A stretch of DNA of 64,000 nt from Glycomyces harbinensis (lineage in GTDB: Bacteria > Actinomycetota > Actinomycetes > Mycobacteriales > Micromonosporaceae), in assembly GCF_900101745.1 (NCBI RefSeq), contig NZ_FNAD01000021.1, forward strand, positions 1-64,000, in the 5' to 3' direction. The position numbers and the translations under genes were made by a program. Each line of letters starts with the position of its first letter. Within the stretch, counting starts at the first letter, position 1. The notes under the pieces were generated by a model, which saw only the letters and a list, made by a program, of their open reading frames with translations, was not told where the DNA came from and searched no databases. Of this stretch, positions 1 through 64,000 are shown one piece after another.

Positions 1-128
1 GCAGGTTACCCACGTGTTACTCACCCGTTCGCCACTCGAGTACCCGCAAGCGGGCCTTTCCGTTCGACTTGCATGTGTGAAGCACGCCGCCAGCGTTCGT
101 CCTGAGCCAGGATCAAACTCTCCAACAA
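1..128 (-). rRNA. 16S ribosomal RNA, 5' end only (gene runs off the left edge)
   Basis: Read on the minus strand, the first ~128 bases are the start of a 16S rRNA: the universal AGAGTTTGATCCTGGCTCAG segment lies at about 102-121, followed by the GACGAACGCTGGCGGCGTGC block and helix 6. The variable stem is of the short actinobacterial type with a GCTTGC loop. The 5' end is placed at about 128 by alignment to E. coli numbering from memory. The remainder of the operon lies beyond the left edge. The variable region fits Glycomycetaceae or Micromonosporaceae, but 128 bases cannot settle this. Confidence 0.96.
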
Positions 129-891
129 AAACCTGTTGCGCACCACCCTCCGAAGAGCATGGCGACTTTGGTATGTGTCGAAGCGATTCCTGACCGATTT
201 TCACGAAACACCTCACGATGTTCCAAGGAAAAGACAGTCAAAAACAGTACCAACCAAACCAGCACGACAACCTAGTGCCACACCCGTTCAGCCGGCCCAC
301 ACGCTGACCATCCAAACACCCTGTTGAGTTCTCAAACAACACGCCAACTCAGACGATCCACTTTAGGGATTCGGCCTCAGCCGGAGCAACCTCTCAACTC
401 TAACAGTCTCGGATCGCGCTGCAAACTTCAGGCTGATTAACCTGTGTCACACACGATCGAGACTCTTGTGAGTCTCAAAGATCCCCGCGATTCAGCATCC
501 GGACCGCGCCTAAACTCTCCCGAGTTTGTCGCTGGTCTCCGGCGGCTTCCGGACCAGTTTGTTTCATCTGTTCCGTTCCCCCGCGGGCAGAGACAACATT
601 ACACGACCTTTCGGGGACCTGAATCGGGGGGTACCCCTAAGCGTCCAGCAGTATGCACCGGTCGTGCTGACCTGCTGGAATGTTCTGGGCCGCAATGAGT
701 TCTGGTGGTCGGTCGTGTCCAGGGACGGCTCGGCAGAACTTGCCCGCTCAAGCGCCCCGGCTCGAACCTACGCGCGGGGTCCGACATTCGAGGGGGGTCG
801 CGCCGCGCTCAGGCGGTACCGCCGGCGCTCGTTCGGTGCGGAGTCCTGGACGCTCCGGTGGGCGGCGGCCGGCTTCCCTTGGGCACGAAAG
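129..891 (-). promoter_or_regulatory. rRNA operon leader and promoter region, no protein gene
   Basis: This ~760-base stretch holds no credible coding region. On the minus strand it contains the typical actinobacterial pre-16S leader element TGTTTGAGAACTCAACAG (321-338), thought to take part in antitermination or processing. A promoter-like pair lies upstream of it: TTGCAG (419-424) and TAGAGT (397-402) separated by 16 bases. A second possible -10, TAATGT, lies near 597-602 with TTCAGG 16 bases upstream. Multiple tandem rrn promoters are usual in actinobacteria. The promoter assignments are by eye only. Confidence 0.55.
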
Positions 892-927
892 AAGGGCCGG
901 GCCCGTCTTTCGACGGGCCCGGCCCTT
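892..927 (-). terminator. Terminator after rpmA
   Basis: A perfect 16-bp stem with a TTTC loop lies just downstream of the rpmA stop codon. It is nearly identical in sequence to the hairpin at 7131-7166. There is no strong U tract on the minus strand, which is common for actinobacterial terminators. Confidence 0.8.
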
Positions 928-956
928 GCATGTCTTCGAGCGTTGCCGCTCAGGTC

Positions 957-1220
957 TTACGCCGCGGCCTCGACCGGGACGATGTTGACCAGCTTGCGGC
1001 CTCGCTTGGTGGAGAAGAGGACTTCTCCCTCGGCGAGAGCGAACAGCGTGTCGTCGCCGCCGCGGCCGACCAGCTCGCCCGGGTGGTACTTGGTGCCGCG
1101 CTGACGGATGAGGATCTCGCCCGCGCTCACGTGCTGACCACCGAAGCGCTTGACGCCAAGCCGCTTCGAGTTGGAGTCACGCCCGTTGCGGGAGCTGGAT
1201 GCGCCCTTCTTATGTGCCAT
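957..1220 (-). CDS. rpmA: 50S ribosomal protein L27
   Basis: The 87-residue product is ribosomal protein L27, which sits near the peptidyl transferase centre of the large subunit. The N-terminus begins [20 protein letters not shown], the highly conserved L27 signature whose extended tail reaches the A and P sites. Length fits the family (about 85). No N-terminal cleavage extension of the Firmicutes type is present. It lies 11 bases downstream of rplU in the usual rplU-rpmA order and is followed by a strong hairpin terminator. In many actinobacteria obg follows; here the rRNA leader follows instead. Confidence 0.97.
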
Positions 1221-1231
1221 TGTCCAACCCC

Positions 1232-1531
1232 TTACTTGGTGATGCCGGTGACCTTGACGAGGGTCAGCGGCTGGCGGTGACCCTGGCGCTTGTGGTAGCC
1301 GGTCTTGTTCTTGTACTTGTGGATCTTGATCTTCGGGCCCTTGGTGTGCTCGAGAAGTTCACCGCTCACCGTGACGCCGGAGGCGTCGGTGACCACAGTG
1401 CCTTCGTCGACGAGCAACACCGCAGGCAGCGTAAGCGTGTCGCCGGGCGCGCCCTGAAGCTTCTCGACTTCGAGGACGTCTCCTTCGGCGACCTTGTACT
1501 GCTTTCCGCCAGTCTTGACGATTGCGTACAT
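1232..1531 (-). CDS. rplU: 50S ribosomal protein L21
   Basis: The 99-residue product is ribosomal protein L21, an early-assembly protein that binds 23S rRNA. It begins [14 protein letters not shown] and contains the family's C-terminal [21 protein letters not shown] segment. The frame stays open for 30 further codons upstream, but the conserved N-terminus fixes the start at 1531. It heads the rplU-rpmA operon. The leader between rne and rplU contains two hairpins (see 1563-1704). Confidence 0.97.
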
Positions 1532-1562
1532 GTCGACGCGGTCTCCTTGGGTCCTCCCCGGT

Positions 1563-1704
1563 GCGGGGAAATGAGTTCCCCGCAGGGGAACGGTGTCTGT
1601 CAATTTCGCGGTGCCGTGCACCTGCCAACTTCCGGCTCCGAGAACGTCGCCTTGGCTGGGCCGCCGATCGAGCTCCGCGCTCGTCCCCGCATGCGCGGGG
1701 ACGA
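1563..1704 (-). promoter_or_regulatory. Two hairpins in the rplU leader
   Basis: The rplU leader contains a 10-bp perfect stem with an ATGC loop (1681-1704) and an 8-bp perfect stem with a five-base loop (1563-1583). Both carry the same core, a GGGGA/TCCCC arm. They lie between the rne terminator and the rplU start and so are likely transcribed as 5' UTR. Ribosomal-protein leaders often bind the encoded protein. That role here is inference, and no known L21 leader consensus was matched. Confidence 0.35.
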
Positions 1705-1779
1705 AAAGCTGAGGGCTCTATAGGCCGCTCACTAGGGTACGTCATGTACCCGCTGTTTCCGGCATCGGGCCGGGGCCGG

Positions 1780-1805
1780 GGCCGCGGACGTCACAGTCCG
1801 CGGCC
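1780..1805 (-). terminator. Terminator after RNase E/G
   Basis: A perfect 10-bp GC-rich stem with a six-base loop lies 10 bases beyond the stop codon of the RNase E/G gene. It would separate that gene from rplU-rpmA. Confidence 0.6.
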
Positions 1806-1814
1806 TCGTCCCGC

Positions 1815-4394
1815 CTAAGCCGTCGCCTTTCCGGAGGCGGTGTCGCCACCGTCCGTTTCGGCATCCGCCTCGTCGGCCGTCTCGTTCTCGGCCAGGACCT
1901 GGTCGGCGTCCGCAGGGACGGCCTCCTCGGTCGCGGCCGCGAGGTCGGTCGTCTCGGTCTCGACCACGATCCCCGAGTCGCCCGCCTCGGAGGCGGTCTC
2001 GTCGGCGAACTCGACGTCCTCGTCGTACTCGTCCTCGTAGTCGTCGTCCTCGACGTGCGCGGCGGCGATCTTCGCGGTCTCGGTCGCAGCCGACTTCACG
2101 TGCGCATCGGACTTGTCCTGCCGCTTCTGCTGGCCCTGCTGCTGTTGCTGCTGGCCGCCGGACTTGGACTTGTCCTTCTTCTTCTTGCCGCCGCTCTGGT
2201 TCTGGCTCTGCTGCTGGCCCGAATCGGGCTTGCCGCCGCCGCCGTTCCCCTTCTTGCGGGTGTTGCCGAGGATCTCGTCGGTGTGGATCATGACGCCGCG
2301 GCCCTTGCAGTGGTCGCAGGGCTCGGAGAAGGCCTCGATGAGGCCCTGCCCGACCCGCTTGCGGGTCATCTGCACCAGACCCAGCGAGGTCACCTCGGTG
2401 ACCTGGTGCTTGGTCCGGTCCCGGCCCAGGCACTCGGTCAGGCGCCGCAGCACCAGGTCGCGGTTCGACTCGAGCACCATGTCGATGAAGTCGATGACGA
2501 TGATGCCGCCGGTGTCGCGCAGCCGCAGCTGGCGCACGATCTCCTCGGCCGCCTCCAGGTTGTTCCTGGTGACGGTCTCCTCGAGATTGCCGCCCTCACC
2601 GGTGTAGCGACCGGTGTTGACGTCGATCACGGTCATCGCCTCGGTGCGGTCGATGACGAGCGAACCGCCCGAAGGCAGGTAGACCTTGCGATCCAGCGCC
2701 TTGAGGAGCTGCTCGTCGACACGCATCTCGGTGAAGACGTCCTTCGTGCCGGTGTGGCGCTTGAGCCGCGGCAGCAGCTCGGGCGACACCGACTCGAGGT
2801 ACTTGTGGATCTCGTCGAAGGCCTCGTCGCCCTCGACCACGAGCTCCTTGAAGTCCTCGTTGAAGACGTCGCGGACGACCCGGATGAGCACGTCGGGCTC
2901 GGAGTGCAGCACCGCCGGCGCATTCGCCTTCTTCGACTTGGACTGGATCTCCTCCCACTCCATCTGGAGGCGGGAGATGTCGCGGGCCAGCTCCTCGGGG
3001 CCGGCGCCCTCGGCCGCGGTGCGCACGATCACGCCCGCGCTCTCGGGAACGAGCTTCTTGAGGGCCGCGCGCAGGCGGGTGCGCTCGCGGTCGGGGAGCT
3101 TGCGGGAGATCCCGGAGGCGTTGCCGCCCGGGACGTAGACCAGGTGGCGGCCCGACAGGGCCACATGGCTGGTCAGACGGGCGCCCTTGTGGCCGACCGG
3201 GTCCTTGGTGACCTGGACGAGCACGGCGTCGCCGGGCCTGAGGGCCTGCTCGATCGAGCGGGCCTTGCCGGCCAGGCCGGTCGCGTCCCAGTTCACCTCG
3301 CCGGCGTAGAGCACGGCGTTGCGACCGCGGCCGATGTCGACGAAGGCGGCCTCCATGCTCGGGAGCACGTTCTGGACCTTGCCGAGGTAGACGTTGCCGA
3401 CCAGGCCCTGGGCCCCGGACTTCGACACGTAGTGCTCGGCGAGGATGCCGTCCTCGAGGACGGCGGCCTGGGACTTGCCCGCGCGGACGCGGACGACCAT
3501 CTGGCGCTCGACCGCCTCGCGGCGGGCGAGGAACTCGGCCTCGCTCACGACCTGGACGCGGCCGCGGCCGGACTTGCGCCCGTCGCGGCGGCGCTGGCGC
3601 TTGGCCTCCAGGCGCGTGGAACCGGAGACGCCGCGCACCTCCTCGTTCGACGAGGGGCGGCGCTGCGGGGAGCGGACCTTGACGACGACTTCGGCGTCGT
3701 CCTCGGTCTCGTCGGGGCGGGGGCGGTCGGAGTCGTCCGAGCCGGCCCTCCTGCGGCGGCGACGGCGGCGACGGGTCACCTCGGGGCCGTCGGCCCCGCT
3801 GTCCTCGTCGTCTTCGTCCTCGGCGTCGGACCCGTGGTCCTCGTCCTCGGAGTTCTCGTCGTCTTCGTCCTCGGCGGAGCCGTCGGCGCCCTTGCCGCGG
3901 CCGCGGCCGCGACGGCCCCGGCGACCGCGGCGCCTGCGCCCGGCCTCGGAGTCGTCATCGTCGTCGAAGTCGTCGTCGAAGTCCTCGGCGACGGGCTCCT
4001 CGACCTTGGGCTCGGGCTTGTCGCCGGCGGCCTTGTCGGCGGCGCGGTTCTCGGTGCGGCTGCGCGTGCGCTTGCGCGTCGGCTGCTGCTCCTGAGGCTG
4101 GGCCTTCTTGGCCTGGGTCTTCTTGACCTGGCCCCGGCGGGGCTCGGGCTCGTCAGCCTGCTGGTCGCGGGAATCGCGCCTGGCGGGCTCTTCCCTCGGC
4201 GCCGAGCTCTTGGGCTCGGCCGCCTTGGGCGCGGTCTTCGGAGGAGGGGCGAACATCGCGGTCGTCGCCGCAGCGGCGCGCGGGCGCTCGCTGCGGGGCG
4301 GTTCGGCCGCGGGTTCGTCGTTCTTGGGTTTCTGGGGAGCCATGAAGGTGACCGCGATCGGCGGCACCTGTTCGCGCGGCTCATTCTCGCGCAT
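1815..4394 (-). CDS. rne: Ribonuclease E/G family endoribonuclease
   Basis: This 859-residue protein is an RNase E/G family endonuclease, the main single-strand-specific enzyme for mRNA decay and rRNA processing. The first ~280 residues are disordered, with alternating acidic (DDDFDDDDDSE) and Arg-rich runs. The catalytic core follows: an S1-like stretch (NVYLGKVQNVLPSMEAAFVD), the 5'-sensor and RNase H-like regions, the DNase I-like domain with the metal-binding segment VIDVNTGRYTG and IIVIDFIDM, and the zinc-link CDHCKGRG. A Gln/Lys-rich then acidic C-terminal tail follows. The catalytic core flanked by disordered arms on both sides is the usual actinobacterial layout. I chose the start at 4394 (MRENEPREQ); 4343 is an alternative. 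The frame is open upstream without family resemblance. Confidence 0.94.
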   Translation of the reverse strand: MRENEPREQVPPIAVTFMAPQKPKNDEPAAEPPRSERPRAAAATTAMFAPPPKTAPKAAEPKSSAPREEPARRDSRDQQADEPEPRRGQVKKTQAKKAQPQEQQPTRKRTRSRTENRAADKAAGDKPEPKVEEPVAEDFDDDFDDDDDSEAGRRRRGRRGRRGRGRGKGADGSAEDEDDENSEDEDHGSDAEDEDDEDSGADGPEVTRRRRRRRRRAGSDDSDRPRPDETEDDAEVVVKVRSPQRRPSSNEEVRGVSGSTRLEAKRQRRRDGRKSGRGRVQVVSEAEFLARREAVERQMVVRVRAGKSQAAVLEDGILAEHYVSKSGAQGLVGNVYLGKVQNVLPSMEAAFVDIGRGRNAVLYAGEVNWDATGLAGKARSIEQALRPGDAVLVQVTKDPVGHKGARLTSHVALSGRHLVYVPGGNASGISRKLPDRERTRLRAALKKLVPESAGVIVRTAAEGAGPEELARDISRLQMEWEEIQSKSKKANAPAVLHSEPDVLIRVVRDVFNEDFKELVVEGDEAFDEIHKYLESVSPELLPRLKRHTGTKDVFTEMRVDEQLLKALDRKVYLPSGGSLVIDRTEAMTVIDVNTGRYTGEGGNLEETVTRNNLEAAEEIVRQLRLRDTGGIIVIDFIDMVLESNRDLVLRRLTECLGRDRTKHQVTEVTSLGLVQMTRKRVGQGLIEAFSEPCDHCKGRGVMIHTDEILGNTRKKGNGGGGKPDSGQQQSQNQSGGKKKKDKSKSGGQQQQQQGQQKRQDKSDAHVKSAATETAKIAAAHVEDDDYEDEYDEDVEFADETASEAGDSGIVVETETTDLAAATEEAVPADADQVLAENETADEADAETDGGDTASGKATA

Positions 4395-4952
4395 ACGAAT
4401 AAATCTCCATTCCAGCCGCCGCCCGGGCGCGTGACGCGGTTTGCGTCCGCTGCCGCACGGGCGCGGCATCAGCAGTGCGGTCCTCCCGACGTGGTGAACC
4501 GGCATCCGGCTCGCTTCGCCTTGGAGGCTTGCGAGCCTTACTCCGGCGCTGAACCATGCCGATCGGGCCGCACTGAAAGCCTCAACTCGCGCTGGGGAAA
4601 CAACCTCGGCCCCAGCCGAGTGGTCAAGTCCGTCGCCGTCGTGAGGGACGCGGACAGGACATCTTCGGTCGCACTGCACGTAGCTGTGTGCGGTACGACA
4701 AGGGCAAGTATCGCACACTCTGCGTCGTTCGCCGAGCAGGACGACGAGCCGGTGCCCCTCCTCTCATTATCCTCCCTCGTCAATCGCCCTTCGACGCCCG
4801 TGAAAGATCGGTCACGAACGGGTGAGAAGACGCGACTCCTCGTGGTTGGCACGGTCGGAGCGTGGCTCGTGTCCCATGTACTCGATAAGCTGTTGGCTGG
4901 CGCGTCAGCAGCGGGCCGCAGCGTTCAAGGGAAGAAGACCATCGCACTCCAG
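4395..4952. other. Intergenic region between rne and the ESX satellite genes
   Basis: This ~560-base stretch separates two divergent genes. I see no convincing coding sequence and no strong hairpin. It should contain the rne promoter and 5' leader (RNase E mRNAs often have long autoregulatory leaders) and the promoter of the gene at 4953. Open frames here continue from neighbouring genes without family resemblance. Confidence 0.5.
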
Positions 4953-5636
4953 GTGATCGACTCGGACGAGTCCGAGGAGCCCCGGGCGGACGGAAAACCC
5001 TCCACCTACCAGGGGCGGCATCGCGGTGCCGACCTGTTCCGGCAGCTCACCAGCGTCGGCTGGGTGCTGGCCGTGGTCGCGGCCCTGCTCGCGGGGGGCG
5101 GCACCGTCCTCTTCTGGTCCTCCGGGATCGGCGACGAGCGGCCGTCGGTGGACGCCGGGAAGATCGGCGACCTGTGCGAGCTGGTCGTGAACCCCGAGCT
5201 GCTGACCCCCTGGGCCGACGTCGAGCAGGCGCGGAGCCCGGAGGAGACATCGGAGGAGAAGGTGCGGACGTTCGACTGCACCTACTCGGCCGAGTACGCC
5301 GGCGACGAGGCCTACCGGCTGGTGACACTGTTCGCGACCGTGCAGGTGTACGAGGACCCGTCGAAGGCGCGCGCCGCGTACGCCGGGGTCCTGGAGTTCG
5401 AGGCCGCCGAAGGGCACGAGACCTCCTCGCTGAGCGGGGTCGGCGAACAGGCCGCGATCGCCACGGTCGAGGACGGCGAGGAGACCGAGGTGCGCGTCCA
5501 CTCGCAGGAGGCGAACGTCACGGTCAGCGTGAACGGATTCCTCACCGGGCAGCCGCCGGAGGGCGGCGACCCGGAGCAGTTGGTGGAGGATCTCACCGCA
5601 GGACTCATCGACGCGCTCCCCCGGGCGGGGAATTAG
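4953..5636 (+). CDS. DUF3558-like single-pass membrane protein
   Basis: The ~227-residue product has an acidic cytoplasmic N-terminus, one membrane segment at about residues 35-56 (VGWVLAVVAALLAGGGTVLF), and an exported C-terminal domain. That domain has two cysteines about 36 residues apart (GDLCELV and TFDCTYS), the usual layout of DUF3558-type actinobacterial surface proteins. Only the part from about 4953 looks like real protein. The GTG at 4953 is my choice of start, without a clear ribosome binding site; GTG 4842 and 4869 are possible. It sits 75 bases before a second protein of the same build and next to the ESX locus. Function unknown. Confidence 0.72.
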   Translation: MIDSDESEEPRADGKPSTYQGRHRGADLFRQLTSVGWVLAVVAALLAGGGTVLFWSSGIGDERPSVDAGKIGDLCELVVNPELLTPWADVEQARSPEETSEEKVRTFDCTYSAEYAGDEAYRLVTLFATVQVYEDPSKARAAYAGVLEFEAAEGHETSSLSGVGEQAAIATVEDGEETEVRVHSQEANVTVSVNGFLTGQPPEGGDPEQLVEDLTAGLIDALPRAGN

Positions 5637-5711
5637 GCGGCTCCCTTTAAGCTGACCGTGACTACCGCGGCGTCAAGTCGACACGCCGGGAATCATTCGC
5701 GGAGGATCATC

Positions 5712-7031
5712 GTGAGCGCCACATCACCATTTGGCCCGGCCTATGAAGAGCAGCCCGAGGACGGGCAGCGGCCGGGTTCGGGCCAGTGGCGGCCCCGGGC
5801 CGGAGGCCCGCGGGGCGCGCAGGGTGAGCCGCAGGACGGTCAGCGCGGTTCGGGCCCGTACCAGGGCGAGCCGCGCACTCCCGGGCGCGGTGTGCCGAGC
5901 CGGGGCGCGCAGCCGGGCGGTCCCCCGGCCGGACAGCGTCCGATGCCGCAGGCGGGGCGCCCCTCGCCGCAGGGCGGAGGCTTCGAACCCCAGCCGCGCG
6001 GCGGAGCGCCGCGCGCGGGCGGTCCCTCGGCGGGCGGTCCCGTCGCGGGACGCGGCCAGCAGCCGGGCCAGTACTCGTCACCGCAGCGGTCGCCGCAGCC
6101 GGGAGGCTACGAGTCGGGCCCGGTCACGGGCTCCACGCCCCGCACCGACCAGTGGAACGCGGGCTCGCCGCCGCGCCGAGAGGCCGGACAGGCCCCCCGC
6201 GGAGGCGACTACCGGCCGCGGCCCGAGGGCGCGCCGGGCAGTGCGCCGCAGGCCCAGGACCAGCCGTTCGAGGAGGCCGCGTTCGCCGACGACCGCGGCA
6301 GGGACGAATGGGGCGGCGGCAGCGAGACGACTGCCATCGGGCGCCTGGGGTACATGCCGAAGGAGCCGCGGCGGCGCTCGGACTTCCAGAAGGTGCGCAG
6401 CCGGGCCCGCAAGTCGAGCCCCTGGCCGAAGATCGGCGCCGCGGTCGTGGCGCTGGCCCTGGTCGGCGGCGGCACCTGGTGGTTCATGAACTCCGGTGAC
6501 GACGAGCAGACGGGCGCGGCCGGCGAGGACTCGAACCTCACGTACTCGGGCAGCGACGAGCCCTGCTCGCTGGTGGACGCGTCCGAACTCGAGGCGGTCG
6601 TGGACGGCGCCGAGCCGGAGGCGTCGGCCGAGGGCGAGGAGAAGAACACCGGCTGGGTGCAGTCGTGCACGCTGACCTACGGCGAACCCGAGATGGCCGC
6701 GGCGCTGCTGAAGATCGAGAGCACGGTCTTCGACTCCGATTCGATGGCCAGCGTGAACTTCGACCTGGGCGCCAGGGAGATCAGCGAGATGGTCGAAGCG
6801 TGGACGCCGGTGGACCCGGCCCCCGAGATCGGCGACCAGTCCGCGGCGGTGTCGCGGGTCCCCGAAGAAGGCGGCACCACGAACTACCAGCTGCATCTCC
6901 AGGACGACAACGTCTACATGGTGGTGCGCCTGGCGGTCGCGGAAGACGGGGGCATGGACGCGCAGAGCCTGACGGAGATGACGACGGCGCTCGCGAACGC
7001 GTACCTGGAGAACTGGCGCAACGCGAATTGA
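5712..7031 (+). CDS. Gly/Pro/Arg/Gln-rich membrane protein with DUF3558-like exported domain
   Basis: This 439-residue protein has a ~220-residue cytoplasmic tail rich in Gly, Pro, Arg and Gln, one membrane segment at about residues 240-260 (IGAAVVALALVGGGTWWF), and an exported C-terminal domain with two cysteines (EPCSLVDASEL and WVQSCTLTYGE). The start is the GTG at 5712 because GGAGG lies 6 bases upstream; an in-frame GTG at 5658 lacks this. The exported domain resembles that of the upstream gene, so the two look like diverged paralogues in one operon. The long basic tail resembles those of several ESX-associated proteins in this locus. Function unknown. Confidence 0.85.
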   Translation: MSATSPFGPAYEEQPEDGQRPGSGQWRPRAGGPRGAQGEPQDGQRGSGPYQGEPRTPGRGVPSRGAQPGGPPAGQRPMPQAGRPSPQGGGFEPQPRGGAPRAGGPSAGGPVAGRGQQPGQYSSPQRSPQPGGYESGPVTGSTPRTDQWNAGSPPRREAGQAPRGGDYRPRPEGAPGSAPQAQDQPFEEAAFADDRGRDEWGGGSETTAIGRLGYMPKEPRRRSDFQKVRSRARKSSPWPKIGAAVVALALVGGGTWWFMNSGDDEQTGAAGEDSNLTYSGSDEPCSLVDASELEAVVDGAEPEASAEGEEKNTGWVQSCTLTYGEPEMAAALLKIESTVFDSDSMASVNFDLGAREISEMVEAWTPVDPAPEIGDQSAAVSRVPEEGGTTNYQLHLQDDNVYMVVRLAVAEDGGMDAQSLTEMTTALANAYLENWRNAN

Positions 7032-7130
7032 GTTTCGGGCGTGTCGGGGAGTGTCTCGGCGCGTCTACGCAAATCGGACACTAGAGGGACCCCTGGTTCG
7101 AAAGTACTCCGGGGGTACGACGACGACATC

Positions 7131-7166
7131 AGGGCCGGGCCCCGTCTTTCGACGGGGCCCGGCCCT
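7131..7166 (+). terminator. Strong bidirectional terminator between convergent genes
   Basis: A perfect 16-bp stem with a TTTC loop is followed by TTT on the plus strand. It lies between the converging genes ending at 7031 and 7202 and could serve both. Its sequence closely matches the hairpin at 892-927. Confidence 0.85.
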
Positions 7167-7201
7167 TTTCACTCGTTCGAGTGAACGCTGATGAGGGTGC
7201 G

Positions 7202-8878
7202 TCAGTAGGTTCGCATCGGGGCGCCGAACATCTGCGCCTCGATCGACGTCGGAGCGCACCACAGGTAGCGCTCCTTCTGGCCCTTGCGCAGCATCGCGAT
7301 CATGTCGTCGTGCAGCATCTGGAGCCACTGCAGCACTTCCTGGTTGACCCGGATCGCCGACCGGGCGATCTGGGCCTCCTCGGCGGTGAGCCGCTGGAGC
7401 ACCGTCATGTGGGCGTCCCCGGTGAGCTCGTCGGCGTAGTTGGTCAGGCGCGGCAGCACCGTCAGCTGCGTGCGCCAGGGGCCGAGGACCGGCTTGGTCT
7501 GCGAGCCGCGCTCGCCGACGTCGTAGACGTACAGCGCCGGGGAGTGCTGGCTCGCCTCGACCGTCACCGGCTGGTCGCCGTGCAGGACCGCGAGGCGGTC
7601 GTTGCGTCCGGTCGCGGTCTCGCCCAGGCCGTTCCACTCCTGCGGCCGCGTGGTGCACACCGCGACGCGGGTGCCGATCGCCAAGGCGCGGAAGACGAGC
7701 AGGCGGGCGAGGTACACGCCGCCGATGAGGTTGATCCGCGTCTCCTCGGGCCGGAAGAACGGCGCGACCACCGGCACCTGCTCGGCGTCGCGGCCGATGA
7801 CCAGGCCGGACGGCGGGCTCGCGGAGGTCATGAGCTCCAGCGCCCGCGCGGTCGGGATCTGCGGTGCGGAGCGGATCGCCTCGATCGCCTTGCCCGCGTC
7901 GCTCGCGGTCTCGACGGAGCGGTCGGTGACCGGCAAGCCGTAGACGGTGCCCTCGGTGGGGCCGGCCGAGACCTGCGAGACGCCGAACAGGCCCGCCGAG
8001 GTCGGCAGGGAGCTGATCGGTCCCCCGGTGATCGGCGCGGCGCCCGAGTAGGGCATCCCCGAGTACGGCTGGGCCGAAGACGGCTGCGCGGAGTACGGCT
8101 GCCCCGAGACCGGGCTGCCCGGGAAGGGCTGCCCGGAGGTCGGCTGGCCGGACACCGGCTGCGCCGAGACCGGACTCACCGACGGCGCCGACACGGGCGC
8201 GGCCGAGACCGGCGCGATCGGCGACTGCGGGCGGCCCTGCGGCTGCGACGGCGTGTTCGGCAGCTGGTACTGCGGCTGCGAAGGCTGCGGCGCGGGTCCG
8301 GGCGGCTGCGCGCCCGGAGGCGGACCCGTCGGAGGCTGCACCGCCGGACGCTGCGGCGGCTGCTGCTGGAACTGCTGCGGCGACGACTGCGGTCCTTGGG
8401 GAGGGGAACCGGGCGGGCGCATCTCCGGCGGGCGGGGCGTCTGGTGCTGCGGCGCCTGCGGCTGCTGCTGCGGGGGCTGGGGCGGTCGGGGCGGGGGCTG
8501 GGCGCCGCCGCGCGCACCGGCGGCCTGCGGCGGCGCGGGGGGCTGGCCCTGCCGCGCGGATCCGGTGTTCTCGGGCGGCCTGGAGTACACGGCGGGCTGC
8601 TGGCCCGACTGGCCGTACGTCGATCCCTGGGGCGGGCCGGCGGGGGGCCGCTGCGGCGCCGCGGGCGGCGGACCGGCGGCGGGCTGGCCGGCGCGGGGGA
8701 CGTTGAGGGTGCCCGCCGCGTCGTCGTCGACCGGACGCTTCGGGGCGCCCTTGCCCTGCTCCTCGTCGTCGTCCGAGTGGCGGCCGCCCTGATAGCCGCC
8801 GCCTTGGTACGTGCCCCCCTGGTAGTTGCCGCCGCCGTAGACGTTGCCGTTGCCGTTGCCGTTGCCGCGGTCGCTCAT
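7202..8878 (-). CDS. ESX-associated Pro/Gln-rich protein, translationally coupled to eccE
   Basis: The 558-residue product has an extremely biased first ~320 residues: NGNGN and GGxYQGG runs, poly-Pro/Gln, then repeats of the type QPVSGQP / QPYSAQP. A globular C-terminal domain of about 230 residues follows (from EGTVYGLPVTDRS onward). No membrane segment or signal peptide is evident. Its ATG overlaps the eccE stop by four bases (ATGA), so the two are translationally coupled. The C-terminal domain contains a hydrophobic core (INLIGGVYLARLLVFRALAIGTRVAVCTT) that resembles part of a nucleotide-fold protein, but no P-loop is visible. Likely a cytoplasmic accessory factor of the secretion system; this role is inference. 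Confidence 0.85.
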   Translation of the reverse strand: MSDRGNGNGNGNVYGGGNYQGGTYQGGGYQGGRHSDDDEEQGKGAPKRPVDDDAAGTLNVPRAGQPAAGPPPAAPQRPPAGPPQGSTYGQSGQQPAVYSRPPENTGSARQGQPPAPPQAAGARGGAQPPPRPPQPPQQQPQAPQHQTPRPPEMRPPGSPPQGPQSSPQQFQQQPPQRPAVQPPTGPPPGAQPPGPAPQPSQPQYQLPNTPSQPQGRPQSPIAPVSAAPVSAPSVSPVSAQPVSGQPTSGQPFPGSPVSGQPYSAQPSSAQPYSGMPYSGAAPITGGPISSLPTSAGLFGVSQVSAGPTEGTVYGLPVTDRSVETASDAGKAIEAIRSAPQIPTARALELMTSASPPSGLVIGRDAEQVPVVAPFFRPEETRINLIGGVYLARLLVFRALAIGTRVAVCTTRPQEWNGLGETATGRNDRLAVLHGDQPVTVEASQHSPALYVYDVGERGSQTKPVLGPWRTQLTVLPRLTNYADELTGDAHMTVLQRLTAEEAQIARSAIRVNQEVLQWLQMLHDDMIAMLRKGQKERYLWCAPTSIEAQMFGAPMRTY

Positions 8879-10131
8879 CGGGGTCCTCCTCCGGTCGGGG
8901 CGGATGCGTAGGCGGCGGGACCGTGCTCGCCGTCGAGGCGCTGAAGACGCACGCCGAGCTGGTCGGCGACGTTGAGCAGCTGGTTCTGCGCCGACTCCCA
9001 GGAGGCCTGGTCGAGCGCGAGGCGGATGATGCCGTCCACGGCGAGCTGGCGCCCGGTGACCCGGCCGTCCGGGTTGACCTTGCCGTTCGAGCCGGCGGTG
9101 ACCACCGTCGAGACCGTCACGAACGCGGCGGGGATGCCCGACAGCGCGTCCTGGGTGCGGTGCAGGGACACCGCGTCGGTGGGCCACTTGGTGATCCGGT
9201 AGGCGACGTGGCGCAGGCCGTCGGCGTACCAGTGGTTCCACTCCTCCGCGGTCCGCTCGCCCGGCACCGGCGCGAACGCGACGCCGAGCGACTGCTGGAC
9301 CGCTTCGCGCACGCCCTCGGCGTCGAGGATGCGGTTGGGCACGCCGACGTTGCCGAGCAGCTTGCTCACCCGCTGCGAAGTCGAGGCCAGCGCCTTGTAG
9401 ACGCCGTCGACCTCGCCGCCGCGTTCGGCGGTGGCCTCGCGGGCGTCGCGGGCGCCGAGGCGCACGGCCAGCCAGGCCTTGTGGTGGACGACGGCGGGGT
9501 AGTCGCCGAGGAGTTCGCGGTAGGAGCGGGAGGCGGGGCTGTTGTCGTAGGCGCTCAAGCCGACCGGGGTGGTGTGGCCGACGAGCTGGACGGTGGAGAC
9601 GGGCACGGAGGTCTCGTCGAAGAGGCGCTCGAGGCGCTCCAGCGGGACGGCCTTGGTGCCCTCGTCGGTGGATCCGATCTCGATGACGGCGAACCAGCCG
9701 CCGTTGTCGTGGCCGATGCCGACGTTCTCGTCGCGGTCCTCGACGCCGGTGATGCCCAGGTCGGGGGCGATCCGGTGGAGGACCTCGGTGAGCTGTTCGG
9801 GGTCGAGGGCCCGGATGCGCCGCTTCATGCGCGACTTCAGCGGCCAGGTCTGGTACCACCAGTAGTCGCCCTTGCGCCAGAAGACGACGATGAGGATGAC
9901 GAGCGCGACGCCGCCGCCGGCGGCCGCCGCGATCATCCCGAACGCCAGGCACGCGAGTGCGATGGTGAGGGCGAGCTCGACTGCGATGAGCTGCGCGACG
10001 GTGAGCGGGCCGAGCCGGCCGGAGGATCGGGTCGTGAACACGACCGACTCGCCGGGGGTCGGTCCGCTGCCCTGCCGGGCCTGCACGGATGCGGTGCCGC
10101 GAGCTTGCTGCTGCCCCTGAAGCATCGTCAT
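8875..10131 (-). CDS. eccE: Type VII secretion membrane protein EccE
   Basis: The 418-residue protein matches the EccE family, a peripheral part of the ESX membrane complex. It has two closely spaced N-terminal membrane segments at about residues 43-85 (LTVAQLIAVELALTIALACLAF and the following AAAGGGVALVILIVVFW) and the family feature WWYQTWPLKSRMKRRI just after them. A large cytoplasmic domain follows. I chose the ATG at 10131, with GGAG 8 bases upstream (ATGGAGACGTCTCA). It is the first gene of a two-gene unit with the Pro/Gln-rich protein at 7202. It diverges from the mycosin gene at 10273; the 141-base gap should hold both promoters. Confidence 0.88.
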   Translation of the reverse strand: MTMLQGQQQARGTASVQARQGSGPTPGESVVFTTRSSGRLGPLTVAQLIAVELALTIALACLAFGMIAAAAGGGVALVILIVVFWRKGDYWWYQTWPLKSRMKRRIRALDPEQLTEVLHRIAPDLGITGVEDRDENVGIGHDNGGWFAVIEIGSTDEGTKAVPLERLERLFDETSVPVSTVQLVGHTTPVGLSAYDNSPASRSYRELLGDYPAVVHHKAWLAVRLGARDAREATAERGGEVDGVYKALASTSQRVSKLLGNVGVPNRILDAEGVREAVQQSLGVAFAPVPGERTAEEWNHWYADGLRHVAYRITKWPTDAVSLHRTQDALSGIPAAFVTVSTVVTAGSNGKVNPDGRVTGRQLAVDGIIRLALDQASWESAQNQLLNVADQLGVRLQRLDGEHGPAAYASAPTGGGPR

Positions 10132-10272
10132 TGAGACGTCTCCATCATGAAGGTGAGTGGTCGTACCTATCGTAAGCGGACGAGTCCACCTCTTGGTCCC
10201 CCGCCCTGCGGGTGTCGCGGGCGCGCATGCGGGCGGACCAGCCCTCTGGCGCTGCGGCGTTAGACTGAGCCG

Positions 10273-11643
10273 ATGCGATTCCTCCCGCGTACTCCTCTCT
10301 ATGCCGCCGCTGCCGTGTTGGCGGCGGCCGGAACGATACTGCTGCCCATGGGGCCCGCGCAGGCCCAGGGCGGCGAGTGGAACATCCCGATGGCCGAGGC
10401 TGACGACCGGCTCGCGTGCGTGCCGGTCGACGACAAGGACAGCGATTCGCTCAACCAGCAGCCGTGGACGAAGAACTTCATCGGGCTCGACGACGCGCAG
10501 CAGTACAACCGCGGCACGTTCGAGGCGGGCTCCAAGATCGGCGACCCGGTGACGATCGCCGTGATCGACTCCGGGGTGGCCAAGGAGCGCGAGGACGTGT
10601 TCGGGTCCCGCCTGCTGGAGGGCTTCGACCACTGGGACGCGGCGTCCAAGGGCCAGTGCGACGCGTTCTACCACGGCACGGCCGTGGCGGCGATCGCCGC
10701 GGGAGGCGCGCTGGACGAGAACTTCATCGGGGTGGCCCCCGAGGCGAACATCCTGCCGATCCGCATCTTCCAGAACGACGAGGACGGCGGCGACGAGAAC
10801 AAGAGCCGGCTGCTCGCCGACGCGATCAGGGCCGCGGCCGAGCAGGGCGCCGACGTGATCAACACGTCCCTGGTCGTGCTGCCGACGACCGAGCTCCAGG
10901 AGGCGGTCGACGCGGTCATCGCGGAAGGCGTCGTGATCGTGGCCGCCACCGGCAACGAGACCAAGTTCATGGAGGACCCGGACCTCGAGTTCAAGGACCA
11001 GGGGTTCTATCCGGCCAATTACCCGGACGTCATCGCGGTGGGGGCGCACAACGAGACGGGGAACTGGTACGACAAGACCAACTACGGGGAGAACATCGAC
11101 CTGCTCGCGCCCGGCCAGAACGTCTCGTTCCCGTTCGCGGGCGGGGAGTGGCAGTCGGCCAGCGGCACGAGTTTCGCCGCGCCGTTCGTGGCGGGTGCGG
11201 CGGCGCTGCTGAAGGCCGAGTTCGGGGCCGAGGCGACCCCGGCTTGGATTCAGAAGCGCTTGCAGGAGACGGCGATTCATCCGCCGAACGGCTTCAACGT
11301 CTACCAGGGCTACGGCGTCTTGAATGTGAAGGACGCCCTGTCGGCGCCGATCGCCGACCCGGGCGAGATCACTTCGACCGATGTCGGCATGGCGCCGGTG
11401 GAGGACCAGACTTCCGGGCCGCCGCTCACGGAGGATGAGCGGGACGCGATCGCGCCGCTCGATCCCGACTACGACCCGTTGAGGACCGAGAAGACGGTGG
11501 CTTGGGCGAGCGTCGGCGGGGCCCTGGTGCTCATCGCCCTCGTCCTGGTGCTGAAGAAGGTCATTCCGAAGGGCCGCACGCGGCGCTGGCGGCCGGGTTC
11601 GCGCGAGATCGACCGGCTCCCGGTGAAGGTCGACAGCGCCTGA
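10273..11643 (+). CDS. mycP: Mycosin 1, type VII secretion-associated subtilisin-like protease
   Basis: This 456-residue protein is a membrane-anchored S8 serine protease of the mycosin family, an essential part of ESX systems that acts on the outer side of the membrane. A signal peptide ends near residue 32 (AQAQ). The catalytic triad is visible as Asp99 (IAVIDSG), His134 (FYHGTAV) and Ser300 (SASGTSFAAP), with the oxyanion Asn228 (ATGNE). A C-terminal membrane segment lies at about 404-422 (VGGALVLIALVLVLKKVI), followed by a basic tail. This is the canonical copy in the locus; a divergent second one lies at 15020-16507. A strong hairpin follows the gene. Confidence 0.93.
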   Translation: MRFLPRTPLYAAAAVLAAAGTILLPMGPAQAQGGEWNIPMAEADDRLACVPVDDKDSDSLNQQPWTKNFIGLDDAQQYNRGTFEAGSKIGDPVTIAVIDSGVAKEREDVFGSRLLEGFDHWDAASKGQCDAFYHGTAVAAIAAGGALDENFIGVAPEANILPIRIFQNDEDGGDENKSRLLADAIRAAAEQGADVINTSLVVLPTTELQEAVDAVIAEGVVIVAATGNETKFMEDPDLEFKDQGFYPANYPDVIAVGAHNETGNWYDKTNYGENIDLLAPGQNVSFPFAGGEWQSASGTSFAAPFVAGAAALLKAEFGAEATPAWIQKRLQETAIHPPNGFNVYQGYGVLNVKDALSAPIADPGEITSTDVGMAPVEDQTSGPPLTEDERDAIAPLDPDYDPLRTEKTVAWASVGGALVLIALVLVLKKVIPKGRTRRWRPGSREIDRLPVKVDSA

Positions 11644-11656
11644 GCGCGAAGCGTTG

Positions 11657-11693
11657 AGGAGGGGCGAGCGGACCAGGTCCGCTCGCCCCTCCT
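11657..11693 (+). terminator. Terminator after mycosin 1
   Basis: An 18-bp inverted repeat with a one-base centre lies 13 bases after the stop codon; a few central pairs would open to form the loop. The core GAGGGGCGAGCGG is shared with the terminator at 14910-14943. Confidence 0.8.
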
Positions 11694-11874
11694 GCTTTCG
11701 CTCGTACTGCCTTCGCTCGCGCTGCCCTCCGGGTCGGCGAGGGGGATCCGGGTGTTCTCGCGCCTGCCGGCGAGGGCGACCCTTCGCCCGCCTCCCCTGG
11801 GGGAGAACGACGAGAGACCCGGGTGATCCGATGATCGGCCCGGGTCTCGGTGCGTCGCAGCTGACGCGTTGGTA

Positions 11875-12162
11875 CTACATGAAGCGAGCGCGGTTCGCAG
11901 CTTCGACTTCCTGGTAGCGGATCTTCGCGTTGTCGACCGCGGTACCGATCTGCACCAGGAGCTCGTTCAGCTTCGCGAGGGACTGGTCCCACTCGGTGCG
12001 CTGAGCCTGGTAGGCCTCGGCAGCGGCGTCTTCCCACTCGAGAGCGTCGAGCTTGCTGGCGAGGTCGGCGAGCGCGTCGTTGATCGACTGCGCGTCCGTG
12101 TGGATCCTCTGGCTCGACTCTTCCATGGTCGCGTAATCGAGCTTAATCTGCCCACTGGACAT
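11875..12162 (-). CDS. WXG100-family protein (EsxA-like) with a WED turn
   Basis: The 95-residue protein is a small helical hairpin of WXG100 size, expected to be secreted by the neighbouring ESX system as a dimer with the product of 12200-12490. The turn between the helices is Trp43-Glu44-Asp45 (LEWEDAAAEAY), so the usual Gly is replaced by Asp. The C-terminal helix carries Tyr83-x-x-x-Glu87 (YQEVE), which fits the YxxxD/E export signal. GAGGTG 7-12 bases upstream of the ATG supports the start. It follows its partner by 37 bases in a two-gene unit. Confidence 0.88.
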   Translation of the reverse strand: MSSGQIKLDYATMEESSQRIHTDAQSINDALADLASKLDALEWEDAAAEAYQAQRTEWDQSLAKLNELLVQIGTAVDNAKIRYQEVEAANRARFM

Positions 12163-12199
12163 GGCGATTCACCTCTTTCCTTGGGTATCGGGGGGTTGG

Positions 12200-12490
12200 T
12201 TAGAGCATTCCGGCGAAGTCGCTGTGGCCTTCTTCGTCCTGCTCCGTCGTCGCGGTGGCGCTGGAGTCCAGCATGTTGGCGATGTTCTCGAGGGCGTCCT
12301 GGAGGTCCGCGGACTCCTTGTCCCAGGTCGTCATGACTTCCTGGAACGCGACGGCGGCCTGACCGGACCATGCGCTCGCGAGCATCTCGACGAGCGACCG
12401 GATGCCTGCGAGGGTCCCGTCGACGTCCTGCTTCGTGGTCAATGTGTCGGTGGCAGCCTGGTGGACTGTCTCGGATGTCATTGCGACCAT
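12200..12490 (-). CDS. WXG100-family protein (EsxB-like)
   Basis: The 96-residue product has a canonical turn, Trp41-Ser42-Gly43 (ASAWSGQAAVAFQ), in a two-helix WXG100 protein. The C-terminus ends in a flexible acidic stretch and a hydrophobic FAGML tail, resembling the EsxB tail that docks onto the third ATPase domain of EccC. That makes it the likely EsxB-like member of the pair. AGGAGG upstream supports the ATG at 12490; the ATG at 12481 is a possible alternative. It is the first gene of the pair, reading away from the long gap to 12943. Confidence 0.92.
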   Translation of the reverse strand: MVAMTSETVHQAATDTLTTKQDVDGTLAGIRSLVEMLASAWSGQAAVAFQEVMTTWDKESADLQDALENIANMLDSSATATTEQDEEGHSDFAGML

Positions 12491-12942
12491 CGGTACACCT
12501 CCTGATCGTTAAACCGGGGGCTGCGACCCAAGCGTGCTGAGCCGTCAGGGGTATCCCAGTGAGTTTTCATCGATTCCGCAGTCACCATAACCCGTCCGTG
12601 CAAACTCACCGGGTTGGTGGTGCGCTTTTGAGTTTACTAGCCCCGACAAGTCCCGTGTATCCCCACTTTGTGCCACCTCGGGCACCGCGTGCGACCGGAC
12701 CGCCAGGGACGGGAGGGCATCGTCGGCCGGGAGCGGAATCCCAGCTACGTGGAGTGTAAGGCGCTCCCTTGTGTCCCAATCTCCCCGGTTCGTGCCAAGC
12801 CGCGCGGCCAACGGGCCGCGGATGGCGCGCGCTCGGTATGCTGGTATCAGCACGAACCGGTCGGCCGTGCCCGTCGCAGCACGTCAAGGGCGCGAGCGGC
12901 TACCGGGACCTACCCCCTGACGAAAACTCATGCACCGAGGTG
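12491..12942. promoter_or_regulatory. Divergent intergenic region between the esx pair and the ESX-associated operon
   Basis: This ~450-base stretch should contain the promoters of the two WXG100 genes (minus) and of the operon starting at 12943 (plus). I see no credible coding sequence; short open frames lack ribosome binding sites and protein-like composition. The segment 12560-12660 is less GC-rich than its surroundings, as expected for a promoter region. No operator could be recognised. Confidence 0.45.
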
Positions 12943-13578
12943 ATGACGTTGCTTCCTGAGGAAATGGACGGCTCCTACACCGCCGTACAGAACACGGACG
13001 GGTCCTTCACCGTCACGACGGACACCAACCAGCAGTTCCGTATGACCGAGGAGTCCTTCGACGAGTTCATCTCCAAGATGGGCCTCACGATCCAAGACCT
13101 CGACGGCTACCGCAGCCAGGTATTGGGCGGCTCCGTCATCCGCCTTCGCGAAGGCATGAACCCCGAGTACATCAGCGCGGGCAGCTTCCGCACGGTCGAC
13201 ACCGTGAACGTGCCGTTCGGCACCTTCGACGACGCGGTGGAGCTTGCGGAGGCCTACAAGGGCACCTTCTACCCGTCGCGGGCAGAGCAGCTCGACCGCG
13301 TCTTCCACGGGCTCGACACCGGTCGCGTGGTCAGCGAGGACATCAAGGTCAGCTACCTGGAGTCCGACGGCAACGTCAGCGCTGACGTCGTGAGCATCGG
13401 CAGCGAGTTCGACACCCGCGGCAGTGTTTCGGAGAACGAGGTCACCGAGGTCCAGGAGGAGAACTCCGAAGAGGAGCCTCCGGCCTCGGACGCCGAGACG
13501 CCCGGTTCCGACACCGGGGCGACCGGCTCCGAATCCGAAACGCCCGGCTCTGAAGACGAGCCCCGGACGACCCTTTAG
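12943..13578 (+). CDS. ESX-locus protein with acidic Ser/Gly/Thr-rich tail, function unknown
   Basis: The ~211-residue product has a soluble N-terminal domain of about 155 residues (from MDGSYTAVQNTDGSFTV) and a low-complexity tail built from repeated ETPGS / DTGATGSE units, strongly acidic. No signal peptide, membrane segment or WXG turn is visible. The start is uncertain: ATG 12943, GTG 12940, TTG 12949 (best spaced to GAGGTG) or ATG 12964. The frame remains open upstream, but that part lacks protein-like composition. It lies 45 bases before the WXG-domain gene and is probably co-transcribed with it. Its place between esx genes suggests a chaperone or substrate role; I cannot recognise the family. 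Confidence 0.75.
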   Translation: MTLLPEEMDGSYTAVQNTDGSFTVTTDTNQQFRMTEESFDEFISKMGLTIQDLDGYRSQVLGGSVIRLREGMNPEYISAGSFRTVDTVNVPFGTFDDAVELAEAYKGTFYPSRAEQLDRVFHGLDTGRVVSEDIKVSYLESDGNVSADVVSIGSEFDTRGSVSENEVTEVQEENSEEEPPASDAETPGSDTGATGSESETPGSEDEPRTTL

Positions 13579-13623
13579 CCCTGCTGATCGCAGACGACCT
13601 GAACCCCGAGGAAGGAGCCTGCC

Positions 13624-14889
13624 ATGGTTGCCAAGGGCAAAGGCAAGGACTTTTACAAGAGCACTTACACCCACGAGCAGCTGTGGGACATGCTGAGCGT
13701 CGCCGACGACTGGGCCGTGGAACAGGCCGGCACGGTCTGGACCTCCGCCGCGAGCGGCATGAAGGCCGCGCGCGAGGAGATGTCGACCCATGTGGTCTCG
13801 TTGCGGACGCAGTGGACCGGATCGGCCGCCGAAGAGTTCGAGAACCGCATGGGCGTTGTCGAGCGGTACAGCATCGAGTCCGAGCAAGGCATGAAAGAGG
13901 TGGGCGAAGACACGATGCCCGAACTCGCCTCGTATCTCAAGACCGCTCAGAGCAGCGCTCAGGACGGAGACTTGTACCCCAGCTCGACCGAGACCTACGA
14001 CGAGTGGCTCGAGAGCAAGGACATCGACAAGACCAAGCCTGAGTACGAGGCCAAGAAGACCCAGTACCAGCAGCAGTACCAGGACTATCTCGATCTGCGC
14101 CATGACACCATCGCGCAGATCGTCGCGGATCTGGGCGACCAGTATGCGATCGCGAAGGAGAAGGTGTTCGCCGAGCCGCCGCCGCCTCCCCCGAGCGACA
14201 TGCCCGGCAACACGACCTACACGAAGCCGACCGGTGGAGTGTTCGCCGAGAATTCACTGTCCAGCGGCTCCGGCGCTCCCAACGCCCCCGGTATGACCGG
14301 TTCCACCGGTTCCACCGGCATCGTCGGTACCGAAGGGGCCGACGGCATCGCGGGCACCGAGGACGACTTGGACCCCGTCGAGAACGCCTGGACACCGGGC
14401 TCCTACACCGACGTCGACGGCGAGTACGACGGTCTTGCCGCCGGCGGCGACACTGTCGTCCCGGCCGGCGGTGGCGGCTACCCCTCCAGCATGGGCGGCG
14501 GTACCAACATGGGCGGCGGCACCGTTCCCGGCGGCGGCGCGGGCTTGTTCCCCACGCGCACCACGCCGACCACCGGTGCGGGATCCGCACCCGGCCGCGG
14601 CACCGGATCGGGCAGCAGCCCCGCTCGCGCAGGGGCCTCCTCCGGATCGGGCACCCGCTCGGGCTCCGGCAGCGGAAGCAACAGCGGTCGTGGCAGCGGC
14701 AGCGGCATGAACTCGAACCGGGGCGGCGTCGGCCGCAACGGCAGCGGTGGATCGCGCGGCGGGGGCACCCGTTCGGGATACAGCGACGATGACGACGACG
14801 AGGTGTACACCCGCGAGACTTGGCTGCGGGAGGACGACGTCGACTGGAGCCGCAACCGGGTCTCCGACGAAGAACTCGACGAGGACTGA
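13624..14889 (+). CDS. WXG-domain protein with long Gly/Ser-rich tail, probable ESX substrate
   Basis: This 421-residue protein begins with a helical WXG100-like domain (residues about 15-110; turn Trp64-Thr65-Gly66 in RTQWTGSAAEEF). A second helical stretch follows (about 125-190, with YQQQYQDYLDLRHDTIAQIV), then poly-Pro and a ~190-residue Gly/Ser/Thr-rich low-complexity region ending in an acidic segment. The architecture (WXG domain plus long low-complexity tail) is typical of large ESX substrates. AAGGAG 7 bases upstream of the ATG supports the start. It is the second gene of the unit starting at 12943 and is followed by a strong terminator. The biochemical role is unknown. Confidence 0.88.
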   Translation: MVAKGKGKDFYKSTYTHEQLWDMLSVADDWAVEQAGTVWTSAASGMKAAREEMSTHVVSLRTQWTGSAAEEFENRMGVVERYSIESEQGMKEVGEDTMPELASYLKTAQSSAQDGDLYPSSTETYDEWLESKDIDKTKPEYEAKKTQYQQQYQDYLDLRHDTIAQIVADLGDQYAIAKEKVFAEPPPPPPSDMPGNTTYTKPTGGVFAENSLSSGSGAPNAPGMTGSTGSTGIVGTEGADGIAGTEDDLDPVENAWTPGSYTDVDGEYDGLAAGGDTVVPAGGGGYPSSMGGGTNMGGGTVPGGGAGLFPTRTTPTTGAGSAPGRGTGSGSSPARAGASSGSGTRSGSGSGSNSGRGSGSGMNSNRGGVGRNGSGGSRGGGTRSGYSDDDDDEVYTRETWLREDDVDWSRNRVSDEELDED

Positions 14890-14909
14890 CACAGCTTTCG
14901 AACCGTGAT

Positions 14910-14943
14910 TGAGGGGCGAGCGGCCTGGGCCGCTCGCCCCTCA
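14910..14943 (+). terminator. Terminator after the WXG-domain gene
   Basis: A perfect 15-bp stem with a CTGG loop lies between the converging genes ending at 14889 and 15020. It can serve both strands. Confidence 0.8.
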
Positions 14944-15019
14944 GTCGTCGCCGCCGTGATCGCGGCGGATGGAAATGCAAGGGCCGCAACCGACAGGTAT
15001 ATCCGTTGCGGCCCTGAAG

Positions 15020-16507
15020 CTATCTCCGGTTCGGATCACTCGGTCGCCATGGGCTCGGTTCCCCTGCGGAACCGGGCGGGTTGAAGCCCGGGCCGCTCGG
15101 GGGGCTGCTGTACCCCTGCGGGCCCGGGGGCGGACCGCCGTAGTTCTGGCCCCCGCCGGGAGGAGCACCGAACTGGGGGTTCGCCGGGACCGCTTGCTGG
15201 TATCCGGTCTGATCGGGCCCGTTGCCGGGGCCGACCGGTCCGGACTGGCCGGCTGCGGCCGCCTTGCGGCCCCGACCGCGAAGCACCAGCCACACCACGA
15301 TCGCGGCGGCCAGGAGCACCACGGCAGCGGCGATCACGATGATGGCCGAAAGGTTGGATTCCTTGTTGCCCTCGGCGGCGACAGAAGGCCCGGCGGACTC
15401 GGCACCGGGTTCAGGGGCGGCCGACGAGTCTTCTTCTTCGTCGGGAGTCGCGCCGCTGGCGCCGGCTTCGCCCATCGGATAACCGAGGGGATTCTCCTCC
15501 ACCGTTTCAATGTCCTCGGCGTTGACTGCTTGATCAGCGTTCACGAGGCCGTAGCCCGCCTCGTCGTCGCGGGTGCCACTACCGTCCCCCGCAGTCTGGA
15601 TCATTCGCTGAATGACGTTGCTGGCGTCAAGATCGGGATGTGCGGCCCAGGTCAGTGCCGCCACGCCTCCGGTGAAACCGGATCCCATCGACGTTCCGCC
15701 GTATACGTCGGCATACAACTCGGTGCCGTCGCCCAGCGTGCCGAACTGGGGCACTGGCGCCGTCATCGCGTCAGCGGGCGCCGCGACGACAATCTCCGGG
15801 CCGGTCGTGGTGTTCTCTAGCCAGATATCGCCATTCTGGTCGGTGCCCGTTACCGCAACTACGCCTTCAACCGATGCCGGATATCCAGGTTCAATGCCGG
15901 GGTCGTTACCTGCACCGGCGACAACGATCGCACCCTTGTCGATGGCGTATTGCAGCACTTCGAGGTACTCGCCTTCGAACTCTGCGCCTTGCAGGATCCA
16001 AGGCACCACAAGGACATCGGCGCCGTTGTCGACGGCCCACCGAAACGCCCCGAACTCCGACTCGCCCATGGCCCCGCCGAAGTCCGCCTGACCCGTGTCG
16101 AGTCGAACCGGGAGGATCGTGGCTTTCGGAGCCGCCAAGAGCACGCCGGCTGCCACCGCGGAACCGTGCCCGTCCGTGTCATTCCATGCGTCCTCTTCGT
16201 CGGACAACGTCGAGTACCCGGGAAGAACGTCCTTGTCCTCGAAGAAGGGGTGCTCGCCGATTCCGGTGTCCATCACGGCGACGGTGACGCCCTCGCCCTG
16301 TGTGGTCTCCCATGCGGCGGGAGCCTGGATCTGGTCGACCGCCCAGGCGTTGTCCTCGTTCAGCGTCGTGTCCTGGGCGAGCGCCGTGCCGGGGGCCGCC
16401 GCGATGGCGGCCGTGGCGGCGAGCGCGACGAAACCGGCGCCCATGGCGGCGCGGCCGGAGGCGGCTCTCGGCGGTCTCGCGGGGGGTGACGTGAGAGGTG
16501 TGGCCAT
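15020..16507 (-). CDS. Mycosin 2, divergent type VII secretion-associated subtilisin-like protease
   Basis: The 495-residue product is a second membrane-anchored S8 protease. A signal peptide ends near Ala44 (GTALAQD). Catalytic residues are Asp80 (VAVMDTG), His114 (TDGHGSAVAAG), Asn201 (AGAGND) and Ser273. The serine motif reads GTSMGSGFTGGV instead of the usual GTSxAxP, so the residues after the nucleophile are altered. A membrane segment at about 405-425 (IIVIAAAVVLLAAAIVVWLVL) is followed by an ~80-residue Pro/Gly/Gln-rich cytoplasmic tail, longer than in mycosin 1. GGAAGGGG upstream of ATG 16507 supports the start. It is co-oriented with the membrane protein at 16607 and eccC. Confidence 0.9.
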   Translation of the reverse strand: MATPLTSPPARPPRAASGRAAMGAGFVALAATAAIAAAPGTALAQDTTLNEDNAWAVDQIQAPAAWETTQGEGVTVAVMDTGIGEHPFFEDKDVLPGYSTLSDEEDAWNDTDGHGSAVAAGVLLAAPKATILPVRLDTGQADFGGAMGESEFGAFRWAVDNGADVLVVPWILQGAEFEGEYLEVLQYAIDKGAIVVAGAGNDPGIEPGYPASVEGVVAVTGTDQNGDIWLENTTTGPEIVVAAPADAMTAPVPQFGTLGDGTELYADVYGGTSMGSGFTGGVAALTWAAHPDLDASNVIQRMIQTAGDGSGTRDDEAGYGLVNADQAVNAEDIETVEENPLGYPMGEAGASGATPDEEEDSSAAPEPGAESAGPSVAAEGNKESNLSAIIVIAAAVVLLAAAIVVWLVLRGRGRKAAAAGQSGPVGPGNGPDQTGYQQAVPANPQFGAPPGGGQNYGGPPPGPQGYSSPPSGPGFNPPGSAGEPSPWRPSDPNRR

Positions 16508-16606
16508 AGGGTGGACCCCTTCCGTGTGCCGGTCGTTACAGCGCTGTCCGCTCTGCACCACAACATACCGGACCAATGTTCAGGTCGCGATCCCCGCTGG
16601 AGCCGG

Positions 16607-17695
16607 TCAGCCGGTTTCCGGGCAGGTGATGCCCTCGACCCTGTCGGTGGTCGGTTCGCCTTGCGGCGGCAGGCATGCCGGGGTCTGGTCGACCCGCTCG
16701 ACGCAGGCGCTCTCGAGGTGGAGCGCGGCGTCCTCGCCCCCCGTGTACTGGAGTGCGAGCTCGTCCACCCGTTCCGCGGTGATGCGGCGGGTGCCCTCCA
16801 GGGTCGCGCCGTCGTAGGTGAGTTCGTAGTCGCCCTCGGCCCAGCGGGCCGCCACGGCGGCCTCGTAGGCCGCGAAGTCGGCCGCCCGCAGTTCGTAGGT
16901 GAGGCGGTACCGGTAGGTCGCCAGGCCCGCCGGGGTGCGGTAGTCGCAGTCGACGACGTCGACGTGGCGGGCGGCGAAGCCGGAGAAGGCCGGGATCGCC
17001 GCGACGGTGTCGGCCACGGCGCTTTCGAGCCGCGCCCACGTGCCGTCCTCGGTGTGCTCGCCCCTCGGCTCCTCGGGCAGGGAGGCGGCCTCGGCCCATC
17101 GGTGGACGTCGGTCCCCGTGCCGATCGCGAGGGCCAGCGCGAGGCACCAGACGGCGGCTTCGACGCCCGCGAGGCGTCGTCCGGCGCGGTCGGGGCCGCC
17201 GCCGAGCCAGGTGCGGGTGGCGGTGCCGGCCGCGAGCAGGGCCGCCGCGAACACGATGGGGACCACGGTGAACAGGAAGCGCATCCCCACGGTCGCGGCG
17301 CCGTCGCTCATGGCCTCGCGCATCGGCATGGCCGCGGGGGTCAGGAGGAGGACGAGCTGGACGGCCGCGAGTCCTCCGGAGGCGGCGAGGTACAGCTGGG
17401 CGCGGCGGCCGCCGCGGTCGAGCCAGATCGCGGCGAGGAGGTTCACGGGGATCGCGGGGGCCAGGATGAGGAGGTAGGACAGGCCGCGTTCGCCGAGTGC
17501 GTTGTCGACGCCGGGCCAGGCGTAGGCCTGGACGCCGTGCCAGGTCCACTGCCAGATCCATACGACCGCGGCGGCTTCGGCGAGGAGGAGGAGCTGGAGG
17601 GCCCGCACGCCGGCCGGCGGCCATGACCGGGCGCGGCCGGGGACGGCCTCGATCGGCGCGGCGTCGACGCCGGGGGGCGTCAGCAGAGGTCTCAT
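16607..17695 (-). CDS. Multi-pass membrane protein of the ESX locus, function unknown
   Basis: The 362-residue protein has about five hydrophobic segments in its first 200 residues (for example VRALQLLLLAEAAAVVWIW, YLLILAPAIPVNLLAAIWL, FLFTVVPIVFAAALLAAG). A ~155-residue soluble C-terminal domain with several Cys residues (VDCDYRTPAG, ESACVERV, PACLPP, ITCPETG) follows and is probably exported and disulphide-bonded. AAGG upstream of ATG 17695 supports the start. It lies between eccC and the second mycosin, 99 bases from the latter. I do not recognise the family. Its place suggests an accessory part of the secretion system. Confidence 0.82.
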   Translation of the reverse strand: MRPLLTPPGVDAAPIEAVPGRARSWPPAGVRALQLLLLAEAAAVVWIWQWTWHGVQAYAWPGVDNALGERGLSYLLILAPAIPVNLLAAIWLDRGGRRAQLYLAASGGLAAVQLVLLLTPAAMPMREAMSDGAATVGMRFLFTVVPIVFAAALLAAGTATRTWLGGGPDRAGRRLAGVEAAVWCLALALAIGTGTDVHRWAEAASLPEEPRGEHTEDGTWARLESAVADTVAAIPAFSGFAARHVDVVDCDYRTPAGLATYRYRLTYELRAADFAAYEAAVAARWAEGDYELTYDGATLEGTRRITAERVDELALQYTGGEDAALHLESACVERVDQTPACLPPQGEPTTDRVEGITCPETG

Positions 17696-17747
17696 GGGGG
17701 CCTTCGGGGTGTGTTCGAGCGGGTTCGGTTCTGACCCTAGTACGCCG

Positions 17748-17781
17748 CAGGGCCGCCGACCGGTTGCGGTCGGCGGCCCTG
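17748..17781 (-). terminator. Terminator after eccC
   Basis: A perfect 14-bp stem with a six-base loop lies 10 bases beyond the eccC stop codon. It would separate eccC from the membrane protein gene downstream. Confidence 0.75.
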
Positions 17782-17791
17782 TGATGCGGCC

Positions 17792-20700
17792 TTATGCGGT
17801 GCCGTTGGGCGGCAGCAGCGTCGTCTGGATGAGCTGCTCGCCGTCCTTGCGCCGGACCAGCGTGCCGCGGCCCGGGGGCTGCGCGCTGGGGCGGAGCTTG
17901 TTGAAGATCGCGCCCTCCTCCCGGCGGCCGCTCATGAGCAGGCCGGGGGATTCGAGCGATTTGATCTGCCCGACGATCGGGTCCATCAGCGCTCGCGAGG
18001 CGCCGGAGGCGCGGCGGGCGATGATGACGTGGAAGCCGATGTCGCGGCCCTGCGGGATCAGTTCGGCGAGTCCGGCGAGCGGGTTCACGCGCTGGGCGAC
18101 CATCTCGTAGTCGTCGACGATCAGGTACAGGTCCGGGCCGGTCCACCAGGAGCGGTCGCGCAGCTGCGCGGGCGTGACCTTGTCCCCGGGGAGCCGTTTC
18201 TCGATCGGCCCCTTCAGGTTCTTGACCGAGCCCTCGAAGTGTTTGCCCGACATGGCGTAGTCCAGCAGGGTCGGCTTGGAGACTTCCTCCAGCATCCCGC
18301 GCCGGTAGTCGGCCATGATGATCTTGGCTTCGTCGGCGGTGTACGTGGCCTGGATCTGGCGGGCGATGTGCCGCAGCAGGTTCGTCTTGCCGCATTCGGA
18401 GTCGCCGAAGACCAGCAGGTGCGGCTCGGTCTGGAAGTCGAGGTACACCGGCTTGAGTCCGGCCTCGTTGAGGCCGATCGGGATGCCCGGCTTGGAGCGG
18501 TCGACGGCTTTGAGGAAGTCGGCCACGTGGAGCTGCTTGGGCAGCAGGCGCACGGGCGGGCAGGGTTGCCCGCGCCAGGCCTGCTTGACCTTCTTGACGA
18601 AGTCCTCGACGCCCGGTTGCAGGTCGTCGCCGTCCCGGATCGAGTCGATGCGCGGGACCGCGGCGAGGATGTGCAGCTTCTGGAGCGACAGGCCTCGGCC
18701 GGGGCGGTTCTTCGGCACGTTGGCCGCCGCCTTGCGGTCGATCTCGGACTCCATGTTGTCCGAGAGCTTGAGTTCCAGTTTCAGGCCGAACATGTCGCGC
18801 ATGTTCATGCGGATGTCGCCCCAGCGGGTGCAGGTGACCATGACGTGGACGCCGTAGGCGAGGCCGCGGTTGCCGATGGCGCGGACCTGGTCCACGAACG
18901 GTTCGAAGTCCTCGCGCAGGGTCATCCAGTTGTCGATGACGAGGAAGATGTCGCCGTAGGGGTCCTCCTGGAACCGTCCGGCCTCCTTCATGCGCCGGTA
19001 GGAGCCCATGCCGTCGATCTTGTTGGCGGTGAAGAAGGCTTCGCGGTCGTCCAGGATGCTCGTGACCTCCTGGATGGTGCGCCGCACGCCCTCTTCTTCC
19101 TGGCGGCCGAAGACGCCCGCCACGTGCGGCAGGTCTTCGATGCCGCGCAGGGTGCCGCCGCCGAAGTCGAGGCAGTAGAACTGGATCTCCCGCGGCGTGT
19201 GCAGCAGCGAGAGCGAGGCGATCATCGACCGCAGCATGTTCGACTTGCCCGACTGGGCGCCGCCGGCGATCGCCACGGTGCCCTGGGCGCCGGAGAGGTC
19301 GACGATGAACGGGCTGCGGCGCTGCTCGAACGGCCGGTCCTCTTCGCCGAGGACGGCGTGGAGCTTCCCGTTGAGGGAGAAGCCCCTCGGGGTCAGGCCG
19401 CGGACGGGGTCGGCTTCCAGCGGCGGGAGCAGCTGGTCGAGCGTGGGCGGTTCCGCCAGGGGCGGGAGCCACACCTGGTGGGCCGGGCGGCCCATGCCGA
19501 GGCAGTTGTTGACCATGACCTCGAGTTCGGAGAGCTTCTCGTTCTCCTCGTCTTCGGCGGCCTCGGCCGCGGTGGTGATGTCCTCTTCCTCGGCCTCCTC
19601 CTCGACCTCGGGCTCGGGGGGGAGCTCGACGAAGCCGGGCAGGAACCGCTGCACCTTGTGCTGGACGGCGGCGATGCGCTCGGCGCGGGAGGCGACGCGT
19701 TTGGGCGGCTTGTAGGTCCCGCCGACGTACGCGGCGCGGAAGCGCACCAGGTCCTCGGTGCCGACCTGGAGGTACCCGTGTCCGGGCGCCTGCGGCAGTT
19801 CGTAGGCGGCGCCGGAGCCGATGACGGTGCGCGACTCCTGCGCGGAGAACGTGCGCAGCGCGACGCGGTACGACAGGAAGGTGTCCAGGCCCTTGAGCTT
19901 GCCCTCCTCCAGTCGCTGCGAGGCGAGCAGCATGTGCACCCCGATGGACCGGCCGATGCGGCCGATCTGGAGGAACAGGTTGATGAACTCGGGTTTCGCG
20001 ACGAGCATCTCGGAGAACTCGTCGGCGATGATGAGCAGGGTCGGCATCGGGTCGAGCGGCTGCCCGGCCTTGCGCGCCTTCTCGTACTCCCAGCGGTTGG
20101 TGAAGTTGCCGTTGGCGCGCAGCACTTCCTGGCGCCGCACCAGTTCGCCTTCGAGCGCGTCGGCCATGCGGTCGACCAGTTCGATCTCGTCGGCGAGGTT
20201 GGTGATGACCGCCGAGACGTGCGGCAGTTCGTCGAGGGCCGCGAAGGTCGCGCCGCCCTTGAAGTCGACGAGGATGAAGTTGAGCTCTTCGGAGGAGTGC
20301 GTCGCGATCAGGGAGCCGACGATGGTGCGCAGCACCTCCGACTTGCCCGAACCGGTCGCGCCGATGAGCAGCCCGTGCGGGCCCATGCCGCCGACGGCCG
20401 ACTCCTTGAAGTCGATGTCGACGATCGCGCCGTCCGGGCCGGGCCCGATCGGGACCTTCAGGTAGTCCTTGACGGGCTTCTCGCGCCAGTGCACGGCGGG
20501 GTCGAGCGCGGCGGCGTCGTTGAACCCGAGCATCTCCGGCAGGCTCGAGGGGTTCGCCATCGGCGAGGCGTCCTCGTCGCCGGACTCGGTCGCGCCGGCC
20601 GCGTTCTTCAGCGACAGGCGCCACGGCGAGAGCGAGCGCGCGATGCCCTCGGCCTGGTTGTACGACAGGCGGTCGGGCTTGCCGAGCACGCGGCGGCGCC

Positions 20701-21841
20701 CGGCCTGGTCGGTGTAGATCTCCTCGGCGGTGACGTCGTAGAGCTTGATGTGCGGTCCGGGCTTGCGCGGCAGGTAGCCGGAGAAGTCGAACACGGTGAC
20801 GCCGGCCATGCCGTCGGCGGCGATGATCCCGGTGGGGTCGACCTCGCCGCCGTCGAGGATGACGACCAGCTGTGCCTGGCCCTCTCCCGCCGTGGAGCCG
20901 GGCGACCAGGCGCTGCGGCTCGACAGCTGCTCGCGCAGCGAGGTCTCGAGCTGGGTGGTCGTGTTGTAGAACATGCGGACCGGTCCGGCCCCGTCCTCGG
21001 CGGACGGGTGCTGGAGGTGGGGCAGCCACTTCATCCAGTGCCACTCGGGCATCCGCTCGTTGTCCGCGACGACCGCGAAGATGACGTCGTCGGGCGAGTG
21101 GAGGACCGCGAGCTGCGCCAGCTGGGCGCGCAGGTTGTCCAGGACCAGGGCCCTGTCCCCGCGCAGCACCATGCGCCCGGCCTCGGTGTACTTCATCGAC
21201 CTGGGGATGTCGATGACGTTCGAGTGGGCCGCGACGAAGCGTCTGAGCGCCATCGAGGTCATCGGCTCCAGGTCCTCGACCGGTTTGGTCTCGGGAGGCA
21301 CCAGTTTCATCGTCATGCGCTGCTTGCCGACGCCCACGCGGACGTCGAGGGCGTCGTCGTCCTTGGGACGCCGCTCCCACATGCGGCGCGAGCCGACCAG
21401 CGACCACAGGGCCTTCGGGTCGGGGTGGCGCCAGCGCGCGGCGCGCCACTGGCGCTCGGCGCCCTTGCGGGCGCGGCGCCGCACCTGGTTGAGGTAGCGC
21501 ATGTAGTCGCGCCGGTCGGCGTTGAACTCGGCCTTCTTCTGGGCTCGGTTGCCGCCCATGCTGGTGGCCATCATGCCGACCATGGAGATGCCCATCATGG
21601 CGCCCATGGCGATGCGCATGGTGTTGCTGCCCGAGGAGGCCGACGAGCCGGTGCCGACCCTGGTCATCATCATCATGGCCATGGCGGCCGCGCCGGCGAG
21701 CATCGGCAGGATCATCAGATACTGGGCGATGTTCTTGGGCTGCGGATCGGGCATGTCCGGCGGCGACTCCAGGAGGATGTCGCCTCGCGGAGCCTGGGGC
21801 CCGCGCTTGCGCGGAGGCCTGCGGAAGAGTTTGGTCGTCAC
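17792..21841 (-). CDS. eccC: Type VII secretion ATPase EccC (single-chain EccCa/EccCb)
   Basis: This 1349-residue protein is the motor of the ESX system. Two N-terminal membrane segments lie at about residues 38-60 and 76-96, followed by a DUF-type stalk and three FtsK/SpoIIIE ATPase domains. Domain 1 has a perfect Walker A (GATGSGKS, 494-501), the conserved DFKGGATF, and Walker B (LLIIADE, ~602-608). Domain 2 has GGAQSGKSN and LDFGGGTLRG with FLVIDNW. Domain 3 has GDSECGKTN and LYLIVDDYE. The chain is fused, unlike the split EccCa/EccCb of mycobacterial ESX-1. GTG start at 21841 with AAGGA upstream. Divergent from eccD across a 250-base gap. Confidence 0.97.
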   Translation of the reverse strand: MTTKLFRRPPRKRGPQAPRGDILLESPPDMPDPQPKNIAQYLMILPMLAGAAAMAMMMMTRVGTGSSASSGSNTMRIAMGAMMGISMVGMMATSMGGNRAQKKAEFNADRRDYMRYLNQVRRRARKGAERQWRAARWRHPDPKALWSLVGSRRMWERRPKDDDALDVRVGVGKQRMTMKLVPPETKPVEDLEPMTSMALRRFVAAHSNVIDIPRSMKYTEAGRMVLRGDRALVLDNLRAQLAQLAVLHSPDDVIFAVVADNERMPEWHWMKWLPHLQHPSAEDGAGPVRMFYNTTTQLETSLREQLSSRSAWSPGSTAGEGQAQLVVILDGGEVDPTGIIAADGMAGVTVFDFSGYLPRKPGPHIKLYDVTAEEIYTDQAGRRRVLGKPDRLSYNQAEGIARSLSPWRLSLKNAAGATESGDEDASPMANPSSLPEMLGFNDAAALDPAVHWREKPVKDYLKVPIGPGPDGAIVDIDFKESAVGGMGPHGLLIGATGSGKSEVLRTIVGSLIATHSSEELNFILVDFKGGATFAALDELPHVSAVITNLADEIELVDRMADALEGELVRRQEVLRANGNFTNRWEYEKARKAGQPLDPMPTLLIIADEFSEMLVAKPEFINLFLQIGRIGRSIGVHMLLASQRLEEGKLKGLDTFLSYRVALRTFSAQESRTVIGSGAAYELPQAPGHGYLQVGTEDLVRFRAAYVGGTYKPPKRVASRAERIAAVQHKVQRFLPGFVELPPEPEVEEEAEEEDITTAAEAAEDEENEKLSELEVMVNNCLGMGRPAHQVWLPPLAEPPTLDQLLPPLEADPVRGLTPRGFSLNGKLHAVLGEEDRPFEQRRSPFIVDLSGAQGTVAIAGGAQSGKSNMLRSMIASLSLLHTPREIQFYCLDFGGGTLRGIEDLPHVAGVFGRQEEEGVRRTIQEVTSILDDREAFFTANKIDGMGSYRRMKEAGRFQEDPYGDIFLVIDNWMTLREDFEPFVDQVRAIGNRGLAYGVHVMVTCTRWGDIRMNMRDMFGLKLELKLSDNMESEIDRKAAANVPKNRPGRGLSLQKLHILAAVPRIDSIRDGDDLQPGVEDFVKKVKQAWRGQPCPPVRLLPKQLHVADFLKAVDRSKPGIPIGLNEAGLKPVYLDFQTEPHLLVFGDSECGKTNLLRHIARQIQATYTADEAKIIMADYRRGMLEEVSKPTLLDYAMSGKHFEGSVKNLKGPIEKRLPGDKVTPAQLRDRSWWTGPDLYLIVDDYEMVAQRVNPLAGLAELIPQGRDIGFHVIIARRASGASRALMDPIVGQIKSLESPGLLMSGRREEGAIFNKLRPSAQPPGRGTLVRRKDGEQLIQTTLLPPNGTA

Positions 21842-22091
21842 AGAGGGTCCTTGTACTCACCGGGGGATGCGCGGCCACGGCTTTGCAAACTTACGCCTCG
21901 CGAGCGTCGGCGAGGATGCTAGCTAGCCGTAACTTCAGCGCTGCCGTATAAAAGATGTAAGTGCGCTCTGTCGAGTATCGCACTAACTAGGGTAGAACCG
22001 CATCGCCACTCGGCCGGTACACCCGCCGTTGCATGAGGGATTTATCCTTTAACGGTCCCCCGATTACCGACCTGACCCGGAGGTTCGCGCG

Positions 22092-23498
22092 GTGAGCACC
22101 AAGTCGGCCACTCTTTCGAGGGTGACGATCGTCAGTCCTCGCACCAGGATTGACCTCGCACTGCCCTCAGACGTCCCCCTTTCCGACCTGCTGCCGACGA
22201 TCCTGCACCAAGCCGGCGAGTACTACATCGACGAAGCCGGCGACAACGGCGGCTGGATCCTCGCCCGCCTGGGCGAGGAGGCCATCGACACCGGCCATTC
22301 CTGCTCCCAGCTGGGCATCAGCGACGGCGAGATGCTGTATCTCAACCCCGCCGACGCCGCCAAACCCGAGATCGTGTTCGACGACGTCATCGACGCCGTC
22401 GCCACCGCGACCGAGCAGCGCGGCAACCGCTGGGACCACGTCGCGACCAAGCGCTTCAGCGTGGGCGTCGGCACCGCGGCCCTGGCCGTGGGCGCCGTCG
22501 CCATCCTGCTCACCGGCCACATGGCTTCCGCGATCGTGGCCCTGGGGGTGGCGGCGGTCCTCGTCGGCGCCTCGGCGCTGCTCTCGCGCGCGGTGGGCGA
22601 CTCGCGGGCGGCGACCTACTTCGGGATCACCTCGGTGTTCTACGCCGGCGTGGGCGGCCTGCTCATCGCCGGGGGCGACACGAAGCTGTTCGATCTCGAC
22701 GGCCCGCACGTGATGATCGCCGCGGCGGCGATCCTGCTGTTCAGCGTCCTGGCGATGGTGGCGGTGGGCGACATGGCCTCGGCGCCGGTGTTCATCGTGA
22801 CGATCCTCGGCGCGATCGTGCTGGGGATCTCGACGGCGCTGATGATGATCATCCCGGGAGGCACGGCCGCCACGGCCGCGGGCATCGCGGCGCCGCTGGC
22901 GCTGGTGATCCTCCCGGCGGCCCCGCGCCTGTCGCTGTCGATGGCGATGGTGCCGACCCCGACGCTGCCGACGACCACGGACGAGCTGAAGGAGGGCGAC
23001 ACCGAGGCCATCGACGGCAAGCGGATCCTGAAGCTCTCCGAGCACGCCGGGAACTACCTCGAGGCGCTGCTGTCGTTCGCGGCCGTGGTCGGCCTGGTCT
23101 CGGCGATCGCGCTGGCGTTCTCCGACAAGATGCCCGAGGGCCTGATCCTGGCCACGGTCCTGTCGCTGGTGCTGCTGAGCCGGGCGCGTTCGATCGAGGA
23201 CCGTCCCGCCCGCATCGTCATGCTCGCCGGCGGCATGGGCGGCCTGGCCGCGACGCTCGCGTCGATCTTCGTGGCCAGCGAGGGGAACATCCTGGTGCGG
23301 CTGACGGTCATCCTCGGCGCCCTGACGCTCCTGACGCTGATCGCGATGATCTACGGACTGGCCGTGGCCGGCAAGAAGATCGCCCCGACCTGGGGTCGCT
23401 CCCTGGACATCATCGAGGCGCTGCTCATCGTGTCGATCCTGCCGCTGGTCGGCTGGGTCTGCAACCTGTACGCGATCGCGCTGTCCCTGCGCGGTTAG
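22092..23498 (+). CDS. eccD: Type VII secretion integral membrane protein EccD
   Basis: The 468-residue product has an N-terminal ubiquitin-like YukD domain (residues ~8-95: RVTIVSPRTRIDLALPSDVPL onward). About eleven membrane segments fill the rest of the chain. EccD dimers line the ESX membrane complex. The cytoplasmic loop between the sixth and seventh segments (about 290-320, PTLPTTTDELKEGDTEAIDG) is typical of the family. GTG start with CGGAGG about 7 bases upstream. It is the first gene of an eccD-eccB unit, 43 bases from eccB. Confidence 0.95.
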   Translation: MSTKSATLSRVTIVSPRTRIDLALPSDVPLSDLLPTILHQAGEYYIDEAGDNGGWILARLGEEAIDTGHSCSQLGISDGEMLYLNPADAAKPEIVFDDVIDAVATATEQRGNRWDHVATKRFSVGVGTAALAVGAVAILLTGHMASAIVALGVAAVLVGASALLSRAVGDSRAATYFGITSVFYAGVGGLLIAGGDTKLFDLDGPHVMIAAAAILLFSVLAMVAVGDMASAPVFIVTILGAIVLGISTALMMIIPGGTAATAAGIAAPLALVILPAAPRLSLSMAMVPTPTLPTTTDELKEGDTEAIDGKRILKLSEHAGNYLEALLSFAAVVGLVSAIALAFSDKMPEGLILATVLSLVLLSRARSIEDRPARIVMLAGGMGGLAATLASIFVASEGNILVRLTVILGALTLLTLIAMIYGLAVAGKKIAPTWGRSLDIIEALLIVSILPLVGWVCNLYAIALSLRG

Positions 23499-23541
23499 TC
23501 CCCCCGATCCCCGACCTCGACACTGAGAGAGGCGAATTCCG

Positions 23542-25143
23542 ATGCCCCAGATGCGTTCCCGGCGCGAACAGGTGGACGCCCACCGGTTCATCACGTCGCG
23601 TATGAACCAGGCGCTGGTGCTGGCCAACCCCGACTCGATCGAGCGTCCGCTGCGGCGCATCGGCGTGTCGATCTTCGTGTCGGTGATGGTGCTGGCCCTG
23701 ATCTTCGGCGGCTTCGCGATCGCGACGCTGTTCAACAAGGGCAATGCGCTGCCGGAGGTCGGCAGCATCATCACGATCAAGGGCAGCAACTCCGTCTACG
23801 TGTACACGACCAAGAGCGGCGGCGAGCCGACCGAGGAAGACCCGCCGCGGCTGTGGCAGGTCACGAACTACACCTCGGCGCTGCTGCTGGCCAAGCCCGG
23901 TTCGGACGGCAAGCCGCCGGTGCAGAACCTGAAGGCCTCGTCGCTGGCGGGGATCGCCCGCGGCGGCTTCACGATCGGCATCCAGGGGATCCCGACCCAG
24001 CCGCCGGACCCCAAGGAGCTCTTGCAGAACGAGGACTGGAACGCCTGCTCGATCCCGCGCAAGGACAACGGCACCACGAACTTCCAGCTGACGCAGCTGG
24101 CGGTCATGGACCTGCCCGCGCCCCCCGAGGAGCTCGGCGAGGACCGGTGGATGCTCGTCATGACGGCCGTGGACGAGAGCAAGGGCGAGGTCCCGGCGTT
24201 CTACCTGCTGTGGAACGGCGCGAAGTATCCGATCGGCAGCGCCGACCGTCCCGCCGACAGGCTGATCGACGACCTGAACCTCTCCATCGGGGACGCCGTC
24301 CCGCTCGACGGGGCGATGCTCGACTCGATCCCCACCGGCGCTCCGCTCGCTCCCGAGATCAGGGACGAGTTCAACACCCCCTCCGAGGAGGGGGTGGAGT
24401 CCGTCGACGGCACGCTGCTCAAGTACGGCCAGCCGGTCTCGGAGGCCGGTGAGCTGTTCGTACTGGTGAAGACGCCGGACAAGGGCGACGAGTTCGCCCG
24501 CATCACCCCGACGATGGAGGCGCTGCTGAAGACCCAGTACGGCGCGACCCTCGAGATCGACCCGGTCGTGAAGGGCGACATCGCCTCCACGGCGACCTAC
24601 CTGCCGCCGGGCTACCCGGAGGAGAACCTGGGCGACACGCTGTGGACGACCGATTCCCGGCGTCCCGCGGTGTGCGCGGTGTACTCGCCCGAGGCGCAGG
24701 AGGAGGAGTCCACGACGATCGCCATCGCCATGTACGAGCAGGCGCCCGAGGAGCTGACCGAGGCGGCGAAGTCCGTCGAGTTCGACGAGAACGGGGAGAT
24801 CTTCCACCAGGTGTCCATGCGGGCGCAGACGGTGCTGCCGCAGGGCATGGCGGTGCTGGCCGACAGCCGCACCGACGAGGGCGCGACGATCTCGGGCTTC
24901 TCCTACATGGTGAGCGACCAGGGCTTCCGCCACGGCCTCGTCGACCAGGGCATCACCGACTCGACGCAGAAGCTGCTGGGGTACGACGGGATCGACCCGA
25001 TCTCGGTGCCGAACTCGATGATCGAGCTCATCCCGGTGGGTCCGCCGCTGGACCCGTACGAGGCGCGCCAGCAGATGGCGATCGACGCCGACGACGTCCC
25101 GCGCTATGAGACCGAGTCCGAGTCGGCCGCCGAGGGCGGCTGA
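23542..25143 (+). CDS. eccB: Type VII secretion protein EccB
   Basis: The 533-residue protein is EccB, a single-pass component with a large periplasm-facing domain that caps the ESX complex. The N-terminus has the family signature [21 protein letters not shown], then one membrane segment at about 40-65 ([25 protein letters not shown]). The long extracytoplasmic domain has the expected repeat-like structure and two cysteines (WNACSIPR and PAVCAVYS). GAGAGAGG upstream of the ATG supports the start. It is followed at 155 bases by the GYGQQP-repeat protein. Confidence 0.95.
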
Positions 25144-25297
25144 GGCCCGGACGGGTGCCGCGTGCCGCTGGGGACTTCGGTCCCCGGCGGCACCGTCGTT
25201 TGTGGGCGCCGTTCGAGCCCCGCTTTCAAAGGTGCTCGGTGCTGGGTGGGGCGTGTTAACCTGGCGCGACACGCTCCCGATTACGCGAGGACTCGTC

Positions 25298-26071
25298 ATG
25301 GCCTACCCGCCTCAGCAGCCGGGTTTCGACCCGAATCAACAACCGCCCCAAGGGCAGCCCGGCTACGGGCAGCAACCCGGGTACGGCCAGCAGCCTGGAT
25401 ACGGGCAGCAGCAACCGGGTTACGGCCAGCAGCCGGGTTACGGGCAGCAGCCCGGTCAGCAGCCGGGATACGGCCAGCAGCCGCAGCAGCCCGGATACGG
25501 CCAGCCCCAGCAGCCGGGCTACGGGCAGCAGCCGCCGCCCGGGTACGGCGCGCCCGGCCTGCCGCCGGCGCCCAAGTCGAAGACCGGCCTGTTCGTCGGC
25601 ATCGGCGCGGGCGTCGTTGTGCTGGCGGCCGTGGTGGTCCTGCTGGTCATGCAGCCCTGGGCCGGCGGCCCCGGGGCCGGCGACTCCCCCAGCGACGTGG
25701 TCGAGGGCTACATGTCGGCCACGGTCGACGGCGTCAACTCCGGCGGCTTCGCCGACATGGAGGCCCTGGCCGACGACGTCCGCCCGTTCCTGTGCGCGGA
25801 CATGCAGGACGAGCTCGACACCGGCCTGTCCGAGTCCGACTCGGCGGACGTCGAGGAGTTCGCGGACATGTACGCCGACGCCGAGTTCAACGTCTCCTAC
25901 GAGCTCGGCGAGGCCACCGAGGACGGCGACACGGCCTCGGTGCCGGTGACCCTCTCGGGCGAGGCGACCTTCGCGGGCGAGACCGTGCCGATGGACGACG
26001 AGTACACCGTCGACCTCGTCAAGGAAGAGGGCGTCTGGAAGGTCTGCGGCAGCGACGGCGGCCTGCTCTAG
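25298..26071 (+). CDS. GYGQQP-repeat single-pass membrane protein with exported DUF4878-like domain
   Basis: The 257-residue product begins with ~80 cytoplasmic residues of tandem GYGQQP-type repeats. One membrane segment follows (about 96-118, [23 protein letters not shown]), then a small exported alpha+beta domain (from [16 protein letters not shown]) like the DUF4878 or NTF2-type lipoprotein domains common in actinobacteria. GAGG 7 bases before ATG 25298 supports this start; upstream in-frame sequence overlaps eccB and is not protein-like. It is downstream of eccDB and may be in the same transcript. Function unknown. Confidence 0.85.
25351..25553 (+). repeat. In-frame tandem repeat coding for GYGQQP units
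   Basis: About ten imperfect copies of an 18-base unit (GGCTACGGGCAGCAGCCC and variants) lie head to tail inside the gene at 25298. The repeats keep the reading frame, with occasional insertion of an extra QQ or PQ, so they are coding and may vary in number between strains. Confidence 0.85.
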
Positions 26072-26081
26072 AACAGCAGTG

Positions 26082-26114
26082 AAGGCCCGCCTCCCGGTCG
26101 GGAGGCGGGCCTTT
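26082..26114 (+). terminator. Bidirectional terminator between convergent genes
   Basis: A hairpin with a near-perfect 15-bp stem (AAGGCCCGCCTCCCG and its complement) lies between the gene ending at 26071 and the lipase gene ending at 26124, with TTT on the plus strand. Confidence 0.85.
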
Positions 26115-26123
26115 ACGATGCGG

Positions 26124-26924
26124 TCAGACGAGCGCGTTCAGCAGCGGGAAGTAGCCGTCGCGCTGGCCGGCGGCGTTGGGGTGGTAGGACTCGCTGATCG
26201 GGTAGGAGAGCCCGTTGACCCACTCGGTGTCGTCGCAGACGGCGTGGCCCTCGAAGGCGTCGCGCACGTCGACGTAGTCGAAGCCGTGGCTGCCGGCCAC
26301 CTGGCCGATCGTGTCGCCCAACAGGTCGGCGGCGGCGTTGAGCGCGGACTGCTCGGCGGGGCTGATGCGGGTGATGACGTTGCACTGCTCGCCGTTGAAC
26401 AGCCGCGGGTAGCCCAGGACGATCACCTCGGCGTTCGGCGCGGCCGACTCGATCGCGTCGTAGACGGCGTGCAGCTTCGCGGGAAGCCGGTCGCGGATGA
26501 ACGCCTCGGCCGCGTCGATCTGGCTGTCGCAGGTCCACGGGTAGGGGTAGGCGCACTGCTGGACGACCCCGGCCCAGCCGGTGTCGTTGCCGCCGATGGT
26601 GATCGTGACGAGGTCGGTGCCGGAGGAGAGCCCGCCGAGCTGCGAGGCGAGGACGTCGCCGGTCCTCGCGCCCGAGCAGGCCGCGAAGGTGAGGTCGGCG
26701 CCGAGCTCCTCGGCGATCAGGGAGGGGTACGCCGCGTTCGAGCGGCTGCAGTCGGAGCCGTCGTCGATGTACGAGCGGGTGCCGACGCCGGAGGCGTAGG
26801 AGTCGCCGAGTGCGACGTATTCGATGGTCTGCGCCTGGGCGGTCCCGCTGGTGAGGGCCAGTACGGAAACGACCGCGGCGAGGAGGGCCGCCGCCATTGT
26901 GGAGATTCGTCGGGGGTATGACAT
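26124..26924 (-). CDS. Secreted SGNH/GDSL-family lipase or esterase
   Basis: The 266-residue product has a signal peptide (cleavage near AQAQ, residue ~32). The four SGNH blocks follow: GDSYASG (nucleophile Ser42), SGARTGD (oxyanion Gly), GGND (Asn), and SYHPNAAG (catalytic His, with Glu or Ser three residues before). Six cysteines in the mature part fit three disulphides, as in the Streptomyces SGNH lipases. It is expected to be exported and to hydrolyse esters or phospholipids. ATG 26924 is the only sensible start. It stands alone as a single gene between terminators. The substrate cannot be told from sequence. Confidence 0.92.
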   Translation of the reverse strand: MSYPRRISTMAAALLAAVVSVLALTSGTAQAQTIEYVALGDSYASGVGTRSYIDDGSDCSRSNAAYPSLIAEELGADLTFAACSGARTGDVLASQLGGLSSGTDLVTITIGGNDTGWAGVVQQCAYPYPWTCDSQIDAAEAFIRDRLPAKLHAVYDAIESAAPNAEVIVLGYPRLFNGEQCNVITRISPAEQSALNAAADLLGDTIGQVAGSHGFDYVDVRDAFEGHAVCDDTEWVNGLSYPISESYHPNAAGQRDGYFPLLNALV

Positions 26925-27092
26925 TTTGGGCTCCGTCTCGAATTTTGTCCGGGTGCCGGGGCCCTCTTTATATCGGTCCTGTAACGGACGGTCTAGCGCT
27001 GGAACGTGCCATGTCGGAATATCGACACCAGTTGTTCCGCTTGCGGGACAAGCGCAAGCGAGCGTTCATTCGGGACGGGTTGCGGGGTTCGC

Positions 27093-27896
27093 TCAGATGC
27101 CCGCGGGGAGGTCGAGCCGGTCGAGCGGCTGGGGTTCGTCGGGGGTCTCGGCCAGGAGCCGGTCGGTGTCGTCCGCCTTCGAGGTCTCGGGCTCGGCGAG
27201 CAGGCGCCGGACCTCGGCGTCGAGGTGGGCCCGGACCAGGGACGCGAAGCGACCCGCGTCCTCGGCGGCCAGCGCCTCGACGAAGGCCGCGTGCTCGGAG
27301 ACGAGGTCGCGGTGGACCTCGAAGTGCTCGTACATCGAGAAGGTGCACAGGCGCGTCTCGATGAGGAGGGTGCCCATCATGCGCGCGAGGCGCACCGAGC
27401 CGCCCCACGCCGCGAGGGCGCGGTGGAAGTCGAGGTAGGCGTCGCCCAGGGCGCGGGCGTCGTCCTTGCGCAGGGCGCGCTGCATGCGCTTGACCTCGGT
27501 GCCGAGCTCGGCCAGGACGGTGCGGCGCTCGGCGGCGGGCCGGGCGAGGATGCGCCGGCCCAGCTCGGGTTCGATGCGGGCGCGCAGCCAGTGGATGTCG
27601 CGCACGTCCTCGGCGGTCATCGTGCGCACGGCCAGGCCGCGGCGCTTGGGGATGACCAGCAGGCCCTCGGCGGTGAGGCGCTGCATGGCCTCGCGCAGGG
27701 GGCCGCGGCTGACGCCCAGCTGGTAGGCGAGTTCGGCTTCGCCGAGGACCGCGCCGGGTGGCAGCGATCCGTCGACGACCGCTTCGCGGAGGCGTTCGGC
27801 GATGAGGTCCACCGTCGAGGTGCGGCGCACCGGGGCGAGGCGCCCCACCTGACGGGCACCCGCGAGGCCGTTCAGTCCGCTGTTGCGATCAGACAC
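27093..27896 (-). CDS. GntR-family (FadR/FCD type) transcriptional regulator
   Basis: The ~267-residue protein has an N-terminal winged helix (from STVDLIAERLREAVVDGSLPPG to RRGLAVR; recognition region VSRGPLREAMQRLTAEGLL) and a C-terminal all-helical FCD ligand-binding domain. The FCD metal ligands are visible as Asp and His (YLDFHRAL) and later His residues (EHAAFVEAL, RAHLDAEV). GGGGAG upstream of GTG 27896 supports this start; the frame is open a little further. It is divergent from the ABC importer at 28099 and so probably controls it and itself. A palindrome at 28029 is a candidate operator. Confidence 0.92.
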   Translation of the reverse strand: MSDRNSGLNGLAGARQVGRLAPVRRTSTVDLIAERLREAVVDGSLPPGAVLGEAELAYQLGVSRGPLREAMQRLTAEGLLVIPKRRGLAVRTMTAEDVRDIHWLRARIEPELGRRILARPAAERRTVLAELGTEVKRMQRALRKDDARALGDAYLDFHRALAAWGGSVRLARMMGTLLIETRLCTFSMYEHFEVHRDLVSEHAAFVEALAAEDAGRFASLVRAHLDAEVRRLLAEPETSKADDTDRLLAETPDEPQPLDRLDLPAGI

Positions 27897-28028
27897 GTCT
27901 GCCTGCTCCCCTTCTGTCGCTTCTGGGCAGCATCTTAGCGCCGCTCGTACATCACGCTTCGTCACAAGCTCCGGTTGCGGCACCCGTCAACATGCTTGCA
28001 TTTTCGTTATCGAACGTCGATCATCGTA

Positions 28029-28038
28029 TTGTCGACAA
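28029..28038. promoter_or_regulatory. Candidate operator for the GntR regulator
   Basis: TTGTCGACAA is a perfect 10-base palindrome in the 202-base gap between the regulator and the importer operon, about 60 bases before the ehuB-like start. FCD-type GntR proteins bind short palindromes of the form TNGTNNNACNA, which this fits well. Binding is inference. Confidence 0.45.
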
Positions 28039-28098
28039 ACTTACAATAGAACGTTAGGGTCGGCAAGACACCGGAGTAGACCTCAGGAGGCGACCATC

Positions 28099-29001
28099 GT
28101 GTCGAACGAACCGCATCTCAACCGCCGCAGCCTGTTCAGAGGCTCCGCTGTCGGAGTCGCCGCGCTCGGGCTCGCCGCCTGCTCGCGGACGGACGACGGC
28201 AGCGGCGACGGCCTGCTCAAGGAGGCGCAGGACGGCGGCACCATTCGCGTCGCCTACGCCGACGAGGCCCCGTACGCCTACACCGGCGACGACGGGTCCG
28301 TCACCGGGCAATCGGTGGACACCCAGGTCTACCTGCTCGACCAGCTGGGGATCAAGGCCGACCAGATCGAGTGGAAGCTCACCGAGTGGGACTCGCTCAT
28401 CACCGGCCTGGGCACCAACCACGACATGGTCATCGCCGGGATGTACATCACGCCGGAGCGCTGCGAGGCCGTGGCCTTCGCCAACCCCGACTACGTGATG
28501 CCCGACGCGCTCATGGTCCCGGCCGGCAACCCCGGCGGCTACACCGACTTCAACACCATGGCCGAGGGCGACGGCGTCATCGGCGTCATGAACGGGACCA
28601 GCGAGCACGAGATCGCCGACGCGATCTACGGCGAGGACCGCATCAACGTGCAGGCCAACCTCGACTCGCTCATCCTCGAACTCAAGGCCGGCCGCTGCGA
28701 CGCGATCGCGCTGACCAGCGCGAACCTGCGCCTCGCCGCCGACGCGGATGCAGAGGTCGAGGTGACCGAGGGGTTCTGGCTGGTCGACCCCGAGACCGGC
28801 GAGGACATCATCGGCGCCGGCGCGGCCGTGTTCCAGCCGAACGACTCGGACTTCCGCGACGCGGTCAACGAGGAGCTGGAGAAACTCCTCGCCGACGACG
28901 CGAAATGGGAGGAGCTGACCGGCCCGTACGGCTTCACGCTCGAAGAGAACCACCCGGAGGGCCTCACGGCCGAGGACCTCTGCCCGGACACCTACCAGTA
29001 G
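28099..29001 (+). CDS. ehuB: ABC importer solute-binding lipoprotein, ectoine/hydroxyectoine type
   Basis: The 300-residue product is a family-3 (amino-acid type) solute-binding protein. It has a twin-arginine-like N-terminus (NRRSLFRGS) and a lipobox (LGLAAC), so it is a lipoprotein anchored outside the membrane. The segments IRVAYADEAPYAY, DMVIAGMYITPERCEAVAFANPDY and the C-terminal GPYGFTLEENHP resemble EhuB of ectoine/hydroxyectoine uptake systems. AGGAGG 8 bases before GTG 28099 fixes the start. It heads a tight four-gene operon. The substrate assignment rests on remembered family likeness; a polar amino acid is the alternative. Confidence 0.8.
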   Translation: MSNEPHLNRRSLFRGSAVGVAALGLAACSRTDDGSGDGLLKEAQDGGTIRVAYADEAPYAYTGDDGSVTGQSVDTQVYLLDQLGIKADQIEWKLTEWDSLITGLGTNHDMVIAGMYITPERCEAVAFANPDYVMPDALMVPAGNPGGYTDFNTMAEGDGVIGVMNGTSEHEIADAIYGEDRINVQANLDSLILELKAGRCDAIALTSANLRLAADADAEVEVTEGFWLVDPETGEDIIGAGAAVFQPNDSDFRDAVNEELEKLLADDAKWEELTGPYGFTLEENHPEGLTAEDLCPDTYQ

Positions 29002-29010
29002 GAGGCCGGC

Positions 29011-29733
29011 ATGGACTTCCAAGCGGTCATCGAATCACTCCCCCGATACGGCGAACCGCTCCTGGTCACGATCGGGGTCACCGTCGCCTCGGCGGCGCTG
29101 GCGCTCGTCCTCGCGTTCACGCTCGGACTCATGACGGGCTCCCGCCGCCTCGCGGTCCGCACCCCGGCCCGGGTGTTCGTGGAGTTCTTCCGCGGCTCCT
29201 CGGTGGTGGTGCAGCTCTTCTGGTTCGCGTTCGCGATGCCGGTGGTGCTGGGCATCCAGTTCGACTACCTCATCGTCGCCGGGATCATCGCCCTCGGTTT
29301 CAACTACGGCGCCTACTCCTCGGAGGTCGTGCGCGGCGCGATCGCGGCCGTCCCGAAGGGGCAGCTGGAGGCCGCCACGGCGCTCAACCTCACCCCGTCC
29401 CAGAAGATGCGGCTCGTGGTCCTCCCCCAGGCCTGGCCCGAGATGATCCCCTCGCTGTGCGCGTTCGCGATCATGCTGCTGAAGGCCTCGGCCCTGGTGT
29501 CGGTCATCGGCATCCTCGACATCACCTGGCTCGCCGGGCTCCTGGGCAAGCAGCCCGGGCAGGACCGGCTGCTGCACTACGGCGTCGTCCTGGTGATCTA
29601 CTTCATCCTCGCCTGGCTCATCTGGACCGGCATGCGGGCCCTCGAACGCAAGGCCAAGCGCGGCCTGGGGATCGACGCGAAGCCCGCCAAGGGCCGCCTG
29701 GCCCCGGCCGTGGCCGAAGGAGGTGCCCTCTGA
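29011..29733 (+). CDS. ehuC: ABC importer permease, ectoine/hydroxyectoine type (EhuC-like)
   Basis: The 240-residue protein is a HisM/GlnP-type permease with about five membrane segments. The cytoplasmic EAA loop is clear (AIAAVPKGQLEAATALNLTPSQKMRLVVLPQA), which contacts the ATPase. The entry motif FFRGSSVVVQLFWFAF is typical for polar amino-acid-like importers. It starts 9 bases after the binding-protein gene, with AGGAGG upstream, and its stop overlaps the next start by one base (TGATG). It forms a heterodimer with the next permease. Confidence 0.88.
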   Translation: MDFQAVIESLPRYGEPLLVTIGVTVASAALALVLAFTLGLMTGSRRLAVRTPARVFVEFFRGSSVVVQLFWFAFAMPVVLGIQFDYLIVAGIIALGFNYGAYSSEVVRGAIAAVPKGQLEAATALNLTPSQKMRLVVLPQAWPEMIPSLCAFAIMLLKASALVSVIGILDITWLAGLLGKQPGQDRLLHYGVVLVIYFILAWLIWTGMRALERKAKRGLGIDAKPAKGRLAPAVAEGGAL

Positions 29734-30404
29734 TGCAGACCCAATGGAGCAACGAGACCCTCCGGGAGATCTTCCCGGCGATCTGGGACGGCTTCCTGGT
29801 GGTCCTCCAGGTCACGCTCGTGGCCGGGGTCATCGCGATCGTGCTGGGCCTGTTCGTCGCCATCGGCGAGCGCAACGGGCCCGTGTGGCTGCGCCGGCCC
29901 CTGGGCGCCCTCTTCCAGTTCGTCCGCAACACCCCGCTGCTGGTGCAGGTGCTCATCGTCTGGACGGCGACGAGCCTCTACATCAACCCCGAGTGGAGCG
30001 CGTTCGCCGTCGGCTCGGCCGTGCTCGGCGTGCACTACGCGTCCTACACCTCGGAGTCCTACCGGGCCGGGATCGACGCGATCCCCAAGGGCCAGTGGGA
30101 GGCCGCGACGGCCTTGAACCTCCCGGCCCGCCGGGTCTGGGGAGCGGTGGTCCTGCCGCAGATGGCGCGGCGCTCCGCGGCCGCCGTCGGCAACTGGATC
30201 ATCGCCATGTTCAAGGAGGTCCCGACCCTGTTCGTCATCGGCGTCATGGAGATGATCGCCGAGGCCAGGGCCTTCCAAGGCCAGCACTACACCGGTGCCG
30301 TCGAGGGGTACACCCTCGCGGGCCTGCTGTTCCTGGCCGCCTCGTATCCCGTGGCGGTCGCGATGCGGAGATTGGAGATTCGCCTTGCAAAGTCCAATTA
30401 CTGA
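29733..30404 (+). CDS. ehuD: ABC importer permease, ectoine/hydroxyectoine type (EhuD-like)
   Basis: The 223-residue protein is the second HisM/GlnP-type permease. It has about five membrane segments, the entry motif FVRNTPLLVQVLIVW and the EAA loop GIDAIPKGQWEAATALNLPARRVWGAVVLPQ. Its start overlaps the stop of the preceding permease, so the two are translationally coupled and should be made in equal amounts. Its last 20 bases overlap the start of the ATPase gene. The upstream reading frame in the same phase is not protein-like. Confidence 0.88.
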   Translation: MQTQWSNETLREIFPAIWDGFLVVLQVTLVAGVIAIVLGLFVAIGERNGPVWLRRPLGALFQFVRNTPLLVQVLIVWTATSLYINPEWSAFAVGSAVLGVHYASYTSESYRAGIDAIPKGQWEAATALNLPARRVWGAVVLPQMARRSAAAVGNWIIAMFKEVPTLFVIGVMEMIAEARAFQGQHYTGAVEGYTLAGLLFLAASYPVAVAMRRLEIRLAKSNY

Positions 30405-31209
30405 TCCGAGCGGCGCCGAGCCGCTGATCGAGTTCGACCGCGTCGACAAGTCCTTCGGGGACCTCAAGGTCCTCGACAAGCTCAACTTCCGGGTGGACCC
30501 CGGCGAGCGCGTGACGCTCATCGGGCCCTCCGGTTCGGGCAAGACCACGATCCTCAGGCTCCTGATGACCCTGGAGAAGGTCACCCCGACCGCGGACCCG
30601 GAGACCGAGGGCGGCGTCATCTACGTCGAGGGCAAGCCCTACTCCCACATGGAGAAGGGCGGGAAGCTCGTGCCCGCTTCCGAGCGGTGGCTGCGCCAGC
30701 GCCGCTCGCGCGTCGGCATGGTGTTCCAGCAGTTCAACCTGTTCCCGAACATGAAGGTGCTGCGCAACGTCACCGAGGCGCAGGTCCACGTCGCGGGCCG
30801 CTCCAAGGCCGAGGCCGAGGCCAAGGCCGGGGAGCTGCTCGAACTGGTGGGCCTGTCGGAGAAGGCCGACGAGTACCCCGCGCGCCTCTCCGGCGGCCAG
30901 CAGCAGCGCGTCGCCATCGCCCGCGCCCTGGCGATGGACCCGGACATCCTGCTGCTCGACGAGGTCACCAGCGCGCTCGACCCCGAGCTCGTCGCCGACG
31001 TCCTCGCCGTGCTGCGCGACGTCGCCGAGACCACCAGCATCACCATGCTGTGCGTGACCCACGAGATGGGCTTCGCGCGCGACGTCTCCAACCGGGTCCT
31101 GATGTTCGACAATGGGCAGATCGTCGAGCAGGGGGCCCCCGAGGCCATCTTCTCTGAGCCGCAAGAAGCCCGGACGCAGGACTTCCTCCGGGCAGTGCTC
31201 GCGGAGTAG
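30385..31209 (+). CDS. ehuA: ABC importer ATP-binding subunit, ectoine/hydroxyectoine type (EhuA-like)
   Basis: The ~274-residue product is a polar-amino-acid-type ABC ATPase with Walker A (GPSGSGKTT), Q-loop (GMVFQQFNLFPNMKV), signature (LSGGQQQRVAIARAL), Walker B (ILLLDEVTSALDP) and switch His (CVTHEMGFAR). I place the start at TTG 30385, with GGAG seven bases before it; it overlaps ehuD by 20 bases. No ATG or GTG fits as well, since the core fold begins at LIEFDRVDKSFG. An insert of ~15 residues between Walker A and the Q-loop (VIYVEGKPYSHMEKGG) is present. A T-rich-tailed hairpin ends the operon. Confidence 0.88.
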   Translation: MQSPITDPSGAEPLIEFDRVDKSFGDLKVLDKLNFRVDPGERVTLIGPSGSGKTTILRLLMTLEKVTPTADPETEGGVIYVEGKPYSHMEKGGKLVPASERWLRQRRSRVGMVFQQFNLFPNMKVLRNVTEAQVHVAGRSKAEAEAKAGELLELVGLSEKADEYPARLSGGQQQRVAIARALAMDPDILLLDEVTSALDPELVADVLAVLRDVAETTSITMLCVTHEMGFARDVSNRVLMFDNGQIVEQGAPEAIFSEPQEARTQDFLRAVLAE

Positions 31210-31251
31210 CATTGGAGTCTCCTCCATCCTTGGAGAGTGTTAGGGGTGTTC

Positions 31252-31290
31252 GAGGGGGGCGGTCATGAGGGGTTATCGACCGCCCTCCTC
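31252..31290 (+). terminator. Intrinsic terminator after the Ehu-like operon
   Basis: A 13-bp stem with one G-T pair and a 13-base loop is followed by ATTCTTTTC. It is the clearest classical intrinsic terminator in the window. Confidence 0.8.
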
Positions 31291-31421
31291 ATTCTTTTCG
31301 CCCGCATTCGGTCCTGAGACCTGCGAGAAGCGGCCGGGTGCGCACTCCGCGCGCGGGTCGCGAGTGGCAGAATCAGTCTCCGTGCAAGCACGCCGATTCC
31401 GCCGATCCGAAAAGTGAGCCG

Positions 31422-32102
31422 ATGAACTTGTTCGGTAGAGGTGAACGCCCCACCGAGGAGACCGTGGCCGTGATCGGCCTGGGCCGGTTCGGCTCGGCCG
31501 TCGCCGAGTCCCTCACCAGGCTCGGCCACGAGGTCCTCGCGATCGACGAGCGCCCCGAGATCGTCCAGCGCGCCTCCGAGACCCTCACCCACGTGGTGCA
31601 GGCCGACTCGACCGAGTCGGCGGTCCTGGGCCAGCTGGGCATCGGCGAGTTCGACCACGTCGTGGTCGCGATCGGCACCGACATCGAGGCGAGCGTCCTC
31701 ACCGTCCTGGCCTGCGAGGAGGTCGGCGTCCGCGAGATCTGGGCGAAGGCCATCAACGCCAAGCACGGCCAGATCCTCCACCGCACCGGCGCCCACCACG
31801 TGGTCTACCCGGAGGCGGCCATGGGCGAGCGGGTCGCGCACCTGGTGAGCGGCAAGATGCTCGACTTCATCGAGTTCGACGACGGCTTCGCGATCGTCAA
31901 GACCAAGGCGCCGGCCGAGGCGATCGGCAAGACCCTCGCCGAGTCGCGCCTGCGCTCCAAGTACGGGGTGACCGTGGTCGGCGTCAAGCAGTCGGGCGAG
32001 GACTTCACCTACGCCACCCCGGACACGGTCGTCGCCGAGGGCGACACCCTCATCGTCTCCGGCGCGACCACCAAGGTCGAGGCCTTCGCCTCCACCACCT
32101 GA
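31422..32102 (+). CDS. ktrA: Potassium channel regulatory subunit KtrA/TrkA type
   Basis: The 226-residue protein is an RCK (regulator of K+ conductance) subunit. An N-terminal Rossmann domain has GLGRFGSAVAESL with the acidic residue for nucleotide ribose (LAIDERPE) and the ADSTE motif. A C-terminal RCK_C domain (from MLDFIEFDDGFAIVKTKAP) follows. The single RCK unit and length match KtrA, not the two-domain TrkA of enteric bacteria. It binds NAD(H) or ATP/ADP and gates the membrane subunit encoded next, from which it is separated by a single base. Start ATG 31422. Confidence 0.9.
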   Translation: MNLFGRGERPTEETVAVIGLGRFGSAVAESLTRLGHEVLAIDERPEIVQRASETLTHVVQADSTESAVLGQLGIGEFDHVVVAIGTDIEASVLTVLACEEVGVREIWAKAINAKHGQILHRTGAHHVVYPEAAMGERVAHLVSGKMLDFIEFDDGFAIVKTKAPAEAIGKTLAESRLRSKYGVTVVGVKQSGEDFTYATPDTVVAEGDTLIVSGATTKVEAFASTT

Positions 32103-32103
32103 C

Positions 32104-33450
32104 ATGACCGCACGCGTCAAGGCGTTCTTCAGCCACCCCGCCCGGCTCATCCCGCTGCTGTTCATGGCCGTGATCCTCGGGTCGACCCTGGTGCTCATGC
32201 TGCCGGTCGCCTCCGTGGACCCCGGCTCGACCTCGATCACCGACGCGCTGTTCACCGCCACGTCGGCGGTGTCGGTCACCGGCCTGGGCGTGCTGGACAC
32301 GCCCGTCCACTGGAGCTGGTTCGGCGAGTTCGTCATCATGCTGAGCTTCCAGATCGGCGGACTGGGCATCATGACCAGCGCGGTCCTGGTGGGCCTGTTG
32401 GTGTCGAGCAGGCTGGGCCTGCGCACCAAGCTCGCGACCCAGATGGAGATCAGCAAGGCGCTGAGCCTGGGCGACGTCAAGGCCGTGCTGCTGCGCACGG
32501 TCGTGTTCTCCTTCATCGTCGAGGCCGCGGTCGCGCTCGTGCTCGCGATCCGCTTCAGCTCGTACGGCTTCGGCTTCGGCGACGCGGTCTGGTACGGCGT
32601 CTTCCACGCGGTGAGCTCGTTCAACAGCGCCGGCTTCGCACTGTTCTCCGACTCGCTCATGAGCTACGCGACCGACCCGTGGATCTGCCTGCCACTGTGC
32701 TTCGCGACGATCCTCGGCGGGCTCGGCATGCCCGTCATCTTCGAGATGACCCGCCGCCGCTGGGGCCGCAAGCAGTGGTCGGTGCACACCAAGCTCACCC
32801 TCGCCGGCTCGGGCATCCTGCTCTTCGGCGGCTGGATCGCGTACCTGCTGTTCGAATGGTCGAACCCGGCCACGTTCGGCCAGTGGCCCTGGTACGACCG
32901 GCTGCTGCCGGCGTTCTTCCAGTCCTCCATGGTCCGCGCCGCGGGCCTGAACTCCGTCGACATCGGCCAGATGAACGACGACTCGCTGCTGGCCTCGATC
33001 ATCCTCATGTTCATCGGCGGCGGCTCGGCCTCCACGGCCGGCGGCATCAAGGTCACCACGTTCTTCGTGCTGCTGCTGGTGATCTGGGCCGAGGTCCGCG
33101 GCGAGCCCGACGTCACGGTCTTCCGCCACCGCATCAGCCCCGCGGTCGTCCGCGAGGCGCTCACCGTGGCACTGGTCTACGTGGCCTGCAACGCCTTCGG
33201 GATCTTCCTCATGCAGCGCTTCGAACCCGACCTGGACCTGATGTCGATCATGTTCGAGGTCACCAGCGCGCTGGCGACGCTCGGCCAGTCCACCGGCGTC
33301 ACCTACGACCTGTCCGAGCCCTCCAAGTGGCTGCTGACGATCGCGATGTACACCGGCCGCGTCGGGCCGGTCCTCTTCGCGGCCTCGCTGGCCCTGCGCA
33401 CCCGCCACCGCCTGTACCGATACCCGGAAGGACGGCCGCTCGTGGGCTGA
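32104..33450 (+). CDS. ktrB: Potassium uptake membrane subunit KtrB/TrkH type
   Basis: The 448-residue product is a Trk/Ktr-type K+ translocating subunit of four membrane-pore-membrane repeats. The four filter glycines are seen in SVTGLGVLD, SSFNSAGFAL, STAGGIKVTT and LGQSTGVTYD. The length (about 450) and lack of the extra N-terminal pair fit KtrB. It starts one base after the ktrA stop codon, which is the normal partner arrangement. Together with the neighbouring Ehu-like importer it suggests an osmotic adaptation cluster (inference). Confidence 0.92.
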   Translation: MTARVKAFFSHPARLIPLLFMAVILGSTLVLMLPVASVDPGSTSITDALFTATSAVSVTGLGVLDTPVHWSWFGEFVIMLSFQIGGLGIMTSAVLVGLLVSSRLGLRTKLATQMEISKALSLGDVKAVLLRTVVFSFIVEAAVALVLAIRFSSYGFGFGDAVWYGVFHAVSSFNSAGFALFSDSLMSYATDPWICLPLCFATILGGLGMPVIFEMTRRRWGRKQWSVHTKLTLAGSGILLFGGWIAYLLFEWSNPATFGQWPWYDRLLPAFFQSSMVRAAGLNSVDIGQMNDDSLLASIILMFIGGGSASTAGGIKVTTFFVLLLVIWAEVRGEPDVTVFRHRISPAVVREALTVALVYVACNAFGIFLMQRFEPDLDLMSIMFEVTSALATLGQSTGVTYDLSEPSKWLLTIAMYTGRVGPVLFAASLALRTRHRLYRYPEGRPLVG

Positions 33451-33560
33451 TCGGCCGACCCTCGAAGTGAGCCCCGCCTCACGAGGCCCCCCACCGACAA
33501 GCGAAGATGGTCCCAGCACGCCGCAGCGCGGATCGTCGCCCCCAGAAAGGACGCCCCCCG

Positions 33561-35984
33561 ATGTCCCGTAAAGCCCGGCAGCGCACCAGTCGTCTCCCCA
33601 TCCGCATGCAGTTGATGCTGCCGATCGCAGCGGCGCTGATGGGAATGCTGGTGCTCGGGCTCTTCCAGACGGTGAACGTGTGGGACGAATACCAGAACGC
33701 GACCGACGCCGAAGTGCTCGCCGACCTCTCCAAGTCCCTCAACAAGACCCTCGACGTGCACCAGGCCGAGGCCGGGCCGCTGATGGCCTCGGTCATCAAC
33801 GGCGGCGGCGGCGCGTTCGACGCCGCGGTGGCCCGCCGCGAGACCGACTGGGCCTTCGAGGACCTGGAGGCGACCGCCGACGCGGCGATCCAGCGCTTCC
33901 CCGATCTCGAGGACGACCTCGAGACCCTGTTCGACAAGGCCGCCGACCTCCAGGAGGCGCGCACCGCGTTCGACCTGCTCTCCTCGGGCGACGCCGAGTT
34001 CAGCGACGACGACGTCGAGGCCGCGTACCTGGTCTACCGCAACGTCGCCGACCAGATCGTCGGCGTCGCCGCGATCCTGCCGAGGCTGGTGAACGACGCG
34101 CAGGTCTCGGCGCACCTGGACTCCCTGGCCGCGGTCATGCAGGCCAGCCGCATCGCCGCCGAGATCCAGTTCACCGTGGCCGCCGACCTGGCGCTGCTGA
34201 GCGAGAACGGCGAGGTCGTGGTCGGGCGCGCCGAGCTCGCGACGGTGTCCTACCTGTCGGGGTCCTTCGACCGCCAGATCGTGGAGTTCCAGGCGAACGC
34301 CTCCACCGAGACCAGCTCGGTCTACAAGGAGGCCATGGACTCCGAGGAGGTCGCCGACGCGCAGCTGGCGCTCGGGATCTACCTGCGCGGCAACATCCCC
34401 ACGATCACCCCCGAGGACTTCTCGGCCGGGCAGGGCGTGGTCGTGGCCGCGCTCGACACGACCCAGATCTCGGTCATGGACTCGATGGAGGACGACGTCA
34501 CCGCGATGCGCGACGCCGCCTCCCGGACCCTGCTGACCACGTTCGCGCTGGTGATCGTCCTGGCGCTGACGGCGATCATCTCCGCGGCGATGCTCGCGCG
34601 GCGCATCAGCCTGCGCGTCGACGGCGTCCGAGAGGCGACCCTGACCGCCGCGTACGACACGCTGCCCAAGACCGTGGCCGCGGTGTCCCAGGCCGCCAAC
34701 GCCGACGAGGTGGACCGGCTGCTCCAGGCCGCGAAGCGCCAGACGCTCATGTCGGGCGACTCGCGCTACGCCGACGAGCTCGACAGCCTCGCCGAGGCCT
34801 TCAGCGCCGCGCACCACCAGGCCCTGCGCCAGACCGCGAACCAGGCCCTGCTGCGCATCGACGTCGAGGCGATGATGAAGACGCTCGCCCGCCGCGGGCA
34901 GAGCCTCATCCGCCGCCAGCAGCAGGTCATGGAATCCCTTGTGGAGGACGCCGGGGGCGACGCGGTCCCCGACGAGTGGCGCAGCGTCTACCACCTGCTC
35001 GCGCGCATGCGCCGCAACGAGGAGAACCTGCTCCTGCTCGCCGGCGGCGACCCGCAGCGGCGCTACAACCACCCCTCGGGGCTGGAGCTGATCATCCGCG
35101 ACGCCGTGGCCGAGATCGAGGACGCCGGCCGCGTCCTGGTCGAGAACCAGGTCGCGGCCCGCCTGGAGACCAAGCCCGCCGGCGACCTGGTGCGCATCCT
35201 CGCCGAGCTGCTCGACAACGCCGCCGCGTACTCCCCGCCGACCCAGTCGGTCCGGGTGACCTCGCGGCGCTCGGGTTCGGAGATCGTCATCTCCATCGCC
35301 GACGACGGCATCGGCCTCGCGCCCGAGCCGATGGCCGCGATCAACCGCCGCCTGGCCGAGCCGACGCAGCTCACCTCGGAGCTCACCGCGACGATGGGCC
35401 TGCTCGTGGTCGGCCGGCTCGCGGCCGAGCACTCGATCAGCGTCCAGCTGCACTCGACCATGGGCAAGGGCACGCTCGCGCTGGTGCGCATCCCGGCGAG
35501 CGCGCACGCCGAGGACCCGGTCGGCCTCAACCCGGACGGCTCCGGCGGCTCGGCCGCGCGCCTGGCGCTGTCGGCCCGCGCCGCGAACCTGCCGGTCACC
35601 GGGACGGGCGCCGAGGCGGCCGCGCCGAGCGCCGTCGAGCCGATCGTGCCGCGTCCGCGCAAGGCCGGGTCCGCTCCCGAACCGCGCCCTGTAGCTGGGA
35701 CGACACGCGGCGGAGCCAACGGCGCGAGGCCCCCTGCGGGCCCCGCTCCCGAGACGCTGGATGTTACCTTCAGGAAGGTGAACAGAGCACTCGAAACCTC
35801 AGGCAGGGTCAACGGCGCCGAACTGCCCCGTCGCGCGCCAGGTTCCCGGCTGCTCCCAGGCTCCGTTCCCAGCCCGCGCGCGGGCGGCGGCGGAGCCGAC
35901 CTCGACCCTGCCGAGATCCGGGACCGGCTCGCCGGTTTCGCCTCCGGCATCGCGGCGGCCGCCGCGCACGAACAACGCCAATAG
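33561..35984 (+). CDS. Conservon-type sensor histidine kinase-like protein (CvnA-like)
   Basis: The 807-residue product has a first membrane segment near residues 15-35 ([20 protein letters not shown]), a ~285-residue all-helical extracytoplasmic domain of nitrate-sensor (NIT) type and a second membrane segment at ~323-345. A linker, an H-box-like helix ([20 protein letters not shown], ~475) and a HATPase domain (N-box [27 protein letters not shown]) follow, then an Ala/Pro-rich tail. The MRRNEENLL block is typical of CvnA proteins, which usually have LDHLATRMRRN; here Tyr replaces the Asp before His. ATG 33561 has AAGGA upstream. A roadblock gene follows, as in conservons. Confidence 0.88.
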
Positions 35985-35995
35985 AAAGCAGCGAG

Positions 35996-36400
35996 ATGGA
36001 TAGCAAGGACAAGAACGTCGGTGAACTCGACTGGCTCCTGACCTCCTTCGTGGAGAAGGTCCCGGACGTCTCCGAGGCGCTCACGGTCTCCGTCGACGGC
36101 CTCGCCATCGCCGCCTCGCGCGGCCTGTCGACCGACAGGGCCGACCAGCTCGCCGCCATCACCTCGGGCCTCGCGAGCCTGACGACCGGCGCCGCCAAGG
36201 TGCTGGACGCCGGCCGCATCCGCCAGTCCGTCATCGACATGGACGAGGGCGTGCTGCTGCTCATGGCCGTCGGCGACCGCGCCCAGCTCGCCGTGCTGGC
36301 CAACGCCGGCTGCGACCTCGGCCAGGTGGGCTATGAGACCGCGCTGCTGGTCAAGCGGGTCTACGCCGCGCTGGAGCCCGACGCCCGCACGGGCATGTAG
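35996..36400 (+). CDS. Roadblock/LC7-domain protein (CvnB-like)
   Basis: The 134-residue protein is a roadblock/LC7 domain ([60 protein letters not shown] end), the bacterial MglB/CvnB fold that forms dimers and regulates small GTPases. It starts 11 bases after the sensor-kinase gene. In conservons it is followed by cvnC (DUF742) and cvnD (a GTPase). Here the next gene is ctaD, so the expected partners are absent from this place. Confidence 0.92.
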
Positions 36401-36633
36401 ACCGTAGGAGATTCCTCACCCGCGCGCGGCCGCTTCCGGCGGCCGCCCGCGCACCTCCGCCCTTCCCGCCCGAGCGCGGTGCTCCGCACCGCAGTCGACC
36501 TGCGACGACCACCGAACCCGCACGGTCCGATCACCCTCCGCCACGCCGCATCGGCATCGCCCCTCCGCGTCGATGCCCTTTCGCGGCGCTATGCTGCGTT
36601 CGCTACCTGGAAAATGAATCTGGAGGCCCACAG

Positions 36634-38310
36634 GTGACCACGGTTGAGCCGAAGCTTGAGCCAACGCCTATCGTCGCGCGTCCCTGGCCGGTACGTCGCG
36701 AGCCGAACGGCTCCTGGCTCGCCCGCACACTCCGCACGACAGACGCGAAGCAGATCGGACTGCTGTACTTCGTCACGTCGTTCGCGTTCTTCGCCATCGG
36801 CGGCATCCTCGCCCTGCTGATCCGCGCGGAGCTGTTCCAGCCCGGACTCCAGATCGTGTCGTCGGAGCAGTTCAACCAGCTGTTCACGATGCACGGCACC
36901 ATCATGCTGCTGATGTTCGCGACGCCGATCGTGTTCGCGTTCGGCAACTACCTGGTGCCCTTGCAGATCGGCGCGCCCGACGTCGCGTTCCCGCGGCTGA
37001 ACGCCTTCGCGTACTGGCTGTACCTCCTCGGATCGATCCTCGCGGTCTCCGGGTTCATCACCCCCGGCGGCGCCGCCTCCTTCGGCTGGTTCGCCTACCA
37101 GCCGCTGTCGAACGCGGTCAACTCGCCGGGCATCGGCGCCGACATGTGGTTCGTCGGCCTGACCATCTCGGGCCTGGGCACCATCCTCGGCGCGGTCAAC
37201 ATGATCACCACGATCGTCACGATGCGCGCCCCGGGCATGCTCATGTTCCGGATGCCGATCTTCACGTGGAACATCCTCATCACCAGTCTCCTGATGGTCC
37301 TGGTGTTCCCGATCCTCGCCGCCGCGCTCCTCGCGGTCGTGGCCGACCGCCAGCTGGGCGCCCACGTCTTCGACTCCGAGACGGGCGGGGCGATCCTGTG
37401 GCAGCACCTGTTCTGGTTCTTCGGGCATCCAGAGGTGTACATCGTGGCGCTGCCGTTCTTCGGCATCGTCTCCGAGATCTTCCCGGTCTTCAGCCGCAAG
37501 CCCATCTTCGGCTACAAGACCCTCGTCGCCGCGACCCTCGCGATCGCGGGGCTCTCGATGGCCGTGTGGGCCCACCACATGTACGCGACCGGCTCGGTCA
37601 TGCTGCCGTTCTTCTCGCTCATGACCTTCCTGATCGCGGTCCCGACGGGCGTCAAGTTCTTCAACTGGATCTTCACGATGTGGAAGGGCCAGCTGACGTT
37701 CGAGGCGCCGATGCTGTTCAGCATCGGCTTCCTGGTGACGTTCCTCCTCGGCGGCCTCTCGGGCGTCCTGCTCGCCAGCCCGCCGGTCGACTTCCACGTC
37801 TCGGACTCCTACTTCGTGGTGGCGCACTTCCACTACGTCCTGTTCGGCACCATCGTGTTCGCCGTCTACGCCGGCGTGTACTTCTGGTTCCCGAAGGTCG
37901 CCGGGCGCATGTACGACGAGCGCCTCGCGAAGGTCCACTTCTGGCTGACGTTCATCGGCTTCCACGCCACGTTCCTGGTGCAGCACTGGCTCGGCGCCGA
38001 GGGCTTCCCCCGCCGCTACGCCGACTACCAGGCCACCGACGGCTACACCACGCTGAACATGATCTCCACCGTGGGCGCGTTCATCCTGGGCCTGTCGACG
38101 CTGCCGTTCATCTGGAACCTGTTCAAGTCCTGGAAGGCCGGGCGCGTGGTCGAGACCAACGACCCGTGGGGCTACGGCGGCTCGCTCGAGTGGGCGACCA
38201 GCTGCCCGCCGCCGCTGCGCAACTTCGACCGCCTCCCGCGCATCCGCTCGGAGCGCCCCGTCTTCGACGAGAAGTGGGGCCACCTGGTCAAGGAGGTCAA
38301 GGGTCACTGA
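36634..38310 (+). CDS. ctaD: Cytochrome c oxidase subunit I (aa3 type)
   Basis: The 558-residue protein is the haem-copper oxidase catalytic subunit with about twelve membrane segments. Ligands are visible: His87 (TMHGTIML) and His400 for haem a, His398 for haem a3, and His265, His314 and His315 for CuB. The His265-Tyr269 pair sits in [14 protein letters not shown]. The Glu/Tyr channel features and the [11 protein letters not shown] actinobacterial C-terminal segment are present. GTG 36634 has GGAGG upstream. It is a single gene with its own 3' hairpin. The other subunits (ctaC, ctaE, ctaF) are not in this window, as in many actinobacteria where ctaD is separate. Confidence 0.96.
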
Positions 38311-38326
38311 CCCCGCCTGCGCGAGC

Positions 38327-38354
38327 AAGCCCGGGAGCCGCGGCTCCCGGGCTT
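38327..38354 (+). terminator. Terminator after ctaD
   Basis: A perfect inverted repeat of 14 bp per arm (AAGCCCGGGAGCCG with its complement) lies 17 bases beyond the stop codon. A short T-rich stretch (CTTC) follows. Confidence 0.8.
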
Positions 38355-38436
38355 CTTCGCTGCCCGGGGGGCGGAATTTCGGCCCCGGCCCGCACCGCCC
38401 CTACCGCGATCGGCGGTCCGTCACTAGGATCGTGAT

Positions 38437-38991
38437 ATGAGCCGGGCACTGATCGTGGTAGACGTCCAGATCGACTTCTGCGAGGGCGGGTCGCTGCCCG
38501 TCGAGGGCGGCGCCGCCGTCGCCGCAAAGGTCACCGAACTCATCGGGGCCGCGCCCGGGCGCTGGGACCACGTGGTCGCGACCCGCGACTGGCACATCGA
38601 CCCCGGCCTGCACTTCTCCGCCGAACCCGACTTCCGCGACTCCTGGCCGCCGCACTGCGTGGTCGGCACCCGCGGCTCGGGCTTCCACCCGGACTTCGAC
38701 CACTCGCTCGCCGAGGCCGTGTTCGACAAGGGCGCCTACGAGGCGGCCTACTCCGGTTTCGAGGGCTCGGCCGGCGAGACGGGCCTGGCCGAGTGGCTGC
38801 GCGAGCGCGGCGTCGACGCGGTCGACGTCGTGGGCATCGCCACCGACCACTGCGTGCGGGCCACCGCGCTCGACGCCGCCGGCGAGGGCTTCGCGACCAC
38901 GGTGCTCCTGGAGTACACGGCGGCCGTCGCCGAGGAGACGAGGGCCAAGGCCCTCAAGGACCTCGAAGAGGCCGGGGTCGCCGTCGCCTGA
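38437..38991 (+). CDS. pncA: Nicotinamidase (isochorismatase-like hydrolase)
   Basis: The 184-residue product hydrolyses nicotinamide to nicotinate in the NAD salvage pathway. The triad is Asp9 (LIVVDVQIDF), Lys98 (VFDKGAYEAAYSGFEG) and Cys139 (GIATDHCVRATA). The metal site is Asp51, His53 and His59 (TRDWHIDPGLHF) with the family WPPHCV motif. Length matches the family (about 186 in M. tuberculosis). This enzyme class also activates pyrazinamide. It stands alone, with the next gene converging 32 bases away. Confidence 0.94.
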   Translation: MSRALIVVDVQIDFCEGGSLPVEGGAAVAAKVTELIGAAPGRWDHVVATRDWHIDPGLHFSAEPDFRDSWPPHCVVGTRGSGFHPDFDHSLAEAVFDKGAYEAAYSGFEGSAGETGLAEWLRERGVDAVDVVGIATDHCVRATALDAAGEGFATTVLLEYTAAVAEETRAKALKDLEEAGVAVA

Positions 38992-39023
38992 GGCCGGGAC
39001 GCGTCCGCCCCGGCCCCTGCGGT

Positions 39024-40268
39024 TCAGGCGACGTCCTCCGGCGTGACGTCGACCCGGAAGCCGTTGTTCGACAGGTCCGGGTCGTACACGAACACCTCGG
39101 CGCTGTACGTGGTCGGCCTGACGTCGCCCAGCAGGTACATGCCCGAGTCCTCGTCCCCGCTCCACTCCTGCGACGGCGGCGGGGTGAACGTCCACTCCTC
39201 CACCACGGACTCCCCCGCGGCGAGGCCCTCGTACACCGCCACGCCCTCGGAGTCGGCCGTGCACGGCGGAAGGTCGAACTCCTCGAGGACGAAGCTGTCG
39301 GAGCCGCAGGCGGTCATCTGGAACCCGACCGCCTCGTGGTCGCCCGCGTTCGTCAGCGTCAACTCGATGCGCCAGGTCCCGTCCTCGCCCTCGGTGACCT
39401 CCACCGAGGCCTCGATGTCGGTGACCCCCAGCAGGTAGGCCTCCCCGGTGACGTCCTCGAGGTCGGATCCGGTGCGGTACCGCATGATCCGGTAGTCGAC
39501 CGGAACGGGCTCGTACATGCCCGTCGTCTCCGTGTCGGTCACCATGAGCAGCACGCCCGCGGTCGCGGCCGGTGCGATGTCGAACAGCGGGAAGTCGCTC
39601 GTGTCGCCGAGGGCGACCTCCTCGGTCACCTCCCAGCCGCCCGCGCCGTCGCCGGCGACGACGACCGCCTGGCGGACCATCGTCTCGACCGGCATGCACC
39701 CGATCAGCGCGACCGCCCGGGTCGGGCCGCCCTCCTCCAGTTTCGTGTGGACCACCTTGAGCACCCACACCGGCCCCTCGTGCATGTACCACTGGCCGTC
39801 CTCCCATTCGGGGGTGCCGTCGGCGAGCGTCGCGGGCCCGCTCGGGCACGCGTCGTTCAGACTGCCCCCGTCGGGTTGGAACTCCGGCAGTTCCAGTTCG
39901 GCGCCGACGAGGTCCCCGAACGCCGGCAGGACCGGATCCTCGACGTCCTCCGACGCCTGGCCGTCCGGGCCGCCCTCGGGCTCGGCCGCGGACTCGTCGG
40001 CGGTGGTCGGATCAGGCGTGGCGGTCGCGGTGGTCTCCTCGGCCGGGGGCGGATCGTTCTCGTCGCCGTTGGACTCCTGGAGCCACCACACGGCGGGCGC
40101 GGCGACGAGGAGCGCCGCCAGGCCGGCCGCCAGGGCGCCCCTGGTGGTGCGGCGGCGGCGGACGCGGCCGTGGATGACGGCCGAGTCGACCGGGTCGACC
40201 ATGAGTTCGGCCGCATGCGCGAGGTCGGCGAACGCCGCTTCGAACTGCGTGTCGTCTGGGGTGCTCAT
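39024..40268 (-). CDS. Single-pass membrane protein coupled to an ECF sigma factor (copy 1)
   Basis: The 414-residue product has a ~40-residue cytoplasmic N-terminus (FEAAFADLAHAAELMVDPVD), a basic stop, and one membrane segment at ~44-63 (GALAAGLAALLVAAPAVWWL). An acidic Pro/Thr linker and a large exported beta-rich domain follow, with the late part (EVTEGEDGTWRIELTLTNAGDHEAVGFQMTACG) resembling an Ig-like fold. Its ATG overlaps the sigma gene by four bases. Such genes often encode anti-sigma factors, but no HxxxCxxC zinc motif is present, so this is only inference. It is a diverged paralogue of 40976-42166. Confidence 0.82.
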   Translation of the reverse strand: MSTPDDTQFEAAFADLAHAAELMVDPVDSAVIHGRVRRRRTTRGALAAGLAALLVAAPAVWWLQESNGDENDPPPAEETTATATPDPTTADESAAEPEGGPDGQASEDVEDPVLPAFGDLVGAELELPEFQPDGGSLNDACPSGPATLADGTPEWEDGQWYMHEGPVWVLKVVHTKLEEGGPTRAVALIGCMPVETMVRQAVVVAGDGAGGWEVTEEVALGDTSDFPLFDIAPAATAGVLLMVTDTETTGMYEPVPVDYRIMRYRTGSDLEDVTGEAYLLGVTDIEASVEVTEGEDGTWRIELTLTNAGDHEAVGFQMTACGSDSFVLEEFDLPPCTADSEGVAVYEGLAAGESVVEEWTFTPPPSQEWSGDEDSGMYLLGDVRPTTYSAEVFVYDPDLSNNGFRVDVTPEDVA

Positions 40269-40810
40269 CGCTCCTCCATCTCATCGTGCACGGCGAGACG
40301 GCCCGCGAGCGCGGCCTTGCCTCTGGCGAGCCAGGAGCGGACGGTGGCCTCCGGGACGCCTTCCTGGTGGGCGATCTCGGCCACGGTCAGTCCCGCCATG
40401 TAGCGCAGGATCACCGCCTTGCGGTGCCGTTCGCCGATGCCGGCGAGCGCCCGCATCAGGTCCACGCGGTCGCCGTCGGGCGGCGGCTCGTGGACCTCCT
40501 GCTGGCGTTTGAGGAAGCGCTGCGCGACGGTGCGCCGGCGCAGGTGGCTGGTCGCCAGGTTCCAGGCGACGCGCCGGACCCAGGCGGTGGGGTTCTCGTA
40601 GTCCTGGACCTTGTGCCACCGGGCGAGGGCGCGGCAGAACGCCTCGGCCACCAGGTCCTCGGCTTCGGCCCGGTCGCCGGTGTAGGCGAAGATCTGGCCG
40701 GTGATGGTGCGGACGTTCGCGGCGTAGAAGTCGTCGAACTCCAGGGTCGGTCGGAGAAGAAGCGGCTGCTCCGCTGCGGGAGGGTGCCGGGTGCCGCGGG
40801 TGGGCGTCAT
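40265..40810 (-). CDS. ECF-type RNA polymerase sigma factor (copy 1)
   Basis: The 181-residue protein has sigma region 2 (FDDFYAANVRTITGQIFAYTGDRAEAEDLVAEAFCRALARW) and region 4 (LAGIGERHRKAVILRYMAGLTVAEIAHQEGVPEATVRSWLARGKAAL), the build of a SigE-like extracytoplasmic-function sigma factor. GAGGAGCCTCC just upstream of ATG 40810 fixes the start. The upstream in-frame extension is not family-like. It is translationally coupled to the membrane protein at 39024. It is closely related to, and exactly as long as, the factor at 42163. Confidence 0.92.
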   Translation of the reverse strand: MTPTRGTRHPPAAEQPLLLRPTLEFDDFYAANVRTITGQIFAYTGDRAEAEDLVAEAFCRALARWHKVQDYENPTAWVRRVAWNLATSHLRRRTVAQRFLKRQQEVHEPPPDGDRVDLMRALAGIGERHRKAVILRYMAGLTVAEIAHQEGVPEATVRSWLARGKAALAGRLAVHDEMEER

Positions 40811-40932
40811 GGAGGCTCCTCGGCGTCGAGTGCGGTGCGGCCCCGGGGCCGCACTCTCTAGACGAGGTTCGGCCGCGTTTTGACGCGGTCGATTGAGGAG
40901 CTTCGGTTCACAGATTCGCGGGGGCACGGCGA

Positions 40933-40962
40933 AGCCCCCGCGAGCCGGGGCCCGCGGGGGCT
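40933..40962 (-). terminator. Terminator after the second sigma/membrane-protein pair
   Basis: A perfect 10-bp GC-rich stem with a ten-base loop lies 13 bases beyond the stop of the gene at 40976-42166. It separates the two duplicated pairs. Confidence 0.65.
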
Positions 40963-40975
40963 CTGTCCCACCTGC

Positions 40976-42166
40976 TCACTCGGTGAAAATGCAGGTTCCG
41001 GCCGCGCCGATCCAGCCCAGGGCCTGCACGGTCGAGGGCAGTTCGTCGTACGGGGTGGCCGAGGCGACGTCGGCCAAGAACTGCAAGTCTCCGTAGCGGT
41101 GCTCCCCGGACGTGTCGACGGCCACGGTCCACTCCATGATGAAGACGTGGTCGACCGGAATCTCGTCGATCTCGGCCACGGCGTCCCACGTCCCGAGCGG
41201 GTCGGTGCGGAGGTTGACCGGTACCCCGGAAAGGACCTCGACCTGGGGATCGGTGGCGGCGGTGAGCACGTAGTCGGTGACGGTCCGCGGCCCCGTGTTG
41301 TGGATCTCGACGGTGACGGTCCAGACGCCGGTCTCCTCGGTCGCCGCCGCGGTGACTCCGACCGAGAGCTCTGAGTAGGCCTCCGGGCCGAGGTCGCCGA
41401 TCACTTCCCGCACCGGCTCGCCGCCGGCGTTGAGCGTGATGCGCTCGGCCCAGTACCGGAGGTCGTCGGCGGCGGGATCGTAGCGTTCGGCGAAGCCGAC
41501 GACCACGCCGTCGCCGACGGCGAAGCCCAAGTGCTGGGGCGATTCACCGTCGAGTTCGGAGTGGACGAGCTGCGTTCCGGCGGCCCACGTGTCGTCCTCG
41601 ACCTCGTCGAGGGTCACCGCCTGGTACAGCGTCTGCTCGCCGTAGCGGCATCCGAAGAGCCCGACCTGGTAGTACTCCTCACTGCCATCGGACATGAGCG
41701 CCTCGCCGGTCTGCACGAGGAAGACCGCGCCGTCATCGACCGGCTCCTGGACGGTGCCGTCGCTGAGCTCCGCGCCGTCGGACGCGCAGACCGCGTCCAC
41801 GTCGGCGTTCCCGGGCGCGAACGACGGCAGGACGATCGTGGCCCCCACGAGGTCGGGGCCCGGGCCGTATGCGTCCCAGTACTGGTCCTCGTCGGGTGGT
41901 ACGGAGTCATCGTCGATGGGACGTTCGTGCGCGGTCTGCGGCTGCTCCCGGTCGTCAGCCCCGGCGGTGTTGGCGAGGAGCCACGCCGCGGGTGCGATGA
42001 GGGCGAGGGCGGCGGCCCCGGCGGTCGCGGTTCGGCCGACGCGGCGCCGTTTCGCCTTGCGCCGCAATGAAACGGTGCTGCCGTCTTTGACTTCGGCGGT
42101 GGTGTCGTCGGTGTATGCGGTGAAGATCGACGCCACGGGGTCGGGGGTGCGGTCGGGGGTGTTCAC
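40976..42166 (-). CDS. Single-pass membrane protein coupled to an ECF sigma factor (copy 2)
   Basis: The 396-residue protein has a short cytoplasmic N-terminus (PVASIFTAYTDDTTAEVKDG), a basic stretch (RRKAKRRRVGR), and a membrane segment at ~45-66 (TAGAAALALIAPAAWLLANTAG). A large exported domain has the same plan as copy 1, including EPVREVIGDLG and an Ig-like part (GVWTVTVEIHNTGPRTVTDYVLTAATD). GTG 42166 overlaps the sigma stop (GTGA). No zinc anti-sigma motif is visible. Longer upstream readings in the same phase overlap the sigma gene and are not real. Confidence 0.82.
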   Translation of the reverse strand: MNTPDRTPDPVASIFTAYTDDTTAEVKDGSTVSLRRKAKRRRVGRTATAGAAALALIAPAAWLLANTAGADDREQPQTAHERPIDDDSVPPDEDQYWDAYGPGPDLVGATIVLPSFAPGNADVDAVCASDGAELSDGTVQEPVDDGAVFLVQTGEALMSDGSEEYYQVGLFGCRYGEQTLYQAVTLDEVEDDTWAAGTQLVHSELDGESPQHLGFAVGDGVVVGFAERYDPAADDLRYWAERITLNAGGEPVREVIGDLGPEAYSELSVGVTAAATEETGVWTVTVEIHNTGPRTVTDYVLTAATDPQVEVLSGVPVNLRTDPLGTWDAVAEIDEIPVDHVFIMEWTVAVDTSGEHRYGDLQFLADVASATPYDELPSTVQALGWIGAAGTCIFTE

Positions 42167-42708
42167 TGCTGCTCCTCGGATTCGTCGATGCGCAGGCGCT
42201 CGGCGAGCGCGGCTCTGCCTCGGGCGAGCCAGGTGCGGACGGTCGACTCGGCGACCTGCTCCTGGTCGGCGATCTCCGCGCCGCTCATGCCTGCGATGTA
42301 GTGGAGGATGATCGCCTTGCGGTGGCGCTCGCCCAGTTGGGCGAGCGCGCGTTCCAGGTCGACGCGGTCGGGCCCGGGCCCTTCGACGTCGGCGAGGTGC
42401 TGGCGGCGCGTGAAGCGCCGGACGAAGGCGCCGCGCCGGAGCCTGGAGGTGGCGAGGTTCCAGGCGACGCGGCGGACCCAGGTCGCGGGGTTGTCGTACC
42501 GGCTGAGGATCTTCCAGCGGATCAGTGCGCGGCAGAAGGCCTCGGCGGCGATGTCCTCGGCTTCGGCGTGGTCGCCGGTGTAGGCGCGCATCTGGGCGGT
42601 GATCTGGCCGATGTTGCCGGCGTAGAACGCGTCGAACTCGGCTTGGTGTTCGGGCGCGGCCCGTGATCGCTTCATGATGGACGTTCCGGCGGCTGCTGCG
42701 GCATCCAT
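42163..42708 (-). CDS. ECF-type RNA polymerase sigma factor (copy 2)
   Basis: The 181-residue product has sigma region 2 (FDAFYAGNIGQITAQMRAYTGDHAEAEDIAAEAFCRALIRW) and region 4 (LAQLGERHRKAIILHYIAGMSGAEIADQEQVAESTVRTWLARGRAAL). GAGGAG upstream supports ATG 42708; ATG 42675 is a possible later start. It and copy 1 share most residues of both regions and the WVRRVAWNLATS linker, so the pairs appear to come from a tandem duplication followed by divergence of the partner proteins. Confidence 0.92.
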   Translation of the reverse strand: MDAAAAAGTSIMKRSRAAPEHQAEFDAFYAGNIGQITAQMRAYTGDHAEAEDIAAEAFCRALIRWKILSRYDNPATWVRRVAWNLATSRLRRGAFVRRFTRRQHLADVEGPGPDRVDLERALAQLGERHRKAIILHYIAGMSGAEIADQEQVAESTVRTWLARGRAALAERLRIDESEEQQ

Positions 42709-42813
42709 GCGGCTCCTCGTGGCGGGGGTTCGCGGCGCGGTCAAGGCGTCGCACCCTCCACACGAACGAGGGCGCCGCGGCGTCCCACCCGGATCGGGGT
42801 TTTCTTCAGGAGG

Positions 42814-43581
42814 TCATTTGCCGTAGCGGCGGTCGCGGATGGCGAAGGAGCGGACGGCGCGCAGGAAGTCGACGCGGCGGAAGTCGGGCCAGTTGGAGTC
42901 GCAGAAGTAGAACTCCGAGTACGCCGACTGCCACAGCAGGAACCCGGAGAGGCGCTGCTCGCCGCTGGTGCGGATCACCAGGTCGGGGTCGGGCTGGCCG
43001 GTCATGTAGAGGTGGCGGGCGATGGAATCGGCGTCGATGGCCTCGGCGGCCTGCTCGAGGCTGGCGCCGGAGGCGGCCTGTTCGAGCATGAACGAGCGCA
43101 CGGCGTCGGCGATCTCGCGCTGGCCGCCGTAGCAGACGGCGAGGTTGACCTGCATGCCGCGCTTGTCGGCGGTGCGCTGCTGGGCGTCTTTGAGGGCGGC
43201 CTGGTGCTCTTCGGGGAGGAGGTCGAGGGCGCCGACCATGCGCAGCTGCCAGGGCTGGTCGTCCTCGGCGAGTTCGCCGGCGAGCTCGTCGATGATGTCG
43301 AGGAGGGGGTCGAGTTCGTCTTTGGGGCGCGAGAGGTTCTCGGTCGACAGGAGCCAGATGGTGACGTGCTCGACGCCCAGTTCGTCGCACCAGCCGAGGA
43401 AGCGCTCGATGTGCTTGGCGCCGGCGCGGTGGCCGTCGTTGGGGTCGGTCAGGCCCATGTCGCGGGCCCAGCGCCGGTTGCCGTCGACCATGACGCCGAT
43501 GTGCCGGGGCAGGGGCTGGCCGGTCAGCTCGCGTGCGAGCCGACGCTCGTAGATCAGGTAAAGCAGATTCGAGATCGCCAC
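42814..43581 (-). CDS. Cis-prenyltransferase (isoprenyl transferase, UppS / Z-FPP synthase family)
   Basis: The ~255-residue protein makes Z-type polyprenyl diphosphates from IPP. It has the start motif HIGVMVDGNRRWAR (catalytic Asp33), GHRAGAKHIERFLGWC, WLLSTENLSRP, NLAVCYGGQREIADAVR and DLVIRTSGEQRLSGFLLWQSAYSEFYF. Bacterial actinobacteria have two such enzymes. The neighbourhood of PhoH2 and a DUF255 protein (as in mycobacterial Rv1084-Rv1095) suggests the short-chain Z-FPP type, but product length cannot be read safely. Start GTG 43581 without a clear ribosome binding site. Confidence 0.92.
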   Translation of the reverse strand: MAISNLLYLIYERRLARELTGQPLPRHIGVMVDGNRRWARDMGLTDPNDGHRAGAKHIERFLGWCDELGVEHVTIWLLSTENLSRPKDELDPLLDIIDELAGELAEDDQPWQLRMVGALDLLPEEHQAALKDAQQRTADKRGMQVNLAVCYGGQREIADAVRSFMLEQAASGASLEQAAEAIDADSIARHLYMTGQPDPDLVIRTSGEQRLSGFLLWQSAYSEFYFCDSNWPDFRRVDFLRAVRSFAIRDRRYGK

Positions 43582-43681
43582 AACCGGCAATTGTAGGCCT
43601 GTCCGATTTACGGATTGCACGCTTCGCCGTGCGCGCGGCCGACACGGGCGGGGCCCGTCCGAACAGGGCTCGCGCACGGCG

Positions 43682-43711
43682 GCGGCCGTGGCCTCGGAAG
43701 GCCACGGCCGC
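43682..43711 (-). terminator. Terminator after pckG
   Basis: A perfect 13-bp stem with a CGGA loop lies 25 bases past the PEP carboxykinase stop codon and before the prenyltransferase gene. Confidence 0.8.
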
Positions 43712-43736
43712 TTGGGAACTGCTCTCTGTCGTACTG

Positions 43737-45566
43737 CTACTGGAGGTCGAGCCGCTGCTTGAGCGCGTCCAGTTCGCTCCACAGGACGGTGGGGAGGCGG
43801 TCGCCGAAGCGGGTGAACCAGCTCTCGACGAGCGGGATCTCGGCGGCCCACTCGTCGCGGTCGACCAGGAGCGCGGCCTTGAGGTCGGCTTCGGTGAGGT
43901 CGAGTCCGTCGACGTCGAGCGATTCGGGGGTCGGGCAGTACCCGATCGGGGTCTCGACGCCTTCGGCGCGGCCTTCGAGCCGTTCGACGACCCACTTGAG
44001 CACGCGTGCGTTCTCGCCGAAGCCGGGCCACAGGAAGCGGCCGTCGTCGGAGCGGCGGAACCAGTTGACGTAGAAGACCTGCGGCAGGAGCGCCTCGTCG
44101 GTGGCGGCCTTGCCCATCTCGATCCAGTGGCCGAAGTAGTCGGCGGCGTTGTAGCCGATGAACGGCAGCATCGCCATCGGGTCGCGGCGCACGACGCCGA
44201 CCCGGCCGGTGGCCGCGGCGGTGGTCTCCGAGGAGAGGGTCGCGCCCATGTACACGCCGTGGACCCAGTCGCGGGCCTGCGTCACGAGCGGGATGGTGGT
44301 GGCGCGCCGGCCCCCGAAGAGGATCGCGTCGATCGGGACGCCGCGCGGGTCGTCGTACTGCTCGGCGAGCACCGGGCACTGCTTGATGGGCGTGCAGAAG
44401 CGGCTGTTGGGGTGGCTGGAGGGCTCCTCGGAGTCGGGCGTCCAGTCCTGGCCCTTCCAGTCCACGGCGTGGCCGGGCGCCTCCCCCATGCCCTCCCACC
44501 AGACGTCGCCCTCGTCGGTGAGCGCGACGTTGGTGAACAGGGTGTGGCCCTTCGCGATGGTGCGCATGGCGTTGGGGTTGGTGTGGTAGTCGGTTCCGGG
44601 CGCGACGCCGAAGAAGCCGTACTCGGGGTTGACGGCCCACAGGCGCCCGTCCTCGCCGAAGCGGAGCCAGGCGATGTCGTCGCCGAGGGTCTCGACCTTC
44701 CATCCGGGGATGGTCGGCTCGAGCATGGCGAGGTTGGTCTTGCCGCACGCGGAGGGGAACGCGCCCGTCACGTGGTAGACCTTCCCCTGCGGGCTGGTCA
44801 GGCGCAGGATGAGCATGTGCTCGGCGAGCCAGCCCTCGTCGCGGCCCATCGCGGAGGCGATGCGCAGCGCGTAGCACTTCTTGCCGAGCAGGGAGTTCCC
44901 GCCGTAGCCCGACCCGTAGGACCAGATCTCGCGGTCGGCCGGGAAGTGGGAGATGTACTTGGTGTCGTTGCAGGGCCAGGCGGTGTCGGTCTGGCCGGGC
45001 GCCAGGGGCGATCCGACGGAGTGGAGGCACTTGACGAAGTCGGCGCCCGAGCCCATCGCCTCGAGGACTTCGGCGCCCATGCGGGTCATGATGTGCATCG
45101 AGGCGGCGACGTAGGCCGAGTCGGTCAGCTCGACGCCGAACATGGGCTTGTCGGCGTCGAGCGAGCCCATGCAGAAGGGGACGACGTACATGGTGCGCCC
45201 GCGCATGGAGCCGCGGTAGAGGCCGGTCATGGTCTCGCGCATGTAGTCGGGGGCGGTCCAGTTGTTGGTGGGCCCGGCGTCCTCGGGGTCGAGCGAGCAG
45301 ATGAAGGTGCGCTCCTCGACCCGGGCGACGTCGTCGGGGTCGGTGCGCGCGAGGAACGAGTCGGGTTTGGCGGGGACGGGGACGAGGGTGCCGAACGCGA
45401 CGAGTTCGGCGGTCAGGCGGTCCCATTCGGCCCGGGTGCCGTCGCACCAGACGATCTGGTCGGGGTCGGTCAGCTCGGCGACCTCGCCCACCCAGGCCAG
45501 GAGTTTGTGGTGGCGGGTGGGCGGATCGGTGAGTCCGATCGCGGGTTCGGCGGTTTCGATGCTCAC
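43737..45566 (-). CDS. pckG: Phosphoenolpyruvate carboxykinase (GTP)
   Basis: The 609-residue enzyme converts oxaloacetate and GTP to PEP, CO2 and GDP, the first step of gluconeogenesis. The P-loop with the hyper-reactive Cys is at 271-279 (PSACGKTNL, Cys274). Substrate and metal features are present: [34 protein letters not shown], and DDIAW after the P-loop. The mobile lid region ([22 protein letters not shown]) is also clear. Length matches the GTP family (about 605). GTG 45566 with AAGGAG upstream. The long AT-richer upstream region has palindromes that may be regulatory. Confidence 0.97.
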
Positions 45567-46024
45567 GGTGGCTCCTTCGGTTCGGTGCTCTGGCGCGGCT
45601 CGTGGACGGGTCCGCGACCGGGCGGCGATGTGACGCGGGCGCTCCGGCCGGGACCGGTCCTTCGGACGCTACGTGAACGCGGGGGAACGCGCAGGGACTC
45701 ATGCTCGATTGAACCCTTCTTGAACAGGGTTTCCGCTTGCCGCTTGCTATAGGGTGCTCATTTGAGCTCGAAACAATCACAACTACTTGCGTTTTCTTCT
45801 TCACCACGCATGATCGATCATCCGCACATGAATTTGACGCATACTCGCAACTAACGCGATCTGTTTCGATCATGGATCGAGCGCGTTAGATCGCGATCGC
45901 AAACCGGTTACGAGTCGCGACGCGGCCGCATTTGGCGCGAATCCCTACACCGCGGGGCGTCTTGGGCGAAGATGCAGTTCTGCAACCGCATCAGCAACCG
46001 AGTGTCGAAGCGTTGGAGAAGTCC
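45567..46024. promoter_or_regulatory. pckG upstream region with palindromes
   Basis: This ~460-base gap, less GC-rich than the surroundings at 45720-45900, contains two notable palindromic sites: ATGATCGATCAT (45810-45821) and a longer interrupted inverted repeat at 45851-45889 (outer arms CTAACGCG/CGCGTTAG, inner arms TCGATC/GATCGA). They lie 245-325 bases upstream of pckG and between it and a small divergent gene at 46025. They may be operators for carbon control. I see no protein gene in the gap. Confidence 0.4.
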
Positions 46025-46138
46025 ATGGCGCACCGCGAACCGGAACCGCAGCCAGGCCGCGCCAGAAGCGTGGCGGTCGGCACGGCGGCAGTGGTCCTGA
46101 TCCTGGCCGCGCTCGCGGTCTTCCTGCTCATGAGGTGA
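46025..46138 (+). CDS. Small single-pass membrane protein (37 residues)
   Basis: The frame encodes MAHREPEPQPGRAR followed by a clear membrane segment (VAVGTAAVVLILAALAVFLL) and ends MR. GGAG lies five to six bases before ATG 46025. An in-frame start at 45932 would give 68 residues, with no supporting ribosome binding site. A perfect hairpin follows 8 bases after the stop, which supports a real transcription unit. Small proteins of this type are common in actinobacteria; the function is unknown. Confidence 0.65.
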   Translation: MAHREPEPQPGRARSVAVGTAAVVLILAALAVFLLMR

Positions 46139-46146
46139 ACACGACG

Positions 46147-46182
46147 ACGGCGGCCGTGCTCGATCATGAGCACGGCCGCCGT
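46147..46182 (+). terminator. Bidirectional terminator
   Basis: A perfect 15-bp stem (ACGGCGGCCGTGCTC with its complement) and a GATCAT loop lie between the small membrane protein gene and the convergent gene ending at 46197. Confidence 0.85.
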
Positions 46183-46196
46183 TCGATGCGTTGACG

Positions 46197-46751
46197 TCAG
46201 ACCGAGGGCCCCCGGCGGCGCAGCTCGTCGACGCTGACCATCGCCTCGCGCAGCTCCTTGAGCCAGTCCTCGGCGTGCTGCTCGACCAGGCGCACGCACC
46301 ACGCGAGCGCGTCCGAGCGCGACGCGGCCACACCGGAGCCGACGAGCGTGTCGAGCACGAGGCGCTCGGGCTGGCGCAGCCGCGTGGTCACCGGCAGGGA
46401 CTGGTGGGTGAAGACCATCGTCGTCGAGCCGCAGCGCGCACCCCACGAGGACTGGCGGTGGTAGCGGTACTGGAGCTGCTGGGCGATCTGCACGCGCATG
46501 TCGCGGGTGGCCTCGCGGAAGCGCGAGATCCGGCCCTCCTCGGTCGCGGCCCGGTCGGACTCGGTCGCGTCGCCCGGGTGGTCCGGCGTCGGCAGCGGGC
46601 AGATGATGATCATCTCGTCGCGGTCGACGGTGACGTCGGGCATGCCGGCGATCCAGCCGTCCGGGACGATCCCGTAGATCCAGGCGGGGGCGTCGTCAGT
46701 GGACGGCAGGGGGCCGTAATGCCACGAGCCGGTGTCGTCGATGGCGGCCAT
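46197..46751 (-). CDS. Hypothetical protein, last gene of the FtsK-like cassette
   Basis: The 184-residue product is soluble and mixed alpha/beta. No signal peptide or membrane segment is seen. The middle has an amphipathic helix (RISRFREATRDMRVQIAQQLQYRYHR), and the C-terminal third (RLVLDTLVGSGVAASRSDALAWCVRLVEQHAEDWLKELREAM) looks like a ribbon-helix-helix or similar small DNA-binding end. That suggestion is weak. GAGGAG upstream of ATG 46751 supports the start. It follows the membrane protein gene by 60 bases and ends at a terminator, so it probably belongs to the cassette reading from 51.8 kb. Confidence 0.72.
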   Translation of the reverse strand: MAAIDDTGSWHYGPLPSTDDAPAWIYGIVPDGWIAGMPDVTVDRDEMIIICPLPTPDHPGDATESDRAATEEGRISRFREATRDMRVQIAQQLQYRYHRQSSWGARCGSTTMVFTHQSLPVTTRLRQPERLVLDTLVGSGVAASRSDALAWCVRLVEQHAEDWLKELREAMVSVDELRRRGPSV

Positions 46752-46811
46752 TGACGGGTCTCCTCACGTTTCGGTGACGCATCAGGTGTACCCCATCCCG
46801 TCAAGGCGGTA

Positions 46812-47495
46812 CTACAGGCCCCGCATGAACACGCCCGCGAGCGCGCACACCGCCGCGATCGCCGCGCCGACGCACGCGAGCGTCTGGCCCGGGCGCGGGC
46901 GCACCCGGTACTGCCACGACAGCCACACGCCGAGCACGATCGGGCCCGTCGCGACCCCCAGGAACAGCGTCAGGGCCGCCGCCGCCTGCCGCACGGCCGT
47001 GTCCTCGCTGCGCAGCGTCCACAGTGCGACCGCGACCGCCAGGGCGCCCAGCCCCGCGCCGATGGCGGCGGCGGTCGCCTCGGTGTGGCGGGGCGCGTCG
47101 ATCGGCAGTTCACCCTGGCGGGCGAGGGACAGCAGCCGCCCGGAGCGCTCCAGCCGGGCCCGGACGCGCTCGGCGTCGGGCTCGGGGTCGGGCGGCCCGG
47201 CCGACGGGGTCGGCCCGGTGCGGCGGTGCCCCACGAAGTCGCCGAGGGACCGCCACAGGACGGACACGGTCTTGTCGGTCTCGGCCACGAGGGTCGCGGC
47301 CGCGACGGCGGCCCGGTTGGCCTCGTCGCGGGCGGTCCCGGCCGCCTCCACCGCGGTCGCGAGCCGGTCGGCTTCGCTCCGGTAGGCGGCGTCGGCGGCG
47401 CGGATCTCCGCTTCGGCGTCGGCGCGGTCCTTCAGGAAGGCCGCGACGGCGTCCGCGTAATCGCACGGTTCGGTGTCGGAGGTCTCGGTCGGCAT
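46812..47495 (-). CDS. Membrane protein of the FtsK-like cassette, N-terminal coiled coil
   Basis: The 227-residue protein has a long Ala/Glu/Arg-rich helical N-terminus (about 12-85, coiled-coil-like), a Pro-rich linker, and then three membrane segments (AAAIGAGLGALAVAVALWTL, AALTLFLGVATGPIVLGVWL, TLACVGAAIAAVCALAGVFM). It starts 10 bases after the stop of the FtsK-like gene, with AAGGGG upstream. So it is in the same operon and may be the membrane anchor or channel for the otherwise soluble ATPase. That role is inference. Confidence 0.8.
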   Translation of the reverse strand: MPTETSDTEPCDYADAVAAFLKDRADAEAEIRAADAAYRSEADRLATAVEAAGTARDEANRAAVAAATLVAETDKTVSVLWRSLGDFVGHRRTGPTPSAGPPDPEPDAERVRARLERSGRLLSLARQGELPIDAPRHTEATAAAIGAGLGALAVAVALWTLRSEDTAVRQAAAALTLFLGVATGPIVLGVWLSWQYRVRPRPGQTLACVGAAIAAVCALAGVFMRGL

Positions 47496-47505
47496 GGCGG
47501 CCCCT

Positions 47506-50500
47506 TTACGGCAGGTCCAGTACGGCCTCGGGCCTGGGCAGGGCCGCGGTCGTCAGGTACGGGATGACCACCTGCGGGGCGCGGTGGCGGGCGCGGTCGA
47601 AGTAGAGGCCGCGCCGCTCGCGCGGATACCAGGCGGGGCCGCCGCTGGCGGGCGAGAGCGGGGCCAGCTCGGGCCCCTGCACGTCGAGGGCGAGCCAGGC
47701 GTCGACGGCGTCGAAGCGCGCGGAGAACCCGCCGAGGTCCTCGCGCAGGCGCGGCACCGACCGCCACCAGCCGAGGGTGTGCAGGTGGCGTTCGGGCCCG
47801 TCGATGAGCATGGCGCGCAGGCGCGCCGACTGGGCGGCGTCCAGGCGCGCGGACCCGGCGTCGACGGCGTAGACGAGGTTGAGCCGCAGGGTCCCGTCGC
47901 AGCGCAGCTCCCAGTCCTTGCACAGCGACCCGAGGTCGTCGTGCCAGTCGACGTCGGCGCCTTCGGTCTCCAGGGCGGCGGCCAGGGCGATCGCGGAGGA
48001 GGCCGCGTCGGGTTCGAGGCAGCACAGGTCGACGCCGATGCGCTGGCCGCGGGCGGCGGTGAGCGCGGCGGCGGCGAGGATGTCGGCGGCCTCGCCGGAG
48101 CGGGTGCCGAGGATGGCGAGGTTGCGTCCGGGGGCGCGGTGGAGGGCGAGTTCGGCGCCGCGGGCGGCGACGTCGATGGTCTGGCCGAGCAGCGCGGTCT
48201 CGGGGGAGGGCGTGTGCGCGGCGAGTTCGGGGACGTGGTCGCCGTCGAAGAGCGCGGGCGGCAGGTTCCCGGGCGGGCGGGCCTCCCACAGGCGGCGCTG
48301 GAGCGGTTCCCAGGCGTCGGCGTGGCCGGCGTTGGGGAGGGCGACGATCTTGTTGGCGACGGCGTGCCCGGACTCGTCGTTGACGACGGCGTGGAAGCGG
48401 GGCACGGTGTCGGCGGCGTGGTTGTTCTCGGCGAGGACCCTGCGGGCCTTGGGCAGTGCGATGCGGAGGGTGAACTGGGCGACCAGGCTCGGGCGGCCCC
48501 ACAGCGCTTCGATGCCGGCGATGTCCTGTGAGGCGAGGACGAGGTGGATGCCCTGGCTGCGGCCGCGGCGGGCGAGGTCTTCGAGGAGCTGGACGGCTTC
48601 GTCGGTGACGGCGTCGCGGGTTTCGAGGAGGACTTGGAACTCGTCGACGACGGCGACGATGCGCGGCCAGTGGCCTTCGGGGTCGGCGGCGCGGAGCTCT
48701 TCGAGCTTGGTGGCCTCGTGGGCTTTGGCGGCTTCGGCGCGGCGGCGCAGCTCGTCCTTGAGGTGGCGCAGGAGGGCGAGGCCGAATTCGCGGTCGTCGT
48801 TGACGTTGACGCCGACGAGGCGCACGTGCGGGAGCCAGGAGGGGTCGCGGCGGCCGGTGGCGAAGCGCGCGAAGGAGACGCCTTCCTTGAAGTCGAGGAG
48901 GTACAGCGCGAGCTCGTCGGGGCTGTAGCCGGAGGCGAGTCCGGCGATCCAGGCGTAGAGCAGGTTGGTCTTGCCCGAGCCGGAGGGGCCGCCGACGAGA
49001 GCGTGGGGCGGGTTGTCGCCGAGGGCGAGCCGGGCGACGTCGCCGGCGGGGGTCTCGCCGATGACGGCGTGGAGCCCGGTGGCGGAGGAGGAGGCCCACA
49101 GGCGCTGCGGGAGGAGGTCGACGAGGCGGGCGGGTTCTCTTCCGGCGCTGTGCTTCTCGGCGATCGCCTTGGCGGCGGCGGTGATCGCCGGGGAGGGCGG
49201 TGGCGCGTCGAGGGCGATCGCGGCGCCGGGCAGGCCGGTGTACTGGGTCGCGGTGAGGCGCGGCAGGTCGGCGGGTCCGGCGGTATCGTCGCCGACGATG
49301 ACGAGGTGGACGCCGGCGGCGACGCCGGTGCGGCGCAGGCGGGCGAGCTGGGCCTGGTCGTGGGCGGGCCAGGAGGCGAGGTCGGCGTTGAGGAGCACGA
49401 GGACGCGCCAGGGTTCGGGGCGCCGCCCGGTGGCGGCGGCGAGCTCGGCGAGGGAGGCGTGCTCGCCGGCGAGGACGTCGGCGTTGATGCGGCGGACGGT
49501 CTCGACGAGCGTGTCGAGCGCTTCGCGCAGCCCGGAGGGGCCGACGAAGGAGAGGAGGCCGGCCTTGCCGAGGGCGGCGAACGCGGACAGGGAGCCGCCG
49601 AGATGCTCGGGGTCGTAGACGTGGAGGCGCACGAGCCCGGCGGGCACGGACCCGACGGCGCGGGCCAGCAGTCCGGGAAGTGCATGCGCCGCATCGGAAT
49701 CGATGCGCAGATGGGCACGGTCGAGCAGCGGCAGCAGCGCGGGCAGTGAGACGCCGGTCACTGATTCCACGGAAATGTCATACCCCTCTGTCACATTTAC
49801 ATCACGGAAAGCGACGTGACGGTGAGAGGAGGTGGTGAGAGCAGCATCGGCGCCGGCGGCATCGATGGCGGTGCGGGCGACATCGGCGGCAGCAAGGGCG
49901 ACATCCACGGAGTCGGCGGCGGCCGAGCCGGACTCCGCGATCGAGCCCGCACCTTCGGGAGCAGCGGCGCGTCCCGCTCCCGAGCCGGCCTCGGCGGGGG
50001 TACCACCGCCGAGCGCACCGCCCGCCTCGACTCCACCCCCGACGGCGACCCGGGCGCCGTCGGAGGCGGGGCCAAGCGCGGCGGAAAGCGAGCAGCTGGC
50101 ATCGGCACAGGCCTCACCGCCAAGGCCGAACGCGGCACCGCCCAGGCCGGTAGCCGGGCGGTGCGAACCAGCGGCGGCAGGCGGGCGCAAGACGGCGGCA
50201 GTGGTGGTGGCGGGTGGGCGGTGAGCAGCGGTGGTGGGTGGGTGGGGGGAGGGGGAGGGGATCCCGGGCCCGGAGCCCGCGGATTCGCTGCCGGCGATGC
50301 GGCCGATGCGCAGCATCGGGGCCGGGCCCCGTTCCAGGCCCGATTCGGGCTTCCAGCCCTGCCATGGGGCCCCTGCCGCAGCCGGGGCGGCGCTGCGGGC
50401 CGCTTCGAGGGCGGCGTCGTGGCCGGCACGCACGGCCGCGGCCCTGCGGGCCTCGAGCGTGGCGACCATCTTCTCGTGGATGCCGCGCAACTGCGTCTGC

Positions 50501-50652
50501 TTGCGCCCGGCATCGCCGATGATCTGCTCGGCCTTGCGGCCTTCGACGTCCGCTTCGACGGCGGTGCGCTCAGCGAGGAGCCGCGCCTCACCGCGGGCGC
50601 GCCCGAGCTCGTCGCCCATGGCCACCACCAGTCGTCTGCGCCAGCTGCTCAT
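47506..50652 (-). CDS. EccC-like FtsK/SpoIIIE ATPase without membrane segments
   Basis: The 1048-residue protein starts with a charged coiled coil (1-90), then a Gly/Ala/Pro-rich linker (90-275). Three FtsK-type ATPase units follow. Unit 1 (~285-455) lacks a P-loop. Unit 2 (~530-775) is intact: Walker A GGPSGSGKT (554-562), LYLLDFKEGVSF, Walker B RIVAVVDEF (Asp670-Glu671), LVLASQD. Unit 3 has a broken P-loop, GTRSGEAAD (849-857), without the Lys. The order of three units recalls EccC, but there is no membrane segment and only unit 2 can be active by motif. GGAGG 7 bases before ATG 50652 supports the start. Neighbours include a 91-residue helical protein and a membrane protein. Confidence 0.88.
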   Translation of the reverse strand: MSSWRRRLVVAMGDELGRARGEARLLAERTAVEADVEGRKAEQIIGDAGRKQTQLRGIHEKMVATLEARRAAAVRAGHDAALEAARSAAPAAAGAPWQGWKPESGLERGPAPMLRIGRIAGSESAGSGPGIPSPSPHPPTTAAHRPPATTTAAVLRPPAAAGSHRPATGLGGAAFGLGGEACADASCSLSAALGPASDGARVAVGGGVEAGGALGGGTPAEAGSGAGRAAAPEGAGSIAESGSAAADSVDVALAAADVARTAIDAAGADAALTTSSHRHVAFRDVNVTEGYDISVESVTGVSLPALLPLLDRAHLRIDSDAAHALPGLLARAVGSVPAGLVRLHVYDPEHLGGSLSAFAALGKAGLLSFVGPSGLREALDTLVETVRRINADVLAGEHASLAELAAATGRRPEPWRVLVLLNADLASWPAHDQAQLARLRRTGVAAGVHLVIVGDDTAGPADLPRLTATQYTGLPGAAIALDAPPPSPAITAAAKAIAEKHSAGREPARLVDLLPQRLWASSSATGLHAVIGETPAGDVARLALGDNPPHALVGGPSGSGKTNLLYAWIAGLASGYSPDELALYLLDFKEGVSFARFATGRRDPSWLPHVRLVGVNVNDDREFGLALLRHLKDELRRRAEAAKAHEATKLEELRAADPEGHWPRIVAVVDEFQVLLETRDAVTDEAVQLLEDLARRGRSQGIHLVLASQDIAGIEALWGRPSLVAQFTLRIALPKARRVLAENNHAADTVPRFHAVVNDESGHAVANKIVALPNAGHADAWEPLQRRLWEARPPGNLPPALFDGDHVPELAAHTPSPETALLGQTIDVAARGAELALHRAPGRNLAILGTRSGEAADILAAAALTAARGQRIGVDLCCLEPDAASSAIALAAALETEGADVDWHDDLGSLCKDWELRCDGTLRLNLVYAVDAGSARLDAAQSARLRAMLIDGPERHLHTLGWWRSVPRLREDLGGFSARFDAVDAWLALDVQGPELAPLSPASGGPAWYPRERRGLYFDRARHRAPQVVIPYLTTAALPRPEAVLDLP

Positions 50653-50723
50653 GGTCGGGCCCTCCGCTCGTCGTGGCTGCTCGTCGTGCGCCGCAAGATC
50701 AGGATCGAGAATTCGCGCACCGT

Positions 50724-51491
50724 TCACCGGCCCTCTCGCGGCAGGCGGTGCAGCGCGGCGACCAGCGCCGGACCCACCAGCGCGGTGCGGGCCGCGTCGC
50801 CGGCGTCGTCGGAACCGCCGCGCCCCAGCGTGCAGGCCGAGGCCAGCGCCGCCCCGATGTGGTCGGGTTCGGCCTTGGGCACCAGCGAGCGCACCTTGTC
50901 GGCGCACTTGTCGCGCAGCGAGGCCACGTCGCGGGCGGTGGGCGTGCGGCCGAGGTGCTCGGCGGCGAGGGTCCGCACGAGCGGCCAGGCCAGGCCGGGG
51001 AGTTTCACCCCGGTCTCGGGCCCGGCGTCGCGCAGGCGCTTGCAGTAGGCCTCGGCGTTGCCGTCGCCGGCGGCCTTGAGGAGCTCGTTGAACAGGCGCG
51101 TCGGCGGGACCTGCTGCGGGTCGGCCGTTCCGGTGCGGTCGCACAGCTCGTTGACGCGCTCGGTCCACCACCGGCGCGGGTCCACCGGGGCCGGCGCGGC
51201 GGTCCTGCCCTTCACGGGGGCCGCGACCGGTGCGGCACTGGTTCCGGCGCCGATCGAGTCGAGGTAGTCGTCGACGGCGGCGGCCGCTTCGCTCAGGCGC
51301 GTGCGCGCGGCGGCGAGCCGTTCGCGCGCGGCGCCGAGCTTGTGGAGCCCGATCTCGGCGTTCGACTCCCGCGAGGCCTCCTTGAGTTCGGCCTGAGCGG
51401 CCTCGAAGCGGTGGTCGGCGGTGTCGAGGGCGGGCAGCGGGAGGTCGACGGCCAGGGCCTTGAGGCGCCCGGCGAGGGCGGCGACGTCCAC
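50724..51491 (-). CDS. Helical protein of the FtsK-like cassette
   Basis: The 255-residue product has an N-terminal helical bundle (LAGRLKALAVDLPL to AAAAVDDYLDSI, about residues 1-80, with many Ala/Glu/Arg heptads), a Pro/Ala linker, and an all-helical C-terminal domain (from RRWWTERVNELCDRTG). Neither signal peptide nor membrane segment is visible. Start GTG 51491 with GGAG six bases before. It lies between the small 91-residue gene (13 bases) and the ATPase gene (71 bases). I do not recognise the family; a chaperone or adaptor for the ATPase is a reasonable guess. Confidence 0.8.
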   Translation of the reverse strand: MDVAALAGRLKALAVDLPLPALDTADHRFEAAQAELKEASRESNAEIGLHKLGAARERLAAARTRLSEAAAAVDDYLDSIGAGTSAAPVAAPVKGRTAAPAPVDPRRWWTERVNELCDRTGTADPQQVPPTRLFNELLKAAGDGNAEAYCKRLRDAGPETGVKLPGLAWPLVRTLAAEHLGRTPTARDVASLRDKCADKVRSLVPKAEPDHIGAALASACTLGRGGSDDAGDAARTALVGPALVAALHRLPREGR

Positions 51492-51504
51492 AGGGGTCTC
51501 CGTT

Positions 51505-51780
51505 CTAGAGGGTCGCGGCGTAGGCCTCGGCCTGCTCGGCGGCCGCGAAGGTCGCGGCCAGGGACTGCTCGAGTTCGGCGGCGGCCTGCGCGAGCGCGGC
51601 CTGGGCGGTGGCGACCGAGTCGTGGCCTGATCCGGCGGTGACGGCGGTCAGGCTCCCCTGTGCGGATTCGATGTTCTGGCTGGCGGCGGAGATGGCGGAC
51701 TGGCCGTCGCGGACCTGCTGCAGGGCGGCGGCGATGGCGGACTTGAGTTCGGCGACGCTCACGGTGGACACGATGCTCAT
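51505..51780 (-). CDS. 91-residue helical protein, WXG100-sized, first gene of the FtsK-like cassette
   Basis: The ~91-residue protein is almost all helix: a first helix (VSVAELKSAIAAALQQVRDGQSAISAASQNIESAQGSL), a short Gly-containing turn (VTAGSGHDS), and a second Ala-rich helix (VATAQAALAQAAAELEQSLAATFAAAEQAEAYAATL). Size and helix-turn-helix hairpin plan match WXG100 proteins, but there is no Trp, so the WXG motif is absent; the turn has AGSG instead. Near the end Y-A-A-T-L follows EQAEA, so no clear YxxxD/E signal is present. Start ATG 51780 or GTG 51786. It leads the cassette, the place esx genes often take. Confidence 0.78.
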   Translation of the reverse strand: MSIVSTVSVAELKSAIAAALQQVRDGQSAISAASQNIESAQGSLTAVTAGSGHDSVATAQAALAQAAAELEQSLAATFAAAEQAEAYAATL

Positions 51781-52009
51781 TCTCACCGAGAACAGGCCCG
51801 CTTTGCGTGATCGGACGATAACGCGGCGTGTCTGCTTTGTCGGATTTCCGATACACCCGTGACAACCAGTGTTGCTTTCGATGCATTTTATGGTGGCGGA
51901 GTGACGTACCTCCCAACTACAGTGTGAGTACCAAACGGGGTAGGGCCGTGGTTACGGCTCGCAAGCTTCGCCGAGGCTGCCCCCAAACATCGATACCCGG
52001 GAGGCGACC

Positions 52010-53293
52010 GTGCCAGTGCAACGCACTTACGTCCTCGACACCTCGGTTCTGCTATCAGACCCTGGTGCGTTCTCACGGTTCGACGAACACCACGTGGTCA
52101 TCCCGCTCGTCGTAGTCAGCGAGCTGGAAGCCAAACGCCACCATCCGGAGCTGGGCTGGTTCGCCCGAGAGTGCCTGCGGCGCCTCGACGAACTGCGCAT
52201 CAAGCACGGGCGTCTCGATCAGCCCATCGACATCGGGGACCACGGCGGTTCCATCCGGGTCGAACTCAACCACGTCGACACCTCCGGGCTTCCGGCCGGC
52301 TTCGCCGGGGACACGAACGACTCGCGCATCATCGCCGTCACCCGGGCCCTCGGGCTCGAAGGCGCCGAATCCGTACTCGTCACCAAGGACATGCCGCTGC
52401 GGGTCAAGGCCTCCGCGGTCGGCATCCCCACCGAGGAGTACCGCCACGGCCAGGCCGTCGACCCGACCTGGTCGGGCATGGCCGAGCTGTCGGTCGCCGA
52501 CGAGGTCATCGACGCCCTCTTCGAAGGCGGCGACGTCGACCTGCCCCACGACCTGGAGCTGCCCTGCCACACCGGGCTGGTCCTCAACGGCACCGGTTCG
52601 AAGGCGCTCGGCCGCGTCACCGTCGACAAGAAGATCCAGCTCGTGCGCGGCCGGGAGGCCTTCGGCGTCCACGGGCGCTCCGCCGAGCAGCGCGTCGCCA
52701 TAGACCTGCTGCTCGACCCCGAGATCGGGATCGTCTCGCTCGGCGGCAAGGCCGGCACCGGCAAGTCCGCGATGGCGCTGGCCGCCGGCCTCGAGCAGGC
52801 GCTGGAACGCGAGGTCTTCAAGAAGGTCATCGTGTTCCGGCCGCTCTACGCCGTCGGCGGGCAGCAGCTGGGCTACCTGCCGGGCACCGAGAACGAGAAG
52901 ATGAGCCCGTGGGGCCAGGCGGTGTTCGACACCCTCGGGGCCGTCACCGACGACAACGTCATCAACGAAGTGCTCGAACGCGGCATGCTCGAGGTCCTGC
53001 CGCTCACGCACATCCGCGGGCGGAGCCTGCACGACGCGTTCGTCATCGTCGACGAGGCGCAGTCGCTCGAACGCGGGGTGCTCCTGACGGTGCTCTCGCG
53101 CATCGGGCAGGGTTCCAAAGTGGTCCTCACCCACGACGTCGCCCAGCGCGACAACCTGCGGGTGGGCCGCCACGACGGTGTCGCCAGCGTCATCGACGTG
53201 CTCAAGGGCCACCCACTGTTCGCTCATGTGACGCTTACGCGCAGTGAGCGTTCCGAGATCGCGGAGATGGTCACCAACCTGCTCGAAGGCTGA
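52010..53293 (+). CDS. phoH2: PhoH2-type protein: PIN ribonuclease domain fused to PhoH ATPase/helicase
   Basis: The 427-residue protein joins an N-terminal PIN domain (acidic residues Asp10 in YVLDTSVLL, Glu38/40, Asp104 in DTNDSRI, Asp127 in LVTKD) to a PhoH ATPase. The ATPase has P-loop GGKAGTGKS (245-253), the conserved [18 protein letters not shown] and Walker [13 protein letters not shown]. PhoH2 proteins unwind and cut RNA; in mycobacteria the gene pairs with an upstream antitoxin-like frame (phoAT). GTG 52010 has GGGAGG upstream. The gap to the divergent cassette (51781-52009) should hold both promoters. Confidence 0.94.
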
Positions 53294-53311
53294 TCGGCCA
53301 GCTCTGGCATG

Positions 53312-53351
53312 CTGTGTCCCGGGCGTCTGTGGACAGACGCCCGGGACACAG
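53312..53351 (+). terminator. Perfect 19-bp inverted repeat between phoH2 and the transglycosylase-like gene
   Basis: Two 19-base arms with a two-base centre (53331-53332) lie 18 bases after the phoH2 stop and end inside the AGGAG ribosome binding site of the next gene. There is no T run. It can act as the phoH2 terminator, but its contact with the ribosome binding site also allows translational control of the gene at 53363. Confidence 0.7.
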
Positions 53352-53362
53352 GAGTAGAGCGA

Positions 53363-54052
53363 ATGATCCCACTGCTGACCCGTTACGGCGCGAAGCTCGC
53401 CGCCGTACTCGTCCTCGCATTGGGGGCCGTCATAGCCGTCAACGCCGTGACCGACGACCCCTCGGAACTCGACGCCCAGCACCCCAGCCAGGCCGCCGCC
53501 GAACAGCAGGCAGAGGCCGAGGCGGCGTACGAGGAAGTCCGCTACCTGCACGTGAACTACATCGAGGAGACCGCGGGCGCCGACGTGGCGACCAAGGTCG
53601 ACGCCCTCGCGGACTTCGCCGCCGACCGCGCCGCGAGCCTGGACAGCGCCCAGGAGGACGCCGACCAGGCCGCCGAAGAGGCCGAGCAGGCCGCCGAGGA
53701 GGCCGCGAACGCCGGGCGCACCGACGTCGACATCCCCGGCAGCTGCGGCGACTACTCGGGCAACAAGGCCACCGGCTGCGCGCTTGCGCAGGAGCACGGC
53801 TTCGACCTCGAGCAGGTCGGCTGCCTCGTCGCCCTGTGGGACCGCGAGTCCGGCTGGAACGAGCTGGCCGCCAACGGCATCGGCGCCTACGGCATCCCCC
53901 AGGCGCTCCCCGGCTCGAAGATGGAGTCCGAGGGCTCGGACTGGGAGACCAACCCGGTCACCCAGATCGAATGGGGCCTGGGCTACATCGAGGGCCGCTA
54001 CGGCACCCCCTGCGAGGCCTGGAACCACTCCGAAGAAGTCGGCTGGTACTAG
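53363..54052 (+). CDS. Exported lytic-transglycosylase-like protein, tandem copy 1
   Basis: The 229-residue product has an N-terminal signal or anchor (YGAKLAAVLVLALGAVIAVNAV), an Ala/Glu-rich coiled coil (about 35-118), and a C-terminal lysozyme-like domain. That domain has ALWDRESGWNELAANGIGAYGIPQALPGSKM, DWETNPVTQIEWGLGYI and YGTPCEAW, as in transglycosylase / aggregation-promoting-factor proteins; the Glu of RESGW is the likely catalytic acid. It would act on cell-wall peptidoglycan outside the membrane. AGGAG upstream of ATG 53363. It is a close paralogue of the next gene. Confidence 0.88.
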   Translation: MIPLLTRYGAKLAAVLVLALGAVIAVNAVTDDPSELDAQHPSQAAAEQQAEAEAAYEEVRYLHVNYIEETAGADVATKVDALADFAADRAASLDSAQEDADQAAEEAEQAAEEAANAGRTDVDIPGSCGDYSGNKATGCALAQEHGFDLEQVGCLVALWDRESGWNELAANGIGAYGIPQALPGSKMESEGSDWETNPVTQIEWGLGYIEGRYGTPCEAWNHSEEVGWY

Positions 54053-54073
54053 CCCCCATATAGACAACCCTCC

Positions 54074-54100
54074 CGCTGCCCGGCCCCGTGCCGGGCAGCG
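54074..54100 (+). terminator. Hairpin between the two transglycosylase-like genes
   Basis: An 11-bp perfect stem with a five-base loop lies 21 bases after copy 1 and 24 bases before copy 2. Like the hairpin at 53312, it sits close upstream of a transglycosylase-like gene. Confidence 0.6.
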
Positions 54101-54124
54101 GCGTCACACCTGGAGCGCCACCCC

Positions 54125-54799
54125 ATGATCCCCAAGCTGACCCGCTACGGGGCCCGGATCGCGGCCCTGCTGGTCCTGTCGATCGGCGCCGTCATCGCCG
54201 TCGCCGCCATCACCGACGACCCCGCGACCACCGACGCCCAGCACCCCAGCCAGGCGGCCGCCGAACAGCAGGCCGAGGTCGAGGAGGCCATCGAGGACGT
54301 CCGCCTCCGGCACGTCGATTACATCCAGGAGACCGCCGGCGCCGACGTCACCGTCAAGGCCGCCGCCGTCGCCGACTACGCCGTGGACAAGGCCGAAGGC
54401 CTGGACGACGCCCAAGAGGACGCCGACCAGGCCGCCGAAGAAGCCGCGATGAACACGAACCCGACGTCAGTGGACGTCCCGTCCAGCTGCGGCGAATACT
54501 CCGGGAACCGCGCGACCGGCTGCGCGCTCACCCTCGAATGGGGCTGGGACCTCGAGCAGTTCGCGTCGTGCCTGGAGCCGCTCTGGAACAAGGAGTCCGG
54601 CTGGAACGAGCTCGCGGCGAACTCCATCGGCGCCTACGGCATCCCCCAGGCCTACCCGGGGAACAAGATGTCCTCCGAAGGCGACGACTGGGAGACCAAC
54701 CCGGTCACCCAGATCCGCTGGGGACTGGGCTACATCGCCAACCGGTACGACGACCCCTGCGGCGCCTGGGCCAAATCCGAGGCCGAGGGCTTCTACTGA
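54125..54799 (+). CDS. Exported lytic-transglycosylase-like protein, tandem copy 2
   Basis: The 224-residue protein has the same plan as the preceding gene: N-terminal anchor (IAALLVLSIGAVIAVAAI), a coiled coil beginning DAQHPSQAAAEQQAE, two conserved Cys (SSCGEYSG and TGCAL), and the lysozyme-like domain (LWNKESGWNELAANSIGAYGIPQAYPGNKM; WETNPVTQIRWGLGYI). The Glu of KESGW is the likely catalytic residue. The coiled coil is about 12 residues shorter than in copy 1. The gene is overlapped on the opposite strand by the 3' end of the DUF998-like frame. Confidence 0.88.
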   Translation: MIPKLTRYGARIAALLVLSIGAVIAVAAITDDPATTDAQHPSQAAAEQQAEVEEAIEDVRLRHVDYIQETAGADVTVKAAAVADYAVDKAEGLDDAQEDADQAAEEAAMNTNPTSVDVPSSCGEYSGNRATGCALTLEWGWDLEQFASCLEPLWNKESGWNELAANSIGAYGIPQAYPGNKMSSEGDDWETNPVTQIRWGLGYIANRYDDPCGAWAKSEAEGFY

Positions 54800-55486
54800 T
54801 CCCCTGAGCCAGGACCCGATGTACGCCAGCGCCACCAGCTCGAAGCCGACCGTGGTGCGCTGGAGCAGGCCGGCCGCGAAGGCGCCCGGCTCGCGCGGCA
54901 CGCCGAACCACTCCGCAACATAAGGCGTCGAGCAGGCCACGAGCGCCACGGCCGCGACCCAGCTGGAGGCCAGCACCGCGCGGCGCACCTTCTCGGGGCA
55001 GTCGCCGCCCTTCGCCCACTTGGCGAAGCACAGGCCCATGACGGCCATCGTGCTGAACGCGCAGAACGCGGCGTAGCGGTGGATCGCCGAGATCAGCGAG
55101 ACGTCGGGGAGCCCGGGCGGGTCGGTCGGGAACAGCGCGACGAGGCCGAGCAGGCCCGCCCACGCCAGCAGCATCGGACTCATCCACCGGGGGGCGTCGA
55201 CGCGCCGCGCGACGGCCGCGAACGCGCACGCGCCGAGCCCGAAGAGCACCAGCGCGACCGGCAGCAGCCAGCCCAGCGGCGTGTAGAGGTGGAGGCTGAT
55301 GACGACCTCGACGGGGTTGAGGCCGGAGGTGGCGTGGAGGACGACCATCGCGGCGAATCCCGCACCGAGCGAGGTGAACCCGGCCGTCGTCAGTCCCTTG
55401 AGGGTGTTCCAGCTTTCGCCAAGGGGCGCATGAATGATCATGTAGCAAGACTCGCGAATTCGGGCTTTGAAATCAGTGACGCGCAC
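54467..55486 (-). CDS. DUF998-like membrane protein with 3' overlap into its convergent neighbour
   Basis: The first ~230 residues form a typical DUF998 membrane protein with about six membrane segments (for example LGAGFAAMVVLHATSGLNP, LLPVALVLFGLGACAFAAVA, FCAFSTMAVMGLCFA and the final GFELVALAYIGSWL). The frame then runs another ~105 residues in antisense to the transglycosylase-like gene ending at 54799, and that tail (GPGAAGVVVPVGDVAQ onward) has no protein character. A shift of one frame near 54800 would meet a TAG at once. Either the stop was lost or there is a frameshift. GTG 55486 with GGAGG upstream is my start; ATG 55441 is an alternative. Confidence 0.68.
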   Translation of the reverse strand: MRVTDFKARIRESCYMIIHAPLGESWNTLKGLTTAGFTSLGAGFAAMVVLHATSGLNPVEVVISLHLYTPLGWLLPVALVLFGLGACAFAAVARRVDAPRWMSPMLLAWAGLLGLVALFPTDPPGLPDVSLISAIHRYAAFCAFSTMAVMGLCFAKWAKGGDCPEKVRRAVLASSWVAAVALVACSTPYVAEWFGVPREPGAFAAGLLQRTTVGFELVALAYIGSWLRGSVEALGLGFGPGAAGVVVPVGDVAQSPADLGDRVGLPVVAFGGHLVPRVGLGDAVGADGVRRELVPAGLLVPERLQARRELLEVPAPFEGERAAGRAVPGVFAAAGRDVH

Positions 55487-55585
55487 ACCCGAATCCCTCC
55501 CCCCGCCTGCACCCGCCCGGGGGTACCGCCTGCCCTACCTTCGCGCTCCCGTCCGCCGCACCGGCGCGTGTGCGAGGCTTGGGGG

Positions 55586-57460
<1,875 letters not shown>

Positions 57461-57528
57461 CAAAAAAGCCATTCGGCGGACCTGCGGGATGGCGGCGACA
57501 TAAGGGGATTCGCGAACGTCGCCATACC

Positions 57529-57564
57529 GGGACCGCGCGCGGGAATCCGCCCGCGCGCGGTCCC
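57529..57564 (+). terminator. Terminator after the DUF255 gene
   Basis: A perfect 15-bp stem of alternating CG with a six-base loop lies 69 bases after the stop codon. Confidence 0.75.
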
Positions 57565-57598
57565 CGCAGGACCGCCGCTCCTCCGCGGAGCACCGCTC

Positions 57599-57630
57599 GG
57601 GGTGTCCGGCTCGGCCGGGCCGGACACCCC
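57599..57630 (+). terminator. Second hairpin before the ABC exporter genes
   Basis: A perfect 12-bp stem (GGGGTGTCCGGC and its complement) with an eight-base loop lies 35 bases after the first hairpin. It may be a reinforcing terminator or part of the exporter's leader. Confidence 0.5.
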
Positions 57631-57707
57631 GCTGCGGGTTGAATCACATCCGACCGCATTGGATATGTGCTTGTCGCGCGGCTAGCGGCCCGCATATTTT
57701 TGGAGCC

Positions 57708-59408
57708 GTGAACCCGAATCCGCTGCGCCCCCCGGTCCCGTCCCCCGCGGACATACCCGCCGACCCGTGGCGCTACCTCTGGTACGTCGCCCGGTCCCAC
57801 ACGGGGCTGGTCGCGGTCGGGTTCATTCTGCTCAGCATTTCCGGCACGGCCTGGGTGCTGCTCCCCTGGGCCATTTCGAAGGTGATCGACGAGGTACTGG
57901 TCGCCGGGACCACCGAGCCGCTGCTGCCGTGGACGATCGTGCTCATCGGGACCGCGATCGCCTCGTCGTGGGTCTTCATCGGGGGCTACCGGGCCCTGTT
58001 CCTGGCCGAGTCGCACGCGCGCGTGCGCACGGTGCAGAACCTCACCGACCATCTGAACCGGGCCGGGACGGGCGTGCGAGGCGCGGTCTCCCCGGGCGAG
58101 ATGGTGAACCTGTCCACTGAGGACGCACACAAGACGGGGTCGTTCGTGTTCCAGCTCGGCTTCGGCTGGATGGGCGTGGTCATGCTCGGCGTCGGCACGG
58201 GAATGCTGTGGAACATCGATCCCGCCCTCGGGGCCGTGATCGCCGGCGGGGTGCTGTTCATCGGGTTCGTCGTCGGGCCGGTCCTCAGCCGCCTCCAGCA
58301 TCATCAGATCGCCTACCGCTCTTCGGTGGCGACGCTCACCGGGCAGGCCGCCGACGTCGTGGGCGGGCTGCGGGTGCTGCGCGGGGTCGGCGGCGAGGAG
58401 CAGTTCTCCCGGCGCTACCGGGTCGCCTCCGCGAATCTGCGCGAGGCCGGCTACGGCGTCGCGACGGCCGACTCTTGGGTGCAGGGCCTGCGTTCGAGCC
58501 TGCCGCTGGCGCTCATCGCGGTCATCACCTGGATCGCGGCGCGGCTGGCCCTGACCGGGACCATCACCGTCGGGGAGCTCTCGGCCGCGTTCGGCATGAC
58601 CGCGCTCGTGGCCCAGCACTCGGGCGCGATGATCGGCATGGCCCAGTCGGTGATCGCCGCGCAGGTCGCGTCCCGGCGGCTCACCGCGTTCTTCGGCACC
58701 CGCGCCGACATCACCGACGACGGGACCGAACGGGGGGCCGAGGGCCCGCTCCGCGACCCCGAGTCCTCGCTCGCGGTCGAGCCCGGGAAGCTCACCGTCG
58801 TCGTCAGCGCCGAGGCCAAGCCCGCCGAGGCGGCGATGGAACGGCTCGCCCGCTACCGCGAGTCCGACGCCGAATGGGGCGGGACCCGCCTCGGCGCCGT
58901 CGCACTCGACGAAGTCCGCGAGCGCGTCCTGCTGCTGCGCGAGGACTACCTGTTCGCCCAGAACCTCGGCGAGACCCTCCGCGTCGGGGCCGCCGGAATC
59001 GACGAGGCGAAGGCGCTCGCCGCGATCGAGGCCGCCTGCGCCGCCGACGTGTACTCGAGTCTCGGTTCGACGCTGAACGGCGAGATCACCAACGGCGGCC
59101 GGAACCTCTCGGGCGGGCAGCGCCAGCGGCTGCGCCTGGCGCGGGCCCTCGCGGCCGACGCCGAGATCCTCTTGGCCGTCGAGCCGACGTCGGCGGTGGA
59201 CGCCCACACCGAGAACCTGATCGCCTCGCGCGTGTCCGCGGTCCGGTCGGGCCGCACGACGGCCGTGGTCACCGCGTCCCCGCTGTGGCTCGCCCGCGCC
59301 GACCGGGTGGTGTGGATGGTCGACGGCAAGGTCAGCGCGGTCGGCTCGCACGCCGAGCTGTCCCGCGAGCGCGAGTACCGCGCCCTCACTTCGCGACAGG
59401 AGTCCTGA
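57708..59408 (+). CDS. ABC exporter half-transporter 1, with degenerate ATP site
   Basis: The ~566-residue protein has six membrane segments (residues ~25-310) and a C-terminal nucleotide-binding domain that is largely broken. In the Walker A place stands VVVSAEAKPAEAAME (~361), the Q-loop has no Gln (LLLREDYLF), the Walker B Asp is Val (ILLAVEPTSAVD) and the switch His is Ser (VVTASPLW). The signature LSGGQRQRLRLARAL (~467) is perfect. It overlaps the next gene by one base and should form a heterodimer with it, contributing only the signature to the one active site. GTG 57708 has GGAG unusually close, so the start is uncertain. Confidence 0.88.
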   Translation: MNPNPLRPPVPSPADIPADPWRYLWYVARSHTGLVAVGFILLSISGTAWVLLPWAISKVIDEVLVAGTTEPLLPWTIVLIGTAIASSWVFIGGYRALFLAESHARVRTVQNLTDHLNRAGTGVRGAVSPGEMVNLSTEDAHKTGSFVFQLGFGWMGVVMLGVGTGMLWNIDPALGAVIAGGVLFIGFVVGPVLSRLQHHQIAYRSSVATLTGQAADVVGGLRVLRGVGGEEQFSRRYRVASANLREAGYGVATADSWVQGLRSSLPLALIAVITWIAARLALTGTITVGELSAAFGMTALVAQHSGAMIGMAQSVIAAQVASRRLTAFFGTRADITDDGTERGAEGPLRDPESSLAVEPGKLTVVVSAEAKPAEAAMERLARYRESDAEWGGTRLGAVALDEVRERVLLLREDYLFAQNLGETLRVGAAGIDEAKALAAIEAACAADVYSSLGSTLNGEITNGGRNLSGGQRQRLRLARALAADAEILLAVEPTSAVDAHTENLIASRVSAVRSGRTTAVVTASPLWLARADRVVWMVDGKVSAVGSHAELSREREYRALTSRQES

Positions 59409-61171
59409 TGAGTGCCCAGACACCCGCACCGGTGACGGCCGGCCGCCTGCCGATCGCCGATCGCGCCGCCGTGTTCCACGCGGTTCGGCGCCTCGTCGTC
59501 GAGGAGAAGACCGCGTTCATCGGGGTCGTGGCGCTCTATGTGGCCGCGGCCGGGGCGGGGGCGGCGCTGCCGGTGATGCTCGGGGAGGTCATCGACGGGA
59601 TCGGGACGGGGTGGACCGCGTCCCGGGTGGACTTGATCTGCGGCGTGATCGTCGCGTGCGTGCTCTTGCAGTTGGTGCTCATGCGCACGGGCCGCAAGCT
59701 CGGGTACCGGCTCGGGGAGCGGGCGGCGGCGCGGTTGCGCGAGTCGTTCATCGACCGGGTGCTGCGGTTGCCGTTGGGCACGGTGGAGCGGGCCGGGACC
59801 GGGGACTTGGCGACCCGCACGTCGGGTGATGTGGGTGCGGTGGCGGAGCTGCTGCGCAAGACGGGCCCGGAGGTCGCGGTGTCGTCGATCGAGGCGGTGG
59901 TGATCACGGCGGCCGCGTTCGTGGTGAGTCCGCTGCTGGGATTGCTGTTCCTGGTGGGGGTGCCGACGCTGATCTTCACCGCGCGGCGGTATCTGCGTTT
60001 GGCGAGTCCGGTGTTCTTGGCGGAGCGGGCGGCGATGAGTGAGATCGCCGAGACGCTGACGGCGTCGGCGGCGGGGTCGCAGACGGTGGCGGCGTACCGG
60101 ATGCAGGGCGAGCGCGGCGGGGCCGGTTATGCGCGCGCGGGGACGCACATGGAGCGTCTGCGGGGGATCATTCGGATCCAGACCTGGTTCTTCCCGTCGG
60201 TGGATTTGACGTTCCTGGTTCCGGCGGTGGTGGTCTCGGTCGTGGGCAGCATGTGGTACCTCGAGGGCTGGGTCTCGGTGGGTCAGGTGATCGCGGTGGC
60301 GATGCTGACGCTGCGGCTCGACGGTCCGGTGTTTCGGACGACGATGGCGTTGAGCGAGTTCCAGATGGGCGGGGCGGCACTGTCGCGTGTGGAGGGTGTG
60401 CATCTGATGCCCGACGAGGAGCGCGATGCCGCGCCTTCGGGTGCGGACGTGCGATTGGACGACGTGACGTTCGGGTACGGCGACGGCCCTGATGTGCTGC
60501 ACGGGTTGAGTCTGCATCCGCGGCGCGGGGAGCGCCTGGTCGTCGTGGGGCCTTCGGGTGCGGGGAAGTCCACGATCGCGCGGCTGCTGGCGGGGATCGA
60601 CCGGCCTCGCGCCGGTTCGGCGACGCTCGGCGGCGCGCCCGTCGCGGATGTCCCGTTGGAGGTCTTGCGCCGCAAGGTGATCCTGGTGACCCAGGAGCAT
60701 TACATCTTCACGGCGTCGCTGCGCGCGAACTTGAATCTGGCCGCCCCTGAGGCCGGTGACGAGGCGCTGCTGGCGGCCCTGGCGACGGTGGACGCGCGCT
60801 GGGCGGCGGATCTGCCCGAGGGGTTGGACACGATGCTCGGCGAGGAGTTCCACGAGTTGAATCTGGCCGAGGCGCAGCAGTTGGCGTTGGCGCGCGTGAT
60901 CCTCGCGGACCCGGATGTGGTGATCCTGGACGAGGCGACGGCGGGCATCGACCCGGGGAGCGCGGGCAATGTGGAGGCGTCGTTGGCGGCGGCGCTGGAC
61001 GGGCGGACGGTGATCGCGATCGCGCACCAGTTGCAGGCGGCGGAGTCGGCCGATCGGATCGCGGTGGTGCAGGAGGGCCGGATCGCCGAGGAGGGCTCGC
61101 ACGCGGAGCTCTTGGAGGCGGGCGGCGTGTACGCGAGCCTGTGGGGTGCGTGGAAGGGCGTGGCGGCCTGA
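59408..61171 (+). CDS. ABC exporter half-transporter 2, with intact Walker motifs and lost signature
   Basis: The 587-residue product has six membrane segments (residues ~30-320) and a C-terminal nucleotide-binding domain. It has Walker A GPSGAGKST (~381), Q-loop ILVTQEHYIF, Walker B VVILDEATAGIDP (~504) and switch His (VIAIAHQLQ). The signature is LNLAEAQQLALAR instead of LSGGQ. So it complements the previous gene: Walker motifs here, signature there. Exported substrate unknown; multidrug, lipid or peptide type are all possible. TGATG coupling with gene 1. Confidence 0.93.
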   Translation: MSAQTPAPVTAGRLPIADRAAVFHAVRRLVVEEKTAFIGVVALYVAAAGAGAALPVMLGEVIDGIGTGWTASRVDLICGVIVACVLLQLVLMRTGRKLGYRLGERAAARLRESFIDRVLRLPLGTVERAGTGDLATRTSGDVGAVAELLRKTGPEVAVSSIEAVVITAAAFVVSPLLGLLFLVGVPTLIFTARRYLRLASPVFLAERAAMSEIAETLTASAAGSQTVAAYRMQGERGGAGYARAGTHMERLRGIIRIQTWFFPSVDLTFLVPAVVVSVVGSMWYLEGWVSVGQVIAVAMLTLRLDGPVFRTTMALSEFQMGGAALSRVEGVHLMPDEERDAAPSGADVRLDDVTFGYGDGPDVLHGLSLHPRRGERLVVVGPSGAGKSTIARLLAGIDRPRAGSATLGGAPVADVPLEVLRRKVILVTQEHYIFTASLRANLNLAAPEAGDEALLAALATVDARWAADLPEGLDTMLGEEFHELNLAEAQQLALARVILADPDVVILDEATAGIDPGSAGNVEASLAAALDGRTVIAIAHQLQAAESADRIAVVQEGRIAEEGSHAELLEAGGVYASLWGAWKGVAA

Positions 61172-61198
61172 GCGCGTCGTGCGCTGCGCGATGGCGAT

Positions 61199-61225
61199 GG
61201 GCCCGAGGCGGAATGCCTCGGGCCC
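61199..61225 (+). terminator. Terminator after the ABC exporter
   Basis: A perfect 11-bp stem (GGGCCCGAGGC and its complement) with a five-base loop, 27 bases past the stop codon, is followed by TTCGTCGTTT. Confidence 0.8.
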
Positions 61226-61370
61226 TTCGTCGTTTCGGAGGTTCGCTCGCCTAGTCGACATTCGTGTACTGATGGTGCAAAATACCAGAAATTCGCATTT
61301 CGGATACTAGGGTGGACTCCCGTATCTCCGGCACCGCAAGCGGTGTCGCGAACCTCGAACGGGAGCCTCC

Positions 61371-62276
61371 ATGCCGCGCACGACCTTCCCTCCCCACGTC
61401 CAGAAGCACCGGCTGGCCGGGTACACGTACTGGTCGCGCCTCACCCGCTCGGAGACCCCCTGCCTGGAACCGGTGGTCCTCATCGGCGGTGCGCTGCACC
61501 GCAAGGAGGACTGGGGCCGCGTCGAGCAGGGGATGCTCGCGTTCGCGGACGTGCTGTGCCCGGACCTGCCCGGCTGGGGCGAGGCCGACCTCCTGCCGCC
61601 GTACCTCGGCCCGGACGTCCCGGCCGAGGCGATGGTCCGCCTCCTCGACGACCTGGGCATCGAACGGGTGAACCTCTTCGCGGGCTCGTACGGCACCTCG
61701 GTCGGCTACCGGCTGGCGCAGCGCCACCCCGACCGGGTCGCCCGGATGGTCCTGGCGGGCACGATGAGCGGCATCCCCGACCGGGCCCGACCGATGATGC
61801 GCGAGGCGGTCAACCTCGCGATCGCCGGCCCGCGCGAGCGCTTCGGCCCCGCGGCCGTCGACGCCCTGATGAGCCCCGGGAACACCGCCGACATCGCCTC
61901 CGCGGCCGTGGTCCGGCGCATCCTGTCGCTGCGGTTCGGCAGCGCGGACGAAGGCGATCTCGCCAAGTTCATCGCGAACACGAACCGGCTGCTGTCGCGC
62001 GACCTCATCGACACCTCGATGCCGCCGACCGTGCCGACGCTCTTCACCACCGGGGAGCACGACACGCTCACCACCCCCGAACTCTGCCGCGAGCTCGCGA
62101 TGTCGTGCCCCGAGAGCTGGTTCGTGGAGATGAGCCGCGCCGACCACCTGATCCACCTGGAGCGCCCGAAGCAGCTGGTCGACCTCATGACCCGCTTCTT
62201 CGCCGAGGAACCGCTGCGGGACCTCGAGTACGCCACCGCGATCGAGGACCTCCGCCGCGTCCCGGTCGCCGCCTGA
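61371..62276 (+). CDS. Alpha/beta-hydrolase fold protein
   Basis: The 301-residue protein has the alpha/beta hydrolase plan: oxyanion segment (VVLIGGALHRKEDW), nucleophile elbow GSYGTS (Ser in place of the usual GxSxG second position, reading G-S-Y-G-T-S), acid (FTTGEHDTLT) and base (SRADHLIHLERP). The elbow is unusual: GSYGTSVGY has Tyr after Ser, as in carbon-carbon hydrolases and proline iminopeptidase-like or polyketide-type hydrolases. GGGAG upstream of ATG 61371. Monocistronic. The substrate is unknown. Confidence 0.88.
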   Translation: MPRTTFPPHVQKHRLAGYTYWSRLTRSETPCLEPVVLIGGALHRKEDWGRVEQGMLAFADVLCPDLPGWGEADLLPPYLGPDVPAEAMVRLLDDLGIERVNLFAGSYGTSVGYRLAQRHPDRVARMVLAGTMSGIPDRARPMMREAVNLAIAGPRERFGPAAVDALMSPGNTADIASAAVVRRILSLRFGSADEGDLAKFIANTNRLLSRDLIDTSMPPTVPTLFTTGEHDTLTTPELCRELAMSCPESWFVEMSRADHLIHLERPKQLVDLMTRFFAEEPLRDLEYATAIEDLRRVPVAA

Positions 62277-62333
62277 GCACCGCTGACGCTCATCCGCGCA
62301 AGGTGAGACGGCGGACCCTGGTGTCCAAGGGGC

Positions 62334-63305
62334 TCAAGACTCCTCGTATCTGGCGGCGATCGCGGCGGCTCGGTCGCGCAGCGAGGCGCGCAGCCACTGC
62401 GGGGCCACGACTTCGGCGTCCGCGCCGAGCTGCCACAGCGCCCATTCGGCGTGCCTCGCGTCCTGGAAGGTGACCTCCAGCCGCAGCCGGCCGTCCGCTT
62501 CGGCGTCCTCGGCGAGGACGGCCAGGCCGGTGCCCGCCAGCTCCGCCCGCCGCGCCGGGTCCACCAGCGCCACTACCGCGACCAGTTCGCCGCCGGCCCT
62601 GAACCGCGCGCCGCGCTCCTGCCACATCCGGTCCAGGTCCACCCGGTCCGGTCGCTGCGCGGGCTCGGCCAGTTCCTCGGCGGCCGAGATCCGCGACAGC
62701 TTGTAGGTGCGGTCCTCCCCCGACCTCACGGCCAGCAGGTAGCCCTGGTCGCGGACGGTGACCAGGCCGATCGGGTCGACCGTGCGCCAAGCCGGGGCCT
62801 GGTCGACCGCCGCGTAACGGATACGCAGGCGGTGCCCGGCGAACACCGCGCGCCGGACCTCGGCCACGACCGCGTCCGGCACCTCGTCGACGTCCGGGCG
62901 GCGCGCGAGGAGATCGGTCTCGGGGTCGATGAGCATCCGCTCGGCTACCCCGGCCGCCGTGCCCCGGTGGCTCTCGGGCAGCGCGTCGACCACCTTGAGC
63001 ATGGCCGAGGCGAGCGCCGAACCGAGGCCGAACGCCTGAGCGCCGCGCCGCGATCCGGCCACCAGCAGCGCGAGCGCCTCGTCGTGGTTCAGCCCGGTGA
63101 GCTCGGTCTGGAAACCGGGCAGCAGCGCGAACCCGCCGTGGCGGCCGCGTTCGGCGTAGACCGGGATCCCGGCCGCCGACAGGGCCTCGATGTCGCGCAG
63201 CACGGTGCGCGTGGAGACCTCCAGCTCGCGGGCCAGCGCGGTCGCCGAAAGCCTGCCGCGCTGGCGCAGCAGCAGGACCAGTGAGACCAGCCGGTCGGCG
63301 CGCAT
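62334..63305 (-). CDS. WYL-domain transcriptional regulator (YafY/DeoR-like)
   Basis: The 323-residue product has an N-terminal winged helix of HTH_11 type (RLVSLVLLLRQRGRLSATALARELEVSTRTVLRDIEALSAAGIPVYAERGRHGGF), a central WYL domain (LRIRYAAVDQAPAWRTVDPIGLVTVRDQGYLLAV with RTYKLSRI) and a C-terminal WCX extension. Such proteins sense nucleic-acid or small ligands and act as repressors or activators. It diverges from the RidA gene at 63.4 kb, which it may control, and it converges on the alpha/beta hydrolase (57-base gap). Confidence 0.93.
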   Translation of the reverse strand: MRADRLVSLVLLLRQRGRLSATALARELEVSTRTVLRDIEALSAAGIPVYAERGRHGGFALLPGFQTELTGLNHDEALALLVAGSRRGAQAFGLGSALASAMLKVVDALPESHRGTAAGVAERMLIDPETDLLARRPDVDEVPDAVVAEVRRAVFAGHRLRIRYAAVDQAPAWRTVDPIGLVTVRDQGYLLAVRSGEDRTYKLSRISAAEELAEPAQRPDRVDLDRMWQERGARFRAGGELVAVVALVDPARRAELAGTGLAVLAEDAEADGRLRLEVTFQDARHAEWALWQLGADAEVVAPQWLRASLRDRAAAIAARYEES

Positions 63306-63413
63306 GCGAGAACTCTATCGGAATACATGACACAAGATGTCGTGTATCGCTGGAAGGCTGGCCCTTGACCGAAACCCACCGCATTTCGAGAGGTGATCCA
63401 CATAGCACACGCG

Positions 63414-63803
63414 ATGGTCAATCCCGAGGGTCTGCACGACCCGGTCCCGTTCGGCTACAGCCATACCGCCGCCGTCTCCGCCGGCACGGACCTGGTGCTC
63501 GTGGCGGGCCAGTACGGGTCGGGCCCGGACGGCGCGGTCGTCTCGGCCGACTTCGCCGAGCAGTTGCGGCAGGCGCTGCGCAACGTCGGCACGGCGCTCG
63601 CCGCGCACGGGCTCGATCTGGGCCATGTGGTCCAGCTCAGGACGTACGTGGTGAACCATGACGCGAGCCGGCTCGGTCCGATCGCCGGGGCCGTGCAGGG
63701 GATCTGGGGTGCGAAGCCGCCGACGCAGACGCTGATCGGCGTCGCGGGCCTGGCGACGCCGGACATCCTGGTCGAGGTCGAGGCCCTCGCCGCCCGGCCG
63801 TGA
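63414..63803 (+). CDS. RidA-family protein (reactive imine/enamine deaminase type)
   Basis: The ~129-residue protein has the RidA/YjgF fold: VNPEGLHDPVPFGYSHTAAV, VLVAGQYGSGPDG, FAEQLRQALRNVGTALAAHG, VQLRTYVVNHD and PPTQTLIGVAGLATPDILVEVEA. The Arg of VQLRTY and the final Glu of the VEVEA stretch are at the usual active-site positions. RidA proteins clear reactive 2-aminoacrylate-type intermediates, though many homologues have other roles. ATG 63414 is chosen for fit with the family; GTG 63393 adds seven residues. Neither has a strong ribosome binding site. Divergent from the WYL regulator. Confidence 0.88.
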   Translation: MVNPEGLHDPVPFGYSHTAAVSAGTDLVLVAGQYGSGPDGAVVSADFAEQLRQALRNVGTALAAHGLDLGHVVQLRTYVVNHDASRLGPIAGAVQGIWGAKPPTQTLIGVAGLATPDILVEVEALAARP

Positions 63804-63811
63804 GGGACCGT

Positions 63812-63842
63812 CTCGCAGGCGGGCCGCGTGCCCGCCTGCGAG
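63812..63842 (+). terminator. Terminator after the RidA gene
   Basis: A perfect 13-bp stem (CTCGCAGGCGGGC and its complement) with a five-base loop starts 9 bases after the stop codon. Confidence 0.8.
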
Positions 63843-63920
63843 GCGCCGGACGGCGGCCCGTGGACGGCGCCGAGGCCCGGCGCCGGGCCGAGAACCCCGC
63901 CCCGAGCAGGGCATGAAAGA

Positions 63921-63944
63921 AGGGACCATCTGGCGATGGTCCCT
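63921..63944 (-). terminator. Intrinsic terminator after tRNA-Ala
   Basis: A 10-bp perfect stem (AGGGACCATC and its complement) with a four-base loop is followed, on the minus strand, by TCTTTC. It lies 7 bases beyond the tRNA 3' end. Confidence 0.8.
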
Positions 63945-63951
63945 CTTGCGG

Positions 63952-64000
63952 TGGAGCTTAGGGGATTCGAACCCCTGACCTTTTCATTGCGAACGAAACG
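63952..64000 (-). tRNA. tRNA-Ala (anticodon CGC), 3' part; 5' end lies beyond the right edge
   Basis: On the minus strand the end of the window reads as an anticodon arm (TTTCG - TTCGCAA - TGAAA), variable loop AGGTC, T-arm AGGGG - TTCGAAT - CCCCT, the 3' acceptor strand AAGCTCC and discriminator A. The anticodon CGC reads codon GCG, hence alanine. The terminal CCA is not encoded in full (ACCG follows). The acceptor 5' strand and the D-arm lie outside the window. Confidence 0.9.

Follow-up and report, generated by a model that had tools for sequence, protein, structure and literature searches.

What kind of machine is encoded where the gene of a soluble EccC-like ATPase stands beside genes for small proteins predicted to be helical hairpins? 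This question is raised by a stretch of 64,000 nucleotides from Glycomyces harbinensis (contig NZ_FNAD01000021.1; the whole stretch is called the window below). A preliminary description of this DNA had listed five minus-strand open reading frames, in the order small protein, p255, ATPase, tm227 and a 184-aa gene, and had read them as one reduced, ESX-related machine. An open reading frame check bore out their order, sizes and coordinates, which are as follows.

51505..51786, minus strand: small1, predicted helical hairpin protein ending in YAATL; kept in 66 of 80 loci (best 80 of 564)
50724..51491, minus strand: p255, 255 aa; N-terminal hairpin and C-terminal helical domain, fold match not clear
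47506..50652, minus strand: EccC-like FtsK/SpoIIIE ATPase, 1048 aa, three units, only unit 2 predicted to be active
46812..47495, minus strand: tm227, 227 aa; helical, coiled-coil-like N-terminal part, then three membrane segments
46197..46751, minus strand: AbmR gene, 184 aa; NF058631 match

These genes stand apart from the full ESX locus of the window, where inspection by eye identified a WXG100 gene at 12200, a mycosin gene starting at 15020 and EccB, which reaches 25143. That locus ends 21 kb away, in line with the 20 kb given previously.

The cassette was delimited in related loci, of which the best 80 of 564 were retained, so that they represent close relatives; counts of loci below refer to this best-80 set. 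Genes were called with a simple composition model that places some starts late (the window ATPase was called as 713 aa), and the ATPase call is absent from L040 and L049. The small gene is present in 66 of the 80 loci, a second hairpin, free or as the N-terminus of p255, in 65, and a downstream coiled-coil gene in 79. Among the 14 loci without the small gene, 10 represent a second, Actinoplanes-like copy and the remaining four begin less than 600 bases from a contig end; 10 of the 80 loci consist of the ATPase and coiled-coil genes with no hairpin. Median gaps are 9 (small to p255), 24 (p255 to ATPase), 3 (small to small) and -4 (ATPase to coiled coil), and 137 in the 20 calls with the small gene immediately before the ATPase call.

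Thus, the proposed co-occurrence of five genes held for four of them. The fifth matches NF058631 (AbmR, a named transcription factor) at 237.6 bits, with a cut-off of 160, and was found in 6 of the best 80 loci, all 6 from Glycomyces; we rejected it as a member. The real cassette is composed of four genes: the small gene (84–93 aa), p255, the 1048-aa ATPase and tm227.

The ATPase carries a single P-loop, in its middle unit (GPSGSGKT at residue 555, with the Walker B motif VAVVDEF at 666), while units 1 and 3 are degenerate. Exactly one Walker A motif was found in all 79 ATPase calls of the best-80 set, window included. Hydropathy revealed no membrane segment in the window ATPase; one or two hydrophobic stretches exceed the threshold in 19 of the 79 calls, and the strongest stretch falls within the first 130 residues in one (some calls lack the N-terminus). 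The motif scan and hydropathy agree with the single middle P-loop and the missing membrane segment described at the outset. In the structural model, a long N-terminal helix (residues 3–88) is followed by a low-confidence insert (124–296).

Against the EccCa model, the window ATPase scored 94 of 509 bits, and profile alignment placed units 1 and 2 in order on the EccC DUF and ATPase1. Unit 2 scored 211 with ATPase1, 137 with ATPase2 and 123 with ATPase3, a preference that may come partly from retained active-site motifs. Unit 1 alone gave 64 with ATPase2, 47 with ATPase1, 35 with ATPase3 and 32 with the DUF, and matches of unit 3 were weak (7.7% at best). The best full-length Foldseek match was EccC 4nh0 (E 1.7e-28, rmsd 15.6), with an alignment covering chain residues 421–1315, unlike the DUF-ATPase1 register obtained from sequence. 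In the tree, the ATPase falls outside ESX EccC, among plasmid-borne and other ATPases, and groups with L087 (a CARF/vWA/WXG100 locus) and similar sequences (98/89, 92/80; the tool flagged long branches). The ATPase is EccC-like rather than FtsK-like, yet outside ESX EccC.

The small protein measures 93 aa from the GTG at 51786, 91 aa from an inner ATG and 84 aa from the GTG at 51759; the last is the likelier start because relatives measure 81–87 aa. As previously noted, it contains no Trp. It has 395 homologues at E 1e-3, and none of the 120 listed carries a Pfam domain. WxG at the bend was found in 0 of 64 small1 and 0 of 23 small2 proteins (6 of 9 WXG100 controls have it and 3 lack it), and the YxxxD/E tail in 0 of 64 small1. 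What small1 proteins do share is a C-terminal Y...[LIVMF], in 59 of 64; of the 23 second small proteins, just 10 carry a Tyr-x-x-x tail. According to PMC3935865, the WXG100 C-terminal pattern is HxxxD/ExxhxxxH; a loose regular expression for it matched 19 of 64 small1 and 6 of 9 controls.

The PF06013 profile matched 6 of 29 small members weakly (best E 0.0021, below the curated cut-off), and hhalign of the small family against nine WXG100 proteins gave 12.96, with a higher score, 15.65, for the reversed control. Homology to WXG100 is thus undetectable by profile and hhalign, and the candidate was rejected. Export of the small protein as a substrate of WXG100 type is not supported, given the lack of WxG, YxxxD/E and profile similarity. 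DUF6244 (PF19757), also considered as the family, gave weak matches: 6 of 29 members had one, with a best E of 0.0088, and one Frankia-like member scored 18.2 bits vs 31.6.

The two hairpins are related to each other: hhalign gave 96% and a score of 48.6, with a maximum of 33.3 in 60 block shuffles. By hhalign (88–94%), the N-terminal hairpin of p255 has its homologue in the second small protein found in Pseudonocardiales. Direct comparison of small1 with the p255 N-terminus gave 19.5, not above block shuffles (maximum 20.1); their probable kinship is drawn by way of the second small protein. In the AlphaFold model of p255 (pLDDT 83.6), helices span residues 19–44 and 49–79 at the N-terminus. 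The best match in a PDB search had E 1.3; the PDB matches were generic, and those listed included no WXG100 structure. The cassette appears to encode a tandem pair of small paralogues, of which the second is joined in the window to an extra helical domain.

By hydropathy, tm227 has membrane segments at 139–162, 170–193 and 202–227; it belongs to gene cluster 2 (49 members, window counted). The coiled-coil partner has membrane segments in most clades; the membrane partners of the Micromonosporaceae, Glycomyces and Frankia-like versions leave room for membrane work. The downstream gene of Pseudonocardiales (cluster 8) has a membrane segment in 0 of 23 loci, and the tm227 profile recognises it in 3 of them; its kinship with tm227 is drawn from these three matches, position and helical look. 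Of what was first proposed for tm227, the coiled coil and three membrane segments stood; a role as necessary anchor is not supported.

In the window's family, the small profile found matches in 130 of 150 genomes, belonging to 34 of 42 genera, a count of profile matches rather than of adjacency to the ATPase. Six of the 130 matches, at E 2e-7 to 9e-13, are weak and possibly paralogous. For three of six fetched secondary small matches in this family, the ATPase is not nearby. Additionally, the profile matched 28 genomes of one Frankia-like family, and the small gene lies near the ATPase in all 7 of those inspected. That search scored no more than 18 candidates in each genome and gave no match in 244 genomes, so absence elsewhere was weakly tested. 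The association of ATPase and small gene thus keeps across orders, from the best 80 loci to the seven Frankia-like ones.

Going by the sequences, the EccC-like ATPase, tandem hairpins and coiled-coil protein, usually with membrane segments, are inherited together. In ESX systems, EsxB is thought to gate EccC assembly and hydrolysis by docking on a degenerate unit. We propose, with a probability of roughly 45%, that the cassette encodes a free-standing motor related to that of type VII secretion but without a translocon. Its hairpins would serve as resident regulators or adaptors, and it would remodel or pull a cytoplasmic substrate instead of exporting it. The ATPase would form hexamers, partly via its N-terminal helix. 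Hairpin dimers would dock on a degenerate unit by their conserved C-terminal Tyr-x-x-x-Leu tail and so gate ATPase assembly and ATP hydrolysis. The coiled-coil protein might tie the ring to its work site, which would be the membrane where segments are present; the motor ring is most likely cytosolic or membrane-tethered. The substrate would more probably be protein than DNA, a tentative preference, as the catalytic unit is closest by Z to FtsK motors (29.7, 273 residues).

An alternative that we find doubtful is a DNA-handling or defence module: the ring would work on DNA, invading or chromosomal, that the hairpins sense or load. The same may hold for relatives linked to vWA, kinase, PP2C or CARF, Hsp70 or nuclease genes. 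However, 14 defence-type queries from L086 and L087 gave one weak kinase match among the called genes of the best 80 loci, although these single-sequence queries also missed the loci's own small and coiled-coil genes. The cassette contains no nuclease, and its steady presence through the family is unlike that of a defence island.

Unlikely, in our estimate, is a reduced export system in which the hairpins are secreted as substrates or take part in co-secretion, with tm227, or else a resident ESX pore, as channel. Export was among the views of the preliminary description, and the idea comes close to what has been proposed for the version linked to CoCoNuT, where the authors of PMC11090510 favour secretion by a different mechanism. 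The kinship of the ATPase to EccC (Foldseek, alignment, tree), hairpin genes in tandem like esxB-esxA and the three membrane segments of tm227 would fit export. Yet EccB, EccD, EccE and mycosin, used as single-sequence queries, all went unmatched at E 1e-5 among genes called in the window, the best 80 loci and seven Frankia-like loci. Furthermore, the Pseudonocardiales partners without a membrane segment and the absence of WxG and YxxxD/E from all 64 small1 argue against it, as do relatives on Gram-negative plasmids, where ESX genes are unannotated in the fetched 16–19 kb.

A division or segregation FtsK variant with incidental hairpin neighbours is highly improbable despite labels like 'cell division protein FtsK' in databases and a Pfam domain in common: true FtsK occupies a separate long branch (5.1 changes per site, 100/100), it scores 48–66 bits with the unit-2 profile (ESX 82–98; core cassette rows 458–499, which like P0102–P0104 were scored with a profile partly built from them), and the neighbours are kept in 65–79 of the best 80 loci. 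Chromosome-partition FtsK identity was thus rejected, as the initial EccC-like assignment had it; the tree contradicts the family assignment, and a division phenotype could still be conceived.

Returning to the translocon-free motor, it is possible, if only tentatively put, that a chromosomal machine runs through much of several actinomycete families, with hairpins built in permanently as regulators of an EccC-like motor in the cytosol. Gating of a motor by hairpins would then exist without secretion, perhaps before it, and the type VII system would be a hairpin-gated motor with membrane parts added. EccC is studied inside its membrane complex; a conserved translocon-free relative in soil actinomycetes would isolate the EccC-type motor and hairpins. 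A testable role would also fall to a cassette that seems unstudied and whose small protein is matched in most genomes of the family.

WXG100/FtsK modules are already known from CoCoNuT operons and HP0062/HP0066, and the cassette is another variant. Whether the family had been described was left open at first: its kind is known in outline, as stand-alone WXG100/FtsK-like operons with a central-unit-active ATPase (PMC11090510, which refers to Anantharaman et al. 2012 on their occurrence as stand-alone units). The actinomycete cassette itself was absent from the literature found in a search of mostly open-access papers.

PMC11090510 describes a WXG100/EssC-like ATPase module in type III-A CoCoNuT operons. 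As here, its three-unit FtsK-family ATPase is active only in the central unit (named D2), an N-terminal coiled coil replaces the membrane helices (in our model, helix 3–88), and there are two small hairpin proteins, of which one lacks WxG in CoCoNuT. That module has two WXG100 proteins beside its ATPase; the cassette has two hairpin genes or domains in 65 of the best 80 loci, which are not WXG100 by profile and form a separate sequence family. The cassette coiled coil bears membrane segments, and that of CoCoNuT is fused to a nuclease. The cassette is chromosomal and inherited with the family, and vWA, CARF and kinase neighbours were not found in called genes beyond the weak kinase match; it resembles a chromosomal counterpart to a kind of module known mostly from anti-phage operons.

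In Helicobacter, the 86-aa hairpin dimer HP0062 (PDB 3FX7) is likewise clustered with an FtsK/SpoIIIE protein, HP0066 (PMC3397514 and PMC4978471). Unlike the cassette hairpins, HP0062 retains WRD at the bend, and the cluster adds a DnaK homologue and an HNH/EndoVII-type nuclease. Compared with ESX, the cassette ATPase has no membrane segment in the window and one unit fewer, no EccB/D/E or mycosin was found nearby, and the hairpins are without WxG and the YxxxD/E tail; the DUF-ATPase1 order of units 1–2 and the tandem hairpin genes of EccC/EsxA-EsxB are shared.

The Rhodococcus plasmid L086 encodes Hsp70, DnaJ-TPR, GrpE, an FtsK-like ATPase, a coiled coil with a C-terminal membrane segment and an 86-aa small protein. 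It differs in being plasmid-borne, in its chaperone genes and in the order ATPase, coiled coil, small. The small1 alignment found no match at 1e-3 in the whole plasmid, and single-sequence queries with the small protein and the coiled coil of L086 recovered none of the best 80 loci. Its ATPase aligns over residues 113–574 with EccCa 181–633 and joins the cassette group at 99/90 in the tree, and when the small1 profile was run against 10 short proteins from plasmid relatives, the 86-aa protein of L086 was the one clear match (17.2 bits; E 2.7e-6 for a set of that size).

The five minus-strand open reading frames of the preliminary description are present in the window as reported:

51505-51786, minus strand, small1, a predicted short hairpin protein
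50724-51491, minus strand, p255, the 255-aa protein
47506-50652, minus strand, the ATPase
46812-47495, minus strand, tm227, the 227-aa protein
46197-46751, minus strand, gene five, AbmR by NCBIfam NF058631 (237.6 bits against a cut-off of 160)

AbmR is an ATP-binding transcription factor known from mycobacteria; in Glycomyces its gene adjoins the cassette. Among the five proteins, the sole Pfam match above cut-off was FtsK_SpoIIIE in the ATPase. The small gene encodes 93 aa from a GTG start and 91 aa from an inner ATG, but because its relatives measure 81–87 aa, length comparison suggests GTG 51759 as the true start, giving 84 aa. The window also holds two adjacent paralogous genes (53309-54799) with a helical N-terminal half and, judged by eye, a possible transglycosylase-like end.

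A single scan of genome contigs with the ATPase alignment provided the best 80 of 564 confirmed loci, all from actinomycetes by title (Glycomyces, Phytomonospora, Micromonosporaceae, Pseudonocardiales, Actinoallomurus and one further actinomycete assembly). Iterated profile searches of their ORFs recovered the small protein in 66 of these best 80 loci, p255 in 57, tm227 in 59 and AbmR in just 6. Once gene clusters were also counted, p255 or the second small protein (a tandem paralogue of small1) was present in 65/80 and a downstream coiled-coil gene in 79/80. Thus, the proposed co-occurrence of five genes holds for the hairpin genes, ATPase and coiled-coil gene, but not for gene five. Across clades of the best 80 loci the core is constant and the flanking genes vary. 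Median gaps there were 9 between small and p255, 24 between p255 and ATPase, 3 between the two smalls and -4 between ATPase and coiled coil; where the small gene lay directly 5′ of the ATPase call (n = 20), the median was 137.

Fourteen of the best 80 loci lacked the small gene. Four begin less than 600 bases from a contig end, and ten are second, Actinoplanes-like copies (L010, L028-L031, L036, L037, L045, L050, L066), in which a 396–458-aa protein with 5–7 hydrophobic segments replaces the hairpin genes beside the ATPase and coiled-coil gene. In 12 Pseudonocardiales loci (L059:8085-8891 and relatives), a conserved gene for 138–428 aa immediately precedes the hairpins, with no Pfam match in the single member scanned.

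In the reciprocal search, the small profile matched 32 of 296 genomes of the window's class, spread over 8 of 106 genera; these were the genome that holds the window, two more of its family, one of its order and 28 of a single other family. We infer that the latter is Frankia-like, because the ATPase called on one of its contigs starts with a stretch of P0100, a Pseudofrankia ATPase. In all seven Frankia-like loci inspected (7 of 28), an ATPase scoring 311–347 bits on the profile of unit 2, the catalytic unit, lay near the small gene; in six, a 226–363-aa protein with 3–4 hydrophobic segments sits between them, and in the seventh (L120) no gene was called there. Within the window's family, a scan covering the small protein only matched 130/150 genomes (34/42 genera; 6 of the 130 weakly), including 18/18 in the window's genus.

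Further arrangements were also observed. Four loci (L122, L126, L127 and, from the window's own genome, L130) carry 86-aa small relatives with no ATPase called within the fetched 13–14 kb. A second cassette type (L123-L125) comprises an ATPase (219–334 bits on unit 2), a 202–212-aa protein and an 86-aa small, adjoining genes that by eye resemble those for FtsH and GTP cyclohydrolase. Two small1-family proteins amid the actinomycete matches (P0223, P0230), both on contigs of 86,080 bases, are labelled Alkalihalobacillus sp. TS-13, a record that is possibly mislabelled.

The ATPase model (mean pLDDT 80.3, pTM 0.67) has a helix at its N-terminus (3-88) and contains three RecA-like units, with an insert at 124-296 that is modelled at low confidence. 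Exactly one Walker A was found in 79/79 ATPase calls from the best 80 of 564 loci, which bears out the description of a three-unit ATPase with a single P-loop. Its top full-length Foldseek matches were EccC and EssC (4nh0, E 1.7e-28, rmsd 15.6), against about 300 columns at 1e-13 for FtsK motors. For unit 2 alone, FtsK motors were nearest by Z (29.7 over 273 residues; EccC ATPases 2-3, 26.5 over 483). In profile-profile comparison, EccC DUF-ATPase1 aligns in order with units 1-2.

In a 70-row tree of the catalytic unit, for which the tool warned of long branches, 45 core cassette ATPases grouped at 100/99, joined next by P0099, P0100 and a Rhodococcus plasmid ATPase (99/90). A wider clade (98/89; 92/80 with Deinococcus) adds P0101-P0105 (Aquisphaera being the one named member), Caballeronia, Helicobacter, Deinococcus and a TerD-fused Rhodococcus ATPase. 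ESX and FHA-type EccC are sister to it and FtsK is distant, in agreement with the earlier assignment to EccC-like rather than chromosome-partition proteins. The wider clade is not all soluble, since P0101-P0104 carry hydrophobic segments N-terminal to the catalytic unit; these may be a membrane part or membrane coiled coil fused to the motor.

Most Pseudonocardiales loci have two short genes in tandem, roughly 86 and 83 codons long. Small1 and second-small alignments matched each other at 96% probability (score 48.6; 60 column shuffles reached no more than 13.1, and 60 shuffles of seven-column blocks no more than 33.3), and the p255 N-terminus matched the second small at 88–94% (both profile-profile); direct comparison of small1 with the p255 N-terminus stayed at noise level. 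Since the second small matches both, p255 is predicted to be a hairpin that carries an extra helical domain. In the p255 model, helices 19-44 and 49-79 form a hairpin; its PDB matches are generic.

Small1 was rejected as a detectable WXG100 protein: its profile scored 12.96 against nine WXG100 proteins, under the reversed control of 15.65. A motif scan of 64 small1 proteins found no WxG, no YxxxD/E within the last 25 residues and Trp of any kind in one; the WXG100 controls had WxG in 6/9 and YxxxD/E in 7/9. Small1 ends in Tyr-x-x-x-hydrophobic in 59/64 and a final Leu in 63/64, the second small in a Tyr tail in 10/23 and a final Leu in 23/23.

EsxB docks on EccC by its tail and activates EccC. 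The likeliest reading, to which we give a probability of roughly 0.45, is that the cassette would be a remodelling motor gated by its hairpin proteins.

A role in DNA transactions or defence ranks second, as a possible but doubtful alternative. Eight plasmid records matched at 1e-10, and five were examined. A Caballeronia locus carries vWA, a WXG100 protein that clears the 27.3 cut-off with 30.8 bits, an FtsK-like ATPase, CARF, vWA, PP2C and a kinase. A Rhodococcus locus has Hsp70, DnaJ-TPR, GrpE, the ATPase, a coiled-coil protein of 203 aa whose C-terminus carries a membrane segment, and an 86-aa protein that matched the small1 profile in the small protein set and not in the whole-plasmid search. 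The remaining loci contain TerD, an HNH nuclease and short proteins with sub-cut-off WXG100 matches. Passages of PMC7159879 and PMC12839542 describe other conflict systems with FtsK-type ATPases. Against this role, 14 queries from the Rhodococcus module (L086) and a CARF/vWA/WXG100 locus (L087) produced a single hit, a weak one to a kinase, among the genes called in the best 80 of 564 chromosomal loci.

Export, proposed in the preliminary description with small1 as substrate or regulator and tm227 as anchor, is unlikely and ranks below these two. The downstream gene has 2–3 membrane segments in 49/49 members of cluster 2 (the tm227 type) and none in any of 23 Pseudonocardiales; provided that the Pseudonocardiales gene (tm227 profile match in 3/23) is the counterpart of tm227, this lack speaks against export being the shared task. 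Small1 lacks both WXG100 motifs, and mycosin, EccE, EccD, EccB and WXG100 queries from the window had no matches in called genes of the best 80 of 564 loci.

Parts of the literature describe related sets. PMC11090510 describes, in type III-A CoCoNuT operons, an FtsK-family ATPase whose central unit alone among three is active, with a coiled coil at its N-terminus and two small hairpin proteins beside it, and cites Anantharaman et al. 2012 for stand-alone copies; excerpts elsewhere name WxG plus FtsK as a minimal type VII set, with HP0062 and HP0066 (PMC4978471), describe HP0062 as a dimeric hairpin of 86 aa (PMC3397514) and report eight new T7SS subtypes, with T7SSd among Actinomycetota (PMC11217815). 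The cassette has an EccC-related motor and predicted hairpin partners, and no translocon genes turned up in the called genes of the best 80 of 564 loci; judged by its genes, it is not an ESX system, though it would work like one.
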